DNA of 64,000 nucleotides from an uncultured Opitutales bacterium (GCA_943789375.1 CALSTX010000003.1:62001-126000), one strand, 5' to 3'. Counted from the stretch's first letter, positions 1-64,000 are shown. The notes: a model not told the origin generated them from the letters alone. Program-made: numbers and translations.

Positions 1-1206
1 CCAGGCCTCAGTGCTCCCCACATATTTATCGGAATCCGGATCACGCAGGCTAACCCTGACCCGATAACTTTCCATCCCAAGTATGGAGAATACAAGCTTA
101 ACCAGTCCCAGGCATCCTTGGATTTCGTCTTGGAGTTGATCTTCCCGGATAAACAGGTGAGCATCATCTTGCGTAAACCCACGCACTCGGGTCATTCCGT
201 TTAATTCCCCAGATTGTTCCCACCTGTAAACGGTGCCAAATTCAGCCAAACGGATCGGTAGGTCCCGGTAGGATCGTTGTTCTGAATTGAAAATACGAAT
301 ATGCATCGGGCAATTCATAGGCTTGAGTAAATAGCCTTCAATTTCCCCTTCTTCCAGTTTGTTTGCCAAGTCAGAGCATGAACATCCTTCCGATGCCAGT
401 TCGCTTAAGCATTCGCGATGAATAATCGGGGGATATTGAGAGTCTTGGTAATAAGGGAAATGGCCCGAAGTTTTGTACAGGTCCAATTTTCCGATGTGCG
501 GTGTGTAAACTTGTGAGTAGCCCTGCTTGGCAAGCTCTTTGGATATAAAGCTTTCAAGCTCTTGCCGTAGGATGGCACCATTCGGCTTCCATAAAACCAA
601 ACCTTGCCCCACCATTTCATCGATATGAAAAAGCCCGAGATCACGCCCAAGGTTTCGATGATCTCTTTTTTTGGCTTCTTCCAGTTGAACTACATATTCC
701 TTGAGTTCATCCTTAGTTGCAAAAGCGGTTCCATAAATTCGTTGAAGTTGCTTGTTAGCGGAATCTCCACGGTGGTAAGAGCCAGCCACATTTAAAAGTT
801 TAAAAGCTTTTATTTTCTTTGTGTAGCCAACGTGGGAACCTGCACACAGATCTTTGAACTCACCGTTCTGGTAAAAAGAGATTACCTCACCGTCTGGGAT
901 GTCATCCAAACGGCCAAGTTTATAAGTCTCCTGCCCCATATTTTTGATAATCGAAACCGCTTCTTCCCGAGAAACTTCAAGCCTTTCAAAGCGTTGGTTT
1001 TCTTTGATGACTTTTTTCATTTCAGCTTCGATTTCTTCAATGATATCTGGGGTGAAGGGGATATCGGAATCAAAGTCATAGTAGAAACCTGAATCAGTGG
1101 GCGGACCGATATCAAGCTTGGTATCTGGGTACAACCGAAGAACCGCGGTTGCGAGCACATGAGCAGCAGAGTGACGAATTTCCTCCAAGGGAGACATTTC
1201 CTTCAT
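1..1206 (-). CDS. thrS: Threonine--tRNA ligase, N-terminal ~400 aa (gene runs off the left window edge)
   Basis: Reverse-strand translation MKEMSPLEEIRHSAAHVLATAVLRLYPDTKLDIGPPTDSGFYYDFD matches the ThrS second additional domain; stop of metH is in frame upstream, so start is near 1206 or 1197. Confidence 0.93.
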   Translation of the reverse strand, partial: MKEMSPLEEIRHSAAHVLATAVLRLYPDTKLDIGPPTDSGFYYDFDSDIPFTPDIIEEIEAEMKKVIKENQRFERLEVSREEAVSIIKNMGQETYKLGRLDDIPDGEVISFYQNGEFKDLCAGSHVGYTKKIKAFKLLNVAGSYHRGDSANKQLQRIYGTAFATKDELKEYVVQLEEAKKRDHRNLGRDLGLFHIDEMVGQGLVLWKPNGAILRQELESFISKELAKQGYSQVYTPHIGKLDLYKTSGHFPYYQDSQYPPIIHRECLSELASEGCSCSDLANKLEEGEIEGYLLKPMNCPMHIRIFNSEQRSYRDLPIRLAEFGTVYRWEQSGELNGMTRVRGFTQDDAHLFIREDQLQDEIQGCLGLVKLVFSILGMESYRVRVSLRDPDSDKYVGSTEAW

Positions 1207-1260
1207 CCCTCCATATTTACTTTTGACGAAGGCATCCTGCAATGCCAAAGGAACGAAAGA

Positions 1261-4200
1261 TTATTCTTCGAATCCTAAATTAGGTCGCAACCACTTCATC
1301 GCTACATCTTTGCTCCAACCTTTTCGTGCGGCATAATCTTCCACCTGGTCTTTGCCTAGGCTTCCGACATTGAAATAAGTAGATTGAGGATTGGAGAAAT
1401 AGAGCCCTGAAACAGAGCATCCTGGGTTCATTGCCCGGGATTCGGTCAACTCAAGACCAATTTTGTCCTCCACGGAAAGTAGCTCCCAAATTGTATCTTT
1501 TTCTGTATGATCTGGCTGGCTAGGATATCCACATGCAGGCCTAATACCTTGGTATTCTTCCTTGATAAGTGCCTGGTTACTAAGGTTCTCTTTCATCCCA
1601 TAACTCCACCACTCGCGTACTTTTTTGTGAGCAAGTTCAGCCATTGCTTCAGCAAAACGGTCGCCCAAGGCTTTTACCATGATCGAAGAGTAATCATCGT
1701 TTTGTTCTTCGAATTCTTGGGCCATTTTTTCAACGCCTGATCCTGCACAAACTGCAAAAGCACCAAGGTAATCAAGTTTGCTGGAATCTCGGGGTGCAAT
1801 GAAATCTGAAAGACATAAATGAACTTTCTTCGCCACAGATTGTTGTCTCCGTAGAAAGTGAAAAGTGCCCAGTTTTTTGGATTTCTCAATATCTTCAAAA
1901 ACCTCCACATCATCCTGGACGGAATGAGCCGGCCAGAGGCCAACAACAGCTTCGCATTTAAATGCCTTTTCCTTAATAATTCTTTCAAGTAAGTCCTGAG
2001 CATTTTCAAAAAGGTTTTTGGCTTCTTCACCGACACTTTTACGGTCAAAAATATCCGGAAACTTTCCTTTTAATTCCCAGGACCAAAAAAATGGAGACCA
2101 GTCAAAGTATTCCAAGACTTCATCTAATTCGGCAGTGAAACTATGAACTCCAAGTTTTTCTGGAAAAGGCTGTGCGATCTCTTGGTTTTCCCAATCTATA
2201 CTTGGTCCTTTTTTGCGGGAATCAAGGAGTGATACGAGTTTCTTTTCTCCACGTTTTTCATATTCCTCTTTGGTCTTTTTTTGGTCTTTCTTGAGCTTGG
2301 ATATAAAGACTTCTTTTTTATCTTCTTGGGTTAAGTCATTACACACATTTACAACCAACGAAGCATCTGGGACCTGCACAACCGCACTTTCATAATGGTG
2401 GGCAATTTTGATGGCGGTGTGGGCACGACTTGTGGTCGCACCACCAATCAATAAGGGAATATTTAAGCCACCTTTTTGCATTTCCTGGGCGTTGTGGATC
2501 ATCTCGTCCAACGATGGAGTGATCAGCCCACTTAGCCCAAGAATGTCGGCGTTATGATTTCGCACGGCTTCGAGGATTTTATCACAGGAAACCATCACAC
2601 CCAAGTCAATGACTTCCCAGTTGTTGCACGCAAGAACCACACCCACGATATTCTTACCAATGTCGTGAACATCACCCTTAACCGTAGCAATGACCATTGT
2701 CCCTCTTTTCTTAGATCCGGAATCGCCTTTCTCAGCTTCCATGAACGGTTCGAGGTAGGCGACTGCCTTTTTCATCACTCGAGCACTTTTTACTACCTGT
2801 GGTAAGAACATTTTACCTTCTCCGAACAGACCACCCACTACTTTCATCCCATCCATTAATGGGCCTTCAATCACTTCAAGAGGGCGTCCGAGAAGAGATC
2901 TAGCTTCTTCTGCATCTTCTTCGGCATAATCCCCAATTCCTTTAACCAGAGAATAGCTTAGCCTTTCAGCCACAGGCTTATCTCTCCAGGACAGGTCGGG
3001 GCCTTCCGATGTCCGGTTGGAATTTTTATCTTTTATTTTTTCCGCATATTCTAAGAGGTCTTCCCCTGCATTCTTTGACTTGTTTAGAACAACTGCTTCA
3101 ACTCTGGATCGCAGTTCATCTTCGATTTCGTCATAGACTGCAAGCATTCCCGCATTTACGATACCCATATCAAGCCCAGCTTGGCAGGCATGGTAAAGGA
3201 AACTTGCATGCATGGCTTCACGGACTAAATTATTACCACGGAAAGAGAAGGATACATTACTGATACCACCACTTGTACGAGCATGGGGGCAGCGTTTTTT
3301 TATTTCCCTTACTGCATCGATAAAATCTAGCCCATAGGCATTGTGCTCATCCATACCAGTGGCAAGAGTCAATACATTGGGATCAAAAATAATATCAGCA
3401 GGAGGGAAGCCAATATCTTTGACCAACAGGTTGTACGCACGTTCGCAAATACGAACCTTTTCGTCAAAGGTGGCGGCTTGTCCTTTTTCATCGAATGCCA
3501 TAACAACCACCGACGCACCGTACCTCATCGCAAGCCGGGCGTGTTGTTTAAAAGTTTCCTCTCCTTCTTTAAGACTGATTGAGTTGATAATACATTTCCC
3601 CTGTATCACTTTGAGACCCGCTTCAATCACGGACCATTTAGAACTGTCAATCATGATGGGAACCCGGGAAATATCAGGCTCAGAAACCACGAGGTTCAGA
3701 AACTTATTCATGCAGGCTTCACCATCTAGCAGGGCTGCATCAAAGTTAACATCCAGTATATTTGCTCCGTTTTCCACCTGTTGCTTGGCAACTTTCAAAG
3801 CAGAGTCGTAATCTTCCTTTTCAATAAGTTTCCGAAAGCGAGGAGACCCCGTCACATTGGTTCTTTCTCCAACCATGGTAAGAGAGGTAATATCCCCTTT
3901 TAATTCAAAGGGTTCGAGACCGCTAAGTCGTAGGGCAGGATCGATAACCACAGGCTTGCGAGGCTCTGCTTGAGATAATTTTTCTGCAATCGCATGAATA
4001 TGATCTGGAGTAGTCCCGCAACATCCACCTGCCATGTTTAAAAGCTTTTCGTCCGCAAATGTAAAAAGTGAGCCGGCTGTATCTTCGGGTTTCTCATCGT
4101 ATCCAGTTGGAGCCAGGGGATTGGGCAATCCCGCATTGGGATAGCAGTGAACAAAGCAATCTGCATTTTTAGCCAAGGCTTGGAGGTATGGGCGCATCGC

Positions 4201-4974
4201 ATCTGCTCCAAGTGCACAATTTAAACCGACTCCCAATGGTTTTGCATGGGCGATGGAATTCCAACAAGCTTCCGTTGTTTGCCCAGAAAGTGTACGCCCT
4301 GATGCATCTGTTATCGTAATCGACATGATTACAGGAAGTCTTTTCCCTGCCTCATCAAAAAAGTTTTCTATGGCAAAAATTGCTGCCTTGAGATTTAGGG
4401 TATCGAAGGTTGTTTCTGGCATTAAAATATCAACGCCTCCGTCCACTAAAGCCTTTGTTTGTTTGTAGTACGCCTCTACTAATTCATCAAATGTAACATT
4501 CCTAAGCGAAGGGTCGTTCACATCCGGAGAAAGGGATGCGGTGCGATTTGTTGGACCAATTGCACCTGCCACAAATCTCGGGCGTGTGGGATCTTTTTTC
4601 ATTGCGTAATCTGCTGCTTCTCGGGCGAGCTTTGCAGATGCAATGTTCACATCTTCCACAATTTCTTCGAGGTTGTAGTCAGCCATCGCGATGCTGGTAC
4701 CGCTAAAAGTATTGGTTTCCACTAGGTCGCTTCCAGCATCAAAGTACGATTTGTGAATATTTCGAATGATATCTGGTCTTGTTAGACTGAGTAGGTCATT
4801 GTTACCTTTTAATTCGCTGGCGTGGTTTTTAAATATATCGCCCCGAAAGTCATCTTCTTCGAGTTTTTCTTGCTGGATCATAGTGCCCATGGCCCCATCC
4901 AATATTAAAATTCGTTGGGTAAGGATGGACCTAAGGTCTTCTTCGTTTGGTCTTTGTTTAGAAAAATCTTTCAT
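1261..4974 (-). CDS. metH: Cobalamin-dependent methionine synthase
   Basis: 1237 aa; [37 protein letters not shown] (B12-binding DxHxxG) and C-terminal activation domain [12 protein letters not shown]... Confidence 0.97.
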
Positions 4975-4979
4975 ATACG

Positions 4980-5005
4980 CATCAACATATCATGATATGT
5001 TGATG
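4980..5005. promoter_or_regulatory. Perfect 26-bp palindrome upstream of metH (candidate operator or leader hairpin)
   Basis: CATCAACATATCATGATATGTTGATG is identical to its reverse complement; lies 5 nt upstream of the metH start codon. Confidence 0.7.
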
Positions 5006-5110
5006 TGAGATTTGGGCAATCTGAAAAAGGACAAAATATACAGAATGAAAATTTAAAACAATTTTCTTTGCCAACATCCAATTTCAACTCTAGTAATGGT
5101 ACCTTTATTA

Positions 5111-5188
5111 CGGGACGTAGCGTAGTCTGGTTAGCGCGCCTGCTTTGGGAGCAGGAGGCCGAGAGTTCGAATCTCTCCGTCCCGACCA
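5111..5188 (+). tRNA. tRNA-Pro (TGG), CCA encoded
   Basis: Acceptor CGGGACG/CGTCCCG, anticodon stem CCTGC/GCAGG with loop TTTGGGA, T-loop GTTCGAATC, 3' ACCA. Confidence 0.95.
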
Positions 5189-5272
5189 TTTCATATTTTG
5201 TAATTTAGAGAAATGATTCCCGGAACCATAATTTTAAGAATCTGGTAGTTCTTAGCTGTAAAAGTCTTACTT

Positions 5273-5842
5273 GTGTACAAAGAAGAATTTTATTTAGGTA
5301 AAGATCGTGTTTTGATTTTAAAGATTCCAGACTTGGAATCTTGGTTAGATCCATTGCAATCAGAGTTTTGTTCTCATCGAAGAAAATGCAAAAACTCACA
5401 TAAAATTAATGGCAGATGGGAGAATTCCTATTTGGACATCGACTTAGTTCCAAGTGCTCGTATTCCGATGAGGTTTGCTCGAAAAGTTGGACTTGAGATC
5501 CTTAATACTAGATCAGTTTTATTATTTGAGCCTTTACCTGGCAGTGGTTGTGAGATGCCACCTTTTTGGTTTAACGTTGCGAAACCAGACGAATTAACCG
5601 GTTTGCATGACCATGCACATTTGTCTGTTTTATCAGCGGTTGTTTACCTACAAGCTGAATCAAATGCAGGAAATTTATATTTTCAGAAAAGCGAAGATAT
5701 TGAAGTAGTTCCAGAACCTGGGGAAATTGTTATATTTCCTCCTCATCTAAAGCATGGAGTGTCCATAAATAAATCCACTAAGGAAAGAATATCCTTGGCA
5801 TTTAATTTATTTCCCTTCCCACTGCCAAATCAGGATTTATGA
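5273..5842 (+). CDS. Putative 2OG-Fe(II) oxygenase family protein (PF13759-like)
   Basis: HDHAHLSVLSAVVYLQ...AGNLYFQ...PGEIVIFPPHLKHGV...ERISLAFN pattern; GTG start. Confidence 0.75.
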   Translation: MYKEEFYLGKDRVLILKIPDLESWLDPLQSEFCSHRRKCKNSHKINGRWENSYLDIDLVPSARIPMRFARKVGLEILNTRSVLLFEPLPGSGCEMPPFWFNVAKPDELTGLHDHAHLSVLSAVVYLQAESNAGNLYFQKSEDIEVVPEPGEIVIFPPHLKHGVSINKSTKERISLAFNLFPFPLPNQDL

Positions 5843-5983
5843 TAAATTTACGCCATAATTTTGATTTCATTTATTTTTAAATAAAATTAACAACTTTTTT
5901 TATGGATTAACGTTGAGATTCGTGAAAAGTACTATCATCAATTAACTTTACTATTTGGTTCACAAGCCTAACAAAAAATCCTC

Positions 5984-7825
5984 ATGACACCTTCAACCGA
6001 TTCTTTTGAAGAGATAGAATCAGCCGTTGTACGATTTGCCGGAGATTCCGGTGATGGCATGCAAACGGTTGGCGAACGTTTTACTGACTCCAGTGCTTTT
6101 GCTGGGAACGACATTGCAACCCTTCCAGACTTTCCCGCTGAAATTCGAGCACCTGCAGGAACCCTCGCTGGAGTTTCTGGTTTTCAGCTACAGTTTGGAA
6201 GTCGGAAAATTCTCACCCCCGGGGATCAGCCTGATGCTTTGGTGGCGATGAACCCCGCAGCCCTCAAGACAAATGTCGATGATCTGCCTGAGGGAGGGAT
6301 GCTTGTGGTTAATGTTGATTCATTTAAGAAAATGAACTTAACAAAAGCTGGTTATGAAACAAATCCTTTGGAGGATGAAGACTTTAGAAAAAAATATCAT
6401 TTAGTAGAGCTTGATCTTACGAGCTTAACCAAAGATGCCTTAACAGACAGCCCTCTCAAACCATCAGATAAAGCAAGGTGTAAAAACTTTTTTGCCCTAG
6501 GGTTTATGTACTATGTTTACGGTCGTCCCTTGGAACCAACCTTAAAATTTTTTAGTGATAAGTGGTCTAAACGTTTACCCGATCTCGCGGAAGCTAACTC
6601 CGTTGCCTTAAAAGCTGGCTTTAATCTCGGTGATACCATGGAAACAGCCCGTAATCGTTATCAAGTTTCCAAGGCCCCGGTGCAAGCAGGTTTATATCGT
6701 AAGATTTCCGGTAACGAAGCATTGGTTTATGGTCTGGTTGCTGGAGCCAAGCAGGCAAACCGGGAACTTTTATACGCTGGTTATCCAATCACACCCGCTT
6801 CTCCAATTCTCGAGGGACTCTCTGCTCTCAAGAAATTTGGCGTAAAAACCTTACAAGCAGAAGATGAGATTTCAGCTATGGGGATGGCTATTGGTGCCAG
6901 TTTTGCCGGAGATCTTGCCGTAGTTGCCACCAGTGGCCCGGGCATGTGCCTGAAGAGTGAATTTATCGGCTTGGCATCTATCACTGAACTTCCAGTAGTT
7001 ATCGTTAATGTACAACGGGGTGGACCCAGTACTGGCCTGCCCACCAAAACAGAACAGAGCGATCTTATGCAAAGCCTCTACGCCAGGCATGGTGATTGTC
7101 CACTACCTGTAATCGCTGCCCATTCACCTTCAGATTGTTTTGACTGTGCGATCGAGGCCTCGAGGATTGCTCTTACCTACATGACTCCCGTTATCTTATT
7201 GAGTGATCTCTATGTGGCCAATGGGTCAGAGCCGTGGCAGGTACCAAACGCAGGAGAATTACCTTTGATTGAAAATAAATTCGCAAACCCAGATGAAGAA
7301 TTTGTGGTCTACAAAAGAGATCCTAAAACATTAGCCCGAACGCAGGCGATTCCTGGGCAAGCAGGTATGGAGCATCGCATAGGTGGTCTGGAAAAAGCTG
7401 AAGATGGAGGCGTCAGTTACGACCCTGAAAACCATGAGAATATGACTCACCTACGCGCTGATAAGATAAATGGGATTGCTGAAAGCATTGACCCTATATC
7501 GATTCAAGGGGATTCGACGGGAGACTTACTTGTTATCGGATGGGGCGGCACATACGGTGCTATTTCATCCGCAACTAAAATGCTACAAGATGAAGGCTTT
7601 GCTGTGAGCAGCATTCATCTTAGGCATTTAAACCCTTTACCAAACGACTTGGGTAATATCATTAAGTCATTTAAGAAGGTCATTGTTCCTGAGTTAAATC
7701 TCGGGCAGCTGAGTACCATCCTTCGGTCTAGTTTTGTAACAGACATCATCTCCTACAACAAAATACAGGGTAAGCCCTTTAAGGTAGCTGAACTTCGCGA
7801 GGAGTTTTTGAAGCATCTTTCTTAA
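5984..7825 (+). CDS. korA: 2-oxoacid:acceptor (2-oxoglutarate:ferredoxin-type) oxidoreductase subunit alpha
   Basis: RFAGDSGDGMQTVGERF, PAEIRAPAGTLAGVSGFQLQFGS, GYPITPASPILE, ATSGPGMCLKSEFIGLA. Confidence 0.93.
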   Translation: MTPSTDSFEEIESAVVRFAGDSGDGMQTVGERFTDSSAFAGNDIATLPDFPAEIRAPAGTLAGVSGFQLQFGSRKILTPGDQPDALVAMNPAALKTNVDDLPEGGMLVVNVDSFKKMNLTKAGYETNPLEDEDFRKKYHLVELDLTSLTKDALTDSPLKPSDKARCKNFFALGFMYYVYGRPLEPTLKFFSDKWSKRLPDLAEANSVALKAGFNLGDTMETARNRYQVSKAPVQAGLYRKISGNEALVYGLVAGAKQANRELLYAGYPITPASPILEGLSALKKFGVKTLQAEDEISAMGMAIGASFAGDLAVVATSGPGMCLKSEFIGLASITELPVVIVNVQRGGPSTGLPTKTEQSDLMQSLYARHGDCPLPVIAAHSPSDCFDCAIEASRIALTYMTPVILLSDLYVANGSEPWQVPNAGELPLIENKFANPDEEFVVYKRDPKTLARTQAIPGQAGMEHRIGGLEKAEDGGVSYDPENHENMTHLRADKINGIAESIDPISIQGDSTGDLLVIGWGGTYGAISSATKMLQDEGFAVSSIHLRHLNPLPNDLGNIIKSFKKVIVPELNLGQLSTILRSSFVTDIISYNKIQGKPFKVAELREEFLKHLS

Positions 7826-7844
7826 TTCTAAATTTTTAAAAATC

Positions 7845-8876
7845 ATGAGTTCGTCAACAACCGAAGAAGAGAGTTTAACCAAAAAAGATTTTGTTACATC
7901 CAATGATGTAAGATGGTGTCCGGGATGTGGCGATTATGCCATTCTCAATGCGGTGCAGAGAACCATGCCGGAATTGGGAATACCCAAGGAGAAATTTGTA
8001 GTGGTGAGCGGAATCGGGTGTTCCAGCCGGTTTCCTTATTACATGAACACCTACGGGTTTCACACCATTCATGGCCGTGCCCCGTCTGTTGCAACTGGTA
8101 TTAAAGTAGCTAACCCCGAGCTCTCCGTATGGATGATTACCGGAGATGGTGATGGTCTATCTATCGGAGGCAATCACCTGCTCCATTTATTGCGCCGAAA
8201 TCTAGATATCAATGTGCTCCTTTTTAATAACCGCATTTACGGGTTAACCAAAGGACAATATAGCCCGACTTCTGAAGTTGGAAAGAAGACCAAAAGCACA
8301 CCAGCTGGATCCGTGGACTATCCTGTTAATCCTCTTCTGTTTGCTTTAGGCAGCGAAGCCACTTTTATTGCGAGGACTACGGATACAGACCAAAAGCACA
8401 TGATTGAAACTTTTAAGGCTGCTCAGGCCCACAAAGGTACCTCCTTTGTAGAGGTTTTTCAAAACTGCGTTATTTTTAACAACAAAACATTTGAACCTAT
8501 AACCGGGCGTGATGTTAAAAATGATCAAATCCTTTATCTTGAAGAGGGCAAGCCTCTCGTCTTTGGTCAGAATCAAGATAAGGGCATACGATTGAATGGA
8601 CTTGACCCTGAGGTGGTCTCCTTAGGAGATAATGGTGCAGCAGGTGAGACTGAACTTCTTGTGCACAACCCAAAGAGTCCCAATGCTGCCTATCCCACTC
8701 TGCTAGCTCAAATGACTTACCCAACCTTTCCAACTCCCCTTGGAGTACTTCGGCAACTTGAGGGAAGGGAAACCTATGAAGAGTCCGTAGTCGGACAGAT
8801 TGAAGCATCGCAAGCGAAAGGGGAGGGGGCTCTGCAAGAATTACTTACCGGGAAGAACTCCTGGGTCGTGGAATAG
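7845..8876 (+). CDS. korB: 2-oxoacid:ferredoxin oxidoreductase subunit beta (TPP-binding)
   Basis: WCPGCGDYAILNAVQ, GIGCSSRFPYYMNTYGFHTIHGRAPSVATGIK, TGDGDGLSIGGNHLLHLLRRN. Confidence 0.95.
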   Translation: MSSSTTEEESLTKKDFVTSNDVRWCPGCGDYAILNAVQRTMPELGIPKEKFVVVSGIGCSSRFPYYMNTYGFHTIHGRAPSVATGIKVANPELSVWMITGDGDGLSIGGNHLLHLLRRNLDINVLLFNNRIYGLTKGQYSPTSEVGKKTKSTPAGSVDYPVNPLLFALGSEATFIARTTDTDQKHMIETFKAAQAHKGTSFVEVFQNCVIFNNKTFEPITGRDVKNDQILYLEEGKPLVFGQNQDKGIRLNGLDPEVVSLGDNGAAGETELLVHNPKSPNAAYPTLLAQMTYPTFPTPLGVLRQLEGRETYEESVVGQIEASQAKGEGALQELLTGKNSWVVE

Positions 8877-8932
8877 TTACTGCCTCGAGCAATAGTTGAC
8901 TGCCCAGCTATTTACCTTATAAATGAAATTCT

Positions 8933-9105
8933 ATGGAATTTATTGATAACCCGCAATTCGGTCACAAGAAAAACAAACTGCCCGTCATTCTTGGTTCCTG
9001 TAGCTCATGTTTGCGGTGCTCATCCTTGGCATTGTAGCTTCCAAGATTTATGTGGATGCCGTTTTGCACCCATCTGATGCTAGTGACAAGCAGGCGAGTG
9101 ACTAG
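8933..9105 (+). pseudogene. Possible frameshifted small membrane-protein ORF
   Basis: Two adjacent frames: MEFIDNPQFGHKKNKLPVILGS... (8933-9037) then MFAVLILGIVASKIYVDAVLHPSDASDKQASD* (9007-9105). Confidence 0.3.
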
Positions 9106-9137
9106 TACATCTTTACCAGCTTGGTGTAAAATCGAAT

Positions 9138-9155
9138 CGTTTACCTTAGTAAACG
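9138..9155. terminator. Hairpin between convergent korB and the Sel1/MORN gene
   Basis: CGTTTAC-CTTA-GTAAACG perfect 7-bp stem; weak flanking U-tracts. Confidence 0.4.
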
Positions 9156-9169
9156 CTTATTATGTAGTC

Positions 9170-10048
9170 TCACTTCACAGGTTTACCCTGCTTCCACATA
9201 CCTTTAAAAGTCACCAAGCCGTTTGAAGAAAAGGATGTACCCATTCCATCTTCCAAACCATATTTGAAGTTGCCAATGTAAGATGTTCCATTTGAGTTGG
9301 TCCAATGACCATAACCATGGGGGATGTGATTGCGCATTTTTCCCCTAAAAGTGGATCCATCTTGTAGGGTAACTGTAGAGGATTTTGATACTGATTTTTT
9401 TGGATGATTATATTCAAAAGTTGGTATTCTTAAGATTCTTTTTTTTAATTCATTCATTGTGTCAGGAATGTTTTGTGCCACTACTTGCGGTATCATCCTT
9501 TTGAGTCGTTCAAAGCTTTCTGTTGAGGCTTTATCAGGGCCTCTATCTGAAGATAATTTGTAGGCAGCTAAAGCTAGTAATATTTTACCGTCTTGTTCGT
9601 AGACTCGACCTAAATTAAGCAAGATTTGGTCACCCCCATAAGCTATGGCTTTAATATACCATTCTTCAGCTTTGGTTAAGTTGATAGATGTTCCAATTCC
9701 ATTTTTGTATACATTACCAAGGTATTGACAAGCTGTGATATTACCTTGATTACCTGCTTTCTTCATCCAGTACAAGGCATCTTGTCGTTTGTTGGGAGAG
9801 ACAACAGATAAGGAAAATCCAACAGACAATTGGGCATCAATGTCGCCCTGCCTTGCAAGTTCAATTTTCTCACTGTTTCCGTAAAGGGTGGCAACCAAAA
9901 GTTGCAATCCCCAAAGTAAACTTGATTTAGTCAGAGCTAAAGATACGACCGAAAATTCCTTTTTTATTGGTAACAGGTTTACCATTACTTTTCTTGGCTG
10001 AGCCAAATCTCCACAGTTCCAAGTTTTCATTTGTTGTGGCATCTCCAA
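9170..10048 (-). CDS. Sel1-like repeat / MORN repeat protein (true start probably downstream of 10048)
   Basis: Sel1-like DALYWMKKAGNQGNITACQYLGNVYKNGIG...; MORN-like DGSTFRGKMRNHIPHGYGHWTNSNGTSYIGNFKYGLEDGMGT. Confidence 0.75.
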   Translation of the reverse strand: MEMPQQMKTWNCGDLAQPRKVMVNLLPIKKEFSVVSLALTKSSLLWGLQLLVATLYGNSEKIELARQGDIDAQLSVGFSLSVVSPNKRQDALYWMKKAGNQGNITACQYLGNVYKNGIGTSINLTKAEEWYIKAIAYGGDQILLNLGRVYEQDGKILLALAAYKLSSDRGPDKASTESFERLKRMIPQVVAQNIPDTMNELKKRILRIPTFEYNHPKKSVSKSSTVTLQDGSTFRGKMRNHIPHGYGHWTNSNGTSYIGNFKYGLEDGMGTSFSSNGLVTFKGMWKQGKPVK

Positions 10049-10718
10049 TCAGGGCATCATACTTACCTTTCAATTTCAATTCTTGTATGTAAATAGCTAA
10101 CCCCATCTTTTTAAAAGTAGGTAAAGATGTTGGGTAAGAATTAACAAGCCGGCTCGATTTCAAAAGTAACATAATATCAATATCGTAAGCATCACCAAAG
10201 TAAGTTGGTTTTCCAAGAACGAGCACCATGCGGCCTCCAATAATTTCTTTAGTACCACCTTTAGCTGTAGTTATTGTACCTTTTCCTTCAAGTGGGATAA
10301 ATTTGAATCCACCATTTTTTGTTGCTTCTAGGATAATGGTGCCACGACCGTTAAAAGTTGCATTGGATTCTCTTGTTGAAAATTTAATGCTTTGTGCATG
10401 TTCAGTACAAAAAAGTAAGCTTCCAGAGTGCAGCCAGAAATCTGTATTAGAACGCCATGTTCCCATGCTGTCTCGTCCAAGCCTCCAGTAATTTTTGGGC
10501 GTTATTGATTCTAGTCTTCCTTGTACACCTGTAGCAATGAGAAGATTTTTTGTTAGACTAGTATTTACATCAATAAGGTAGGGATCAAATTTGTCTTTGT
10601 CGCTTAAATTAACTGCATCTATGCGGCCATATTTATAAGTAATTTTTGGTGATGATGCTGATAAAAAAAAAGCCGCTGTTGAAACAGCGGCAATTAATGA
10701 AATTTTAATGTAGATCAA
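9927..10718 (-). CDS. FecR-like domain protein with N-terminal signal peptide
   Basis: TTG start; MIYIKISLIAAVSTAAFFLSASS leader; VQGRLES...GTWRSNTDFWLHSGSLLFCTEHAQSIKFST resembles the FecR fold core. Confidence 0.6.
   Translation of the reverse strand: MIYIKISLIAAVSTAAFFLSASSPKITYKYGRIDAVNLSDKDKFDPYLIDVNTSLTKNLLIATGVQGRLESITPKNYWRLGRDSMGTWRSNTDFWLHSGSLLFCTEHAQSIKFSTRESNATFNGRGTIILEATKNGGFKFIPLEGKGTITTAKGGTKEIIGGRMVLVLGKPTYFGDAYDIDIMLLLKSSRLVNSYPTSLPTFKKMGLAIYIQELKLKGKYDALIGDATTNENLELWRFGSAKKSNGKPVTNKKGIFGRIFSSD
10663..10691 (-). terminator. Intrinsic terminator/attenuator-like element inside the FecR-like signal-peptide codons
   Basis: Minus strand GCCGCTGT-TTCA-ACAGCGGC followed by TTTTTTTTT. 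Confidence 0.7.
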
Positions 10719-10719
10719 T

Positions 10720-11736
10720 TTAGAAACTAGCTGTTAGGCTTAAGCCTGCACCCAAATCAAACTTCTTGAAATCGTACAGCGAATCGTAAGAATCTCCAGC
10801 TTCGTCATTACCATCAGAAACTCTTTTGGAATAATCAGAATTGAGAGAAAGTTCAAATGAATCACTGATAGGGTATTGGATAAGTACTCCGATATTCTGA
10901 AGAACATCGGTTCTGTCAAAATTGAAACCATTGTCATACTTTCTGTATGAAACTGAGTATGTTGGCGTGATAGTTAATGTTTCTAATGAGTAGATTATGG
11001 AATATCTAAGGGTGGCATCTATGTGATCAAGTTCGTCTTCTGTATGTGAGCTTGAGGTTGGGCCGTCTGCATCCTCAATATCGCCATAGTGAGAACCAAC
11101 TGAAGCATCTAATACACCAAGCAAATTATCTGACAAAGGGTAGGCTTTTGTTACACCAACACTAGGATAAAACTCCTTGTACTCCTCTGTGTCGCTTTCA
11201 ACACTACGGTCATTTGAGTACATTACTCCGGCTCGGAAGGCCCAACCACTCTCGTGTTGTAGCAGGAATAGTAAATATGCAGTTGTGGTGTTGTGATTTA
11301 GTACACTTAAGTCTGGTATTGCTTCATTAGAGTTTTTGTAGGTGTAATCTGTCATCGCCCATGCACCGCCGACAAAAGGAGTGAGTACAGATGAATCAAG
11401 ATCATAAACACCAAGCTTGGCCATACCATGAAATTTATTTACCCAAACAGCATCAGCTTGTTGGTCTAAAACACCTGGGGCACCAAGCGGATTTTGTTTG
11501 TAAGCTATATTACTGTCGTAGCCGAAGGAAGCAGAAAAACCAGATTTTTTGAGCAACAATGGTCGCTGAGCTCCTGTATCGGACGATTCAACATCTGAGC
11601 TGGTTACTTTACTGCTTTTTTGAGCAGATTCAGCAACTGGAGATGGTAGAGATCTACTGGTTGAATCGACACGAGACTGGGTTTGGCCGTATGTAACGAG
11701 AGCAGATAAAAGTAAAAGAGAAATATGAGTGTTCAT
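10720..11736 (-). CDS. Outer-membrane beta-barrel protein
   Basis: Signal-peptide-like N-term, alternating hydrophobic/aromatic strands (SFGYDSNIAY..., SVGSHYGDIED..., YSVSYRKYDNGFNF), terminal F. Confidence 0.75.
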   Translation of the reverse strand: MNTHISLLLLSALVTYGQTQSRVDSTSRSLPSPVAESAQKSSKVTSSDVESSDTGAQRPLLLKKSGFSASFGYDSNIAYKQNPLGAPGVLDQQADAVWVNKFHGMAKLGVYDLDSSVLTPFVGGAWAMTDYTYKNSNEAIPDLSVLNHNTTTAYLLFLLQHESGWAFRAGVMYSNDRSVESDTEEYKEFYPSVGVTKAYPLSDNLLGVLDASVGSHYGDIEDADGPTSSSHTEDELDHIDATLRYSIIYSLETLTITPTYSVSYRKYDNGFNFDRTDVLQNIGVLIQYPISDSFELSLNSDYSKRVSDGNDEAGDSYDSLYDFKKFDLGAGLSLTASF

Positions 11737-11776
11737 TACGATTGGTTTGTAATTATATTTTAAATAAATTGATTAA

Positions 11777-13480
11777 TTATTGGCCTCTGACCTTGATGAA
11801 AGGTGTACCATTAGGCAAAGTGGCGGCAGAGTTGATGTGCCCATCTACTCCGTTAAATTGATTACGAGTCAAGACATCATTGCTTATACCGAGATGCTTA
11901 ACATTGTGAAAATTAACTGCTCCACTTGTGATAGATTTACTATCTGAATTATTAATGGAAAGAGCACCATTTTGACTTCTGAGCATTATATCAGCCGTGG
12001 AAGGGAAGGAGGTATTTTTAATATGTATAGTTTTAGATTCCATGTATATATCATCGATTCTTCCAGAAAAATTCAACTGATCGATATTTATCAATTCATT
12101 TGCATAAAGGTAAACATTGTCTGGGTCAGAATTCGAACCGTTTGCAGTTCCAACGGTGAATGTCGATCCACCAGTTATGTTCATTGTACCTAAAGAGCCA
12201 ACGGCAAGATTTCCACCTGTTGAAATGCTTGTGTTAACAAGGTACATGCTATCGCTGCCTGTGTCGCCAGATCCAATTCCTAGATTGGATCCTGTGTACT
12301 CAATGTTGGTGTTTTCGATGAAAACATCATCTGCCGCACCCAGGACTAAAGCGTGATCTTCAACTGTGTTGGAGTTAGTAAACTTGATGTTTCCAGCAGA
12401 TTTTAAATCTTTTGCGGCCCCTATAACAAGCACTTTTCGGTCTGCAGTGGATGCAGCTTTTCCAAGTTCGTTACTCACATCAATAGTGGATTCGCTTCCT
12501 GTTTGACCAAGGGTTAGTGTAGAACCTGCCTTAAGCATAACATTCGATAAAGGAACATTGAGCACGCTTGATGGGGTGTCTTCAGTCGAGAATGATCTTG
12601 AACCCGTTAATGTTGAAAGAAATCCGAGATAGTCGCTTGTTGAATTTTGTACTAGTGATGATAGAGTAGAATCTCCTGTGTACGAGTAATTTGCCCCCAA
12701 GACATTACTGGCGAGGTTTTCTCCATTCGAACCTAACGCACCGTATGCAGAGAGTAAGCGGATGAATGCTGTATTGTAACCAGTTGCTGATAAACTAGCT
12801 ACCGAAATAGTTGATGCTGGCAATGTGGTTGTAAGGACCCTGTCAGTCAGAACTGTGGATGCTAATGTGAGGGCACTAGTAAATTGAGAGTCTTTAGAAT
12901 AAGTAGATGCGTATCTTGACAGGGCAAGCAACTCAGCGTCATTAATTAGCAGCAATGGGTCTGCAACTTGGTCAGCGTACTGTGCTTTGGCGGCGGCTAA
13001 GGTATCTTCCAGTGATTTCCCCTCGTGTTCCGGATCTCTGAGGAAATCAGCATAGAGTTCTGCATCGTCAAGAGAGTGGCCCTTCCTGAGTAAATCACCG
13101 TACTCTTTGGCATCATGAATGCCAATCCCGGTAACTAATAAATCGTGGTGCATTTTGAAATCTTTAATACTTCCACCGCTTTTAAGGGATTCGGTGTATT
13201 TATCTTTCAATGTATCAAGACCGCCATCCAAGGCTTTTAGTGATTCATGGGTGTACCCGAGCTTGTGAATTGCGATGTGTAATACTCGAAGCTTGTGATT
13301 AGCTTGTGCAGACTTTGGGGCTCCTTTGCTCGGTGCTGAAACAGAACCTGTTGAGGATGCAGCAGCTGCATCATCGCCCTCTTGACCGAATATGAGAGTG
13401 CTGGAGAGAACCAAAGATAGAGAAGTAAGTAGGTATTTGGAGAGTTTCATGGTAGGATTGTTTCTAAAGTATTTTCTCAA
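11777..13480 (-). CDS. Secreted/surface protein with N-terminal 16-aa helical repeats and C-terminal beta-helix-like repeats; likely start at M11 (13450)
   Basis: MKLSKYLLTSLSLVLSSTLIFGQ signal peptide; repeats GxSLxDAxxYxDxL; C-term NIKFTNSN.../VFIENTNIEYTGS.../MYLVNTSISTGGNL... Confidence 0.65.
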   Translation of the reverse strand: MRKYFRNNPTMKLSKYLLTSLSLVLSSTLIFGQEGDDAAAASSTGSVSAPSKGAPKSAQANHKLRVLHIAIHKLGYTHESLKALDGGLDTLKDKYTESLKSGGSIKDFKMHHDLLVTGIGIHDAKEYGDLLRKGHSLDDAELYADFLRDPEHEGKSLEDTLAAAKAQYADQVADPLLLINDAELLALSRYASTYSKDSQFTSALTLASTVLTDRVLTTTLPASTISVASLSATGYNTAFIRLLSAYGALGSNGENLASNVLGANYSYTGDSTLSSLVQNSTSDYLGFLSTLTGSRSFSTEDTPSSVLNVPLSNVMLKAGSTLTLGQTGSESTIDVSNELGKAASTADRKVLVIGAAKDLKSAGNIKFTNSNTVEDHALVLGAADDVFIENTNIEYTGSNLGIGSGDTGSDSMYLVNTSISTGGNLAVGSLGTMNITGGSTFTVGTANGSNSDPDNVYLYANELINIDQLNFSGRIDDIYMESKTIHIKNTSFPSTADIMLRSQNGALSINNSDSKSITSGAVNFHNVKHLGISNDVLTRNQFNGVDGHINSAATLPNGTPFIKVRGQ

Positions 13481-13569
13481 TCTATGAAAAATTTTAATTC
13501 CAACAAGCTTTTTCTGTTAGAATTCAAAAAATACAAGTAGAATAGTGTATGATGTTTTTAAAATATTCG

Positions 13570-13656
13570 TGGTGCCGAGGGCGAGATTTGAACTCGCACA
13601 TCTTTGCAGATACTAGATTCTGAGTCTAGCGCGTCTACCAATTCCGCCACCCCGGC
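13570..13656 (-). tRNA. tRNA-Leu (CAG), CCA encoded
   Basis: Reverse complement GCCGGGGTGGCGGAATTGGTAGACGCGCTAGACTCAGAATCTAG...GTTCAAATC...; loop CTCAGAA; long variable arm. Confidence 0.95.
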
Positions 13657-13701
13657 AATCCCAAGAAGTTAAATGTACAATACAAATAGTGCGAGTAAAA
13701 A

Positions 13702-14367
13702 TCAGTTGATTAATTTACCAATTGTGTTTTTCCGGCTACCATTTGCTAGTTTCCTCAAAAAAACATCTTGGTCTGGTGTATCTTCCTCGTCTAACAAGTC
13801 AACCGGATCAAATACATGTGTTACCCTTCTTGGCGAGTGAGAAAATATTTGATTAATCGGAGGCTCCTTTTTTGCACTCAAAATATAGGTTTCCATTGGA
13901 TAGCGCTTTGTTTTGTACTTTTCAATAAGCTGTGAAACTAGTGAGCCATTTGTATTGGTTCGATTGGAAAAACAGATGGCATCAGAAAAATGGGCTACCC
14001 CATCGAACCAGGCATTGAAATTATTCGATCCAATGAGATGAGAGTCAATAAGGGATATTACCCTGCAGAGCTTGAGTTGTGGGTTTTCATTCAACAATGC
14101 AATGCTGGCTTCGATTTGGTCAGCAAGATCAAATTCATTGCAAAGAAAGAGAAACCATTCATTTGCTGCTAATTGGCTGGGGTTTTCAATTTGAATTTCA
14201 TCATCTTGCATGAACCAAGTGAGAAAAGGAAGTTTGGATGTCGGGGTACTCTCGGGAAACAGGCAAAGTGAGCTTTGTTTTCCCTGATCTTTGTTGAGAA
14301 TCAAGGAAAGTACCTTCTCGTCACCAGAGTTTGGAGTTCTGATAATTAAATATAAATCGCCTTCCAT
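13702..14367 (-). CDS. Conserved hypothetical protein (weak resemblance to CobW-like GTPase core without a P-loop)
   Basis: 221 aa; LKLCRVISLIDSHLIG..NAWFDGVAHFSDAICFSNRT; no GxxxxGK(S/T). Confidence 0.5.
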   Translation of the reverse strand: MEGDLYLIIRTPNSGDEKVLSLILNKDQGKQSSLCLFPESTPTSKLPFLTWFMQDDEIQIENPSQLAANEWFLFLCNEFDLADQIEASIALLNENPQLKLCRVISLIDSHLIGSNNFNAWFDGVAHFSDAICFSNRTNTNGSLVSQLIEKYKTKRYPMETYILSAKKEPPINQIFSHSPRRVTHVFDPVDLLDEEDTPDQDVFLRKLANGSRKNTIGKLIN

Positions 14368-14375
14368 GTTGATGG

Positions 14376-15476
14376 TTACAAATCGTTAAAGGATTCGCAC
14401 TGAGCTACATGCCGCATTTTGTGGTCGATCAGAACAAGGGCAGTCATTGCCTCAACGATGGGCACGGCTCGTGGTAATACGCAGGGGTCATGCCTGCCTC
14501 GGCCCATTAGTTCGGTTTCATTTCCTTGGTTATCTACTGTTTTTTGAATCTGCAGTACAGTGGCAGTTGGTTTAAATGCCACCCTAAAGAAAAGTTCCTC
14601 GCCATTGGTTATCCCTCCCTGAACCCCTCCGGAGTTATTAGTTTTCGTGGAAACTTGACCATCTCGACTTTCAAATAAGTCGTTGTGCTCGGAGCCTTTG
14701 AGCAGAGTTCCTTCAAACCCGCTGCCTATTTCAAAGGCTTTGGTGGCGGGCAGAGACAGCATTGCTTTGGCTAAATCTGCTTCGATCCGGTCAAAAACAG
14801 GTGCACCTAAGCCAACGGGCAAACCATTTACTCTGCACGAGATTGAACCGCCGACTGAATCCCCTGCTTTTTTTACTTCCAATATACGGTCTTCCATTAA
14901 CTTGGCAGTTTGAGGGTGAGGGCATCGGGTAGGGGAAGCTTCTACCTCATCAAGAGTGGGTGGATTCTCAGTATTTGGGCATTGAATATCATGAATTCTT
15001 TCCACATAGGTGGATATGGAAACATTCATGGTTGTTAGAAGTTTTTGAGCAATGGCTCCTGCGGCAACCCTGGCTATCGTTTCTCTGGCAGATGAACGGC
15101 CTCCTCCTTCGTGATTGCGGATCCCAAATTTGGATTGATAAGTGAAATCGGCATGGGAGGGGCGAAATTTTTCTTTCATTTCGTCATAAGCTTGAGGGCG
15201 GGCATCTTTGTTCCTGACAAGCATGGCGATAGGAGTGCCTAAGGTTTTTCCTTCAAAGACTCCCGATAAAATTTCAACTTGATCAGCTTCGTCTCGTGGA
15301 GTTGTAAGTTTGCTTTGCCCAGGTCTACGACGTTCCAGGAATGGTTGGATATCTGACTCGGAAAGGGGGAGACGCGGAGGGCAGCCATCGACTACGACTC
15401 CGATACCGCCACCATGGCTTTCTCCCCAGGAAGATATTTTAAACAAATTTCCAAACAAATTTCCCATACACTCCAT
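14376..15476 (-). CDS. aroC: Chorismate synthase
   Basis: [85 protein letters not shown]. Confidence 0.97.
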
Positions 15477-15610
15477 ATTTTAAATTCTACCCAATAAGGC
15501 AAAACAATTTCCTTTAGAATGCATGCCTTATTTCTGATTTTATCTCCTGTGCTTTCAATGGGGTGGAATATATTTGCAAGAGATAAAAAGTTTTCTAACA
15601 TATGTAGTCT

Positions 15611-15710
15611 AAGGTCGGGTCCCATGCGACACGTCTCGAACGAACCCCGTCAGGTCCGGAAGGAAGCAGCGGTAGTTATGAGAAGTGTGTGCTGTGGGGT
15701 GCCTGGCCTT
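15611..15710 (+). ncRNA. ffs: Signal recognition particle RNA, small bacterial (4.5S) type
   Basis: Conserved core GAACCCCGTCAGGTCCGGAAGGAAGCAGCGGTAG, terminal pairing AAGGTC...GGCCTT, poly-T tail, directly upstream of dnaX. Confidence 0.93.
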
Positions 15711-15779
15711 TTTTTTGGTTTGCTTACAAAAAAGTATAATTTTACTTCTTTGGCTTGCCTGAATATCTGTTAGTAAACA

Positions 15780-17300
15780 TTGATGTTAGCTGTGACCAAA
15801 TCATCTTACCAAGTAATCGCAAGGCGTTGGAGACCTAAACAATTTTCTGAATTGGTTGGGCAAGACCATGTGGTGCGCACACTTGGTAATGCCATCGAGA
15901 TGGAGCGTATCGCTCATGCCTACCTTTTTGTCGGACCCAGGGGAACAGGGAAAACTACTTCAGCACGACTTTTTGCAAAGTCCCTAAATTGGGAAGATGG
16001 TCCCTCTTTGGATGTGCCATCTGATTCTGAAATTGGTCAGTCCATCATGGAGGGAAGATGTTTAGATGTTATCGAGATTGATGGTGCTTCCAATAACTCT
16101 GTGGACCAGGTCCGTGATTTGCGGGATGAGTGTCAGTATGCGCCCGCTCAATGCCGGTTTAAGATATATGTTATTGATGAAGTGCATATGTTGAGCCAAG
16201 CCGCTTTTAACGCCTTACTCAAGACTTTGGAAGAACCCCCTTCTCATGTGAAATTTGTTTTTGCAACGACGGAAGCTAACAAAGTCCTTCCGACAATTGT
16301 TTCGAGGTGCCAGCGCTTTGAGTTCCGTTCCATACCCGTAGAATTAATTGTTAGAAAGCTCCAAGAGATTTGTGATAAAGAGGAAATCATGGTTGAGCCA
16401 GAAGCTTTGCAGGCTATTGCCAGAATGGCCCAGGGAGGAATGCGAGATGCACAAAGTATTTTGGATCAGTTGATTTCCTTTTGTGGCACCAAAATTTCGC
16501 AATCAAATGTGTTAGATGTGTATGGCCTTGTGTCTCGCTCCCGTATTGAAAGACTGGGTGATCACATTCTTCAGGGTAAATATGATCTAATTTTAGAAGA
16601 AGCCGATGCTTTTGCCAATGAAGGCGTTGATTTTTACAGAGCATTGCTGGACTTAGCTGATTACATCAGAGAATTTCTGGTCGAAAGCATGAAAACGGAT
16701 AAAGGTTCATATCCTGAGCAAGCAGTCCGCGTTCTGGATGCTTTGAAGGCAGGTGAAGCCCTCGTACGATCTGGTTTATCTGAGAAAACAAATTTTGAAG
16801 TAACTTTACTTCGAGCTGTGGAAGCAGGAAAGTCCCGTTCAATTGACCGGGTTATACGGGAAATCTCGGGGCTCGTACCTGAGGGTAGTAAAAAAAAAAG
16901 TACTGAAGGCGGAGTAAAGAGTATTCAATCCCCGGATAAGCCTCCTATTAACAAGGATCAAAATACCGAGGAAAGTGTGAGCAGGTCTGTTTATGATACG
17001 CCTTCAGATCATGCAAAAGAAGAAGGATCCGTTGTCCAGGAATCTGGGAAGGGATCTAAAGAACCTGGTGCTAATTCTACTGATGTAACCGAGCTTAAAA
17101 AGCTTGAAGCTGAGAGAAATAACCTGGTTATTGAAGCATCTAAGGACCAAGATCTTGAGTCTAAGCGGAGAGTGAAAGATCAAAAACTAATCGATGAAAG
17201 AACTGCAGCTCTACCGGATGGTGTACGAAGAGTTTTGAAAGATAAATTTCGAGCAGATTTTGTTTCAATCGAAAAAATTGATCAGAATCTTTTGATTTAA
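15780..17300 (+). CDS. dnaX: DNA polymerase III subunit gamma/tau
   Basis: [77 protein letters not shown]10 slippage tract inside. Confidence 0.96.
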
Positions 17301-17317
17301 ATTTTATAAAAGAAATC

Positions 17318-18130
17318 TCATTCACTTCGGGTAAGAAATGAGACTGCATCAGATTTTACCCAACCCTTTTTACTGTTGTCTATGCTTTGAACTAAAAACC
17401 ATTTCTGCCCGCTTAAACTTTTGTGTGACTGCAGTAATGAATTGCTAGACAGGTTAAGCCAAAGGCTTTCCCCAGGTTTAACATAGGTATTTGCTGAACT
17501 TCCTGAACCGGCAAACCTGCGAAGGGGAATGTTTTGCGAGGCATTACTTTCGTTTTCATTGATTTCAGTAACAATCACCTCTCTAGTGAGTAAACTTTTA
17601 TTTCCTGTTGATGTGTATGCCCCCCAGAATAAAAAACAAAGAAGAAGGAACCAAATCAAGATGGGGAAAATAAACTTCTTTTGGTTCCAACCCTGAAAAT
17701 ATAAAAAGGCTAGGGCTAAGGCTCCCACCCAGAAAGTAGAAGTCAGTGAAATGATCCAAAAATCGATCGAACTAGAATTTAGGTAAATTGAGAGATCTGT
17801 TTTTGGAAAATTTACTCCTGCAGTTTCTAAAGCGAAGTTTAAATTTTCCTGAAAAGCCCGATTGCCTGGATCTAGTAGCAGTGCTCTTCTGTAATTAAGC
17901 ACGGCTTTACCGTATTTCTCAGTTTTAAAATATAAGTTAGCGAGATTTCCGTGGAGATTGGAAGATTTACTTACTTTGGAAGCCCCTTCATATAAATCAA
18001 TCGCGGTGAGTAAATCGCCAGAGGCTTCTGCGCGAACTGCATCGTAAAATAACTTGTCCTTTGAATTTGCAATTAAACTTTGGGAACCAATGAAGCAAAG
18101 AACTACTAAGGTTGAAATAAATCGTGTCAT
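17318..18130 (-). CDS. BatE-like TPR/SH3-type membrane protein
   Basis: Signal peptide, TPR (AIDLYEGASKVSKSSNLHGNLANLYFKTEKYGKAVLNYRRALLLDPGN), TM pair, C-term SH3-like; follows batD. Confidence 0.75.
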   Translation of the reverse strand: MTRFISTLVVLCFIGSQSLIANSKDKLFYDAVRAEASGDLLTAIDLYEGASKVSKSSNLHGNLANLYFKTEKYGKAVLNYRRALLLDPGNRAFQENLNFALETAGVNFPKTDLSIYLNSSSIDFWIISLTSTFWVGALALAFLYFQGWNQKKFIFPILIWFLLLCFLFWGAYTSTGNKSLLTREVIVTEINENESNASQNIPLRRFAGSGSSANTYVKPGESLWLNLSSNSLLQSHKSLSGQKWFLVQSIDNSKKGWVKSDAVSFLTRSE

Positions 18131-19947
18131 TTTAACTTCTTAATGATTTTCAAAGCTTGCCGGAATTCTTCTTTGAGATTGAGAGTTTTCTGGTCGACCC
18201 CGGCAAATTCATAATCGTCAAACTTAATCAGTAAAAGCCTGACTTTTGAAATTAAATCTTTTTCTTTATTTGCTTTTTCCAGCAGTTCTATCAGCTCGTC
18301 ACTCGATAGTGCATATGGATTCGGATGAGATTGGAGCAGTCCCACCTTGAATTGAATGATAGAACGATAACAGCGAAAGAATTTTTTGGAGTCGTTATAT
18401 GACAAATATTTTTTCAAATCCTTGAGAAATGTAATCTCCTGCTGTTTATGGCTTTGGACACCCCTGTACCTTTTTTTTAACCCAATAAATAAGAGTAAGC
18501 AGAATGCAGCAAGAGGAATGATTTGGGTTATCCAAAAGGCAATGGATTGTAATAAACTGCTGGAAATAAAAGTGTTTTGCCAAACTCCTGGTTCACTCTC
18601 TGTCTGAAAAAGGTCTTGGGTGGTAAATCTTTTGGAAGAAGGCACAGCTTCACCTACAGATCTCGTATTCCCTTGATCAACCCATTTTTCTCCTGGGTCA
18701 ACTCGTAAGGGGTGCTCGACCGAGCTTATGGATTGGTATTTCTCGAGATCAGGGTCAAAGTATGAGAAGTAAAGTGTAGGGACTTTTAAGAGGCCTGGTG
18801 TGAGAGGCGTGATAACATATTCAAAATTTTGTGTACCCTCAAATTTGGTTTGCATGTCTCCTTGAAATGAAAAGGCAGGTGGTCCAATTTTAAAATCCTT
18901 ATTTTTTTCAAAAGAGGGAGCCGGCATAGATGTAAAATTTCCTTTACCCGAAATTGAAAATGTCAACCTAACAGGATCACCGAGTGAAACATGATCACGA
19001 TCAATTTTAGACCTTATTTTAAATGCACCAACAGCTCCGTTAAATTGTGATGGTCTACCAGATTTAGGCAGGGGGCGAACTTCAATCAATTTATTTTCTG
19101 AAGAGACTTTGATCGACTCTTCTCTTCCAAAACCAAAAAAAGGATCGTTAAAAAATGGGCTATTAAATGGAGTGCTTCTCTTGTTGTTGGTTCTTACACG
19201 AACACTGGAATGGTAGGATAGGGAATGGTTTCCTGAAGTTGTTGAAGTGAGCCCAATTTTCCAAGAGTAGGATGTATAATTCTTGTTATATTTTATAACA
19301 TTTCTTTTTTCTGCAGGTTGGCCAAATTCAGTGGCTGAAAAAGCTTCGCTTTGTTTGACGGGAGCGTTTTCGATTCTAGTGAAAGGCATCCGGTCCCAAA
19401 GAAACAAGCCAACATTAGAAACAATTGTTTCACCCTCATAAACATACTCTCGAGGCATAGAGAATTCAATGAATGCCGCCTGTTTGAGGTCTTGTTGTTG
19501 CTGGTTTTGTTTTTGTTGATTTTCGATATCTAGCTGCGTTGGTGCAAGAACTCTAAGTGTCGCTGCTGGCACAGTTTGAGGTTGGCCATCAATCATAATT
19601 GGCCATGCAGGAATAGTAAATATACCCTTCTGGGTAGGGCGTGTGGAAAAACTCAATTCAAGTTTTATTGAAGTGACCCCATTGATAAGGCTGACCTTGC
19701 GAAAAGTTTTTGGATTATTTGAAATTTCTAGGCCGGGAACATTAGGAATAGAACCTTTTGGCGAGTTTTGAGAACCTTGAATAATAATTTTGTAGGCACT
19801 ACTATTACTCAAAGTCACGGCTGAAGGTTCAAAGTATGCTTCGATTTGCACTTGTGGTTGCTGCCCAGAGGATGCAGTAAGCATACTTAAAGCAAAGATA
19901 TAGTATGTGAGCGTCTTAAAGCAGAAATATCGGTGGAGTAGATTCAT
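18127..19947 (-). CDS. BatD-family (oxygen tolerance) protein
   Basis: PQVQIEAYFEPSAVTLSNSSAYKIIIQGS, EYVYEGETIVSNVGLFLWDRMPF; Bat operon context. Confidence 0.82.
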   Translation of the reverse strand: MNLLHRYFCFKTLTYYIFALSMLTASSGQQPQVQIEAYFEPSAVTLSNSSAYKIIIQGSQNSPKGSIPNVPGLEISNNPKTFRKVSLINGVTSIKLELSFSTRPTQKGIFTIPAWPIMIDGQPQTVPAATLRVLAPTQLDIENQQKQNQQQQDLKQAAFIEFSMPREYVYEGETIVSNVGLFLWDRMPFTRIENAPVKQSEAFSATEFGQPAEKRNVIKYNKNYTSYSWKIGLTSTTSGNHSLSYHSSVRVRTNNKRSTPFNSPFFNDPFFGFGREESIKVSSENKLIEVRPLPKSGRPSQFNGAVGAFKIRSKIDRDHVSLGDPVRLTFSISGKGNFTSMPAPSFEKNKDFKIGPPAFSFQGDMQTKFEGTQNFEYVITPLTPGLLKVPTLYFSYFDPDLEKYQSISSVEHPLRVDPGEKWVDQGNTRSVGEAVPSSKRFTTQDLFQTESEPGVWQNTFISSSLLQSIAFWITQIIPLAAFCLLLFIGLKKRYRGVQSHKQQEITFLKDLKKYLSYNDSKKFFRCYRSIIQFKVGLLQSHPNPYALSSDELIELLEKANKEKDLISKVRLLLIKFDDYEFAGVDQKTLNLKEEFRQALKIIKKLK

Positions 19948-22359
19948 TTAGTAGTCTCTCCCATTTTTCAAAATTCCAGCTGGACGCAAGGCTTGCTCAA
20001 GAGGCTCACTTTTTGATTCCGTTTCTTGAAGAAGCCTTTCATACAAGGCATTGATTTCTTGTGGCACTTGGTCCGCTTGTGACTCACTTTCTTGATTTTC
20101 AGAGTTTTCTTCTTCCTCTTCCCCCTGATTTTCAGGTTTGGCTTGTTCCTGCGGGGAAGATTGCGGTTCACCTTGTTGGTTTGATTTATCGTGAACTCCA
20201 AAATTGAGATTATCTGACTGAGACCCAAAATCAACCCAGGTCAGGTAGGCTTTTCTTTCTTCGATCGGGTAAGTTATATTGGCATCAGAGTTTTCCAAAG
20301 CAATGTGCACTGAATGTTGACCTGGTGGGACAGGAAAATGAAATCTCCCATCCTGTGACGGTTTGATTGAAGTCTCATTTTCATCCAGCTGAAAGTTTCC
20401 GTTGGTATCGAGAAAAACTGAAGCAGCAGAGTAGCCAGTTTCATTTGTATCTCTGTGGCCATTAGCATTCTTGTCCGCCCAAATTTCACCCTTTATAGTC
20501 GGAGCAGTTCGATAGGGAATCAGTAAGGAGTAGGATCCGGCTTTTCTGAAATCTAATAAATGATTTCTTACAGTAGATGAGTTGAGCGGGGGAGGAGGGG
20601 GGGGGAAGAGAGGAACCAAATAACTATTTTGAGTGAGATTCTGATCAGCGAGTTTTGACGCAATCGTGATATTTGTGGGATAAGTCCCAGAAATCCATTC
20701 AAATATAAAGTTTCCTTCTTGGTTCGTCGGTATTTGGGGTTCTGTGGTTGCATTTAGGTCACCATTATTATCTTTATCCCAAAAAATTATTCCTTTCAGC
20801 CCGGGTTCATTTTTTTGGAGTAGACCATCCCCATTCCTATCTTTCCATATTTTCCCTTTGATTAAGCAAACAAAAGACTGGATTCTTTTTTCAATTTGAT
20901 CCTTGAGCGAATTAAGATTCAGGGAAGCTTTTTCATTCCCATCCAATTCATAAGCAGACTCGTAAAAGCCCAAGGCTTTTTCCCAAGTTTTTCTAGCTTC
21001 TGTGACATTTTGTTGATCTAAATGAAAATTGGTTTTTTCGTAATAAATATTTCCAAGCCCGTTAAGAGCGATTGACTGAAGACTTGGGTCATCTACGGAC
21101 GAGTCTACGGAACTCTCGAGAAATTTTTCTGCTTCCTGTAAATATTCGGCTTCGAGGTGGGCAAGTCCTGTGTTTAATAAAAGCTTGGAGTCAACTTCTT
21201 TACCCGAGCTTCTAGAGGCATTAATTTCAAGCTCATAAAATTGAGCCGCCTTGTCAGCATTCCCTCGATCTAGTTCCTCCTCCGCTCTTTCTATGTTATC
21301 TCTCTTGAAACAACCGAGGAAAAGAAAAAAAGGCAGAGTTTTTAAAGCCAAGTTTTTCCCATATTTTTTGGCATTAGGCACAAGGGTGTCCAAAAAAAGA
21401 AAAAGTAGTGCCAGCAGTACAAAAGGTTGAAACCTTTCAATTGGTAAGCTTGTCGATAATTGTTCTTTTTTTCGCTTTTGACCAATGCTTTGTAGAATCT
21501 CAAAAGCTTTGGCTAGTCCTTCTCCCGTTGGTCCAAGATTGAAATATCTCCCCTTGGTCGCCTTGGCTATTTTTTGAAGGGATCCAGGATCCATCTTCGT
21601 AACAATTATTTCCCCATTTCTATCTTTAAGGAAATTTTTGGCAGGCATATGAAACGGGTCGGTTGGGATAAAAGAACCTTCTGGAGAACCCACTCCAATC
21701 GTGTAAATTTTAATTCCTTCTGCTTGGGCTTTCTTGGCCCTTTTTAAGCCTTCACCTTCTAAGTCTTCTCCATCTGAAAGAAGAATTAAGAATCGATCAT
21801 TGTCGTCTTTGGCAAATGATCTGGAAGCTTCATCAATAGGTAACGCTAAATTGGTACCAGGTGTTTTAATAATACCGGCGTCTAGGTCCTCTAAAGTTTT
21901 TAGAAAAGCCTGGTGATCTAAAGTCAGAGGACATTGTAGGAAAGAGGATCCTGAAAAGGCAATAAGTCCGAGCCGGTCACTTTTTACTTTTTCCAACAAG
22001 TTCCGGATGCCAAGTTTAACCCGTTCGAGCCTGTTCGGGTTAACATCTCGTGAAAGCATGCTTTTAGATACATCCACAGCAATTAAAATGTCTATTCCGC
22101 GGGGTGTGGCTAATCTCTGCTTTGTACCCCACTGAGGTCTTGCCAATGCAATGAATGACAATATGAGGGCAAGGGCAATTAACAACAGCTTTAGGTTGCG
22201 TTGTGTGAGGGAGGACTTGGGGACTAGTTTTTTTAAATGTTTTTGAGCAATAAGAGTTCGAAGTCTTTTCTGCTTTGCTTTTTCGGAGAATCGAAAGAGG
22301 AGCAAAATGAACAGGAGGATAATGGCCCCTAAATAAAGAATTTCAATTTCGGCTACCAT
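19948..22359 (-). CDS. BatB/BatC fusion: VWA protein with TPR and SdrD-B-like repeats
   Basis: IDILIAVDVSKSMLSRDV MIDAS; TPR region; GKIWKDRNGDGLLQKNEPGLKGIIFWDKDNNGD... and GEIWADKNANGHRDTNETGYSAASVFLDTNGN repeats; C-term GRDY. Confidence 0.82.
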   Translation of the reverse strand: MVAEIEILYLGAIILLFILLLFRFSEKAKQKRLRTLIAQKHLKKLVPKSSLTQRNLKLLLIALALILSFIALARPQWGTKQRLATPRGIDILIAVDVSKSMLSRDVNPNRLERVKLGIRNLLEKVKSDRLGLIAFSGSSFLQCPLTLDHQAFLKTLEDLDAGIIKTPGTNLALPIDEASRSFAKDDNDRFLILLSDGEDLEGEGLKRAKKAQAEGIKIYTIGVGSPEGSFIPTDPFHMPAKNFLKDRNGEIIVTKMDPGSLQKIAKATKGRYFNLGPTGEGLAKAFEILQSIGQKRKKEQLSTSLPIERFQPFVLLALLFLFLDTLVPNAKKYGKNLALKTLPFFLFLGCFKRDNIERAEEELDRGNADKAAQFYELEINASRSSGKEVDSKLLLNTGLAHLEAEYLQEAEKFLESSVDSSVDDPSLQSIALNGLGNIYYEKTNFHLDQQNVTEARKTWEKALGFYESAYELDGNEKASLNLNSLKDQIEKRIQSFVCLIKGKIWKDRNGDGLLQKNEPGLKGIIFWDKDNNGDLNATTEPQIPTNQEGNFIFEWISGTYPTNITIASKLADQNLTQNSYLVPLFPPPPPPLNSSTVRNHLLDFRKAGSYSLLIPYRTAPTIKGEIWADKNANGHRDTNETGYSAASVFLDTNGNFQLDENETSIKPSQDGRFHFPVPPGQHSVHIALENSDANITYPIEERKAYLTWVDFGSQSDNLNFGVHDKSNQQGEPQSSPQEQAKPENQGEEEEENSENQESESQADQVPQEINALYERLLQETESKSEPLEQALRPAGILKNGRDY

Positions 22360-22361
22360 CT

Positions 22362-23420
22362 TTACGGAATTTTCATTAACAAAGTTCTAGCCAAAACAAA
22401 TTCTAGTAAAAGGAACAGGATGGCAAGTATGAGAGTCCACTGAAAAAGGTCATCAAAAAGTGCGTTCACATGAATTTTAACTTCGGTTTTTTCAAGCCTA
22501 TCAATTTCTTCATAAATCGAACGAAGTGATTCCCTATTTTTAGCTTCGTAAAAGCGGGCATCAGTCTTGGAGGAAATCTTTTTTAATATTTCTTTATCGA
22601 CGGGGTAATCAGCGACCTGAATGACAGGTCTGCCATTGGCATATCGCATTAGATCTTTTGTGGATGGGTCAAATAAGTAAGTCTTAGTCCGACTATTTGT
22701 CCCAATGGCAATGGTGTAAATCTTGATTTTGTCTTGCAAGGCACCTTCCGCAAAAACGAGAGGGCTGTGTTGTGGCGCAGGCTCGTCTTTACCATCTGTT
22801 AAAAGAATCAAGATTTTCGATTTTGATTCCAAGGGTCTTAGGCGGTTAATCCCCTCGGCGAGGGCAGAACCAATGTTAGTCCCAGTCTGATGGGTTAATC
22901 CGACCCGAAGGCGGGCAAGATTTTTTTGTAAATGTTCTTTGTCCAGGGTTAACGCACTGACCAGATAGGGATTCACGGAAAAAGCAACCACCCCAATGCG
23001 GTCATATGTTCTCTTTTTAATAAAGTCTTGAAGCACATCTTTGACTACATCTAAACGCGTGACTTCTCCGATTTCCGAATCACTCATGTCTAGTGCAAGC
23101 ATGGAAGCAGAGAGGTCGACTGCTAATACAATATCAACCCCACTGGATTCGATCGTCTCTGTACTCTGATCAAGTTGAGGACGTGCAAGGGAAAGAATGA
23201 GTAAAAAAAGACAGCAGTAGCGAAAAAACATGAGGATCCACAAGTATCTTTCTCTTCCAGTATTCTTTACTTTTTCAATCTTGGAAAGACTTGAAAAACG
23301 AACAGTCAGAGAGGTCGAACCCCTCTTACTTCGAATCCAAATTAAGATTGGAATTACTAAAAGCAGGAAAAGCCAATACGGCTCGGCAAAGCGTAAATTT
23401 TGCAGCACTGTAAGGATCAT
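22362..23420 (-). CDS. BatA-like VWA domain protein
   Basis: VDIVLAVDLSASMLALDM MIDAS, TGTNIGSALAEGINRL, LLTDGKDE; N- and C-terminal TMs. Confidence 0.88.
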   Translation of the reverse strand: MILTVLQNLRFAEPYWLFLLLVIPILIWIRSKRGSTSLTVRFSSLSKIEKVKNTGRERYLWILMFFRYCCLFLLILSLARPQLDQSTETIESSGVDIVLAVDLSASMLALDMSDSEIGEVTRLDVVKDVLQDFIKKRTYDRIGVVAFSVNPYLVSALTLDKEHLQKNLARLRVGLTHQTGTNIGSALAEGINRLRPLESKSKILILLTDGKDEPAPQHSPLVFAEGALQDKIKIYTIAIGTNSRTKTYLFDPSTKDLMRYANGRPVIQVADYPVDKEILKKISSKTDARFYEAKNRESLRSIYEEIDRLEKTEVKIHVNALFDDLFQWTLILAILFLLLEFVLARTLLMKIP

Positions 23421-24028
23421 TTTGTTTGAAGGTTCAGATTGCTTTGAAGATCTGATTCTTTTTGTTCTTCCTCAAGTTTTTGCTTGGTATCTTTGACGAA
23501 ATTCAGGGCTACATGCACTAATTGTTTGGTTGTTTCCTCCGTAACCTGCTTCTTTGAGTATTTGATTTGGTCCCCTTGTTGAATGAAATCTTGCAGTGTT
23601 TCCTCATAGCGATTTTTGAAAAAGGAATGACTTGCAATCTCACGCATAAATTCTTCCCCCGTTAATTCCATAGCTGGTAAATTAAAAAGTCTTTCTACAT
23701 AAACTCTCAGGATTTCAGATAATCTAAAAACCAAGGGCTTGGGGGCGATTGACTTCTTTCTTTGTAAATCAGAAATCGCTTGCAGCGCATCTTCGTATGG
23801 GTCCGAGGGTGCATCTTCTACCTTTACATCAACTTTTTCTTTTTTCTTTTTTAAAAAATACCATACTGCCAGCCCCATTAAAATTACAGCAAGGAGTACT
23901 AGAATAGTAATCAGATTTTCTTTTAAAATTTCGTTTAATGACTTAAAAATTGGAAGTGGTGCATCCTTTTGGACATTATCGTCTAATAGATAATCTGCAG
24001 TGGTTTGGGCAATGGAGGCAATTAACAT
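23417..24028 (-). CDS. Bat-operon membrane protein (DUF4381-like)
   Basis: Single TM then soluble helical region; between DUF58 and batA. Confidence 0.65.
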   Translation of the reverse strand: MLIASIAQTTADYLLDDNVQKDAPLPIFKSLNEILKENLITILVLLAVILMGLAVWYFLKKKKEKVDVKVEDAPSDPYEDALQAISDLQRKKSIAPKPLVFRLSEILRVYVERLFNLPAMELTGEEFMREIASHSFFKNRYEETLQDFIQQGDQIKYSKKQVTEETTKQLVHVALNFVKDTKQKLEEEQKESDLQSNLNLQTK

Positions 24029-24960
24029 TATCGGTTCCTCCTGCTTTTTCTCATTTGAAAGAATTCTTTAAGAATCTTTACGAAATCTGATTCAGTGGAG
24101 AACGAGAACAAATCAATTCCTCGTCTTTTGAGTCTCTGTTCAAATCGGGTACGGGTTTCGCTAGATAACTTGGCGAATTCTTGAGTGAAACCCTCCCTGC
24201 TCGTGTCCACCACAATAGTTTCTCCGGTTTCAGAATCTTCTAAATGTATGATTCCAAGCGGAGGGAATGATTTTTCGTAACGGTCAAACACATGACCGCA
24301 GATCAAATCATGCTTTCTTCGAGTAGATGCAATTTCTTTGAAAAATAGATCTTCTGCCTGTTGTCTTTCTTCTTTGTATTCTGGAATAATAAAATCTGAG
24401 AGAAGGAATACTACAGCTCGTCTGCGCAATACATGATTAATAAACCTGAGCCCACCATTGATATCGGTACCCACATTTTTATTTCGGTGAAACAGGATCT
24501 CGCGCAAGATGCGGAGTACATGCTTTTGTCCCTTGGCAGGTGGAAGGTAAATTTCCACTTCGTTGGAGAAAAGAAGAAGGCTTACCTTATCTCCGTTCCG
24601 ATTTGCGGCGAATGCTAGCAATGCACCGAGCTCTGCAAGTCTCTCTCTTTTGCTTCTTTTCTTTGATCCAAAAGATCCGCTCTCACTGATATCGATAGCC
24701 AATAAAATAGTGAGCTCCCTTTCTTCCCGGAATTGTTTAACAAAGGGCACACCCATTTTGGCAGTCACATTCCAATCAATCGATCTTACCTCATCGCCCG
24801 GTTGATATTCCCGAACTTCTTCAAAATCGATCCCTTGCCCCTTAAATGCACTGTGGTAAGAGCCTGCCAAGGCTTCGGAAACAAGTCGATTCGATCGAAT
24901 TTCTATTTGCCTGACTTGCTTGAGGATATTTCTGGTGAAATCTTGATCCGAATCATCCAT
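24028..24960 (-). CDS. DUF58 domain protein
   Basis: LAGSYHSAFKGQGIDFEEVREYQPGDEVRSIDWNVTAKMGVPFVKQFREERELT. Confidence 0.93.
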   Translation of the reverse strand: MDDSDQDFTRNILKQVRQIEIRSNRLVSEALAGSYHSAFKGQGIDFEEVREYQPGDEVRSIDWNVTAKMGVPFVKQFREERELTILLAIDISESGSFGSKKRSKRERLAELGALLAFAANRNGDKVSLLLFSNEVEIYLPPAKGQKHVLRILREILFHRNKNVGTDINGGLRFINHVLRRRAVVFLLSDFIIPEYKEERQQAEDLFFKEIASTRRKHDLICGHVFDRYEKSFPPLGIIHLEDSETGETIVVDTSREGFTQEFAKLSSETRTRFEQRLKRRGIDLFSFSTESDFVKILKEFFQMRKSRRNR

Positions 24961-24995
24961 AAGTCTTAACCTGCACTAAGGGGTAATAAAATTGC

Positions 24996-26006
24996 TCAGG
25001 GGACAGGAACTGTTTCAAAGATTTTCTTTATAATATCATCACTGGAAATATCTTCAGCTTCGGCCTCATAACTGACAATAATGCGGTGTCGAAGCACATC
25101 GAAACCAATGTCCTTGATGTCTTGGGGTGTTACAAAACTTCTTCCTTGCATGAAGGCATGGGCTTTGGAGGCAAGTGCGAGGCTTATTGTTGCCCGAGGG
25201 GATGCTCCAAATCTTATAAAAGCACTCAATTCAGATGCGCCAAATTGATCTGGATTCCGAGTGGATTGGACAACATCCACGAGGTAGCCCTTTAATTTAT
25301 CATCTAGGTAGATTTCATCGACAAATTTACGGGATTTGAAAATTGTTTCTGCATCCACAACAGGGCTAACATCATGACGAACGGAAACATTTGCGTTCGA
25401 TTCCAGAATTTTTAATTCTTCATCTCTACTCGGGTAGTCTACCACTAATTTTAGCATGAAGCGATCCATCTGTGCCTCGGGAAGAGGGTAGGTTCCTTCT
25501 TGGTCAATTGGATTTTCTGTAGCAAGCACCAGGAAAGGCTTGGGTAGCATAAAAGTCTCGTCACCAATAGTTACCTGTCTTTCCTGCATACCTTCCAAGA
25601 GAGCGCTTTGTACTTTTGCAGGGGCCCGATTAATTTCATCAGCTAACAGAAGGTTGGTGAAAATAGGCCCTTTTTTCGTGGTGAACTCTCCTTGGTTAGG
25701 GCTGTAGATTAAGGTGCCCACCACATCTGCCGGTAAAAGGTCTGGAGTGAACTGTATGCGCTTAAAATCAGCCCGTATACATTGGGAGAGAGTTTTGACT
25801 GCCAAGGTTTTAGCAAGTCCGGGAACCCCTTCTAAAAGTACATGACCATTTGCGAGTAAACCAAGAATTAAACGGTCTACGAGGTATTTTTGACCGATGA
25901 TGACTCGGCCAATTTCCTGCCGCAGCAGATCTACCCATGCGGCTTCGTTTCGTATTTTTTCCTGTGCTTCAGGAGCAGGAGGTATAGATTTGTTTTCTTC
26001 GCTCAT
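24996..26006 (-). CDS. MoxR family AAA ATPase
   Basis: GHVLLEGVPGLAKTLAVKTLS, FTPDLLPADVVGT, LLADEINRAPAKVQSALLEGMQERQVTIG. Confidence 0.95.
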   Translation of the reverse strand: MSEENKSIPPAPEAQEKIRNEAAWVDLLRQEIGRVIIGQKYLVDRLILGLLANGHVLLEGVPGLAKTLAVKTLSQCIRADFKRIQFTPDLLPADVVGTLIYSPNQGEFTTKKGPIFTNLLLADEINRAPAKVQSALLEGMQERQVTIGDETFMLPKPFLVLATENPIDQEGTYPLPEAQMDRFMLKLVVDYPSRDEELKILESNANVSVRHDVSPVVDAETIFKSRKFVDEIYLDDKLKGYLVDVVQSTRNPDQFGASELSAFIRFGASPRATISLALASKAHAFMQGRSFVTPQDIKDIGFDVLRHRIIVSYEAEAEDISSDDIIKKIFETVPVP

Positions 26007-26160
26007 AATTTTAAATTACAAGAAGTAGAGCGTAAACAATCAGAGGATTTGTCCAAGATAAATCCGAATGTATTTAATTCTGATACTTTTCTTCTTGCCG
26101 ATAACGACATCCAGTGGATTGAATGTGGTATCTTTTTAATAGAACGAAATACGAAAAAGA

Positions 26161-29100
26161 ATGAAATTTAGCAAAGAATCTAAGAATACTTTTTTATGTT
26201 TGCTCATCATCCCTTTGGTTTGGGTTGTCCTAAACCATTTTGGTTATTTGGATTTTTTGAAAACGAAGTCACTCGATTGGAGACTTCAATTTCGGGGCGA
26301 AATTCAGCAGGAAATTGCCAGTGAAGAAGGAGGCATGGTTCAAGTGGAAGATAATAAATCTCTTCCCCGAATTCCTAAGGTGACCTATGTGAATTTTGAT
26401 GCGTCTACTCTCGCAATGGATGGCGTGGGGGAAAGACCATGGGACCGGGCATTCTTTCGCGATACCGCTCTCGCTTTGATTGAGCGGGGGAATGCGCGAG
26501 TCTTGGGTTTCGACTTTGGCTTTACTCCGAAAAGTATGTCGAAAATGGTTCCCCGTGAAAATTCTTATCGTAGTGATGATGCGATTGGGGAACTTGTGAA
26601 GAAATACCCTGACCGGGTTGTACTTGGTTGTCTTTATTCAGGGGTTCCTACCCAATTTGTTAAGCCGACGGGGGTGAGTGCATTCCCGCCTTTTTTCTAT
26701 GATGGATTTTCTTTAAAAGAATCCGTGAGGTCCGAAAAATACCATTACCCTGAGTCTCCAACTTATCCCTTACTGAGTTATCAAAATGGAAAATACTTGG
26801 GTAGGGTTGGTTCTTTTACCGTGCCCCCGTTCCGTGCGGTTGATGAGATCCCAAGATGGGTGCCTTTATGGTTTCCTTCCATGGGCAAAGCTCATGCGTA
26901 CAACTTACTTGGAGGCAAACAAAGTAAGTTAGATTTTGAATTACCTCAAGATAACCAAGCTCGCATCAATGAGTTGGAGATTAAGCGCCAAAAGCTAATC
27001 ACTGCGAAAGAGCAAAAAGTAACAGAAATTACTAAAGCTTCTGAGCAGATCGCTAAGCTTCAAGTGAATAAAGAAAAAATAGATTCTGTGGTTGCTGAGT
27101 TAGAAGACCAGAAAAATACCGCTAAGGAGTTGAAGAAACAAATTATAACATTTCAAAGCACTCTTCAGGCAAACCAATCATTAGCCACAGTTATTACACC
27201 TCAAATTAATCAAAGAACGCAAAAGCTGAATGGAATCCTTGTCGTTTATCTGTCAGATTTAAACAGGAGCCTCGGGTTATCACCCAATGAAACCAGCAAA
27301 GCCGAAAGTCGTATTGACCAGTTGGATCAAGAAATTTTGAATTTCCAGTCTACTTTGTCTGCAAATCCAGCAATTGCAGCGATTATCAAGCCTCAACTTG
27401 AAAAAAGAATATCAGAAAAAGAAGCACTTGCCCAAACACTCGCAGCCTCTTCGGCTATTTCCGATATTAACTTAAATAATCAACAACAGTCCAAAGCATT
27501 GGGTAATCTGGAAACACATTTGGCTGAAAAAAATGAAGAGTCTGCATCCATATCCTCTGGCTTGGCAAAGCGAGCCGGTGCTCTAGTCGAAATCAGGACA
27601 GGAATTGATGACCTCAATCAAAAGGTATCAAGGGTACAACGTGATCTTTTAAGGCTGAAAGGGAAAGCGGATACTGAGCTTATTGAGAGCAACCAAACCT
27701 TGCGCTTAGTTTACAAGGCAAGCGATGATGAAAAAGAAGCCAAGCTTGTGGACTCTCTCCCCAATGAAGTTCCCCTGCGGAGAGACCGAAATGTGTATGC
27801 TCTCGGAGTTGAGAGCCTACTTGCTTATTACGGCCTTGATGAAAAATCGGTCACCATTGATCAAGATGGCACCTTTCAGATCCGATCACTGGCTGATGAT
27901 ATTCTTGTCAGTTGTAAAATGGAGGAAGGCCAGTTCTTGGAAGTGAATTGGTTTACTCAATGGACTGAAAATTTGGAAGAGAGAAAAATGATGAAAGATG
28001 CCAAGAAGGCTTACAGTGATGGTGATTTTCAAGCTTACACTCGTTTAGTGCCTTCTATTCTTGAGAAATTTTTGAACAGGGTAGATGGAGTTTCAGTTAC
28101 GAATTCCACGGGAATTATCGGAGCCCTTAAAGATTTAGAGCTAGAATCAAGTCTTATTGAAATGGCCGAAAATTTATTGGGGCAAAGACCAGACAATTCA
28201 AATATCCCAGGCTTTGATGATCTTACAAAAGTGGTTGAAGCCATCGCTTATTATTTTATTCCCCCGAGTTTACAGTCGAAGACAAACCCAATGTGCGGGA
28301 TGCGTGATGTTTTACAAAATGCTAAATTTCAGGATCAAGTAACCGCTAAAATTAAAGAACTTGAAAATAAAATAGATAGCCTTCAAGGGCCAAGTGTTAT
28401 GGGGAAAATCCTTACTGGATTGGAGGCTGACCCAGGAAATGAATCTATACTTTTGATGAAAAAACAAGTCGATGAAGCCATTGAAATAAACACTCAAAAC
28501 TGGGATGAACAAGAACAGGAACTTCAACGCATCAATTCGTTTTTCGCTTGTTTTAAAGATTCTATTGTACTCCTCGGACCTGAGGAGAAAACCTTCCAGG
28601 ACCTTGCTCCCACACCTTTAGATAAAGCCTCAGTCCCCAAAGTGAGTGTTCATGGGAATTTGATTAAAACGATGACCACAGGTAAGTATATCACCCGTCC
28701 TCATAAATATGTGGATCATGTAGCCACAGTCCTGGTTTGCCTGGTGATGGGACTTTTATCAGTGTATCAGGGAAATAGGGCGAGCTTGGTACAGGCAGCG
28801 GGAATTTTGATATTGGTGGGCTTTGTGGTATTTGGGTTATTCACTTTTTCAAATACTCATTTTCTATTACCAATCACAACGCCTGCATGTGCAGGTCTGA
28901 GTACTTCTTTCATAGGGTTAGCCGCAATGGTTGTGATTGAGCAAAAAGCAAAAGGGAAATTAAAAGGTATGTTTGGGAGTTATGTTTCTTCGGACTTAGT
29001 CGAGCAGATGGTTGATTCTGGGGAAGAACCGAGCCTTGGGGGAGAAGAGACCGCAATCACTGCTTTTTTCAGCGATGTACAGGCATTCTCAAGCTTTTCT

Positions 29101-29895
29101 GAGCTATTAACTCCTACGGGTCTTGTTGACTTAATGAACGAATACTTGACCGCAATGACAAATATTCTGCAGGAAGAGCGCGGGACTTTGGATAAATATA
29201 TTGGGGATGCAATTGTGGCCATGTATGGAGCCCCTATTCCGATGCAAGATCATGCTTATCAATCTGTAAGAACGGCTATCTTGATGCAGCAGAAACAAAT
29301 TGAATTACGTGATAAATGGAAGCTTGAAGCCGACAAATGGGGGAAATGTCATGGTTTGGTTTCTCAAATGCAAACACGGATTGGGTGTAATACTGGAACC
29401 GCGACCGTTGGAAATATGGGAGCCTTGGATCGGTTCAATTATACGATGATGGGTGATATGGTTAATTTAGCTGCCCGTTGCGAAAGTGGGGCCAAAGCAT
29501 ACGGGGCTTATATCATGATTACCGAGGAAACAAAATTTGCATCCGAGAGCACCAAAGATGATATTGCTTTCCGTTACTTGGACAAAATTGTTGTAAAGGG
29601 CCGTTCTCAGCCTGTTGCTATGTATGAACCAACGGGATTTATGTCTGAGTTGACTCAAGAAACTCAAGATTGCTTGGATTGCTTTCGTCAGGGAATTGAT
29701 AAATACCTCCTCCAGGATTGGGATGGGGCGTTAAATTTGTTTGAGAAAGCCAAAGAAATGGAGCCAAACAAACCTGGGGTGACACCTGGAGTGAAGGACA
29801 ACCCCTCTATGATTTTGATTGATCGTTGTAAGGTAATGAAAGAGAACCCACCTGAGGCGGACTGGGATGGAGTTTATGTAATGACAACCAAGTAG
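26161..29895 (+). CDS. CHASE2-type sensor class III adenylate/guanylate cyclase with long coiled-coil insertion
   Basis: CHASE2-like KSLDWRLQFRG..VTYVNFDASTL..RPWDRAFFRDTALALIERGNARVLGFDFGF; cyclase FFSDVQAFSSFSE, LDKYIGDAIVAMYGAP, NYTMMGDMVNLAARCE. Confidence 0.88.
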   Translation: MKFSKESKNTFLCLLIIPLVWVVLNHFGYLDFLKTKSLDWRLQFRGEIQQEIASEEGGMVQVEDNKSLPRIPKVTYVNFDASTLAMDGVGERPWDRAFFRDTALALIERGNARVLGFDFGFTPKSMSKMVPRENSYRSDDAIGELVKKYPDRVVLGCLYSGVPTQFVKPTGVSAFPPFFYDGFSLKESVRSEKYHYPESPTYPLLSYQNGKYLGRVGSFTVPPFRAVDEIPRWVPLWFPSMGKAHAYNLLGGKQSKLDFELPQDNQARINELEIKRQKLITAKEQKVTEITKASEQIAKLQVNKEKIDSVVAELEDQKNTAKELKKQIITFQSTLQANQSLATVITPQINQRTQKLNGILVVYLSDLNRSLGLSPNETSKAESRIDQLDQEILNFQSTLSANPAIAAIIKPQLEKRISEKEALAQTLAASSAISDINLNNQQQSKALGNLETHLAEKNEESASISSGLAKRAGALVEIRTGIDDLNQKVSRVQRDLLRLKGKADTELIESNQTLRLVYKASDDEKEAKLVDSLPNEVPLRRDRNVYALGVESLLAYYGLDEKSVTIDQDGTFQIRSLADDILVSCKMEEGQFLEVNWFTQWTENLEERKMMKDAKKAYSDGDFQAYTRLVPSILEKFLNRVDGVSVTNSTGIIGALKDLELESSLIEMAENLLGQRPDNSNIPGFDDLTKVVEAIAYYFIPPSLQSKTNPMCGMRDVLQNAKFQDQVTAKIKELENKIDSLQGPSVMGKILTGLEADPGNESILLMKKQVDEAIEINTQNWDEQEQELQRINSFFACFKDSIVLLGPEEKTFQDLAPTPLDKASVPKVSVHGNLIKTMTTGKYITRPHKYVDHVATVLVCLVMGLLSVYQGNRASLVQAAGILILVGFVVFGLFTFSNTHFLLPITTPACAGLSTSFIGLAAMVVIEQKAKGKLKGMFGSYVSSDLVEQMVDSGEEPSLGGEETAITAFFSDVQAFSSFSELLTPTGLVDLMNEYLTAMTNILQEERGTLDKYIGDAIVAMYGAPIPMQDHAYQSVRTAILMQQKQIELRDKWKLEADKWGKCHGLVSQMQTRIGCNTGTATVGNMGALDRFNYTMMGDMVNLAARCESGAKAYGAYIMITEETKFASESTKDDIAFRYLDKIVVKGRSQPVAMYEPTGFMSELTQETQDCLDCFRQGIDKYLLQDWDGALNLFEKAKEMEPNKPGVTPGVKDNPSMILIDRCKVMKENPPEADWDGVYVMTTK

Positions 29896-29918
29896 GTTGG
29901 CTAGGGAATCAATCTTAT

Positions 29919-30503
29919 TTATTTCGCGAAGTATTCGGGGGCATTTCCACCTTTCCACTTGATATTGCACCCGAGGCTAGGGATTTGTTTTTGAGGTGGC
30001 GCATGACCAGCCAAAAGCAGTTCCATTGCGTTAATTAAATCTGTTCCTGTAACTGGGCTAGGTTGTCCAGGTCTCGATGCATCATATTGACCTCGGTAAA
30101 AGAGCTTTTTGTACTGGTCAAATAAAAAAAAGTCTGGTGTGCATGCGGCTTTATAGCTCTTGGCCACGGTCTGGTCATGATCAAATAGGTAAGGGAAAGA
30201 AAAACCTTTATTCACAGAAAGCTCCTTCATTTTTTTTGGGCTATCAGCCGGGTATTTGACTTCATCGTTTGACGAGATCATGAGCACCAAAATATCCTCT
30301 TTGCTCCACTGATTACATTGCTTGGTGAGGTGATCGAGCAAATGAATCACATACGGGCAATGATTGCAGATAAAGCAAACTAAGTAAGCCTTCGAAGATT
30401 GATTTATTGAAAAATCAAAGAAATTATCAGATCGAGAATCCCGTAAGGAAAAATCGGGTGCATTTGACCCTACAGGAATCATGGTGGAAGAAGTGGCAAC
30501 CAT
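29919..30503 (-). CDS. Thioredoxin-like (AhpC/TSA-type redoxin) protein
   Basis: GSNAPDFSLRDS, YLVCFICNHCPYVIHLLDHL (CxxC), ACTPDFFLFDQYKKLFYRGQYD. Confidence 0.85.
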   Translation of the reverse strand: MVATSSTMIPVGSNAPDFSLRDSRSDNFFDFSINQSSKAYLVCFICNHCPYVIHLLDHLTKQCNQWSKEDILVLMISSNDEVKYPADSPKKMKELSVNKGFSFPYLFDHDQTVAKSYKAACTPDFFLFDQYKKLFYRGQYDASRPGQPSPVTGTDLINAMELLLAGHAPPQKQIPSLGCNIKWKGGNAPEYFAK

Positions 30504-30521
30504 AGTAATTTTAATTAAGAT

Positions 30522-33113
30522 TTAATTTTTCTGCAGAGAGGCTAGTCTTTTATTATATTTATCGAAATAAGCGGACAAAATGTCTTTGGCAACAGGTGTT
30601 GCGGTAAGGCCCCCCTGTATCTGATCTTGCGGGATAACGCCTTCCACTAGAACTGCGATTGCAACTTTGGGGTCCTCAACTGGAGCAAAGCCTATAAACC
30701 AGGCAAGATTAAGCTCCATGTTACGATTCCGCCATTGTCCTGTCCCTGTCTTCCCGGCAACAGATATACCTTTAATATTGCACCTCCTAGCCGTACCCCT
30801 TGTGGTGGCGAGTTCCATTCCCTCAACAATAGCTCGATATTTTGAGGTATTGCCATCCACTAAACGATGCTCACTTTTTTGAGTGGCTTGGTTTTTTAAA
30901 ATTGTGGGTTTAAACTTGAATTTATTTTTTGCCATCTTTGCAGCAAAGCATGCCATTTGTAGCGGACTCTGTCTTAAACCGCCCTGTCCAATTGAGATAT
31001 TAAAAGTATCTTCAAGAGTCCATTTAACTCCCAGGGCTTCCCTTTTCCATGTTGGATCAGGGACGATAGGAGAATCGCGAAGGGAAGGAAGTTCCAGGTT
31101 GGGATTGTCTGTAAACCCTAACATTTTCGCTTCCCGGATTAAGTTTTCATGACCAATTTTTTCTGCACACCTGAAAAAGTAAACATTACAACTTTGTGAG
31201 ATCGCATCTCTTAAACTGAGATCTCCATGTTTTCCCGGAAATACATGGCATTCCATTCCCCGATAAATACCCTCGCACAATAACTTCTCATCTGGGTCTA
31301 ATCCAGTGTATCGAATTCCTGCCAAGGCTGTAACTAATTTAAAAGGCGATGCTGGTGCATATCCAGGGTGATAAGCACGGGGAAGCCAAGCTTCCCGTCT
31401 TTGAATTTCGTCGTATGAGTTTTGCGAAATGTAAGGCGTTAAATGCTCTAGATTGTAGTTGGGCTTACTTGCGAGAGCTAATATTTCTTCACTTTCTAAA
31501 TCCAACAAAACAGCAGCTGCAGGTGGAAGCATTGGTGGGGCCAATACATATTCATCTTTAGACATGTCAGGCTTGGCTAATACTCCTTGGGCATAAAGTC
31601 TTCGAAGCAGTCGGTCCGCATCTTCCCGGGTTCCTTTAAATCCTGCAACGGTTGACGCCTGTACACCACTAAGAGGGAAGGGGGCATCAACAAAGGCGGA
31701 AATTAATAATTCTGCACGAACCTCAGTTTCTTGAGAGCCTTGAAGGGCTTTGCGGGTTCTTCTTTCGATCGTCTTTCGCCAGTCCTTGTCCGGAAGAATC
31801 CGATTGCGTGCAACTTTCTGAACCATTTTTTGGAGTGAGTTTTCTGCAATGGATTGAAGGTCCTTATCGATAGTTAATTGAATAGATTCTCCTTTTGTAG
31901 AAGGCTTTTTTTCAATTCTTTCAAATCGATAACCCATGGGGTTAACTCGCCAAATATCACCACCATCCTGACCTCGAAGAATAGGGTCAAATTGTTTCTC
32001 TACTCCAGCTTTACCCGTCCTGCCTTGAACCTCGAAAGTTGCCAGGTCTCCACCTGAGAGTCCAGTCGGGTTAGCTTCATAACCACTGCCTACATACCCA
32101 AGGATATGAGATGCAAGAGATTTTTGAGGGTAGTGGCGAACCGATTGTGCTTGTACCTTAATTGGCGATTGAGTCGGGAGTTTTTCAACCAATGCAGCGT
32201 ACTCTGCTGGAAGTAAATCCGTAGATATTTCTAAAGGCATGACCAATCTTTGGTTCCAATGCTTCTTTATATCTTTCATGGTCAAAACTTTATTTCTTCC
32301 AGTCATCTCATTCGCAATCCGTAAATATTTTTCTACAATCGAGAATCTTGATTCCCAATCTAGGTCAAAGCCACTTGTGCTAAATTCAAAAAAATAGGAA
32401 CTTTCATTTTTACTTGGTAAGAGAGAATCCAGAAAGCCTTTATGTTCGAGAGAGATTTTAGTAATGCCAATCGGTTTGCCCTGCGGATCTAAGTTGAAGG
32501 TAATTTTAAAAAGCCCAGCTGCATTGACCCGAACCGTCTTCCCTGCATTTAAAAAAAACAGGTTTGTAATAGGATTTTCTTTGTTCCAGATGGTACAACT
32601 CCAACCTTTCTTCAAATCTTGCTCAACATGTAGCCGGCTTCCGTTGCTGAAGATTTTAGTTCCTGAAGTTCTATCCCTTGCATCAGGAAGTTTTCCAGTG
32701 AGAAATATCCCTCTTTTTTGTATATGATCGATGTCTAAACATCTTTGAATAAAGGATTCTAGTTTTAGAACAGACTTTTGGTTAAATTCATCTCTTGCTG
32801 AATAAGCCAAATTGCGTAGCTCCAATTTCTTTTCCCAAATTTCACTTTTGAGTTGTTCCATGTGTAAAATAGCTGAAAAATTTGCCCGGTTGCCAATCAG
32901 CAATTCACCGTTTCTATCAAGTACATCTCCGCGCGCACCGGGTCTAATGATTCTTCGTTGGCCTTGTTGTCTTTCTTTTGTTTCATATTCGTCGGCTTCA
33001 AAAAGTTGCCTGTAGCTAAGGACAGAGCAGAGAACCGTAAGCATGAAGGCATAAATAATTCGAAAGAGAATAAGTCTCCTGGCTTCAGGGTGGTATTTTT
33101 CAAGTACCTTCAA
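30522..33113 (-). CDS. mrdA: Penicillin-binding protein 2 (peptidoglycan D,D-transpeptidase) with extra insertions
   Basis: RRIIRPGARGDVLDRNGELL, APASPFKLVTAL (SxxK), SQSCNVYFF (SxN), KTGTGQW (KTG). Confidence 0.92.
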   Translation of the reverse strand: MKVLEKYHPEARRLILFRIIYAFMLTVLCSVLSYRQLFEADEYETKERQQGQRRIIRPGARGDVLDRNGELLIGNRANFSAILHMEQLKSEIWEKKLELRNLAYSARDEFNQKSVLKLESFIQRCLDIDHIQKRGIFLTGKLPDARDRTSGTKIFSNGSRLHVEQDLKKGWSCTIWNKENPITNLFFLNAGKTVRVNAAGLFKITFNLDPQGKPIGITKISLEHKGFLDSLLPSKNESSYFFEFSTSGFDLDWESRFSIVEKYLRIANEMTGRNKVLTMKDIKKHWNQRLVMPLEISTDLLPAEYAALVEKLPTQSPIKVQAQSVRHYPQKSLASHILGYVGSGYEANPTGLSGGDLATFEVQGRTGKAGVEKQFDPILRGQDGGDIWRVNPMGYRFERIEKKPSTKGESIQLTIDKDLQSIAENSLQKMVQKVARNRILPDKDWRKTIERRTRKALQGSQETEVRAELLISAFVDAPFPLSGVQASTVAGFKGTREDADRLLRRLYAQGVLAKPDMSKDEYVLAPPMLPPAAAVLLDLESEEILALASKPNYNLEHLTPYISQNSYDEIQRREAWLPRAYHPGYAPASPFKLVTALAGIRYTGLDPDEKLLCEGIYRGMECHVFPGKHGDLSLRDAISQSCNVYFFRCAEKIGHENLIREAKMLGFTDNPNLELPSLRDSPIVPDPTWKREALGVKWTLEDTFNISIGQGGLRQSPLQMACFAAKMAKNKFKFKPTILKNQATQKSEHRLVDGNTSKYRAIVEGMELATTRGTARRCNIKGISVAGKTGTGQWRNRNMELNLAWFIGFAPVEDPKVAIAVLVEGVIPQDQIQGGLTATPVAKDILSAYFDKYNKRLASLQKN

Positions 33114-33643
33114 GCTTCAACCCCATTTATTTTTTCAGAAGAATAAGTTACCTTTAGACATTCTCTACATAATCCAGAGAACCAGGGAGCTATTACAGCA
33201 AAAAGGAGAGTTGATACGAAAACATCGACCACAATATTGGGTATCATCCAAGTACCTATTAATCCATGCTGAAATTGTAAGACCAGGAATAGGCTTATGG
33301 AGATAAGTAAATTTGCAATTACCTGCAAGAAATATGGTCGCAATAGCTCACCATTTTCGCCGCTGTGTAACCAATCCTTGGCAATAAGGTAGCAGGTTAT
33401 GAGTGCGAATGTATGAAACCCGCTCGGTGTATTGTAAATACTATCAAGCGACAATCCTGTAAGGGATAGCACAAAAATCACTCTCATCCGGTCTAATAGA
33501 ACGGTAGCAGAAAAAAAGAAAAGTGCTGGAAGATAGAGTAAGCATCCCCAGTTTCCCAGTGTGGAATTAATTACCCCAATAAGCTGGATGGTACCGATAT
33601 TTACAAGAAGAAGAATAAAGGCTGCAAGGTTTGGTCTATACAT
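33110..33643 (-). CDS. mreD: Rod shape-determining protein MreD-like
   Basis: Small multi-TM protein between mreC and PBP2. Confidence 0.7.
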   Translation of the reverse strand: MYRPNLAAFILLLVNIGTIQLIGVINSTLGNWGCLLYLPALFFFSATVLLDRMRVIFVLSLTGLSLDSIYNTPSGFHTFALITCYLIAKDWLHSGENGELLRPYFLQVIANLLISISLFLVLQFQHGLIGTWMIPNIVVDVFVSTLLFAVIAPWFSGLCRECLKVTYSSEKINGVEA

Positions 33644-33644
33644 C

Positions 33645-34502
33645 TTATTCTATGGGTAAAAGAAGTGTGACTTCTTGAAGTTGGCAAAGATCATTGCTGA
33701 GGATGACTTGGCCTGTTTTGAACAGTCCGTTTTCTCCTCCTTCTAGCTCTCGGACTTCACCAATAATTAATCCCCTAGGGAAGGTCTCGCCAAGAGATGA
33801 AGTCGTTAAGGTTAGTGGTTCTTCCGGGGATGCAGTAAAATCTTGAGGGACATCGAACACAATGCCTGTGGGTGTTCCACCTGGAAGAATTCCATTTCCC
33901 TGAAAGGTTACGGGCCGATTATCACCAGCAAAGTGGGCCACCACCCTAAAACTTGTATTAGTGATTAATTCTACCTCACTCATTCTGGATCCAACCGAAG
34001 TAACTCGACCCACAACCCCATTGTGAGAGATTACCCCTAACCCTTCAGAGAGTAAGGCATCTTTACCTTTTCTTAAACCGATGCTTTGCCACCAACTTGA
34101 AAAAGTCCTGCGTGAGATTCTGGCTACAAGAGAAGAGTAAGAAGCTTTTGCATCAAGGTTCAGAGTGTTTTGGAGGTGTTGAATATTGTTTTGCAAGCGA
34201 TGCAGTCGCTCTTCTTCCCCTTGGAGTATTCCTAAGCTTTGAATTTGCAGGTTATGATTTCGGCCTATTCGTTGCAGTTTTTTTCCCTTTTCAATTAAAG
34301 TTTTTTTGGAGTCGGTCATGTGTCCCCAATAGTTGGTGAGATCTTTCACCCGGGTGGATAGATCCCATAACGGAGCATGAAACTCATCAAAGCTCGAGCT
34401 GATTACAACCTTAAAAGCAGCAGGTAATCCCCACCATAATAGGAAGAAAAAACCGAGATACAAAAAAGGCTTGTTCTTGGATTTTTCGCTCAGTTTGCCC
34501 AA
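33645..34502 (-). CDS. mreC: Rod shape-determining protein MreC
   Basis: GVISHNGVVGRVTSVGSRMSEVELITNTSFRVVAHF; position after mreB. Confidence 0.85.
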   Translation of the reverse strand: MGKLSEKSKNKPFLYLGFFFLLWWGLPAAFKVVISSSFDEFHAPLWDLSTRVKDLTNYWGHMTDSKKTLIEKGKKLQRIGRNHNLQIQSLGILQGEEERLHRLQNNIQHLQNTLNLDAKASYSSLVARISRRTFSSWWQSIGLRKGKDALLSEGLGVISHNGVVGRVTSVGSRMSEVELITNTSFRVVAHFAGDNRPVTFQGNGILPGGTPTGIVFDVPQDFTASPEEPLTLTTSSLGETFPRGLIIGEVRELEGGENGLFKTGQVILSNDLCQLQEVTLLLPIE

Positions 34503-34511
34503 TGTCGAAAT

Positions 34512-35552
34512 TTACTGGGTGACCAATCGATCCACTTGCTCACGGCTAAGAGTGCCAAGTAGATCGAGAAATTTCCCTGTACCATTCGCGACGCAACAAA
34601 GAGGGTCATCAGCCTGGATGACAGTTAGTCCTGTGGCATCGCTAATCACTTGGTCGAGCCCCCTGATAAGAGCACCACCTCCTGCTAAGACAATGCCTCG
34701 ATCAATGAGGTCAGCAGAATGTTCAGGTTGACACCTATCTAAGGCATTTTTAACTAATTCAACAATTTGTGTTACGACTTCCTTGAGGGCTTCTTCTCGG
34801 ATTTCTTGGGAGGTAATATGGATAGTTTTTGGCAGTCCTGCAGTTGCATCTCTTCCTCTTACATCCATGGTCATTTCTCCGGTGTCCAAGGGGGCCGCTG
34901 AACCAACCGTAAACTTGATTTCCTCAGCTGTTCGTTCTCCGATTAATAAACCGTAAGCTCTTTTCATGTAGGCAACGATAGACTCGTCAAGTTCATCTCC
35001 TCCCACCCGAATACTTCTTTGGTATGAAACTCCTGAAATAGATATAATTGCGACTTCAGTGGTGCCGCCACCAATATCCACAATCATATTGGCATATTCT
35101 TCGTCAATAGGAAGCCCGGCACCGATGGATGCCGCCATTGGTTCGCCGAGAAGAAGAACTTCCCTTGCTCCCGCTCGAATCGCAGAATCCTTGACTGCCC
35201 GTTTTTCAACAGCTGTAATTCCTGAAGGAACTGCAATAACAACACGGGGCGGAACCAATTTTCTTTTGTCTACTTTTTCAATGAAGTACCTGAGCATAGC
35301 TTCTGAAATTTCAAAGTCTGCGATAACGCCATCTTTCATAGGGCGAAGTGCTTCAATAGTACCAGGCGTTCTCCCAAGCATTCTTTTAGCATCTGCACCC
35401 ACAGCACAAACTTTTTTGCTCGTTTTGTAACGAGCCACCACACTGGGTTCACGAAGTACGATGCCTCGGTCCCGAACAAACACCAAAGTGTTGGCAGTAC
35501 CAAGGTCAATTCCAATGTCATTGGAAAGAAATCCGAAAAAATTACCTATCAT
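34512..35552 (-). CDS. mreB: Rod shape-determining protein MreB
   Basis: NDIGIDLGTANTLVFVRDRGIVLREPSVVA, LLGEPMAASIGAGLPI, MIVDIGGGTTEVAIIS. Confidence 0.98.
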   Translation of the reverse strand: MIGNFFGFLSNDIGIDLGTANTLVFVRDRGIVLREPSVVARYKTSKKVCAVGADAKRMLGRTPGTIEALRPMKDGVIADFEISEAMLRYFIEKVDKRKLVPPRVVIAVPSGITAVEKRAVKDSAIRAGAREVLLLGEPMAASIGAGLPIDEEYANMIVDIGGGTTEVAIISISGVSYQRSIRVGGDELDESIVAYMKRAYGLLIGERTAEEIKFTVGSAAPLDTGEMTMDVRGRDATAGLPKTIHITSQEIREEALKEVVTQIVELVKNALDRCQPEHSADLIDRGIVLAGGGALIRGLDQVISDATGLTVIQADDPLCCVANGTGKFLDLLGTLSREQVDRLVTQ

Positions 35553-35651
35553 TGAAAATATTAGCTTTAATGATTTCTCTCTCTTTTCGCACTTAAGTCA
35601 AAGCCAAATAACTAACATTGTAGCAATTTTATAAGATTTAATGGGAATATT

Positions 35652-36512
35652 TCACCGATTTGATGATTTTATCGATCTAGATGAGTATCTTTTGCTTAGA
35701 AAAATTAGTAGGATGCCCCCGAGACATAGAAAAAAAGAATAAAACTGGCCCCTGCTGAATCCTAAGATTAAAGAAGCATCAGGTTGCCTGAAGTTTTCTC
35801 CAAATATTCTTGCACAAGCGTAGAGAATTAGAAATTCCCCAGAGAGCCTGCCCGGGCACCTAGTGGCAATATCTGTTTTCCAAAATCGATACTGAATAAG
35901 TAAAAAGGGGAGGAACCCTTCTAACAGTGCAGCATATATTTGGGATGGATGTCTTGATATGCCCATCATGAAGTCAGGAGCTTTTGGAAATAGAACCCCC
36001 CAGCTAACATTCGTTGTTTTACCCCATAGTTCCCCGTTGATAAAATTTGCAATTCTCCCAAAAAAAAGACCCGGAGGAACCACGCTTACCAAAAGATCGG
36101 CAATGGGGAAAATAGTTTGCCTTGAATGTTTGGCATACCAAATTGTGGCAACGGCAACGCCGATAAACCCTCCATGACTGGCCATGCCACCTTCCCACAC
36201 TCGTAGGATCATAAAAGGGTCAGCAACCAAGCTCTCCCACTGATAAAGAAGAATGTATCCGATACGCCCTCCAATAAGAACCCCGAGAACTTGGAAGGTC
36301 ATAAGGTTCATTATTTGTTCGGAGTCGTAAGGACTCTTGTTTTTTTTGAAATATAAAAGCAGTAGGAAGTAAGCTGAGATAAAGCCCAAAAGGTAAGAAA
36401 TTCCATACCATCTGATGCCACCAGGTCCCCAATTTCCCCATGAATCTGGGAATTTCCAAAGAAACGGACTTAGGTTATGGGTCCAATGAGAAATCTGATA
36501 AGCGAGAAACAT
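35652..36512 (-). CDS. lgt: Prolipoprotein diacylglyceryl transferase
   Basis: GGIRWYGISYLLGF, GGMASHGGFIGV, GRIANFINGELWG, RHPSQIYAALLEG. Confidence 0.96.
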   Translation of the reverse strand: MFLAYQISHWTHNLSPFLWKFPDSWGNWGPGGIRWYGISYLLGFISAYFLLLLYFKKNKSPYDSEQIMNLMTFQVLGVLIGGRIGYILLYQWESLVADPFMILRVWEGGMASHGGFIGVAVATIWYAKHSRQTIFPIADLLVSVVPPGLFFGRIANFINGELWGKTTNVSWGVLFPKAPDFMMGISRHPSQIYAALLEGFLPFLLIQYRFWKTDIATRCPGRLSGEFLILYACARIFGENFRQPDASLILGFSRGQFYSFFLCLGGILLIFLSKRYSSRSIKSSNR

Positions 36513-36523
36513 TACATTCTGTT

Positions 36524-37579
36524 TTATTTGTTTTTCTTGGGGGAGCTTAATCGTTCCATGTGTTTTCTCTTAGCAAGCTCTCTCATATCCACGGCGATGT
36601 CATCATGTTCAAATATTTCCTGCCCTAAAATACTTTCAATAATATCTTCCATGGCAAGCACTCCAACAACCGAACCAAATTCATCAACCACTACACATAG
36701 TTGAACATGTTCGTTGAGTAATAAGCGAAGGGCTTTGTCAGCAGACACATTTTCTGGGATGAAGATAGTTTCTAGAGAAATTTCTTTTAAACTTAAGTTT
36801 GATTTTTCTTCTACTATTGAATTGTGGAGGTCTCTTCTCCTCACAATTCCAGTAATGTGATCAATTGATTCTTTAAACACAGGAATTCTTGCGAATGGAA
36901 TATTCGGGTGACTCGTGAATGTTTCATTTACCGTTAAGTTTTCATCCAAGCTAAACATCACGGTTCTAGGTGTCATAATCTCGTGTACAGGCACATTATC
37001 AAGTTTCAGTGCATTGGTGATCCAATCCTTCTCCTGACTGGTCAATGTGCCTTCCTTCGCCCCTTTCCGTGCGAGCAGAATGATTTCCTGCTCATCACTT
37101 TCCTCATCCTTCTCTTTAGCTGGAACGACAGCTTGCACCGTTGCTTTGCAAACTTTGGAGAATGGAGTCATGATAATTCTTACAAACCAAAGAGGGTAAA
37201 CCAGATTACCAATCATTTCTGAGCGATAAGAGACGGTGAGGTTTTTGGGAAGAATCTCAGCGAAAAAAAGGATTCCAAGAGTCATGCCGATCGCGAAAAT
37301 AAACAAATTATTTCCATCACCACCGAGGGATTTCTCTGCAATCCCTCCAACCAAGGTAGCACCAAGGGTATTGGCAATTGTGTTTAAACTTAAGATAGCT
37401 GAGCTTGTTTCTTCTAATTCATTTCTGAATTTTGCCAACAAGTTTCCTTTTCGGGGAGAAGCAATTTTTAGATTTTCAAGTTCAGCGGAGGTTATACTTA
37501 AAATCATCGCTTCTAGCGTTGAGCATAGAGCAGAAATCCCAATTGTTAGGGACACTGCAATGACTAATTCCAAAGACAT
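36524..37579 (-). CDS. CNNM/CBS domain (HlyC/CorC family) protein
   Basis: N-terminal multi-TM DUF21-like, VHEIMTPRTVMFSLDENLTV, CVVVDEFGSVVGVLAMEDIIESILGQEI. Confidence 0.9.
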   Translation of the reverse strand: MSLELVIAVSLTIGISALCSTLEAMILSITSAELENLKIASPRKGNLLAKFRNELEETSSAILSLNTIANTLGATLVGGIAEKSLGGDGNNLFIFAIGMTLGILFFAEILPKNLTVSYRSEMIGNLVYPLWFVRIIMTPFSKVCKATVQAVVPAKEKDEESDEQEIILLARKGAKEGTLTSQEKDWITNALKLDNVPVHEIMTPRTVMFSLDENLTVNETFTSHPNIPFARIPVFKESIDHITGIVRRRDLHNSIVEEKSNLSLKEISLETIFIPENVSADKALRLLLNEHVQLCVVVDEFGSVVGVLAMEDIIESILGQEIFEHDDIAVDMRELAKRKHMERLSSPKKNK

Positions 37580-37675
37580 TGCATATTTCTTAGTTGGTCT
37601 TTACAAAACCTAAATACATTTAGATCCATAAAATATTGCTGCAAAAATAAAGCAAGCAAGTAAGAATTTAACATT

Positions 37676-38770
37676 ATGAAAACACTTCAGTTACACTCTT
37701 TTCACCAATCCAAAGGTGCAAAGTTTGCCTCCTTTGCAGGCTGGGAGATGCCGTTATCTTACGGAAGTTCAATTGATGAGCATTTACTGACTAGGGAAAA
37801 AGCGACATACTTTGATGTGAGTCATATGGGTGAAATTGAAGTAAAAGGGAAAGAAGCCACTGAATTTCTATCATTCGTATTAACCCAAAATATTAAAAAG
37901 TTTCCTACAGGGAAAGGGATTTATTCTCCACTTTGCAACCATCAAGGTGGAACCATTGATGATCTTATTTGCTACAAGATTAACGAGGAAAACTATTTTC
38001 TTTGCGTGAATGCCTCCAATACAGAAAAAGATTTCCAACATCTTTTGGAAAATTCTAATAAGTTTGAGTGTCAGGTTGATAATGTATCAGAAAACTTTGG
38101 GCAGATTGCCGTGCAAGGACCAAGGAGTGAAGAAATACTTTGTGCTGTTTTCGGTGATAAAATCTCATCGCTCCAAAAAATGGATTTTGGCAGTTTTATT
38201 TTCAATTCCTTCGAGGTAATGGTAGCTAGGACGGGGTATACCGGAGAGGATGGTTACGAACTTTATTGCCAGCAGAATGCGATGCTTGGGGTTGCCGAGG
38301 CACTCGATAACTTATCCCTTGCCTCGGGGGCAGGTTGGGCGGGTCTTGCCGCAAGAGATAGTCTAAGGTTAGAAGCAGGGTTTCCTCTTTATGGTCATGA
38401 ATTATCGGAAGAAATATCACCATTGCAGGCTGGTTTAAAGTGGAGTGTGGACATGAATAAGAAAAATTTTATCGGCAAAAAAGCATTAACCGAGCAGTTA
38501 CATGACGCATCAATGCCGGTTGTGAAATATTTCTGGGTTCAAGGAAGAAGGATTCCACGGGCAGGTGCTCCAATTTCAGATAGCAACTCACAAGTTGGCA
38601 GAACTTTATCCGGTGGGTACTCACCCTGTACTGGGCAACCGATTGGCAGTGCTCTTATTAGCACAAAGATAGATACTAAGTTGGGAGATTGTTATTTCGC
38701 GGATGTACGGGGCACTATGGTCGAAATCACAACCTGTGCACCTATTCTCAGGGAATTAAAGAAAAAGTAG
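37676..38770 (+). CDS. gcvT: Glycine cleavage system aminomethyltransferase (T protein)
   Basis: AKFASFAGWEMPLSYGSSIDEHLLTREKATYFDVSHMGEIEVKG, RTGYTGEDGYELYC, AARDSLRLEAGFPLYGHEL. Confidence 0.96.
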   Translation: MKTLQLHSFHQSKGAKFASFAGWEMPLSYGSSIDEHLLTREKATYFDVSHMGEIEVKGKEATEFLSFVLTQNIKKFPTGKGIYSPLCNHQGGTIDDLICYKINEENYFLCVNASNTEKDFQHLLENSNKFECQVDNVSENFGQIAVQGPRSEEILCAVFGDKISSLQKMDFGSFIFNSFEVMVARTGYTGEDGYELYCQQNAMLGVAEALDNLSLASGAGWAGLAARDSLRLEAGFPLYGHELSEEISPLQAGLKWSVDMNKKNFIGKKALTEQLHDASMPVVKYFWVQGRRIPRAGAPISDSNSQVGRTLSGGYSPCTGQPIGSALISTKIDTKLGDCYFADVRGTMVEITTCAPILRELKKK

Positions 38771-38774
38771 CAGT

Positions 38775-39212
38775 CTATTTTTTGGTTTGAAATCCCTTGA
38801 TCAGAATATCAACGCCATCAAAGTTATCGAAGTTTAACTTTTTTATCATTACTTCCTCGAGCCTTCTCTTAAGTTCAAGTCGGGTTTCTTGCACATTGCA
38901 ATCAGTTTGGATACGCAATTGTACAGCGAGGCGTATGGCATTACCTTTCTTTTTTATGGTAGTATTTGGGTTGAAGATACCTTCCATCTCTTCACATGTC
39001 TTTTTAACTAGTTCATGAAGGGCATGAGGAGTGATTTGAACAACCCCTTCATCATCTTTGAAAACAGGGAGCAAGTCTTGCTTCATTTTGCTTAGTGCCC
39101 AAAGGATTAAAACTAAAACTAGAAAAAGAAGAAGGGCGTACCAATAATACGGGCTTTGTAACGCCTCAGGGTAAGACCAATTAAAAAAATTCTTTATTTT
39201 TTCAAAACTCAC
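38775..39212 (-). CDS. AmaP/Asp23-like membrane protein
   Basis: N-terminal TM, VVQITPHALHELVKKTCEEM...IRLAVQLRIQ Asp23-like segment; adjacent to asp23 gene. Confidence 0.6.
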   Translation of the reverse strand: MSFEKIKNFFNWSYPEALQSPYYWYALLLFLVLVLILWALSKMKQDLLPVFKDDEGVVQITPHALHELVKKTCEEMEGIFNPNTTIKKKGNAIRLAVQLRIQTDCNVQETRLELKRRLEEVMIKKLNFDNFDGVDILIKGFQTKK

Positions 39213-39229
39213 AAATTAGTCATGTGGGG

Positions 39230-39679
39230 CTAGTCTGTTTTTTCATCCCACTGGATGTCATCTTCATCCTTGTCGGAGGAGTCCATCTTGATGTCGTCTA
39301 TGACGACATCAATATTTTTAGTATGGTTGCCGGTCATGGCTAAAATCTGATCTCTTACCGCCTCCTGTATGGCCACGCCCACCTTGGCTAAATCAACCCC
39401 AAACTCAAGCACTACTCTAACTTCGATATCATAGCCACCATCTTTGGCTTCCGCCACTTTTACGCCTCTTTCTGACTCCTTTTTGGAGAAAAAGTCTGTT
39501 AAACCTTCAACCACACCACCACCACCAACATTGACTACGCCAGTAACGGATTGAGTGGCAAGGCGGACAATTCCAGCTACAACGCTATGGTTAATTCGAA
39601 TACACCCAAGTTCGCTTGATTCTCCGGAAATTGTTGGAATTGAATCTTCAATGCTGTCATCCTTTTTCTTGTTACTCAT
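39230..39679 (-). CDS. Asp23/Gls24 family envelope stress protein (start set at MSNKKKDD)
   Basis: GCIRINHSVVAGIVRLATQSVTGVVNVGG...YDIEVRVVLEFGVDLAKVGVAIQEAVRDQILAMTG; ORF-track start would overlap accC. Confidence 0.88.
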   Translation of the reverse strand: MSNKKKDDSIEDSIPTISGESSELGCIRINHSVVAGIVRLATQSVTGVVNVGGGGVVEGLTDFFSKKESERGVKVAEAKDGGYDIEVRVVLEFGVDLAKVGVAIQEAVRDQILAMTGNHTKNIDVVIDDIKMDSSDKDEDDIQWDEKTD

Positions 39680-39683
39680 TTGC

Positions 39684-41063
39684 TTACTCTTTCGGTTTTT
39701 TTTCAAATAATTCTTTGGGTGCACGGGCTAAAAATTCCTCAACATAGGAGGTGGTCGCTTCGCCTTGCCTAAAGGCAGGGTCAAGGATGACTGCTTTTAC
39801 AAATTCAACATTGGTATCAATCCCTCTAATCAAATACTCACTTAAAGCACGGTACATCCGATCCAAAGCAATTTTCCTCGTTCGCCCGTAGGTAATCAAT
39901 TTGCAGATCATGCTGTCATAATGAGGGGACACGGTGTAGCCCCCATATACATGCGAGTCAACTCGTACACCATGTCCACCAGGTGCGTAGTATAAGTCGA
40001 TTGTGCCGGGGGAGGGGATAAAGCCCTTGGCAGGGTTTTCCGCACAGATTCGACATTCAATCGCATGTTTTGAGAGCGAAATGTCTTTTTGTGAATAGGA
40101 TAAACGGCTTCCTGAAGCTATTTGGATTTGTTCTTTAATTAGGTCAATCCCGGTTGCCTCTTCCGTAACTCCGTGTTCAACTTGAATACGGGTATTCATT
40201 TCTATAAAGTAGAAGTTACCTTTCGCATCTACAAGAAATTCAATGGTACCCGCATTCACATAATCTGCGGCTAATGCAGCCTTAATGGCCGCTTTCCCCA
40301 TTCTGTTTCTCAGGCTTTTGTCAAGAAAAGGGGAGGGCGATTCTTCAATCACCTTTTGGTGCCTTCTTTGTACTGAGCAATCCCTTTCACCTAGGTGGAT
40401 AGTATTACCATGTTGGTCAGCCAAGATTTGAAATTCTATATGCCTCGGGTTTTCTAAGTATTTTTCGATGTATAGTGAGCCATCTCCAAATGCTTTTTCG
40501 GCTTCTAGCCTGGCAGATTGGAATTCCTTGGCAAAGGTAGCGGCGTTGTGTGCAATTCTCATTCCGCGACCACCTCCACCAGCGACCGCCTTGATGATCA
40601 CTGGGAAACCAATTTTCTGAGCTGTCTTGATTGCCACTTTTTCATCGTCAACTGGGCCATCGCTTCCTGGAATAATCGGGACGCCAGCTTTGGAGACAGT
40701 TTCTCTCGCTCTTGCTTTGTGACCCATTTGGCGGATAGTTTCCGATTTAGGGCCAATAAATGTAATATCACATGATTCACACTGCTCTGCAAATTCTGCA
40801 TTTTCAGAGAGGAAACCATAACCTGGATGGATTGCATCGACATCGGCAAGTTCTGCAGCACTTAAGATACGGTCGGCTCGAAGATAACTTTCATTGCTTG
40901 GCGCTGGTCCTATGCAAATGGCCTCGTCAGCAAGTTGTACATGCAAAGATTGTTCGTCTGCTTCAGAGTAAACCGCTAATGTTCTTATTCCAAGTTCACG
41001 ACATGCACGAACAATTCGTAAAGCGATTTCACCTCGGTTCGCGATGAGAATTTTGCGAATCAT
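39684..41063 (-). CDS. accC: Acetyl-CoA carboxylase biotin carboxylase subunit
   Basis: [55 protein letters not shown]. Confidence 0.98.
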
Positions 41064-41077
41064 AAATTTAGGATAAT

Positions 41078-41569
41078 TTATTTAATCGAAAAAAGAGGTT
41101 GGCCGTATTCCACACTGTCCCCATCTTCTGCCATAATTTCGGTAACTTCACCACTAACATCAGCTTGTATTTCGTTCATCACTTTCATCGCCTCAATGAT
41201 GCATAAAATATCACCTTTATTTACTTGGTCACCAACTTGCACGAACGCAGCGTCATCTGGAGAAGGTTGGCGATAAAAGGTGCCTACCATTGGCGATTTG
41301 AAATTGTTGGAAGAGTCAGCACTGGACTGAGCCGTCGAGGGTTGCACTGGAGTTGGGGCACTTGCTTGCTGTACAATCGGAGGTGAGATTGACTGAGTAA
41401 TAACGCCTCCTGCACCAGGTCTTCCTAGCCTTAGTTTAAGGTCTTGAGTTTCGATCTCTAAGTCGGTGAGATCTGATTTTTGCATTAAGGAAATAATTCC
41501 TTTAAGTTCGCTTAAGTCCAAAGTTAATTTCCTCCATTTGATTGTTGTGATAAACGGTAATGTAACCAT
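41078..41569 (-). CDS. accB: Acetyl-CoA carboxylase biotin carboxyl carrier protein
   Basis: [46 protein letters not shown] biotinylation motif. Confidence 0.96.
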
Positions 41570-41605
41570 CTATACTTGATTTAAAATTTTTAGCAAAGGA
41601 TAAAC

Positions 41606-44194
41606 TTAGGGTTGCGGATTTATTTGAACTTTCCATTCGGGGTCATTCCAGGGACCAGTAATTCTAAATTGGGCAATTTTAGATAGGGGGTCTGCTAAGT
41701 TAACAATCTGTTTGAGTCCAGGAATTGGAATGTTTCCTACTACTTTAAGTCGCGAAATAAGGTCAATATCTCCGCTATCTAAATTCACGCTGCCTTCCGA
41801 GAGGATGCTCGAAAGCGAGCCAGTAATTTCTAAAGGTGAGAATGTAATAACTTCATTTTCTAAAACAAAAGTAGTTTCTAGTTTATTAAAATTAAGAGAT
41901 GCTATGGGTATGGGCGATACCTTTGACAATTTTGATGATAATCCCCCAAGAAAATTAATTTGGCTTAACCCTTTATGTTTTAATTGTAAGTTTCCAGTTC
42001 CTTCAAATTGCAGTAAATTAACTGGAGGTCCCTGCGCATTTAATAAAAGACTGAAACTGCTATCCTTTAAATCAGAATTGGAATTACTGTTAGAAGGATT
42101 GGAGTCTGTTTGTAAGGGTGAATCTGTGCTCATTAGATGAGAAACTGTTTCTAAGAAATTTGCTGTATTCACTTCATTTAAACTGAGATTGAGCATAAGA
42201 TTTTCAGTTTGCTCAGTTTGATTGAGTTCAAAAATTAAATTGGAACGGCCTTGCCCTATTTTCACTTCGTTAAACTTACCGCGCAAAATATTATTCTCGT
42301 AATCTAAACTTCCTTTGAGGTCCCCCAAGGGTATCTTGTGAAATTCAAATTTCTCTGCATTTCGAATGTCTACTTTAACCACGCCTTGGCGACCCTCTGT
42401 ATTTTGTCTGAAGATTTTGCCCACTGCCTTACATTCAATACTGGTAGCATTTATGTCAGAAAGTTTGGCTTTCATTTTCGGTCCAAGTACATCTCTACCC
42501 AAATTTAGTGGGTATTCTCCGTCAAAATCGAATTCTATGAAATAAGGGGAATCGGATAATTGTCTGGGGAATTTAAGATTTCCCGTAATCGATTTATCAT
42601 TGTGCCGTATAGATTCTGCAATGATATCGGTAGAATTGCCGTCAACCTTCACCGAAATGGAAGAGCTTGTTAAAGGAAGATTTCTGAATTTGAAATTAGC
42701 AGCCTCAACAGAACCAAGAGTTAGAGAATTACCCGGTAAACCTCCCCAAATTCCTTCAATCACAAACTTGCCATAAGGTGTTTCGCTAGGAAATTCAAAG
42801 TCTGGCCATATGCGATCCCACCAATCTGGCATCCATGCATTTAAATCTTGCGGGAAACATATGCCCTCAATGTCGAATTTGTAAGCTAAAGGAGACCACT
42901 TTTGATAATAATTACCTGTCGCTTTACTTCTGCCAAATTCACCAAATGCGTTGAGGATGAAAATATTGAAATCTTCATCCACTATACCATCGAATTTGAA
43001 ATCGCCCTCCGGTGAGTTTAGAACCGAAAATTTCTCAGCATTCACATCAAAGCAAAATGTTGTAGCATTATGACTGTTGTATGATGGCATAATACCAATA
43101 TCCAATGATCTCCCTGCCAGTAATTTAGTAGCATGTGAGGAACGGTTCAGAATAAGGTTACAAAGATCAGGTTGTAATAAAATATTACCTTCAACTTGTT
43201 CTTGCGCATTTTTATTGGATAGGAAGATTTGGCCTTCGGAATAAATGGAATTGTTGAGCAGTAATGCTTCATGCGTTTGAGGGGTAAGCAAAAACTGTAA
43301 GCTAAGATCAGGAAGAGTGCCTTGAAGCAAACCTTCAAGGTTTATGTTTTCTAATTCAATAGACCCTAGTGCATGGTTCCATTCACTCCGATGCAACGAA
43401 ACTTCGTTCTTAAGATGAAAAGAATCAACACTGACCTTCTGCTGAGGATTCCCTGCAAGTAAGTCGTTGCCAGATACAGATGAGCGAATGGAAGCCCCAT
43501 TTTTAGCAAATGAAATAACAATCTCGGCATTAAGTTTGGAAAATGGGTTCTGTTGCCCTTCCGAGATATGTATCTCTAGTTTATCGGAGAGAGAAGCAAA
43601 AACTTGTAGATTCAATGCTTCTTTAAAATCAGCAATAACCTTTAGTATTTTGTTTATTTGGACTGTTCCTTTTTTAGGAGAAGCAAAAATATTTTTTAAA
43701 AAATTTCTTTTGTTTATGACCCCGGATACAGAAACTGATTTGTTGTCAAAGTTCACATTACATCGGGTAATAATTTTCGAACTATAATTCCGAATGTAAA
43801 GGTTTCCCGCATCAAATTGTTTATGATCATGAACAATCTTTATTTCCGCACATTTTATATCTTGAACAGCTATTTCCTTGTCGTAGATGAACTTGAGGGG
43901 ATTAACTTTTAAGGTAATTCTATTAAGGTCATATGTGGTGCCATCTACTGTTCTAGCAACGATGTTTCTTATCCTTATTTCATTGGGGAAGTTAAGTTTT
44001 AAATTGTGAATTTTGAGCTCAATATTTTCCTCTTTGATTAATTGAGCAAAAGCAGCACTAATTTTATCATGAACGAAAAAGTTTGTATTAAGTAAAAGTA
44101 AAACAGAAATTTGGAATAGGAGACCTAATGCAAGGGCGAAGAAAATTGATTTCCCGTCTTTTTTGATCGAAGAATATGCATCCTGTGGTCTCAT
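41606..44194 (-). CDS. AsmA-like large inner-membrane-anchored protein
   Basis: N-terminal TM, long beta-rich body, C-term VNLDSGDIDLISRLKVVGNIPIPGLKQIVNLADPLSKIAQFRITGPWNDPEW. Confidence 0.65.
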   Translation of the reverse strand: MRPQDAYSSIKKDGKSIFFALALGLLFQISVLLLLNTNFFVHDKISAAFAQLIKEENIELKIHNLKLNFPNEIRIRNIVARTVDGTTYDLNRITLKVNPLKFIYDKEIAVQDIKCAEIKIVHDHKQFDAGNLYIRNYSSKIITRCNVNFDNKSVSVSGVINKRNFLKNIFASPKKGTVQINKILKVIADFKEALNLQVFASLSDKLEIHISEGQQNPFSKLNAEIVISFAKNGASIRSSVSGNDLLAGNPQQKVSVDSFHLKNEVSLHRSEWNHALGSIELENINLEGLLQGTLPDLSLQFLLTPQTHEALLLNNSIYSEGQIFLSNKNAQEQVEGNILLQPDLCNLILNRSSHATKLLAGRSLDIGIMPSYNSHNATTFCFDVNAEKFSVLNSPEGDFKFDGIVDEDFNIFILNAFGEFGRSKATGNYYQKWSPLAYKFDIEGICFPQDLNAWMPDWWDRIWPDFEFPSETPYGKFVIEGIWGGLPGNSLTLGSVEAANFKFRNLPLTSSSISVKVDGNSTDIIAESIRHNDKSITGNLKFPRQLSDSPYFIEFDFDGEYPLNLGRDVLGPKMKAKLSDINATSIECKAVGKIFRQNTEGRQGVVKVDIRNAEKFEFHKIPLGDLKGSLDYENNILRGKFNEVKIGQGRSNLIFELNQTEQTENLMLNLSLNEVNTANFLETVSHLMSTDSPLQTDSNPSNSNSNSDLKDSSFSLLLNAQGPPVNLLQFEGTGNLQLKHKGLSQINFLGGLSSKLSKVSPIPIASLNFNKLETTFVLENEVITFSPLEITGSLSSILSEGSVNLDSGDIDLISRLKVVGNIPIPGLKQIVNLADPLSKIAQFRITGPWNDPEWKVQINPQP

Positions 44195-44218
44195 GCTATA
44201 AGTGCAAAAGGATGATGG

Positions 44219-45949
44219 TTATTGATTCGATGGAGTAGGCAAAAACTGACTTACCCATTCGATCAATCCATTCCCCAAAGTGAAAATTGTGCTTTCGCTC
44301 TCTAACCCTCCAAACCACTGCCCATTACCTTTATCTATACTAATAAACAGCTTCTCTACTGTATGGTTGTTTTCATCTTTGAAAACAAAACTACAATCCC
44401 ATGGGTTCCAGTCGCCTTGGTGCCATAAACCAAGACTGCCAAAACTGGAAGGTAAGAAGTCTTTAGCATAGAGCGATTGATTTAAAAGGCTTAAACTTGC
44501 ATTATTTTCTATGCTAATGGATGAAGCATTGTGTTCAGGAAACTTTAACAAAACATTATTAAAGCTCTTAATTTTGATTAACTTATTTTTAAATGCATAT
44601 TTCTTTTGGTCGAAGATACCATTGATGCCCAAATTTATCACAATGCTATGATTTGAGTCATTGATCTGGGCAACAGAGTAAGACGCTCCGGGGGTTGATT
44701 CAAGAAGGCGAACATTGGTTTTTTGCCCATCCGAGTAAATTATTGAAAAAGATGACACTGAATCCCTTTCAGAATTATCTTCATATTTTTTATCAGTAAA
44801 ATCAGTAATTCTGGCAGAGTATAGCAAATCTACCAATTGATGTATTTTTTCTGTTTCTCCACGGTAGAATAACTCGTTTGTAAAGTTATGATCTTTAACT
44901 TCCCATTCATTTTCCTGCTTTTTAAGCAAAGAAAGTCTTCCGTTATTGTTGTCGATTGTAATAGTTTTGATGCTTCTCTTGGGATGTAGGAAAATTCGGT
45001 TTTCTCTATATTTTGAGTGCCAACCAGAAACTTTTTCTTTCAGATCGTCGCTTACCTTAAAGTAGGTGTTGTTTGTTTGGTTTAAGCAAAGCAATTCATT
45101 TTCTGCATCGTTTTTATAAACACTTAAAGATTCAGTGCCTCCCATTCCTTTGATTTCTATCGTAATATTTGGCTTGCCGGTAATAAACTTGGAGTTGTTT
45201 TGATCAATAACGAACCCTGCGACACGGGATGAAATTAATTCATTAATGGCTAAATTAATTGCGTTGGAATCTGCGATCCCTGCTTCAGGCTTTGTAAAAT
45301 TCCATGATTGATCTTTCTTTTTTAGTTGGATGGTTTCAGGACTCGAATGGTTCAAATCTCTGATTGTGATGTCTAGCTGATCGATCCCATACATTGGGGT
45401 AGTAAAAAATGTTGATTTGCCCCAAAAAACAGGGGAAGCAGAAGCAATAGATATTAAGTCTTTAGAAGCTTTCCAAATTGCCCCTCGAAAGCTTTCATAT
45501 TCTTCAATTTGAACGAACATTCCCTGAGCATCTCTCGTTTCATCTCCTAAAACTATGGTCGTCTGGCTTCCATTGCCTTTGATTTTAATTCGAGAGGAGT
45601 TAATATCTATTCCATAGTCTGAAAGCAATTCACCCCTTCTAAGCAGGTCCTCTCTAGTGATGACTAATTGAGGACTAGAGTGAGCAAGTCTAGTCTTCAG
45701 GTTTGAGATTACCAAGCTTTCAGCATTCCATTTTATGGGATGTGTTATAATCCACTCATCCTTCTTTTTATTGAGATAGATTTTTTTATCTTTACCCTCG
45801 GAAATGCTAACTTCATCCAAGCCATCAAGAATATCTAAAAGTTTTAGAGAAAAATCAGTCGGTTTATTGGTCTCTTCACTGAGATTCAAGTAAATGATGA
45901 ACCCGACAATTAGGTTACAGAGCAGTAAGAGTATTTTAACTTTATTCAT
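44219..45949 (-). CDS. DUF4340-like protein of gliding-type ABC cluster
   Basis: N-terminal TM, KKKDEWIITHPIKWNAESLVISNLKTRL; adjacent to GldG-like gene. Confidence 0.72.
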   Translation of the reverse strand: MNKVKILLLLCNLIVGFIIYLNLSEETNKPTDFSLKLLDILDGLDEVSISEGKDKKIYLNKKKDEWIITHPIKWNAESLVISNLKTRLAHSSPQLVITREDLLRRGELLSDYGIDINSSRIKIKGNGSQTTIVLGDETRDAQGMFVQIEEYESFRGAIWKASKDLISIASASPVFWGKSTFFTTPMYGIDQLDITIRDLNHSSPETIQLKKKDQSWNFTKPEAGIADSNAINLAINELISSRVAGFVIDQNNSKFITGKPNITIEIKGMGGTESLSVYKNDAENELLCLNQTNNTYFKVSDDLKEKVSGWHSKYRENRIFLHPKRSIKTITIDNNNGRLSLLKKQENEWEVKDHNFTNELFYRGETEKIHQLVDLLYSARITDFTDKKYEDNSERDSVSSFSIIYSDGQKTNVRLLESTPGASYSVAQINDSNHSIVINLGINGIFDQKKYAFKNKLIKIKSFNNVLLKFPEHNASSISIENNASLSLLNQSLYAKDFLPSSFGSLGLWHQGDWNPWDCSFVFKDENNHTVEKLFISIDKGNGQWFGGLESESTIFTLGNGLIEWVSQFLPTPSNQ

Positions 45950-47538
45950 TATAGTTCTTTACGCAGCCAACTAACAAAAAAACCAAGTGCTACAACTAAA
46001 GCAGGAATTATAACCGAGAGGTAGGTCATATTTTTAAAGTCATCATCACTCATTGTTATGGTGTATCGGTCTAGTTTGCTAGGAGGGATATCGAGCAAGT
46101 CAACATCTTCATTTACCCATCGAATAATATTTCTACACAGAAAACTATTACCAGTATTTCTTTTCAAATTTTTGTTTGAAAGTATTGAAGAAGATCCAAT
46201 GACAGCAATTTTACTTTTCTTCTTTTTGAATTTCTTTTCCGAAACTGTAATGATAGGAACCGGTCCTTCGATGTCGAGGAGCCTGTTTTTATCATATGGT
46301 TTTTTCCGCTTGGCCCACCCTGATAAAGCCCAAGAATCTCTAGAAGAATAAAGTAATTCTTTGGAAATAAAATTGGATTTCGAGGAGCTCAGACTTTCAA
46401 CCGGCCGGCAATCGCTGGAGAAGATCCTAAATTCTTTTTCCATAAGTGGTTTGATTATTTCATGCGACTTAGCAGAAGGGTAGGTTGAAAGATAATAGGC
46501 ACCGCTGAAGTAGTCAAAGTTAGCCAAGTTTCCATCATGGATTAGCATGTCGTGACATCTGATGCCCCATTCGCGTAATATATTTCGCAGGCCAAATACT
46601 GGGTTATCGAGAACAGCATTTTCACTGACTGGGTCTATACACAGAATAATTGAACCGTCTTCGCGGTTTACGAAGTCTCGAATGTTGGCGATCTCTTTGT
46701 CGAGGAATATGCCCTTGGGCTCAGCAATGATAATCAGTTTTGCATTAGGCGGAATGGAATCAATAACACTAAGGTCAATAGTGGTTACATCTAGGTTTGA
46801 TTCTTCAATAATTCTTCTGAATTCAGAAAATCCAGTGTCACCGTCGAAGTCAGTCGGGCTTGCTTCCCCGTGCCCTCGGGTAAAGTAAGCAACATTTTTT
46901 TCTTTTTTAGGTCCAACCAAAGCTAATATGGATTCAATGATGACTTGCTCTCCCCTAAAAACTTTAGGCTCGAGTATGCCTTGTCCCGTTTCTTTCCAGT
47001 CAGAATAGAAACCTGATTCCCAAATTAGCTGCCTCGCGTTAGCATCGCTTGATTGAAAACTTTGTGATAGGTCATATGGATTAGTAGATTCCTTACTTTG
47101 ATACCTGAAAATAATTTTTTGGCCTCGATTTGGAGAGTGTAGCGAAATTAAGTTAGGTTCAGTAATATTGTATTTCTGGAGGTCATCTCCTTTGATTTTA
47201 GGAGTATCTACATTTATATGGTGAACTTGAATCACATGCTTTGTGGACTCTTGCTCAAAATTTTCAAGGAGTAGCTCTAAATCAAGAAGAAGTTTTTGGA
47301 CGACTTTAGGTAGTTGATTGTCATTTTTTATAGTAATTACAATATCAACTGGTGCTTCCATTTTATTGAGCAATGCAAGGCTTTCCCTTGATAATGAGTA
47401 TTTTTTTTCTGGAGTTAAGTCAATGGACGCATTGAATTTGGTGATCAAGAAATTTATGCTCAATGAGAGAGAGGTTAGAAGCACGATAATCACCCAACGG
47501 TCTAGCTTACGATTCCTTTTTGCCTGCTTGAAGTCCAT
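45949..47538 (-). CDS. GldG-like ABC-type auxiliary/substrate-binding membrane protein
   Basis: IDLTPEKKYSLSRESLALLNKMEAPVDIVI, VAYFTRGHGEASP; N- and C-terminal TMs. Confidence 0.85.
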   Translation of the reverse strand: MDFKQAKRNRKLDRWVIIVLLTSLSLSINFLITKFNASIDLTPEKKYSLSRESLALLNKMEAPVDIVITIKNDNQLPKVVQKLLLDLELLLENFEQESTKHVIQVHHINVDTPKIKGDDLQKYNITEPNLISLHSPNRGQKIIFRYQSKESTNPYDLSQSFQSSDANARQLIWESGFYSDWKETGQGILEPKVFRGEQVIIESILALVGPKKEKNVAYFTRGHGEASPTDFDGDTGFSEFRRIIEESNLDVTTIDLSVIDSIPPNAKLIIIAEPKGIFLDKEIANIRDFVNREDGSIILCIDPVSENAVLDNPVFGLRNILREWGIRCHDMLIHDGNLANFDYFSGAYYLSTYPSAKSHEIIKPLMEKEFRIFSSDCRPVESLSSSKSNFISKELLYSSRDSWALSGWAKRKKPYDKNRLLDIEGPVPIITVSEKKFKKKKSKIAVIGSSSILSNKNLKRNTGNSFLCRNIIRWVNEDVDLLDIPPSKLDRYTITMSDDDFKNMTYLSVIIPALVVALGFFVSWLRKEL

Positions 47539-48329
47539 TATTTTTTAACTTGGTCTATCTGAGTGCTGGCCAAAATGAGGAAGTAGAATGTTACGACAAA
47601 CTGATAAAGTACAGTGGGAATGTCTATAATCCCGACAGAGAAATATTGCATTTTATTTAATCCCCCAAAAACCGCACCTAAGCATGACCAAACAACCTGA
47701 GTAGGTCCATTTGTAAACTGCGAATCAATATTCTCACCAAAATAGAACATCATAACCGAAAGGTACAGAGTGAGCAGCGTAAAAGTGAGCATTCCAGCGA
47801 CCATTTGATTATTGGTAACCGAACTTGCAAAAATTCCTACTGCTGAAAAACTGGCACCGAAAATTAGTAAAAAGATTAAGGTGCCAATCCATTGTTCCAC
47901 CCTGTCGAAGCCTAGGCTATGGGATTGTTCAGGGAACCACAATGAAATGATTAGAGGGAAACAAAACGATGCGATAGTTATAAAAATAAAAAAGAGATAA
48001 CTTGCTGTCCACTTTCCAAGAACAATGCCTAGGTTACTGACAGGGGCAGACATAAGTGTTTCCAAAGTGCCTAATCTTCTTTCCTCTGCAAAGGATCTCA
48101 TAGTTAAAAATGGAATCAGTGCAGGGGCTCCAAAAATTAGTCCGACAACTAGGGAGGCAAGTGGAGGGAGTATCCAATCAGTGAGAACAAAGCTTTCAAT
48201 GAAAAAGCGAAAACCAACGCCTAGGAGAGCAAGAAAGTAGAAACTTGCAACATAAGTTGCTGGAGAAACAAACAAAGCAAACAATTCAAATCTCAAAATA
48301 ACCCAATATCCTTTAATCATTGGTATCAA
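47538..48329 (-). CDS. ABC-2 type permease (GldF-like)
   Basis: Six-TM-like protein; FLTMRSFAEERRLGTLETLMSAPVSNLGIVLGKWTASY. Confidence 0.9.
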   Translation of the reverse strand: MIPMIKGYWVILRFELFALFVSPATYVASFYFLALLGVGFRFFIESFVLTDWILPPLASLVVGLIFGAPALIPFLTMRSFAEERRLGTLETLMSAPVSNLGIVLGKWTASYLFFIFITIASFCFPLIISLWFPEQSHSLGFDRVEQWIGTLIFLLIFGASFSAVGIFASSVTNNQMVAGMLTFTLLTLYLSVMMFYFGENIDSQFTNGPTQVVWSCLGAVFGGLNKMQYFSVGIIDIPTVLYQFVVTFYFLILASTQIDQVKK

Positions 48330-49354
48330 TTTTGGGGTTTAAATATTTTATTCTTACCTCTGCCTAGAAGGTCCATCTCTTGCCAATTTTGTTTGGTCGC
48401 TTTTAAAAAAATTGTTTCTAAGTCTGGTCGACAAACCTGGAATTCTGAAATTTCGAAATTATTGCTCTCTAATAACGTACGCAAGATCAACTCAACTGTT
48501 TCTTGGCCTTTGGTACAGTTAAAAGTAAACCTTCTGCGTCCGGTTATTTCAACCGGGTCATCCTGGAGTAATTCACACTGGGGATCGATGCGGCGAACTG
48601 ATCTTTGGAGTTCAATTTTTTTTGCCTTGGAAACAATTTCAAAAGCAACCGATTGAATGAATTTTTTTTGCAGTTCAAGCAGGGTACCCTCTGCAACAAT
48701 TTGACCATGGCTTAGGATGATCATACGGTCGCAGCATGCCTCAACTTCTGATAAAATATGGGAAGATAAGATAAAAGATACCTCACCCCTCAGCCTTTCC
48801 ATCATTTTTCGGGTGATTGCAGATTGTCTTGGATCAAGTCCGATCGTGGGTTCATCGAGGATAATTAATCTCGGTTCTGCAAGCAAAGAGTCTGCAATTC
48901 CAACTCTTTGGCGAAAACCTTTTGATAAATTACCAATTCTCTTTTCAGAAATTTGTCTTTCCAAATCACAAATCTCCAGCACAGACTTTATTCGCTCTCT
49001 TTTACGACTTCCTTTAAGTCCTTTTAAGCTGGCTCTATATTTCAAGTATTCAATAACACGAAAATCTTCAGGAAGGGGGTTGTTTTCTGCAAGGTAGCCA
49101 ATATGTTCACGGACTTCTCCCTCTTCTTCAGCGAGGTCGACACCGCAAACCTTGGCTTCACCGGAATCCGCCGCTACTAATCCAGAAAGAATTCGTAAAG
49201 TTGTACTTTTACCTGCACCATTAGGTCCAAGGAATCCAACAATTTCACCTTTACCTATGGAGAAACTTATTCCCCTCAGTGCTTCAGTAGATCGATATCT
49301 TTTTCGTAAATTCAAAACTTCTACGATAGGCAAAGGTTTTCTTTCGTTACTCAT
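48326..49354 (-). CDS. ABC transporter ATP-binding protein (GldA-like)
   Basis: GFLGPNGAGKSTTLRILSGL Walker A, LSKGFRQRVGIADSLLAEPRLIILDEPTIGLDP. Confidence 0.95.
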   Translation of the reverse strand: MSNERKPLPIVEVLNLRKRYRSTEALRGISFSIGKGEIVGFLGPNGAGKSTTLRILSGLVAADSGEAKVCGVDLAEEEGEVREHIGYLAENNPLPEDFRVIEYLKYRASLKGLKGSRKRERIKSVLEICDLERQISEKRIGNLSKGFRQRVGIADSLLAEPRLIILDEPTIGLDPRQSAITRKMMERLRGEVSFILSSHILSEVEACCDRMIILSHGQIVAEGTLLELQKKFIQSVAFEIVSKAKKIELQRSVRRIDPQCELLQDDPVEITGRRRFTFNCTKGQETVELILRTLLESNNFEISEFQVCRPDLETIFLKATKQNWQEMDLLGRGKNKIFKPQN

Positions 49355-49358
49355 TCAA

Positions 49359-50105
49359 TCAAGTTAAGCTCATTCTGGATGAAGCGATTGCAAGCCCCTG
49401 TAAGGTTAGGAAAGGTCGAAGCTGGAAGTTGGTTGTAGTTAAAAGGTTGGATGCACCTCCAACTAGTAATATTGAAGGCGGTTGATTCTTGGCGTGGAAA
49501 TTATCGGTAATTGAATTTAGGATACCGGATACCATGGCATTGTAGCCAAATTTGACCCCTAGAAACATGGCTTCACTTGTACTTTTTCCAATTACATTTT
49601 TAGTAAGCATATTTTCAGTTAATGATAACTTTGGTAGCAATGCAGTATTTTGGTTCAAAAAATCTAAATATCCTTGAGGTCCAGGTGCAATTACGCCTCC
49701 ACAATAACCAAATTCATTTATTATATCAAAGGTAGTCGCTGTACCTACATCAACAACAATCGAAAAATTAGATGTAGAATTATATGCCGCTATTGAATTA
49801 GCGAGACGGTCGGCACCAATCTCTTCTGGATTAGGGTAGGAAATGGGTATGCCGCAGTTTGTGTGGTTAAGTTCTACTGGAACTTTTTTAGAAGTTAACT
49901 TATCGAGAAGTATCTTTTGGGCTTTTGGAACAACAGAACAGTATGTTACAGGAAGCATTGGAGGTATCTTTTCAAATAACCAACATTCATTGGAAAACTT
50001 AGAAGTATGTATTTTGAAAGAATCAATTAAACTAAGATCGTCAAATAAACCAATTTGTACATTGGTATTTCCTATATCTATACATACATGATTAGCCGCT
50101 TTCAT
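49359..50105 (-). CDS. coaX: Type III pantothenate kinase
   Basis: VCIDIGNTNVQIGLF, PEEIGADRLANSIAAY, VVDVGTATTFDII, GGVIAPGPQ. Confidence 0.92.
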   Translation of the reverse strand: MKAANHVCIDIGNTNVQIGLFDDLSLIDSFKIHTSKFSNECWLFEKIPPMLPVTYCSVVPKAQKILLDKLTSKKVPVELNHTNCGIPISYPNPEEIGADRLANSIAAYNSTSNFSIVVDVGTATTFDIINEFGYCGGVIAPGPQGYLDFLNQNTALLPKLSLTENMLTKNVIGKSTSEAMFLGVKFGYNAMVSGILNSITDNFHAKNQPPSILLVGGASNLLTTTNFQLRPFLTLQGLAIASSRMSLT

Positions 50106-51154
50106 CTTTTGACTGAAACTTCACCCGCATGAAAAACTTTAATTCTGCCATTCTTTAATTTAAGTTTTAGACCGCCGGAATCGTCAATTCCATAAGCCAT
50201 TCCTTGAAACTCTCTTTTACCGGAAACCAGTGTAATTTGTTTTTTGTACAGAAAATCATGTCTATTCCAATCATTAATAAGCGTTGTGTCCAATTTAGTA
50301 AGAATACATTTTCGATACGTCTGAATGGTCTTTTTTATAATTCTAGCCGTAATTTCATTAAGAAGATAATTGCTATCTGATTCTTGCTTAAGTGAGCTAA
50401 TTCCAAAGTTACTATCTACCAAACGGGGGCTCGTGTTCACATTCAATCCGAATCCGAAGGTTAGGGAATTAACTTTCTCACAGTCAATTGATGCTTCTGT
50501 AAGCATACCTCCTATTTTATTGCCATTTAAAAAAATATCATTTGGCCATTTAATTTTTAAATCATTTGAGTTTGTTTCCTTTTGTAATACCTTGGCAATC
50601 TCAATACCTTGAATGAGTGTAAAATATCTGAGTTTTATTAGATCTACATTAGGCTTAAACCCAATAGACATGTAAATATTTCCACCTCGAGGGCTTTTCC
50701 ACTGTTTATTAAATCTTCCTTTACCATTCGTTTGTTGATTAGAGATGATCACAATCGGAGTTTTTGAAGTTCTTTCAGGTAATAACTTTTCAATTTCTGA
50801 ATTTGTGCTAGTAACTTTTTCTCGTACATCAACTATGCATTGATTGCATTTAATGTATTCCAGCCATGCAATAATCAAGTTTTCTTCTATGAAATTTGGT
50901 TCTCCTGCGAACCTGTAACCAAGGTTTTGGGTTGCATCAATATTTATGCCTTTTTTACGCAGGTTATTTACCCTAGACCATACGCCAACTCTGGACATAT
51001 TAAGCGATTTAGCTAGGTCACTACCGGATAAGTAATTTGGAGCTGCAGACAGTAGCATTTTTAGAAGAAAAATGCTCGGATTTCCATTTTTCTTTGGAAT
51101 AGAATCTTTTTCTAAAATCTCTCTTTTCTTCCGACCCGAAAGTTTTTTATGCAT
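50102..51154 (-). CDS. birA: Bifunctional biotin ligase/repressor
   Basis: HTH SGSDLAKSLNMSRVGVWSRVNNLRKKG; QQTNGKGRFNKQWKSPRGGNIYMSIGF; KWPNDIFLNGNKIGGMLTE. Confidence 0.93.
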   Translation of the reverse strand: MHKKLSGRKKREILEKDSIPKKNGNPSIFLLKMLLSAAPNYLSGSDLAKSLNMSRVGVWSRVNNLRKKGINIDATQNLGYRFAGEPNFIEENLIIAWLEYIKCNQCIVDVREKVTSTNSEIEKLLPERTSKTPIVIISNQQTNGKGRFNKQWKSPRGGNIYMSIGFKPNVDLIKLRYFTLIQGIEIAKVLQKETNSNDLKIKWPNDIFLNGNKIGGMLTEASIDCEKVNSLTFGFGLNVNTSPRLVDSNFGISSLKQESDSNYLLNEITARIIKKTIQTYRKCILTKLDTTLINDWNRHDFLYKKQITLVSGKREFQGMAYGIDDSGGLKLKLKNGRIKVFHAGEVSVKR

Positions 51155-51160
51155 GGTGTA

Positions 51161-52087
51161 CTAATTTAACCAGTCAAGACCTATGTCTGCCCAAGTACTC
51201 ATATGTGTAGGAGCTCCTGTTGATATGAAGTCAGGTCTACATGCAGCATAAGACTCTATGTTTTCAAAAGAAATACCACCACTTACCTCCGTGATGACAT
51301 CATTATCTAAAGCAGTGATAACTTCAGTAACTTGGTGAGGTTTGAAATTATCCAGTAGGACTGCATCGACATCATCAGATGTTAACGATAAAGCAAATTC
51401 TACTGAATCGACTTCTACCGCAATAAATGTCGATGGATGCATTGATCGAATTGAGCGTACAAAATTTATAAATTTGGCTGCATTATCTATATTTTTTGAA
51501 GCTAAGTGATTGTCTTTAATGAGAATTCTGTCAAAAAGTCCCATACGGTGATTAGCTGATCCTCCACATGCAGTCGCATATTTCTCTAGTTCCCGATAAC
51601 CAGGAGTTGTTTTCCTAGTGTCTAATAAGGTTACCTCATATCGTTCAATTATTTTTACTAAAGAAGATGCATAGGTTGATATTCCTGATAGCTTTTGAAT
51701 GAAGTTTAAGAGCGTTCTTTCGATTAACAATATCTCATTGGTTAAACCCTCAAGAGTAGCGATTACGCCGAACTTCGGAATTAAGTCGCCATCTTTACAC
51801 TGAGGCGCGAATGTAAGAGATGCTGTAGAAAATGCATCAAAGAGTAACTGGGCTATTTCTGTCCCACAGCAAATTGTCTCGTTTCTAGCCACCAGTTTTG
51901 CTTTTGCTATTCCATTCAAACCACACGAAACGGTCGTAATATCACCATCAATAGGTTTTGAAATACTTTGCCTCCCTACTTCCTCTTCTAAGGCATTATT
52001 TAAAAGCAATTTGAGCTTTTTTTTATCAATTTTGGCCCAATCAACTGTTTGATTCAGTAATAACTTGTTTTTTTCTTTTTTAGTCAA
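51161..52087 (-). CDS. nadC: Nicotinate-nucleotide pyrophosphorylase (carboxylating)
   Basis: ERTLLNFIQKLSGISTYASSLV, LLDTRKTTPGYRELEKYATACGGSANHRMGLFDRILIKDNH. Confidence 0.97.
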   Translation of the reverse strand: MTKKEKNKLLLNQTVDWAKIDKKKLKLLLNNALEEEVGRQSISKPIDGDITTVSCGLNGIAKAKLVARNETICCGTEIAQLLFDAFSTASLTFAPQCKDGDLIPKFGVIATLEGLTNEILLIERTLLNFIQKLSGISTYASSLVKIIERYEVTLLDTRKTTPGYRELEKYATACGGSANHRMGLFDRILIKDNHLASKNIDNAAKFINFVRSIRSMHPSTFIAVEVDSVEFALSLTSDDVDAVLLDNFKPHQVTEVITALDNDVITEVSGGISFENIESYAACRPDFISTGAPTHMSTWADIGLDWLN

Positions 52088-53649
52088 TTTAGATTAATTT
52101 TACCAAACATAAAGTCTGATGTTGATGGAATATCTCTCACTAATTGTTTAGGGTCTGGACCAATTCCGATGAATTTTATATTGGGAAGTGATTTTGCTCT
52201 CCAGTTTTCACCGTAAGCAACAAATATCGTACTTGTAATCATGCGGGCTATGTATCTCTTTGCTTCTTTGGGAAACTCTTTAAATGTTTTTATGCTTTGC
52301 AGGTCAGTGGTCCAGCATTTTAGTTCTTCATAAACGGGTAAAAGTTTTATTCGGCTTTCTTCATCCCGAGGAACATCATAAATAATTTTTCCTTCTTGAT
52401 CCTTGTAAGCTACGCAAATCTTTAACGGATTAAGTTCTTCATTATCTGAGGTAAGTGCGTCCAGTTTATTAATAACTAACTGATCAAATCCTCCATATCG
52501 CAATGCGTTACCTTTTTCAACAGCGTCAAACCATCCGACCATTCTCTGCCTTCCTGTTGATGTTCCAAATTCTAATTTTGCAAGTTTTATACCCCAAGCA
52601 TTTTTTTCGTGATCAATTTGAGTAAGAAAATGGTGAGTGCCCACTTTGGTGTCATAAGCTTTACAGCAGCCTACTTGATTGAGTTCTTGGATTGGTATTC
52701 CTCCAGATAAAAATACTTCACTACCGTATGTGTGCGATGCAGTCACATTTGGAGTAAAACCATGTCTTTTGTCTAACCAAAAAGCTTGTCCAAATTCTGC
52801 TACCACCTTGGTTTTTTTCTCACTACTATCAAGTAAAATATTACGAACATCTTTTATGCACTCTGATAGGTCCTGCCCTGCTTTCCAATAAGTCTCTTCA
52901 ATCTCTTCAGTATTTAATTGGTAAGGTTCGTTGGTCATGAATTTCTTAAATGAAAATTCAGATTCATCGAAAACCTGATTTTCAATAGAAGATTTATTTG
53001 CTCTAGTTTCTGCCTCCGTAAGTATCTGAAAAAAAGAAAACCAATCTTCTTCACTTACCTGGCAAACATATTGAATTGTTTTTAAAGTACGGGTGATTCT
53101 TTCTTTTAATTTTCTTGAAAATGATGTTCTTGATCCTTGGAATATTTGGTAGAATATCTGCCATTGACCAGTTTCGTCATTGTAAGCAGGAGTTATTCCC
53201 CTGCCTGTTGACCCTCTATTTGTCTCACCAAGTTGGTTAGTTCGGTAATTTTCCCAAGCTAGATCGAGTAATCTGTGGGAGAAATCGCTCATAAGGCATT
53301 TGTCATCGATCGCTAAACGCTTTATTACTTCAATCCCTTTTTTTTCTAAGGGTTTAGCCTCCCATAGGAATTTCCTCGGGTCAGCTACTACACCGGATCC
53401 GATCAGGAGGTGCTTTACCTCTGGGTTTCCAACTCCTGATGGCAGTAGGTTCAGCTTAAGTCCTGCTGCGGTGTGACCAGCATTTGCCCCACCATTTACC
53501 TTCATGACGCATTCGGCGGGAGTCCCGTTTTCTTGTTGAATTTCTTCTAGAATATCATGTACAACGCGACCTTTTCCCTCATCGCCCATACTTATTCCAA
53601 TCACAGTTGTTATGTTTGGTGTGCTTGTTGCACCAATTTTATTGTTCAT
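52084..53649 (-). CDS. purA: Adenylosuccinate synthetase, divergent long form
   Basis: GISMGDEGKGRVV, VNGGANAGHTAAG, STGRGITPAY, EFGTSTGRQRMVGWFDAV. Confidence 0.88.
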   Translation of the reverse strand: MNNKIGATSTPNITTVIGISMGDEGKGRVVHDILEEIQQENGTPAECVMKVNGGANAGHTAAGLKLNLLPSGVGNPEVKHLLIGSGVVADPRKFLWEAKPLEKKGIEVIKRLAIDDKCLMSDFSHRLLDLAWENYRTNQLGETNRGSTGRGITPAYNDETGQWQIFYQIFQGSRTSFSRKLKERITRTLKTIQYVCQVSEEDWFSFFQILTEAETRANKSSIENQVFDESEFSFKKFMTNEPYQLNTEEIEETYWKAGQDLSECIKDVRNILLDSSEKKTKVVAEFGQAFWLDKRHGFTPNVTASHTYGSEVFLSGGIPIQELNQVGCCKAYDTKVGTHHFLTQIDHEKNAWGIKLAKLEFGTSTGRQRMVGWFDAVEKGNALRYGGFDQLVINKLDALTSDNEELNPLKICVAYKDQEGKIIYDVPRDEESRIKLLPVYEELKCWTTDLQSIKTFKEFPKEAKRYIARMITSTIFVAYGENWRAKSLPNIKFIGIGPDPKQLVRDIPSTSDFMFGKINLN

Positions 53650-53662
53650 ACTAAATTATAAT

Positions 53663-55216
53663 TTATGAGCGTTTAAAATCGTTGCTCTTAACTTGAATTA
53701 CATCATGTGGAGCAGATTCACGCTGGCCCGCGGCAGTCACTTGAACATACTTCGCTCTTTTCTTTAACTCATTAAGATTTTCAGCTCCTAAGTAGCCAAG
53801 TCCTGCTCTGATTCCACCGATTAGTTGATTAATGGTTTCTTTCAGAGTGTCTGAAACTTCTTTGAGGGCTTCTATACCCTCTGCAGTGCTTTTGGAGGCT
53901 AGATCTTTCTTGTGATGTCCGTATCTGGCTGCTGAACCTTGCTTCATCGCTTCTAGGCTACCCATACCTCTGTATTGCTTATAGTATTTTCCTTCGATTT
54001 CAATGATTCGGCCTGGTGCTTCCTTGCAACCTGCAAGTAAACTTCCGCAGAGTACTCCATCTGCAAGAGTTAAGGCTTTGACTATATCCCCAGATTTGGT
54101 GATGCCCCCGTCGGCAATAATGCTTGCCCCGGATGATTTTTTCCCTCGTGAGGCAGCATATAAAGCACTCATTTGGGGTATTCCTACGCCTGCTACCATC
54201 CTTGTGGTGCAGATCGAACCAGGCCCCTGGCCAATTTTAATGGAGCTTGCACCAGCATTTGAGAGAAATTCTACGCCTTCTGCTGAGGTGACATTGCCTG
54301 CCATTATAGGTAATTCAGGTATCGCGTCATGTAGGAAGCGAATGGCTTCACCTACACTTTTTGTATGTCCATGTGCTGTGGATACAGCCACAATATCAAG
54401 ACCCTTATCTCTCATGCTTTCTACATGTTCAATTAATTCTGTGGAATTAAGTTCCCCGTTTTCAGTTCGAGGGATAGAGACCGCAGCACCACATCGAAGT
54501 CTGAAACTGTTGTCTCTAGCAGGACGAAGCTGATCATCGTTTTCCCCGATAATTTGTTCAATGTCACTTAGGGTGTAGAGTCCCTCAAGCTTATCCTGTT
54601 CATCGACAACCAATAGCTTGTGTATGCCTATGTGGTCGCTAAAAAACTTATCGGCAGTGGCAATGGGGTCGCTGCCTACATCGCTACTCCTTATGGTGAA
54701 AACTTCATTTCGAGCAAGCATTCCTTCCGTTACCTTCTTTTGGCTGTACCTTTGCTTTACAACTCGGCCAGGAAGTAAGCCAAGTAACTTGCCCTTGTCA
54801 TCAACAATGGGGAATGTCCGAAATTGGAAATCCTTTTCGTTTATTAGATCTAAGACATCGCCAACATGCTTATTAGCGGTAATTGTAATTGGGTCTTGAA
54901 TCAGTCCGTGTACGTGGTGCTTAACGCGGGCAACTTCTTTCACTTGTTGCCTTGTAGTCATGTTGTAGTGAATGAGCCCGAGTCCACCGCACAAGGCCAT
55001 GGCTATTGCCATCTCAGACTCTGTTACCGTGTCCATATCAGAGGATAGAATCGGTATGCTGAGATTAATTTCGTCCGTGAGTTTAGTTTCAACTCTAACT
55101 TCGCTGGGTATGAGTTCAGAGTGCCTGGTAGCAAGACTTATATCGTCAAAAGTAAGACCCAGTGGTGCTAGCTTTGTGAAAAAATCCTCAGCAGGTAAAA
55201 ATATTTCTTTCTCCAT
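53663..55216 (-). CDS. guaB: IMP dehydrogenase
   Basis: [21 protein letters not shown], tandem [45 protein letters not shown]. Confidence 0.97.
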
Positions 55217-55285
55217 AGTGGGTTTGTTGTCTTTGGTTGACTATTTTTATATGTTTTAAAGCATTCGACATCACAAGTATAAACG

Positions 55286-56233
55286 ATGCATATTAAAAGA
55301 GAGTTTAAGATCTTTAGGCAAAAATTTAACACTCCGCTCCGAACTGCACATGGATTGTGGGATGTGAGGGAAACTATTTTACTCAAGGAAACCTATGATG
55401 GCAGGTCATTTAGCTTTGGTGAAGTTGCCCCAACTCCAGGATTTAATGCCTTTACACTAAAGGATGCACTTAAGGAAACTGAGATCTGGTTATTGGAAGG
55501 GGATAACGAACTATACAAGTGGATAAATCCTGCGATAACTTCACTGAAATCTTCAATTTGGAAAAATTGTGCTAGCAAAGTTAAAAAGGTGGTTCCTGCA
55601 TCTTTGTATTTCAATTCTGGTAAAATACCAAAATACTGTGGAGTTATAAAAAAGAAAATTGGTCTAAAATGTCCTAAGGAGGAAATTCCTGAAGTATTAA
55701 GTTGGATTAAAAATTTGCCTACATCTATGCGTGTCCGATTAGACCCAAATCAATCTTTTGACTTAGAAAAGCTACAAGTTTGGCTAGATGCACTTGAAGA
55801 CCACGAGCGGGTGGAGTTTATTGAGCAACCAGTTCCTGGAATACCCTGCGACGAAATTTTAAATTTAATTTCTATGTCAAGTGTCCCTATTGCATTAGAT
55901 GAGGCAATTGTCTCGCACGGAGGATTGAGGACCGTGAAGAAGTTAGGGTGGGATGGGTATTTCGTTGTAAAACCAACGTTATTAGATGATTGGTCGGAAA
56001 CGATATCCTTTATTAAGGATTATCCAGATAAATGTATTGTCTCCACAGTTTTCGAAAGTCCGATCGGTTATGAGGCAGTTATACGAACCTGTCTACACTC
56101 GAACTTGGTACCAGGGGTAGACAGGAGGGTTTATCAGGGTTGTAGCACTGAATTTAAACTTCATCACAAGCCGGTTTTGAGTATTCCAAGTGTAAAAAAC
56201 GACCTATTAAATAAACTATGGAATAATTTGTGA
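55286..56233 (+). CDS. menC: o-Succinylbenzoate synthase-like enolase superfamily enzyme
   Basis: VRLDPNQSFD, EFIEQPVPG, IALDEAI, VVKPTLL; immediately upstream of menE-like gene. Confidence 0.82.
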   Translation: MHIKREFKIFRQKFNTPLRTAHGLWDVRETILLKETYDGRSFSFGEVAPTPGFNAFTLKDALKETEIWLLEGDNELYKWINPAITSLKSSIWKNCASKVKKVVPASLYFNSGKIPKYCGVIKKKIGLKCPKEEIPEVLSWIKNLPTSMRVRLDPNQSFDLEKLQVWLDALEDHERVEFIEQPVPGIPCDEILNLISMSSVPIALDEAIVSHGGLRTVKKLGWDGYFVVKPTLLDDWSETISFIKDYPDKCIVSTVFESPIGYEAVIRTCLHSNLVPGVDRRVYQGCSTEFKLHHKPVLSIPSVKNDLLNKLWNNL

Positions 56234-57360
56234 TGTATAACTATAAATACAATGATTTTAGCTGGATTGATCCTCTAAATGATAGTGCAAATACTGATTT
56301 AAAGTATGTAAAAAAAGTTTTTTCAATTTTAGAAACTGGTCAATCTGTAGAACTACTGGAAAAAAAACCTCAACCTGTTTTAGGTTCAGGATCAGTGCGG
56401 AATTTAAAAAGTAGAAGTAGGGTTTTTAAAACAGGAGGAACGTCTGGCATGCCATCTCAGGTTTTTCATGACACTACATCAATTCAAAGCGCAGTTTCCG
56501 GGTTACAGCACCGTATCGGAAGTGCACCAATTTCTTCTTTTTGCTGCTTGCCCCTCTCTCATGTCGGTGGGTGGATGCAAGTTGAGCGTGCAAAAATCAC
56601 AAAAGGGAGCGTTATTTTTTCGAATTATAAAGAACTTTCAAAGCTAGATTTGTCTTCTGTTCTTCGTAATCGTTGGATTTCTTTAGTTCCTACACAACTT
56701 CATTTCTTACTTCAATCTCAATTAGGGTTGATTAACTTACGGTATGCAAAAGGAGTTTTTACCGGTGGTTCAAAAATTACAGAAAAGGATCTGAATCAAA
56801 TTCGATTCAACGAAATTCCTGTTTTTCCATGTTATGGTATGAGTGAAACAGCAGGAATGATCACATTATTGGATTCCAGTAAATTTTTGAACGGAATAAA
56901 TGGAGTAGGGGAGTGCTTACCCTCTGCTATGATAAGACTTGAAAATAATAAGGTTAGTATCAAGACAAAGAGCTTATGCTACCAAAAAAACACCACAACA
57001 TTGGATTCTAGTCATTGGTTTAAAACCAATGACTTAGCTTTTTACGAAAAAGATATCGGTTACCAAATTAAGGGTCGCACAGATCGAATTATCAATACTG
57101 GTGGCAAAAAAGTTAATCCAGAAGAAATTGAAGCGGTTATTTTGGGGCACCCTGATGTTTTGCAATGTCTTGTTGTCGGCAGGGCTGACGAACACTGGGT
57201 AGAAAAAATAGTATGTTTTGTAGTCTTAAAAAATGCCCGTCTGCATTCAATTGTGGCATTTACGCGTGCAAGACTAGTGCAATACCAAAATCCGAAAGAA
57301 TGGAATGTCGTGAGCCAGCTTCCAGTCTCAGAAATGGGAAAAATTATAAGATTAGATTAG
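56230..57360 (+). CDS. menE: o-Succinylbenzoate--CoA ligase-like AMP-binding enzyme
   Basis: TGGTSGMPSQVFHD, FPCYGMSETAGMITL, IKGRTDRIINTGGKKVNPEEIEAVILGHPDV. Confidence 0.85.
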   Translation: MMYNYKYNDFSWIDPLNDSANTDLKYVKKVFSILETGQSVELLEKKPQPVLGSGSVRNLKSRSRVFKTGGTSGMPSQVFHDTTSIQSAVSGLQHRIGSAPISSFCCLPLSHVGGWMQVERAKITKGSVIFSNYKELSKLDLSSVLRNRWISLVPTQLHFLLQSQLGLINLRYAKGVFTGGSKITEKDLNQIRFNEIPVFPCYGMSETAGMITLLDSSKFLNGINGVGECLPSAMIRLENNKVSIKTKSLCYQKNTTTLDSSHWFKTNDLAFYEKDIGYQIKGRTDRIINTGGKKVNPEEIEAVILGHPDVLQCLVVGRADEHWVEKIVCFVVLKNARLHSIVAFTRARLVQYQNPKEWNVVSQLPVSEMGKIIRLD

Positions 57361-57932
57361 ATTTGATCTACTATCTCATCCGCCAATCCGTACTCGATGG
57401 CTTCCTTTGCATTTAAGTAAAAATCCCGATCTGTGTCTTGTTGAATTTTATCAAGTGGTTGCCCCGATGTTCGGGCAAGTATGCCATTGAGTTCTTCGCG
57501 CAATTTTTCCATTTCTTGTGCTTGTATATTTATATCAACTGCGGTGGCTTGCATTCTTCCCGTAATCAGCGGTTGGTGGATAAGGACACGAGAGTGTGGG
57601 TACAGAAACCGCTTACCTTTGGTCGCACCACATAGTAAAATCGAACCCATACTTGCAGCCATCCCGGTAACGATGACTTTTATCGGAGAGCTTATAAGTT
57701 GCATGGTATCAAAAATTGCCATGCCGGCTGTAATCGAACCTCCCGGTGAATTAATGTAGAACGAGATTTCTTTTCCTGGATTGTGATCTTCTAAAAATAG
57801 AAGTTTTTCGGTCAAATCCCTCGCGGACTTGTCACTTACCTCCCCCCAAAGAAATATTTTTCTATTCTTTAGGAAGCTGCTTTGGATTTGTTCTGATACT
57901 GAACTATTTTTTTTATTTTTATCGTCACTCAT
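57357..57932 (-). CDS. clpP: ATP-dependent Clp protease proteolytic subunit
   Basis: ISFYINSPGGSITAGMAIFDTM, GMAASMGSILL (Ser), LIHQPL (His), QDTDRDFYL (Asp). Confidence 0.96.
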   Translation of the reverse strand: MSDDKNKKNSSVSEQIQSSFLKNRKIFLWGEVSDKSARDLTEKLLFLEDHNPGKEISFYINSPGGSITAGMAIFDTMQLISSPIKVIVTGMAASMGSILLCGATKGKRFLYPHSRVLIHQPLITGRMQATAVDINIQAQEMEKLREELNGILARTSGQPLDKIQQDTDRDFYLNAKEAIEYGLADEIVDQI

Positions 57933-57953
57933 GTTTAAATTGTAATATTAACC

Positions 57954-58403
57954 TTACTCTTCGATCATTTGGATTCTAGTCGTGTGCCGTCCACCTGCAA
58001 ATTTTGCATCTAGCCAAGTTTGAACGATCTCAATCGCCAGTTCCGGTGAAATTTGACGTTGCCCGATTGAAATGACATTTGCATCGTTGTGTTCTTTGGC
58101 AAGCTTGGCGGTTTCAAGTGACCAACATATAGCACATCGAACACCTTTTACTTTGTTCGCTGCCATAGCTTCACCATTTCCACTTCCTCCAAGCACAATA
58201 CCTAGGTCACAGGCGTCATTGGCTACTGCTTGTGCTGCGGGTTTTACAAAATCTGGGTAATTGCATGAATCTTCAGAAAAGGTTCCGAAATCCTGAGTTT
58301 CGAATCCCTTAATTTGAAGATATGATTTAATTTTTTCCTTGTAAGCAAATCCAGCGTGATCAGTGCCAAGAGCAATTTTGATCTTTTTATTTTCTGTATC
58401 CAT
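57954..58403 (-). CDS. rpiB: Ribose-5-phosphate isomerase B
   Basis: KIALGTDHAGFAYKEKIKSYL, GIVLGGSGNGEAMAANKVKGVRCA. Confidence 0.95.
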   Translation of the reverse strand: MDTENKKIKIALGTDHAGFAYKEKIKSYLQIKGFETQDFGTFSEDSCNYPDFVKPAAQAVANDACDLGIVLGGSGNGEAMAANKVKGVRCAICWSLETAKLAKEHNDANVISIGQRQISPELAIEIVQTWLDAKFAGGRHTTRIQMIEE

Positions 58404-58458
58404 TAATTATGATCCCTAGTTGCATGAACTGAAGTCATTCTAGACTCAAGTAAAAAGA

Positions 58459-59013
58459 CTAAATTAATCCAAGCTCCATCTTACCTTCTTCAGATATTAG
58501 GTCTTGCGACCAAGGAGGATCCCAAACGATATCAACCTCGGCATCATCGATACCAGGAAGTTCTAAAATTTTATTTTTTACATCATCTGCAATAACTGGG
58601 CCCATTCCGCAACCAGGTGCTGTGAGTGTAAGGTCAACAAATACAATTCTTCCGCGATCATCTGTTTTTTCGATCTCCACCTTGTAGATTAAACCGAGAT
58701 CAACGACATTCACAGGGATTTCTGGATCAAATACAGATTTAAGATTTTCTTTGATCTGTTCAATATCGGCTGGGGGTTGATCACTTCTACTCTGTTGGTT
58801 GGGTATAGTAGATTCTGCGGTTTCACCTAAAGCATCTGCATCCTTGGCTGCAATACGATACATTCCTTGTAAAGTCATGACCGTAAAATTTCCTCCTAGC
58901 CGGTGGGTGATGGTAACCTTTTCTCCACGACCAAGGGTAAATTCCTCCCCGTGGGGGATAAGGGTGGCGATAACATCACGTACTAACTCTACTTCTTGTT
59001 GAGAATTATTCAT
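58459..59013 (-). CDS. sufT: SufT-like DUF59 Fe-S assembly protein
   Basis: LKSVFDPEIPVNVVDLGLIYKVEI..VDLTLTAPGCGMGPVIADDVKNKI..VDIVWDPPWSQDLIS with N-terminal extension; in suf cluster. Confidence 0.88.
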   Translation of the reverse strand: MNNSQQEVELVRDVIATLIPHGEEFTLGRGEKVTITHRLGGNFTVMTLQGMYRIAAKDADALGETAESTIPNQQSRSDQPPADIEQIKENLKSVFDPEIPVNVVDLGLIYKVEIEKTDDRGRIVFVDLTLTAPGCGMGPVIADDVKNKILELPGIDDAEVDIVWDPPWSQDLISEEGKMELGLI

Positions 59014-59025
59014 AGGGCAGACGAT

Positions 59026-60267
59026 TTAGGAATCAAATTTGGATTCAATCAAGGCTCTTATCTTTTCGATTAAATCTTGGTTGTTAACTTTTTCGACAAC
59101 TTCTTCTAAAAATCCTAAAGAAATGAGCTTTTCTGCAGATCTGTGGGGTATGCCTCGCGATAATAAATAAAAAAGTTCTTGTTCTTCAATTTTACTTGTC
59201 GTTGCTCCATGACTACACTTGACCTCGTTGGCTAGGATTTCTAGTCCAGGTAGCGAATCTGCCTCCGCTTCATTACTTAAGAGAAGGTTTCTGTTGGTTT
59301 GGTAGGCATTCGTGTTGGAGGCATCTTCTTCCACCTTGATTAATCCAGAAAAAATAGACTTGGATTGATCATTGATGGCATTTTTAGCAAGTAAGTTGCT
59401 TGTGCAGTCAGATGCAGAGTGGACCTGCCGAGTACGCTGATCAAAAAGTTGTTTCCCGCTTCCTAAAAATAACGAGAAATTTTCAAAAAAAGCTCCCCTG
59501 TTAATCATGTCCCCTTTTGTTTCTGACCTACACTGCGAGGAGCCTAGGTGAATGGTGACATTTCGAAGAGATGAATCTTTACTGAGTGTGAAATTTTCAA
59601 ACTGATGGAGGGTCGTGTTATTATTCACATTTTGTACCAAAACTCGTACTAGCTTTGCTCCTTCCCCCAGAGTTATGTTCAATGTGCTGCTCGCATTTCC
59701 TTGAGAGGTTGATTCATCAGAGTTGATGAATTCAAAGACTGTTGCCGATGAGAATGGTGCGAGGTTGATGACATTCCTTTCAAAGGTTATACCTTCATCC
59801 TTTGGTGTTTTATGTTCGACGATAAAAGGCTCTGGTATTTCTGCCCCCTTTTGGGTTCCTAGGAAAAAACCATTGTCAGCAAGAGATGAGGTTAAATAGT
59901 AATTTTGTGCTGCTCCAAGGTTTGGCCCATCGTGATCAGTGATACGGGATAGGTCATCAGGGAAATCCAAGATCATCTTATCCAGATTTTGAAACAAAGC
60001 TTCCTTACTTTCAAGGGCATCAAGCTGGACCAAGTCTTTTTGGTCAGATAACTGAAGGATTTTGTCTAGACTGAAAAGATGCTTGGGTGAAAAACGCCAG
60101 TTTTCATCTTTACTGGTAGAGCTTTTATATTTTCTAAATTTCTCCCAGGATTCTGTGCGGTGATCAGCAAGCCATCCTGGTTCCCAGGAATGATCGCTAG
60201 CAAAATTAGGAAAAAAATGATCGGTATCGAAAAGGGATAAAGAAGATGGGTCTTGTAAAGTTTGCAT
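59026..60267 (-). CDS. sufD: Fe-S cluster assembly protein SufD
   Basis: [41 protein letters not shown]-type SufBD C-terminus; cluster context. Confidence 0.93.
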   Translation of the reverse strand: [413 protein letters not shown]

Positions 60268-60289
60268 GGCAGTTGGAATCGAAAAGGAG

Positions 60290-61696
60290 TTACCCTACGG
60301 AGCCCTCCATCTCCATATCTATCAATCTTTTAAGCTCTACGCTGTATTCCATGGGGAACTCTCGAATCAGGTCATTGACGAATCCATTTACGCAGAGACT
60401 CATTGCCTCTCCCTCTGATAACCCTCTTTGTTGCATATAGAAAATTTGGTCAGCACTTACCTTGGACACAGTTGCCTCATGTTGAACAGAATTCCCTTCC
60501 CCTTGAACAGTAATAGCAGGATAGGTGTCGGTCTGGCTATCGCTGTTGATGAGAAGAGCGTCGCATTCTGTATTATTCTTACAATTTTTAAGGTGCTTGG
60601 GCATTCGGACCAAACCTCGGTAAGAAGATCGACCCGTTCCAATTGATATAGACTTTGCAATAATGTTACTGGATGTTTCTTCGGCTGCGTGAACCATTTT
60701 AGCTCCAGTGTCCTGGTGTTGGCCACTATTAGCTAGTGCGATTGAAAGAACTTCCCCTCGTGCTTTGCGACCACGAAGTATAACGCCAGGGTATTTCATT
60801 GTTAGCCTTGACCCAATATTACAGTCAATCCATCGGACTTCTGCCTCTTCTTCTGCCATAGCCCGCTTAGTTACAAGATTGTATACATTGTTAGACCAGT
60901 TTTGGACTGTAATGTATTGAATTTTAGAGCCCTTCAGCGCTACAAGTTCAACAACAGCACTGTGCAAAGTGGAGGTTTCAAATTTTGGTGCAGTGCACCC
61001 CTCCATGTAGGTCACTTCAGACCCCTCGTCAGCGATAATTAAAGTTCTTTCAAATTGGCCGAAGTTTTCTGCATTTATTCGAAAGTATGCTTGCAGGGGT
61101 TGCTTAAGTTTCACACCTGGTGGAATGTAAATAAAACTACCACCGCTAAAAACAGCACTATTGAGAGCAGAAAATTTATTATCTGAGGTAGGGATCACCT
61201 TTCCAAACCACTTTTTAAAAACTTCTGGATGATCACGAAGGCCTTCTGTCGGACCAACAAAAATTACGCCTTCTTTTTCAAGGCCTTCCTTCATGTTAGA
61301 GTAGGCGGCTTCACTATCAAATTGGGCTTCTACACCTGCTAGAAATTTTCTTTCCTGCTCAGGGATTCCGAGCCTTTCAAAAGTGTTTTTTACGTCGTCT
61401 GGTACATCATCCCAGGATCTGCTGGGCTTTTGGCCTTTTGCCAAGTAGTAACGAATGACATCAAAATTAATGTTTTTTAGGTCATCGGTCGCCCAATGAG
61501 TGGGCAACGGCTTTTTGAGAAAAGTTTCTAAGGCTTTAAGGCGAAAATTTAGAATCCATTCCTTCTCCTCTTTTACATTTGAAATGTAGCGAACAACATC
61601 AGGGTTTAATCCTACACCTGCATCAAATGCATAATCGGTGTCGAAACGAAAGTTTCCTTTCTCTGTATCTATATCAAATTCAGTAGCTTGGATCAT
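60290..61696 (-). CDS. sufB: Fe-S cluster assembly protein SufB
   Basis: [76 protein letters not shown]. Confidence 0.98.
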
Positions 61697-61708
61697 AATA
61701 GGGGGGGA

Positions 61709-62461
61709 TTAGGCAGCAATTTCTTCTTTAATCCAGTCGTAGCCCTTTGCTTCGAGCTCAAGGGCTAGGCTTTTATCACCAGAACGAACAATTTTACCAT
61801 CCCACATCACATGAACTACATCGGGAACAATATATTCGAGAAGTCTTTGGTAGTGAGTAATGACAAGGAAACCCCGATCTTTACTACGCATACGGTTAAC
61901 TCCTGCGGATACAATCCGCAGGGCGTCAATATCAAGACCACTATCTGTTTCATCTAAAATACAGTATTGAGGTTGTAACATGCTCATTTGGAGAATTTCA
62001 CACCTTTTCTTTTCTCCCCCTGAGAATCCATCATTTAGAGATCGTGATGTAAATTTTCGATCCATGCCAAGTTCATCCATTTGGACGTACAAATCTTTGT
62101 AGTAATCTACAGCCTTGATGGATTCACCATCTGGTAAACGAGCTTGGAGTGCCGCCCGAATAAAATTCGCGATACTGACACCTGCGACTTCGACGGGATA
62201 TTGAAAAGCAAGGAATAAACCAGATCTCGCAATCTCGTCAGCATCTTGTCCAAGGATGTTTACACCATTCATGAGTGCTTCACCATTTGTAACTTCATAG
62301 TCGGGATGACCCGCAAGAACTTTGGAAAGAGTGCTTTTACCACTCCCATTCGGTCCCATGATTGCATGCACTTCACCTTGGGGGATTTCGAGACAAAGCT
62401 CCTTGAGTATCTGTTTGTCAGCAATACTGGCTGATAAGTTCTTTATTTGTAATGTGTTCAC
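61709..62461 (-). CDS. sufC: Fe-S cluster assembly ATPase SufC
   Basis: [52 protein letters not shown]. Confidence 0.98.
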
Positions 62462-62475
62462 TGTGTAGGTTAGAA

Positions 62476-62910
62476 TTAAGAGAGAGTAGCGGAGCCAGAA
62501 AATGTAAGATCAAAATGCTCGGCGTTGAAACCAGAAGGAAGGAATTCTTTGAGAAGGTTAATTTCCTCTTCCCTCAAGTTGAGATCATAGATACGACCAG
62601 ATTGGGAGCACCTAAAATGAGCGTGAGGAGTAAGGTTTGGGCAATACCTAGAAGGAGATCTGTCCATGTTTACTTGCTTAACTAGAGAGCAGTCAACTAA
62701 AGTTTCAAGACAGTTATATACAGTTGCCAGGGAAATACTGGGGAGCTTTTTTCGAACTCTTATGAGAACTTCATCAGCGGTAGGGTGATCTTTTTTTTGC
62801 AAAAGAACATCATAGACGCAAGATCTCTGTTTGGTCGGACGGAGGCCTTTGTCTAAAAGTTTTTGATTAAGTCTGTTCTGTAGACTTTTGGATACCTTTG
62901 CGTTCATCAA
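62476..62910 (-). CDS. Fur-family transcriptional regulator
   Basis: [59 protein letters not shown]. Confidence 0.9.
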
Positions 62911-62956
62911 CCTGAATACTATAACTTATGCAGAAAGTATCAAGTTGTAATTGGAA

Positions 62957-62976
62957 TTATTCTAAATTGAGAATAA
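62957..62976. promoter_or_regulatory. Imperfect inverted repeat, candidate Fur-family operator upstream of fur-suf
   Basis: TTATTCTAAATTGAGAATAA; arms TTATTCT/AGAATAA, about 47 bp upstream of the Fur-family start codon. Confidence 0.55.
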
Positions 62977-63009
62977 CTTCTTTGTGATTTGGTTGCTTTT
63001 TGCCTTAAA

Positions 63010-63303
63010 TTAGTAATCGGTGTAAGAAAAAAGGCCCCAAAGGAAGGTAGTTTTCGTTCCAGAAAAATTTTTACGATCAATCACTTCTTCTGAACTTAAT
63101 CTAAGGCTACCTACTTCTACGGGGGAATAAGCTCCTTTTTCGTGGGTAACGATGCCCAAGACATTGTATTTTTCAGAGCTACCGAATTTCTTAAAAAAAC
63201 ATCCGCTTCCTGAAAGTGAAAAAGCGAAAACAGCAATGGATGCTAGTACCTTTAGTTTTAAAAACATCTTGTTTGAGACAATTCGAAATTTTGTTGAAGT
63301 CAA
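63010..63303 (-). CDS. Small putative lipoprotein/secreted protein (TRL-like?)
   Basis: Hydrophobic leader ending LSGSGCFF; C-term FSGTKTTFLWGLFSYTDY. Confidence 0.5.
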   Translation of the reverse strand: MTSTKFRIVSNKMFLKLKVLASIAVFAFSLSGSGCFFKKFGSSEKYNVLGIVTHEKGAYSPVEVGSLRLSSEEVIDRKNFSGTKTTFLWGLFSYTDY

Positions 63304-63374
63304 CCAACAATTTTAGCAAAGAGAGAACCTTTATTGATTGTTCAATTTACGTATATTGGGTAGAAGAAAGTAAT

Positions 63375-64000
63375 ATGAAATCCGAGAACAGTTTAATCGA
63401 AGAAATCGTTTCACTCTCCAAACGCAAAGGATTTGTTTTCCAGTCATCTGAAATATACGGCGGTCTGAATGGTTTTTTTGATTATGGTCCACTCGGTGTT
63501 GAGCTAAGAAAAAATATTAAGGATGCTTGGTGGGAAGATATGGTTCGAAGACGGGATGATGTCGTTGGATTAGACTCATCCATCATTATGAATCCCAAGG
63601 TTTGGGAAGCTTCCGGGCATATTGACGGTTTTACGGACCCGATGGTAGATTGTAAGGAATCCAAAATGCGATATCGGGCCGATCAACTTTTTGCGGCTGA
63701 AATACTGGTAGATGAAGAAAGCTTGGGTTGGGTATCAGTAATTGAATCGGAAACGATGGAAGCAGATGCACTGAAAAAAGCGGAGATGGTAAAGCGTAAA
63801 GCTGCGAAGCAGGGCGAGTTACAAAAACTTAGCTTAACATCCTATGATGAACTGAATCCGGATCAGCAAGAACAAGTGCCTTCTCCGGCCACTGGTAAGC
63901 CAGGATCCCTTACACCACCGCGCGAATTTAATATGATGTTTGAAACTCATGTAGGCGCATTGAAAGATGGCTCATCAAAATCCTTTCTTCGGCCTGAGAC
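63375..64000 (+). CDS. glyS: Glycine--tRNA ligase, N-terminal part (runs off the right edge)
   Basis: IVSLSKRKGFVFQSSEIYGGLNGFFDYGPLGVELRKNIKDAWW, SGHIDGFTDPMVDCKE, REFNMMFETHVG. Confidence 0.96.
   Translation, partial: MKSENSLIEEIVSLSKRKGFVFQSSEIYGGLNGFFDYGPLGVELRKNIKDAWWEDMVRRRDDVVGLDSSIIMNPKVWEASGHIDGFTDPMVDCKESKMRYRADQLFAAEILVDEESLGWVSVIESETMEADALKKAEMVKRKAAKQGELQKLSLTSYDELNPDQQEQVPSPATGKPGSLTPPREFNMMFETHVGALKDGSSKSFLRPE

Follow-up and report, generated by a model that had tools for sequence, protein, structure and literature searches.

A conserved FecR-type envelope module of Opitutales with a terminator-like hairpin inside the signal-peptide code of one of its genes

The locus at positions 9170–13480 of a 64,000-nucleotide stretch of DNA from an uncultured Opitutales bacterium (hereafter, the window) raises the question of what system its four consecutive minus-strand genes encode, and how the genes at its 3′ end are expressed. 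A reading made from the sequence alone (hereafter, the sequence-only reading) had proposed a four-gene envelope module comprising a repeat or beta-helix-like protein, an outer-membrane barrel, a FecR-like protein, and a Sel1/MORN protein, here designated REP, OMP, FEC, and SEL. Our analysis upholds the envelope reading and all four gene labels. The quartet of open reading frames (ORFs) is borne out, with a 40-nt gap between REP and OMP (11737–11776), a 1-nt gap between OMP and FEC (10719), and overlap of FEC and SEL, and the four genes form an operon-like unit. Of the start sites that had been assigned, the TTG of FEC (10718) stands, while the TTG of REP (13480) and the TTG of SEL (10048) are replaced: the likeliest start of REP is ATG 13450 (MKLSKYLLTSLSLVLSSTLIFGQ...), in agreement with the closest relative, and the likeliest start of SEL is ATG 9985, which yields about 271 aa. 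The operon has tRNA-Leu(CAG) (13570–13656, minus strand) directly 5′ and convergent 2-oxoacid ferredoxin oxidoreductase genes 3′. Further upstream are two synteny markers: aroC (chorismate synthase; 14376–15476, minus strand), which marks orthologous cassettes, and, between aroC and the operon, the conserved, function-unassigned gene g5 (13702–14367, minus strand), which has no Pfam or NCBIfam match. In most relatives, g5 is kept between aroC and the cassette. All sequences are metagenome assemblies (2.73 Mb for the source genome), and signal peptides were called by eye.

REP (11777–13450, minus strand) is a predicted secreted protein of 557 aa with a signal peptide, a stalk, and a conserved C-terminal part. 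In particular, the stalk (approximately residues 25–170) is very variable among relatives, while the C-terminal part of approximately 380 aa is conserved and has a repeating short-strand, beta-solenoid-like pattern; the structural model contains low-confidence helices followed by regular short strands with pLDDT of about 80–95. Relatives have the signal peptide and the C-terminal part in common and have a length-variable, often repetitive middle. No Pfam or NCBIfam family scores above cut-off for REP, and a fold search against solved structures returned no significant match. In one relative, REP is split over two frames (L045:11351-13986), and OMP and FEC are intact there.

OMP (10720–11736, minus strand) is a predicted outer-membrane beta-barrel of 338 aa with an SDxGAQRP-type motif N-terminal to the barrel and Phe as its last residue. 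Its relatives keep the D-x-G-x-Q motif ahead of the barrel and the terminal Phe; specifically, G55, Q57, and F338 are invariant and D53 is near-invariant. A weak match to OMP_b-brl_2 is its sole profile label, profile searches that included the sequences of solved structures identified no known secretion-pore features, and a search of solved-structure sequences with the OMP and FEC profiles returned nothing significant. An autotransporter or two-partner secretion system was considered and rejected: REP has no Pfam match or significant fold, and OMP has a weak, general-barrel match. SEL (9170–9985, minus strand) is a predicted exported protein that exceeds the Pfam cut-offs for Sel1 repeats (35.0 bits versus 30.7) and MORN repeats (22.9 versus 22.5).

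FEC (9927–10718, minus strand) is a predicted exported protein of 263 aa that starts with the TTG located 1 nt past the OMP stop. It falls below the gathering cut-off of Pfam FecR (PF04773) and has no other Pfam or NCBIfam family above cut-off, and the best Pfam FecR E-value among 18 FEC members is 0.0069. The FecR-like label nevertheless gains support from fold prediction and from agreement between profiles. The AF2 model of FEC has a core with pLDDT above 90, and its best Foldseek matches among solved structures are the FecR-family anti-sigma factors 4m0h and 4m0n and PupR 6ovk, with probability 1.00 and a moderate E-value of about 2e-3. Alignment of FEC by hhalign with the FecR domains of REP paralogs gives a pairwise E-value of 6e-6 and a probability of 85%, and the region matched by the FEC profile coincides with the region matched by Pfam FecR (36–49 bits) at five loci outside the window's family (L096, L098, L101, L102, and L107). 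On the basis of the model, FEC thus has a predicted FecR/PupR-type periplasmic fold. Only a signal peptide precedes this domain; no anti-sigma domain and no transmembrane helix were found. Consistent with the statement that neither a sigma factor nor a TonB plug is visible, neither was found among the cassette proteins, and OMP is small and plugless. Cell-surface signalling of the FecI-FecR-FecA type is rejected on this account, since the cassette contains no ECF sigma factor, no TonB-dependent receptor, and no anti-sigma or transmembrane part.

The order REP-OMP-FEC is conserved far beyond chance. A profile scan of 273 Opitutales genomes identified the REP end in 51, FEC in 55, and OMP in 59; for 68 of the 113 REP-end matches, OMP and then FEC come next on the same strand, and these triples occur in 34 of the 273 genomes, of which 32 belong to the window's family and 2 to another family. 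Across the phylum, as sampled by 289 genomes, the REP end is confined to the window's order, Opitutales. The relatives that carry names are uncultivated marine Opitutales/Verrucomicrobia; 'Opitutales bacterium isolate cluster3_bin.19' is the closest of them, with 98% identity in the REP end. Paralogous cassettes, for which the sequence-only reading had proposed a search, are also present: the home genome carries complete triples on contigs C3 (the window), C6, and C4; in addition, C4 has a FEC gene that follows one for a giant surface protein, and C2 has a REP-end gene accompanied by part of an OMP. The core that recurs is thus REP-OMP-FEC, and of the proposed four-gene cassette the Sel1/MORN gene drops out as a locus-specific accessory. 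The REP paralogs on C6 and C4 have a true FecR domain near the N-terminus. A TIR-domain and TPR protein (ThsB_TIR/TIR_2; L037:5632-7944) is located behind the C6 cassette, and such a protein is also located beside the cassette in another genome (G026, L054). A fourth triple, with an OMP broken by stops and frameshifts, is present on contig C8 of the assembly (L036, G000:C8:1-12000). C8 is probably foreign, and is not counted as a paralog, because a second aroC (79.5% identity), dnaX, and a second CHASE2 cyclase are present on it, because a portion shares 92% identity with genome G008, and because assembly contamination is 2.8%.

Inside FEC is an intrinsic-terminator-like element (10663–10691, minus strand) that the sequence-only reading had not mentioned. 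The element starts 28 nt past the OMP stop and, from 10691 to 10663, reads 5′-GCCGCTGT TTCA ACAGCGGC TTTTTTTTT-3′, forming a perfect 8-pair stem (6 GC pairs), a 4-nt loop, and an immediate T9 tract. It has the sequence features of an intrinsic (Rho-independent) terminator: a GC-rich stem of at least 5 pairs, a short loop, and an immediate U-tract. The hairpin has a predicted folding energy of −14.8 kcal/mol (z −3.9), and its bases, read in frame, encode AAVSTAAFFL, the hydrophobic core of the FEC signal peptide. The 64-kb window contains two other sites of equal strength, and its gene ends carry almost no strong intrinsic-terminator-like sites, which suggests that termination in this organism occurs mainly by other means and weighs against reading the element as a terminator.

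An equivalent element is present in the FEC signal-peptide region of 19 distinct OMP-FEC junctions, including those of genus g3, where the stem is different. Stems of GCCGCTG, GCTCCC, and CGGCGAGGG type occur, and individual pairs change in both arms: counting the outermost pair as 0, pair 0 is G-C, C-G, A-T, or T-A; pair 4 is G-C, A-T, or T-A; pair 5 is C-G, T-G, or T-A; and pair 6 is T-A, A-T, or C-G. The arms pair at 97.5%, with several double changes, a value reached in 0 of 5000 re-dealings, a procedure that ignores the relatedness of the sequences. Strong sites are found at 11 of 297 ORF starts, every one the start of a FEC gene, and an equally high score is attained by 3 of 2802 segments from the interior of coding sequences. 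Neither the paralogous cassettes on C6 and C4 nor the corresponding locus of genus g4 has the hairpin, which would thus be dispensable for some cassettes. We conclude that the hairpin appears to be kept by selection; together with the conservation of the module and the FecR fold, this is among our strongest claims.

The recurrence of the hairpin, the compensatory changes in its arms, and its restriction to FEC starts make FEC look throttled by an intrinsic terminator, and the hairpin likely stops transcription. Three other accounts of the element were weighed. Its position immediately 3′ of OMP, in a window where other gene ends have few terminator-like sites, would suit an mRNA 3′-end stabiliser or processing site protecting the REP-OMP mRNA; a U-tract straight after the stem is, however, the signature of intrinsic termination, and hairpin-bearing junctions retain the tract in exactly that position, so that a stabiliser is unlikely. 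The U-rich run could also be a slippage (phase-variation) tract that toggles the FEC signal peptide, with the hairpin incidental, as the T8–T9 runs found where several members encode the signal peptide might suggest. Several relatives with interrupted runs (TTTTTGTTT) nonetheless retain the hairpin, and the arms covary. Slippage as the sole reason for the U-run was rejected on these grounds, and we rate this account the least probable of those considered. It is also very unlikely that selection for an Ala/Phe/Leu-rich signal peptide produced the hairpin incidentally. Synonymous versions of the leaders do give some weaker terminator in about 10–27% of draws, but, for each of about 16 relatives, only 0–8 of 500 draws attain the observed score, stems of unlike sequence recur, and strong sites at ORF starts are confined to FEC genes.

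The preferred reading of the element, towards which we lean slightly, is that a single sequence both stops transcription of REP-OMP and codes for the FEC export signal, with FEC made only from read-through transcripts. The start of FEC bears on this reading. The TTG at the OMP stop recurs as the only usable start in nearly all leaders that have the hairpin; the exceptions are L049, which has no start in the stretch read, L052, which has an ATG, and L055, in which the sole start is a TTG inside the hairpin. A review (PMC7858274, citing Li et al. 2015) states that terminators located within the first 100 nt of an ORF end transcription at near 100% and that coupled ribosomes antiterminate; FEC output would therefore depend on re-initiation at the TTG. 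A related locus carries an ordinary strong terminator (AGCCCCCGTTTACCGGGGGCT + T6; L106:13816 onward) directly behind OMP, and has no FEC gene there. A pre-existing operon-end terminator of this kind may have been recruited as the core of the signal peptide. Premature, translation-sensitive intrinsic termination near a start codon is likewise a feature of the ORF-proximal terminators and attenuators found by 3′-end mapping in E. coli (PMC7815308) and reviewed elsewhere (PMC7858274); the present case differs in that the hairpin and U-tract encode the signal-peptide core of the next gene and are kept across genera. The literature searched, which covers few subscription journals, yielded no description of a terminator that encodes a signal peptide.

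The proposal that the cassette is self-contained is not supported: elsewhere, FecR and the REP-type end form one polypeptide beside a CHASE2 cyclase, and the window itself encodes such a cyclase. This protein, a CHASE2-domain class III nucleotide cyclase of 1244 aa (26161–29895, plus strand), is located outside the operon and is a candidate partner by homology. It scores 74 bits for PF00211 and 64 bits for CHASE2 and, as read by eye, keeps the two metal aspartates and the Lys, Asp, Asn, and Arg expected of an adenylate cyclase. Its CHASE2 domain is split by a coiled-coil-like insertion of roughly 500 residues, and similar proteins of 1050–1330 aa are present in the family. With the C8 copy excluded, it is the single cyclase of its kind in the genome's own population; most members of the window's family have one per genome, and the home genome encodes three cyclic-nucleotide-binding proteins. 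In the window's family, the cyclase is located 12.7 kb from the cassette, on the opposite strand. This constant distance may reflect general synteny only and is not taken here as functional evidence, because the whole region is syntenic.

Outside the window's family, the FEC and REP-end profiles match one ORF, and this fused FecR/REP-end ORF has OMP next to it at several loci (L096, L098, L101, L102, and L107). Genes with CHASE2 and Guanylate_cyc domains are neighbours at L096, L098, L099, L100, and L104–L109; among these, L104–L106 are cyclase-linked with split parts, and L109 has the cyclase and FEC without a REP end. An apparent fusion at L101 (L101:3049-7068) is a 1339-aa open frame that joins CHASE2, cyclase, FecR, and a REP-type end; this four-part fusion, if real, would be topologically odd. 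The fused, cyclase-linked form would be older than the split form, because its spread is wider.

These arrangements bear on a further alternative, in which the locus is a structural surface module, with REP as an adhesin or stalk anchored or exported by OMP and FEC as a periplasmic retention or assembly factor. We regard this as possible, if doubtful. In its favour, REP stalk length varies such that REP ranges from 467 to about 1215 aa across relatives at one and the same aroC locus, with the C-terminal part conserved; FEC also matches part of the cell-surface anchoring domain 5ix9 (probability 1.00, TM 0.69 to target); and some orphan FEC genes come after giant multi-domain surface proteins. 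The adjacency of the FecR-type domain to a CHASE2 cyclase in several families argues against it, as does the lack of known secretion-pore features in OMP.

Our best reading is instead that the locus belongs, as a variant, with the known CHASE2-cyclase/FecR/barrel cAMP modules. FecR/CHASE2 modules are already known in Burkholderia (PMC5192318) and Campylobacterota (PMC9239204); in the literature searched, which covers few subscription journals, they were found in other phyla and none was found in Verrucomicrobia. Clusters of Campylobacterota encode a CHASE2 adenylate cyclase, a FecR-domain outer-membrane protein, a TPR protein, and a phosphodiesterase (PMC9239204). The window differs from these in encoding FecR domain, barrel, and beta-solenoid-like protein as separate products, in having REP as an additional conserved component, and in its cyclase, which in the window's family is not linked to the module; no phosphodiesterase was seen here. 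In the Sinorhizobium meliloti NsrA - CyaK/CyaD1/CyaD2 - Clr system, an outer-membrane barrel protein, NsrA, is required for signal perception by CHASE2 cyclases (PMC7529298, PMC13001267); unlike the 338-aa OMP, NsrA is one polypeptide of about 1200 aa whose barrel occupies 600–1200. The Burkholderia BiofilmReg operon likewise places a FecR-domain exported protein beside a CHASE2 sensor, and differs in that the sensor is a histidine kinase, FecR is joined to LysM, and there is no barrel or beta-solenoid (PMC5192318). The FecA-FecR-FecI and PupB-PupR systems have the periplasmic FecR/PupR fold in common with FEC; unlike them, the present locus has no ECF sigma factor, FEC has no anti-sigma or transmembrane part, and OMP lacks both a TonB plug and a signalling domain. 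Possible signalling through the CHASE2 cyclase is suggested by homology, by gene adjacency in other families, and by the parallels from Campylobacterota, S. meliloti, and Burkholderia.

We therefore propose, with our judgement evenly divided on the whole, that REP-OMP-FEC is a split, family-specific FecR/beta-solenoid/barrel module with CHASE2-cyclase signalling and terminator-throttled FEC; its termination, stoichiometry, and cAMP signalling are what we infer from the genes. Abundant REP and OMP would assemble at the outer membrane or surface and there sense an external or envelope state. FEC would be a scarce, FecR-type periplasmic relay of the sensed state to the periplasmic CHASE2 domain of the cyclase, and would thereby alter its cyclic-nucleotide output. 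Most transcription would end at the hairpin, past REP-OMP, and FEC and SEL would arise solely from read-through by RNA polymerase. Read-through would be aided by a ribosome that, having completed OMP, starts again at the neighbouring TTG and occupies the hairpin. Translated, the terminator sequence would also supply the Ala/Phe/Leu-rich core of the signal peptide of FEC.

Annotation places many FecR-domain and CHASE2 proteins outside the iron-signalling paradigm, with, to our knowledge, no mechanism described for them. This lineage, whose parts are variously fused, split, cyclase-linked, or apart, offers natural experiments for pairing FecR and CHASE2 proteins. A terminator that doubles as signal-peptide code would be a concrete, easily testable case of overlapping regulatory and protein code. 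Because a GC-rich hairpin followed by a U-tract translates into an Ala/Phe/Leu-rich segment, the case suggests a route by which new exported proteins may arise behind the end of an operon.
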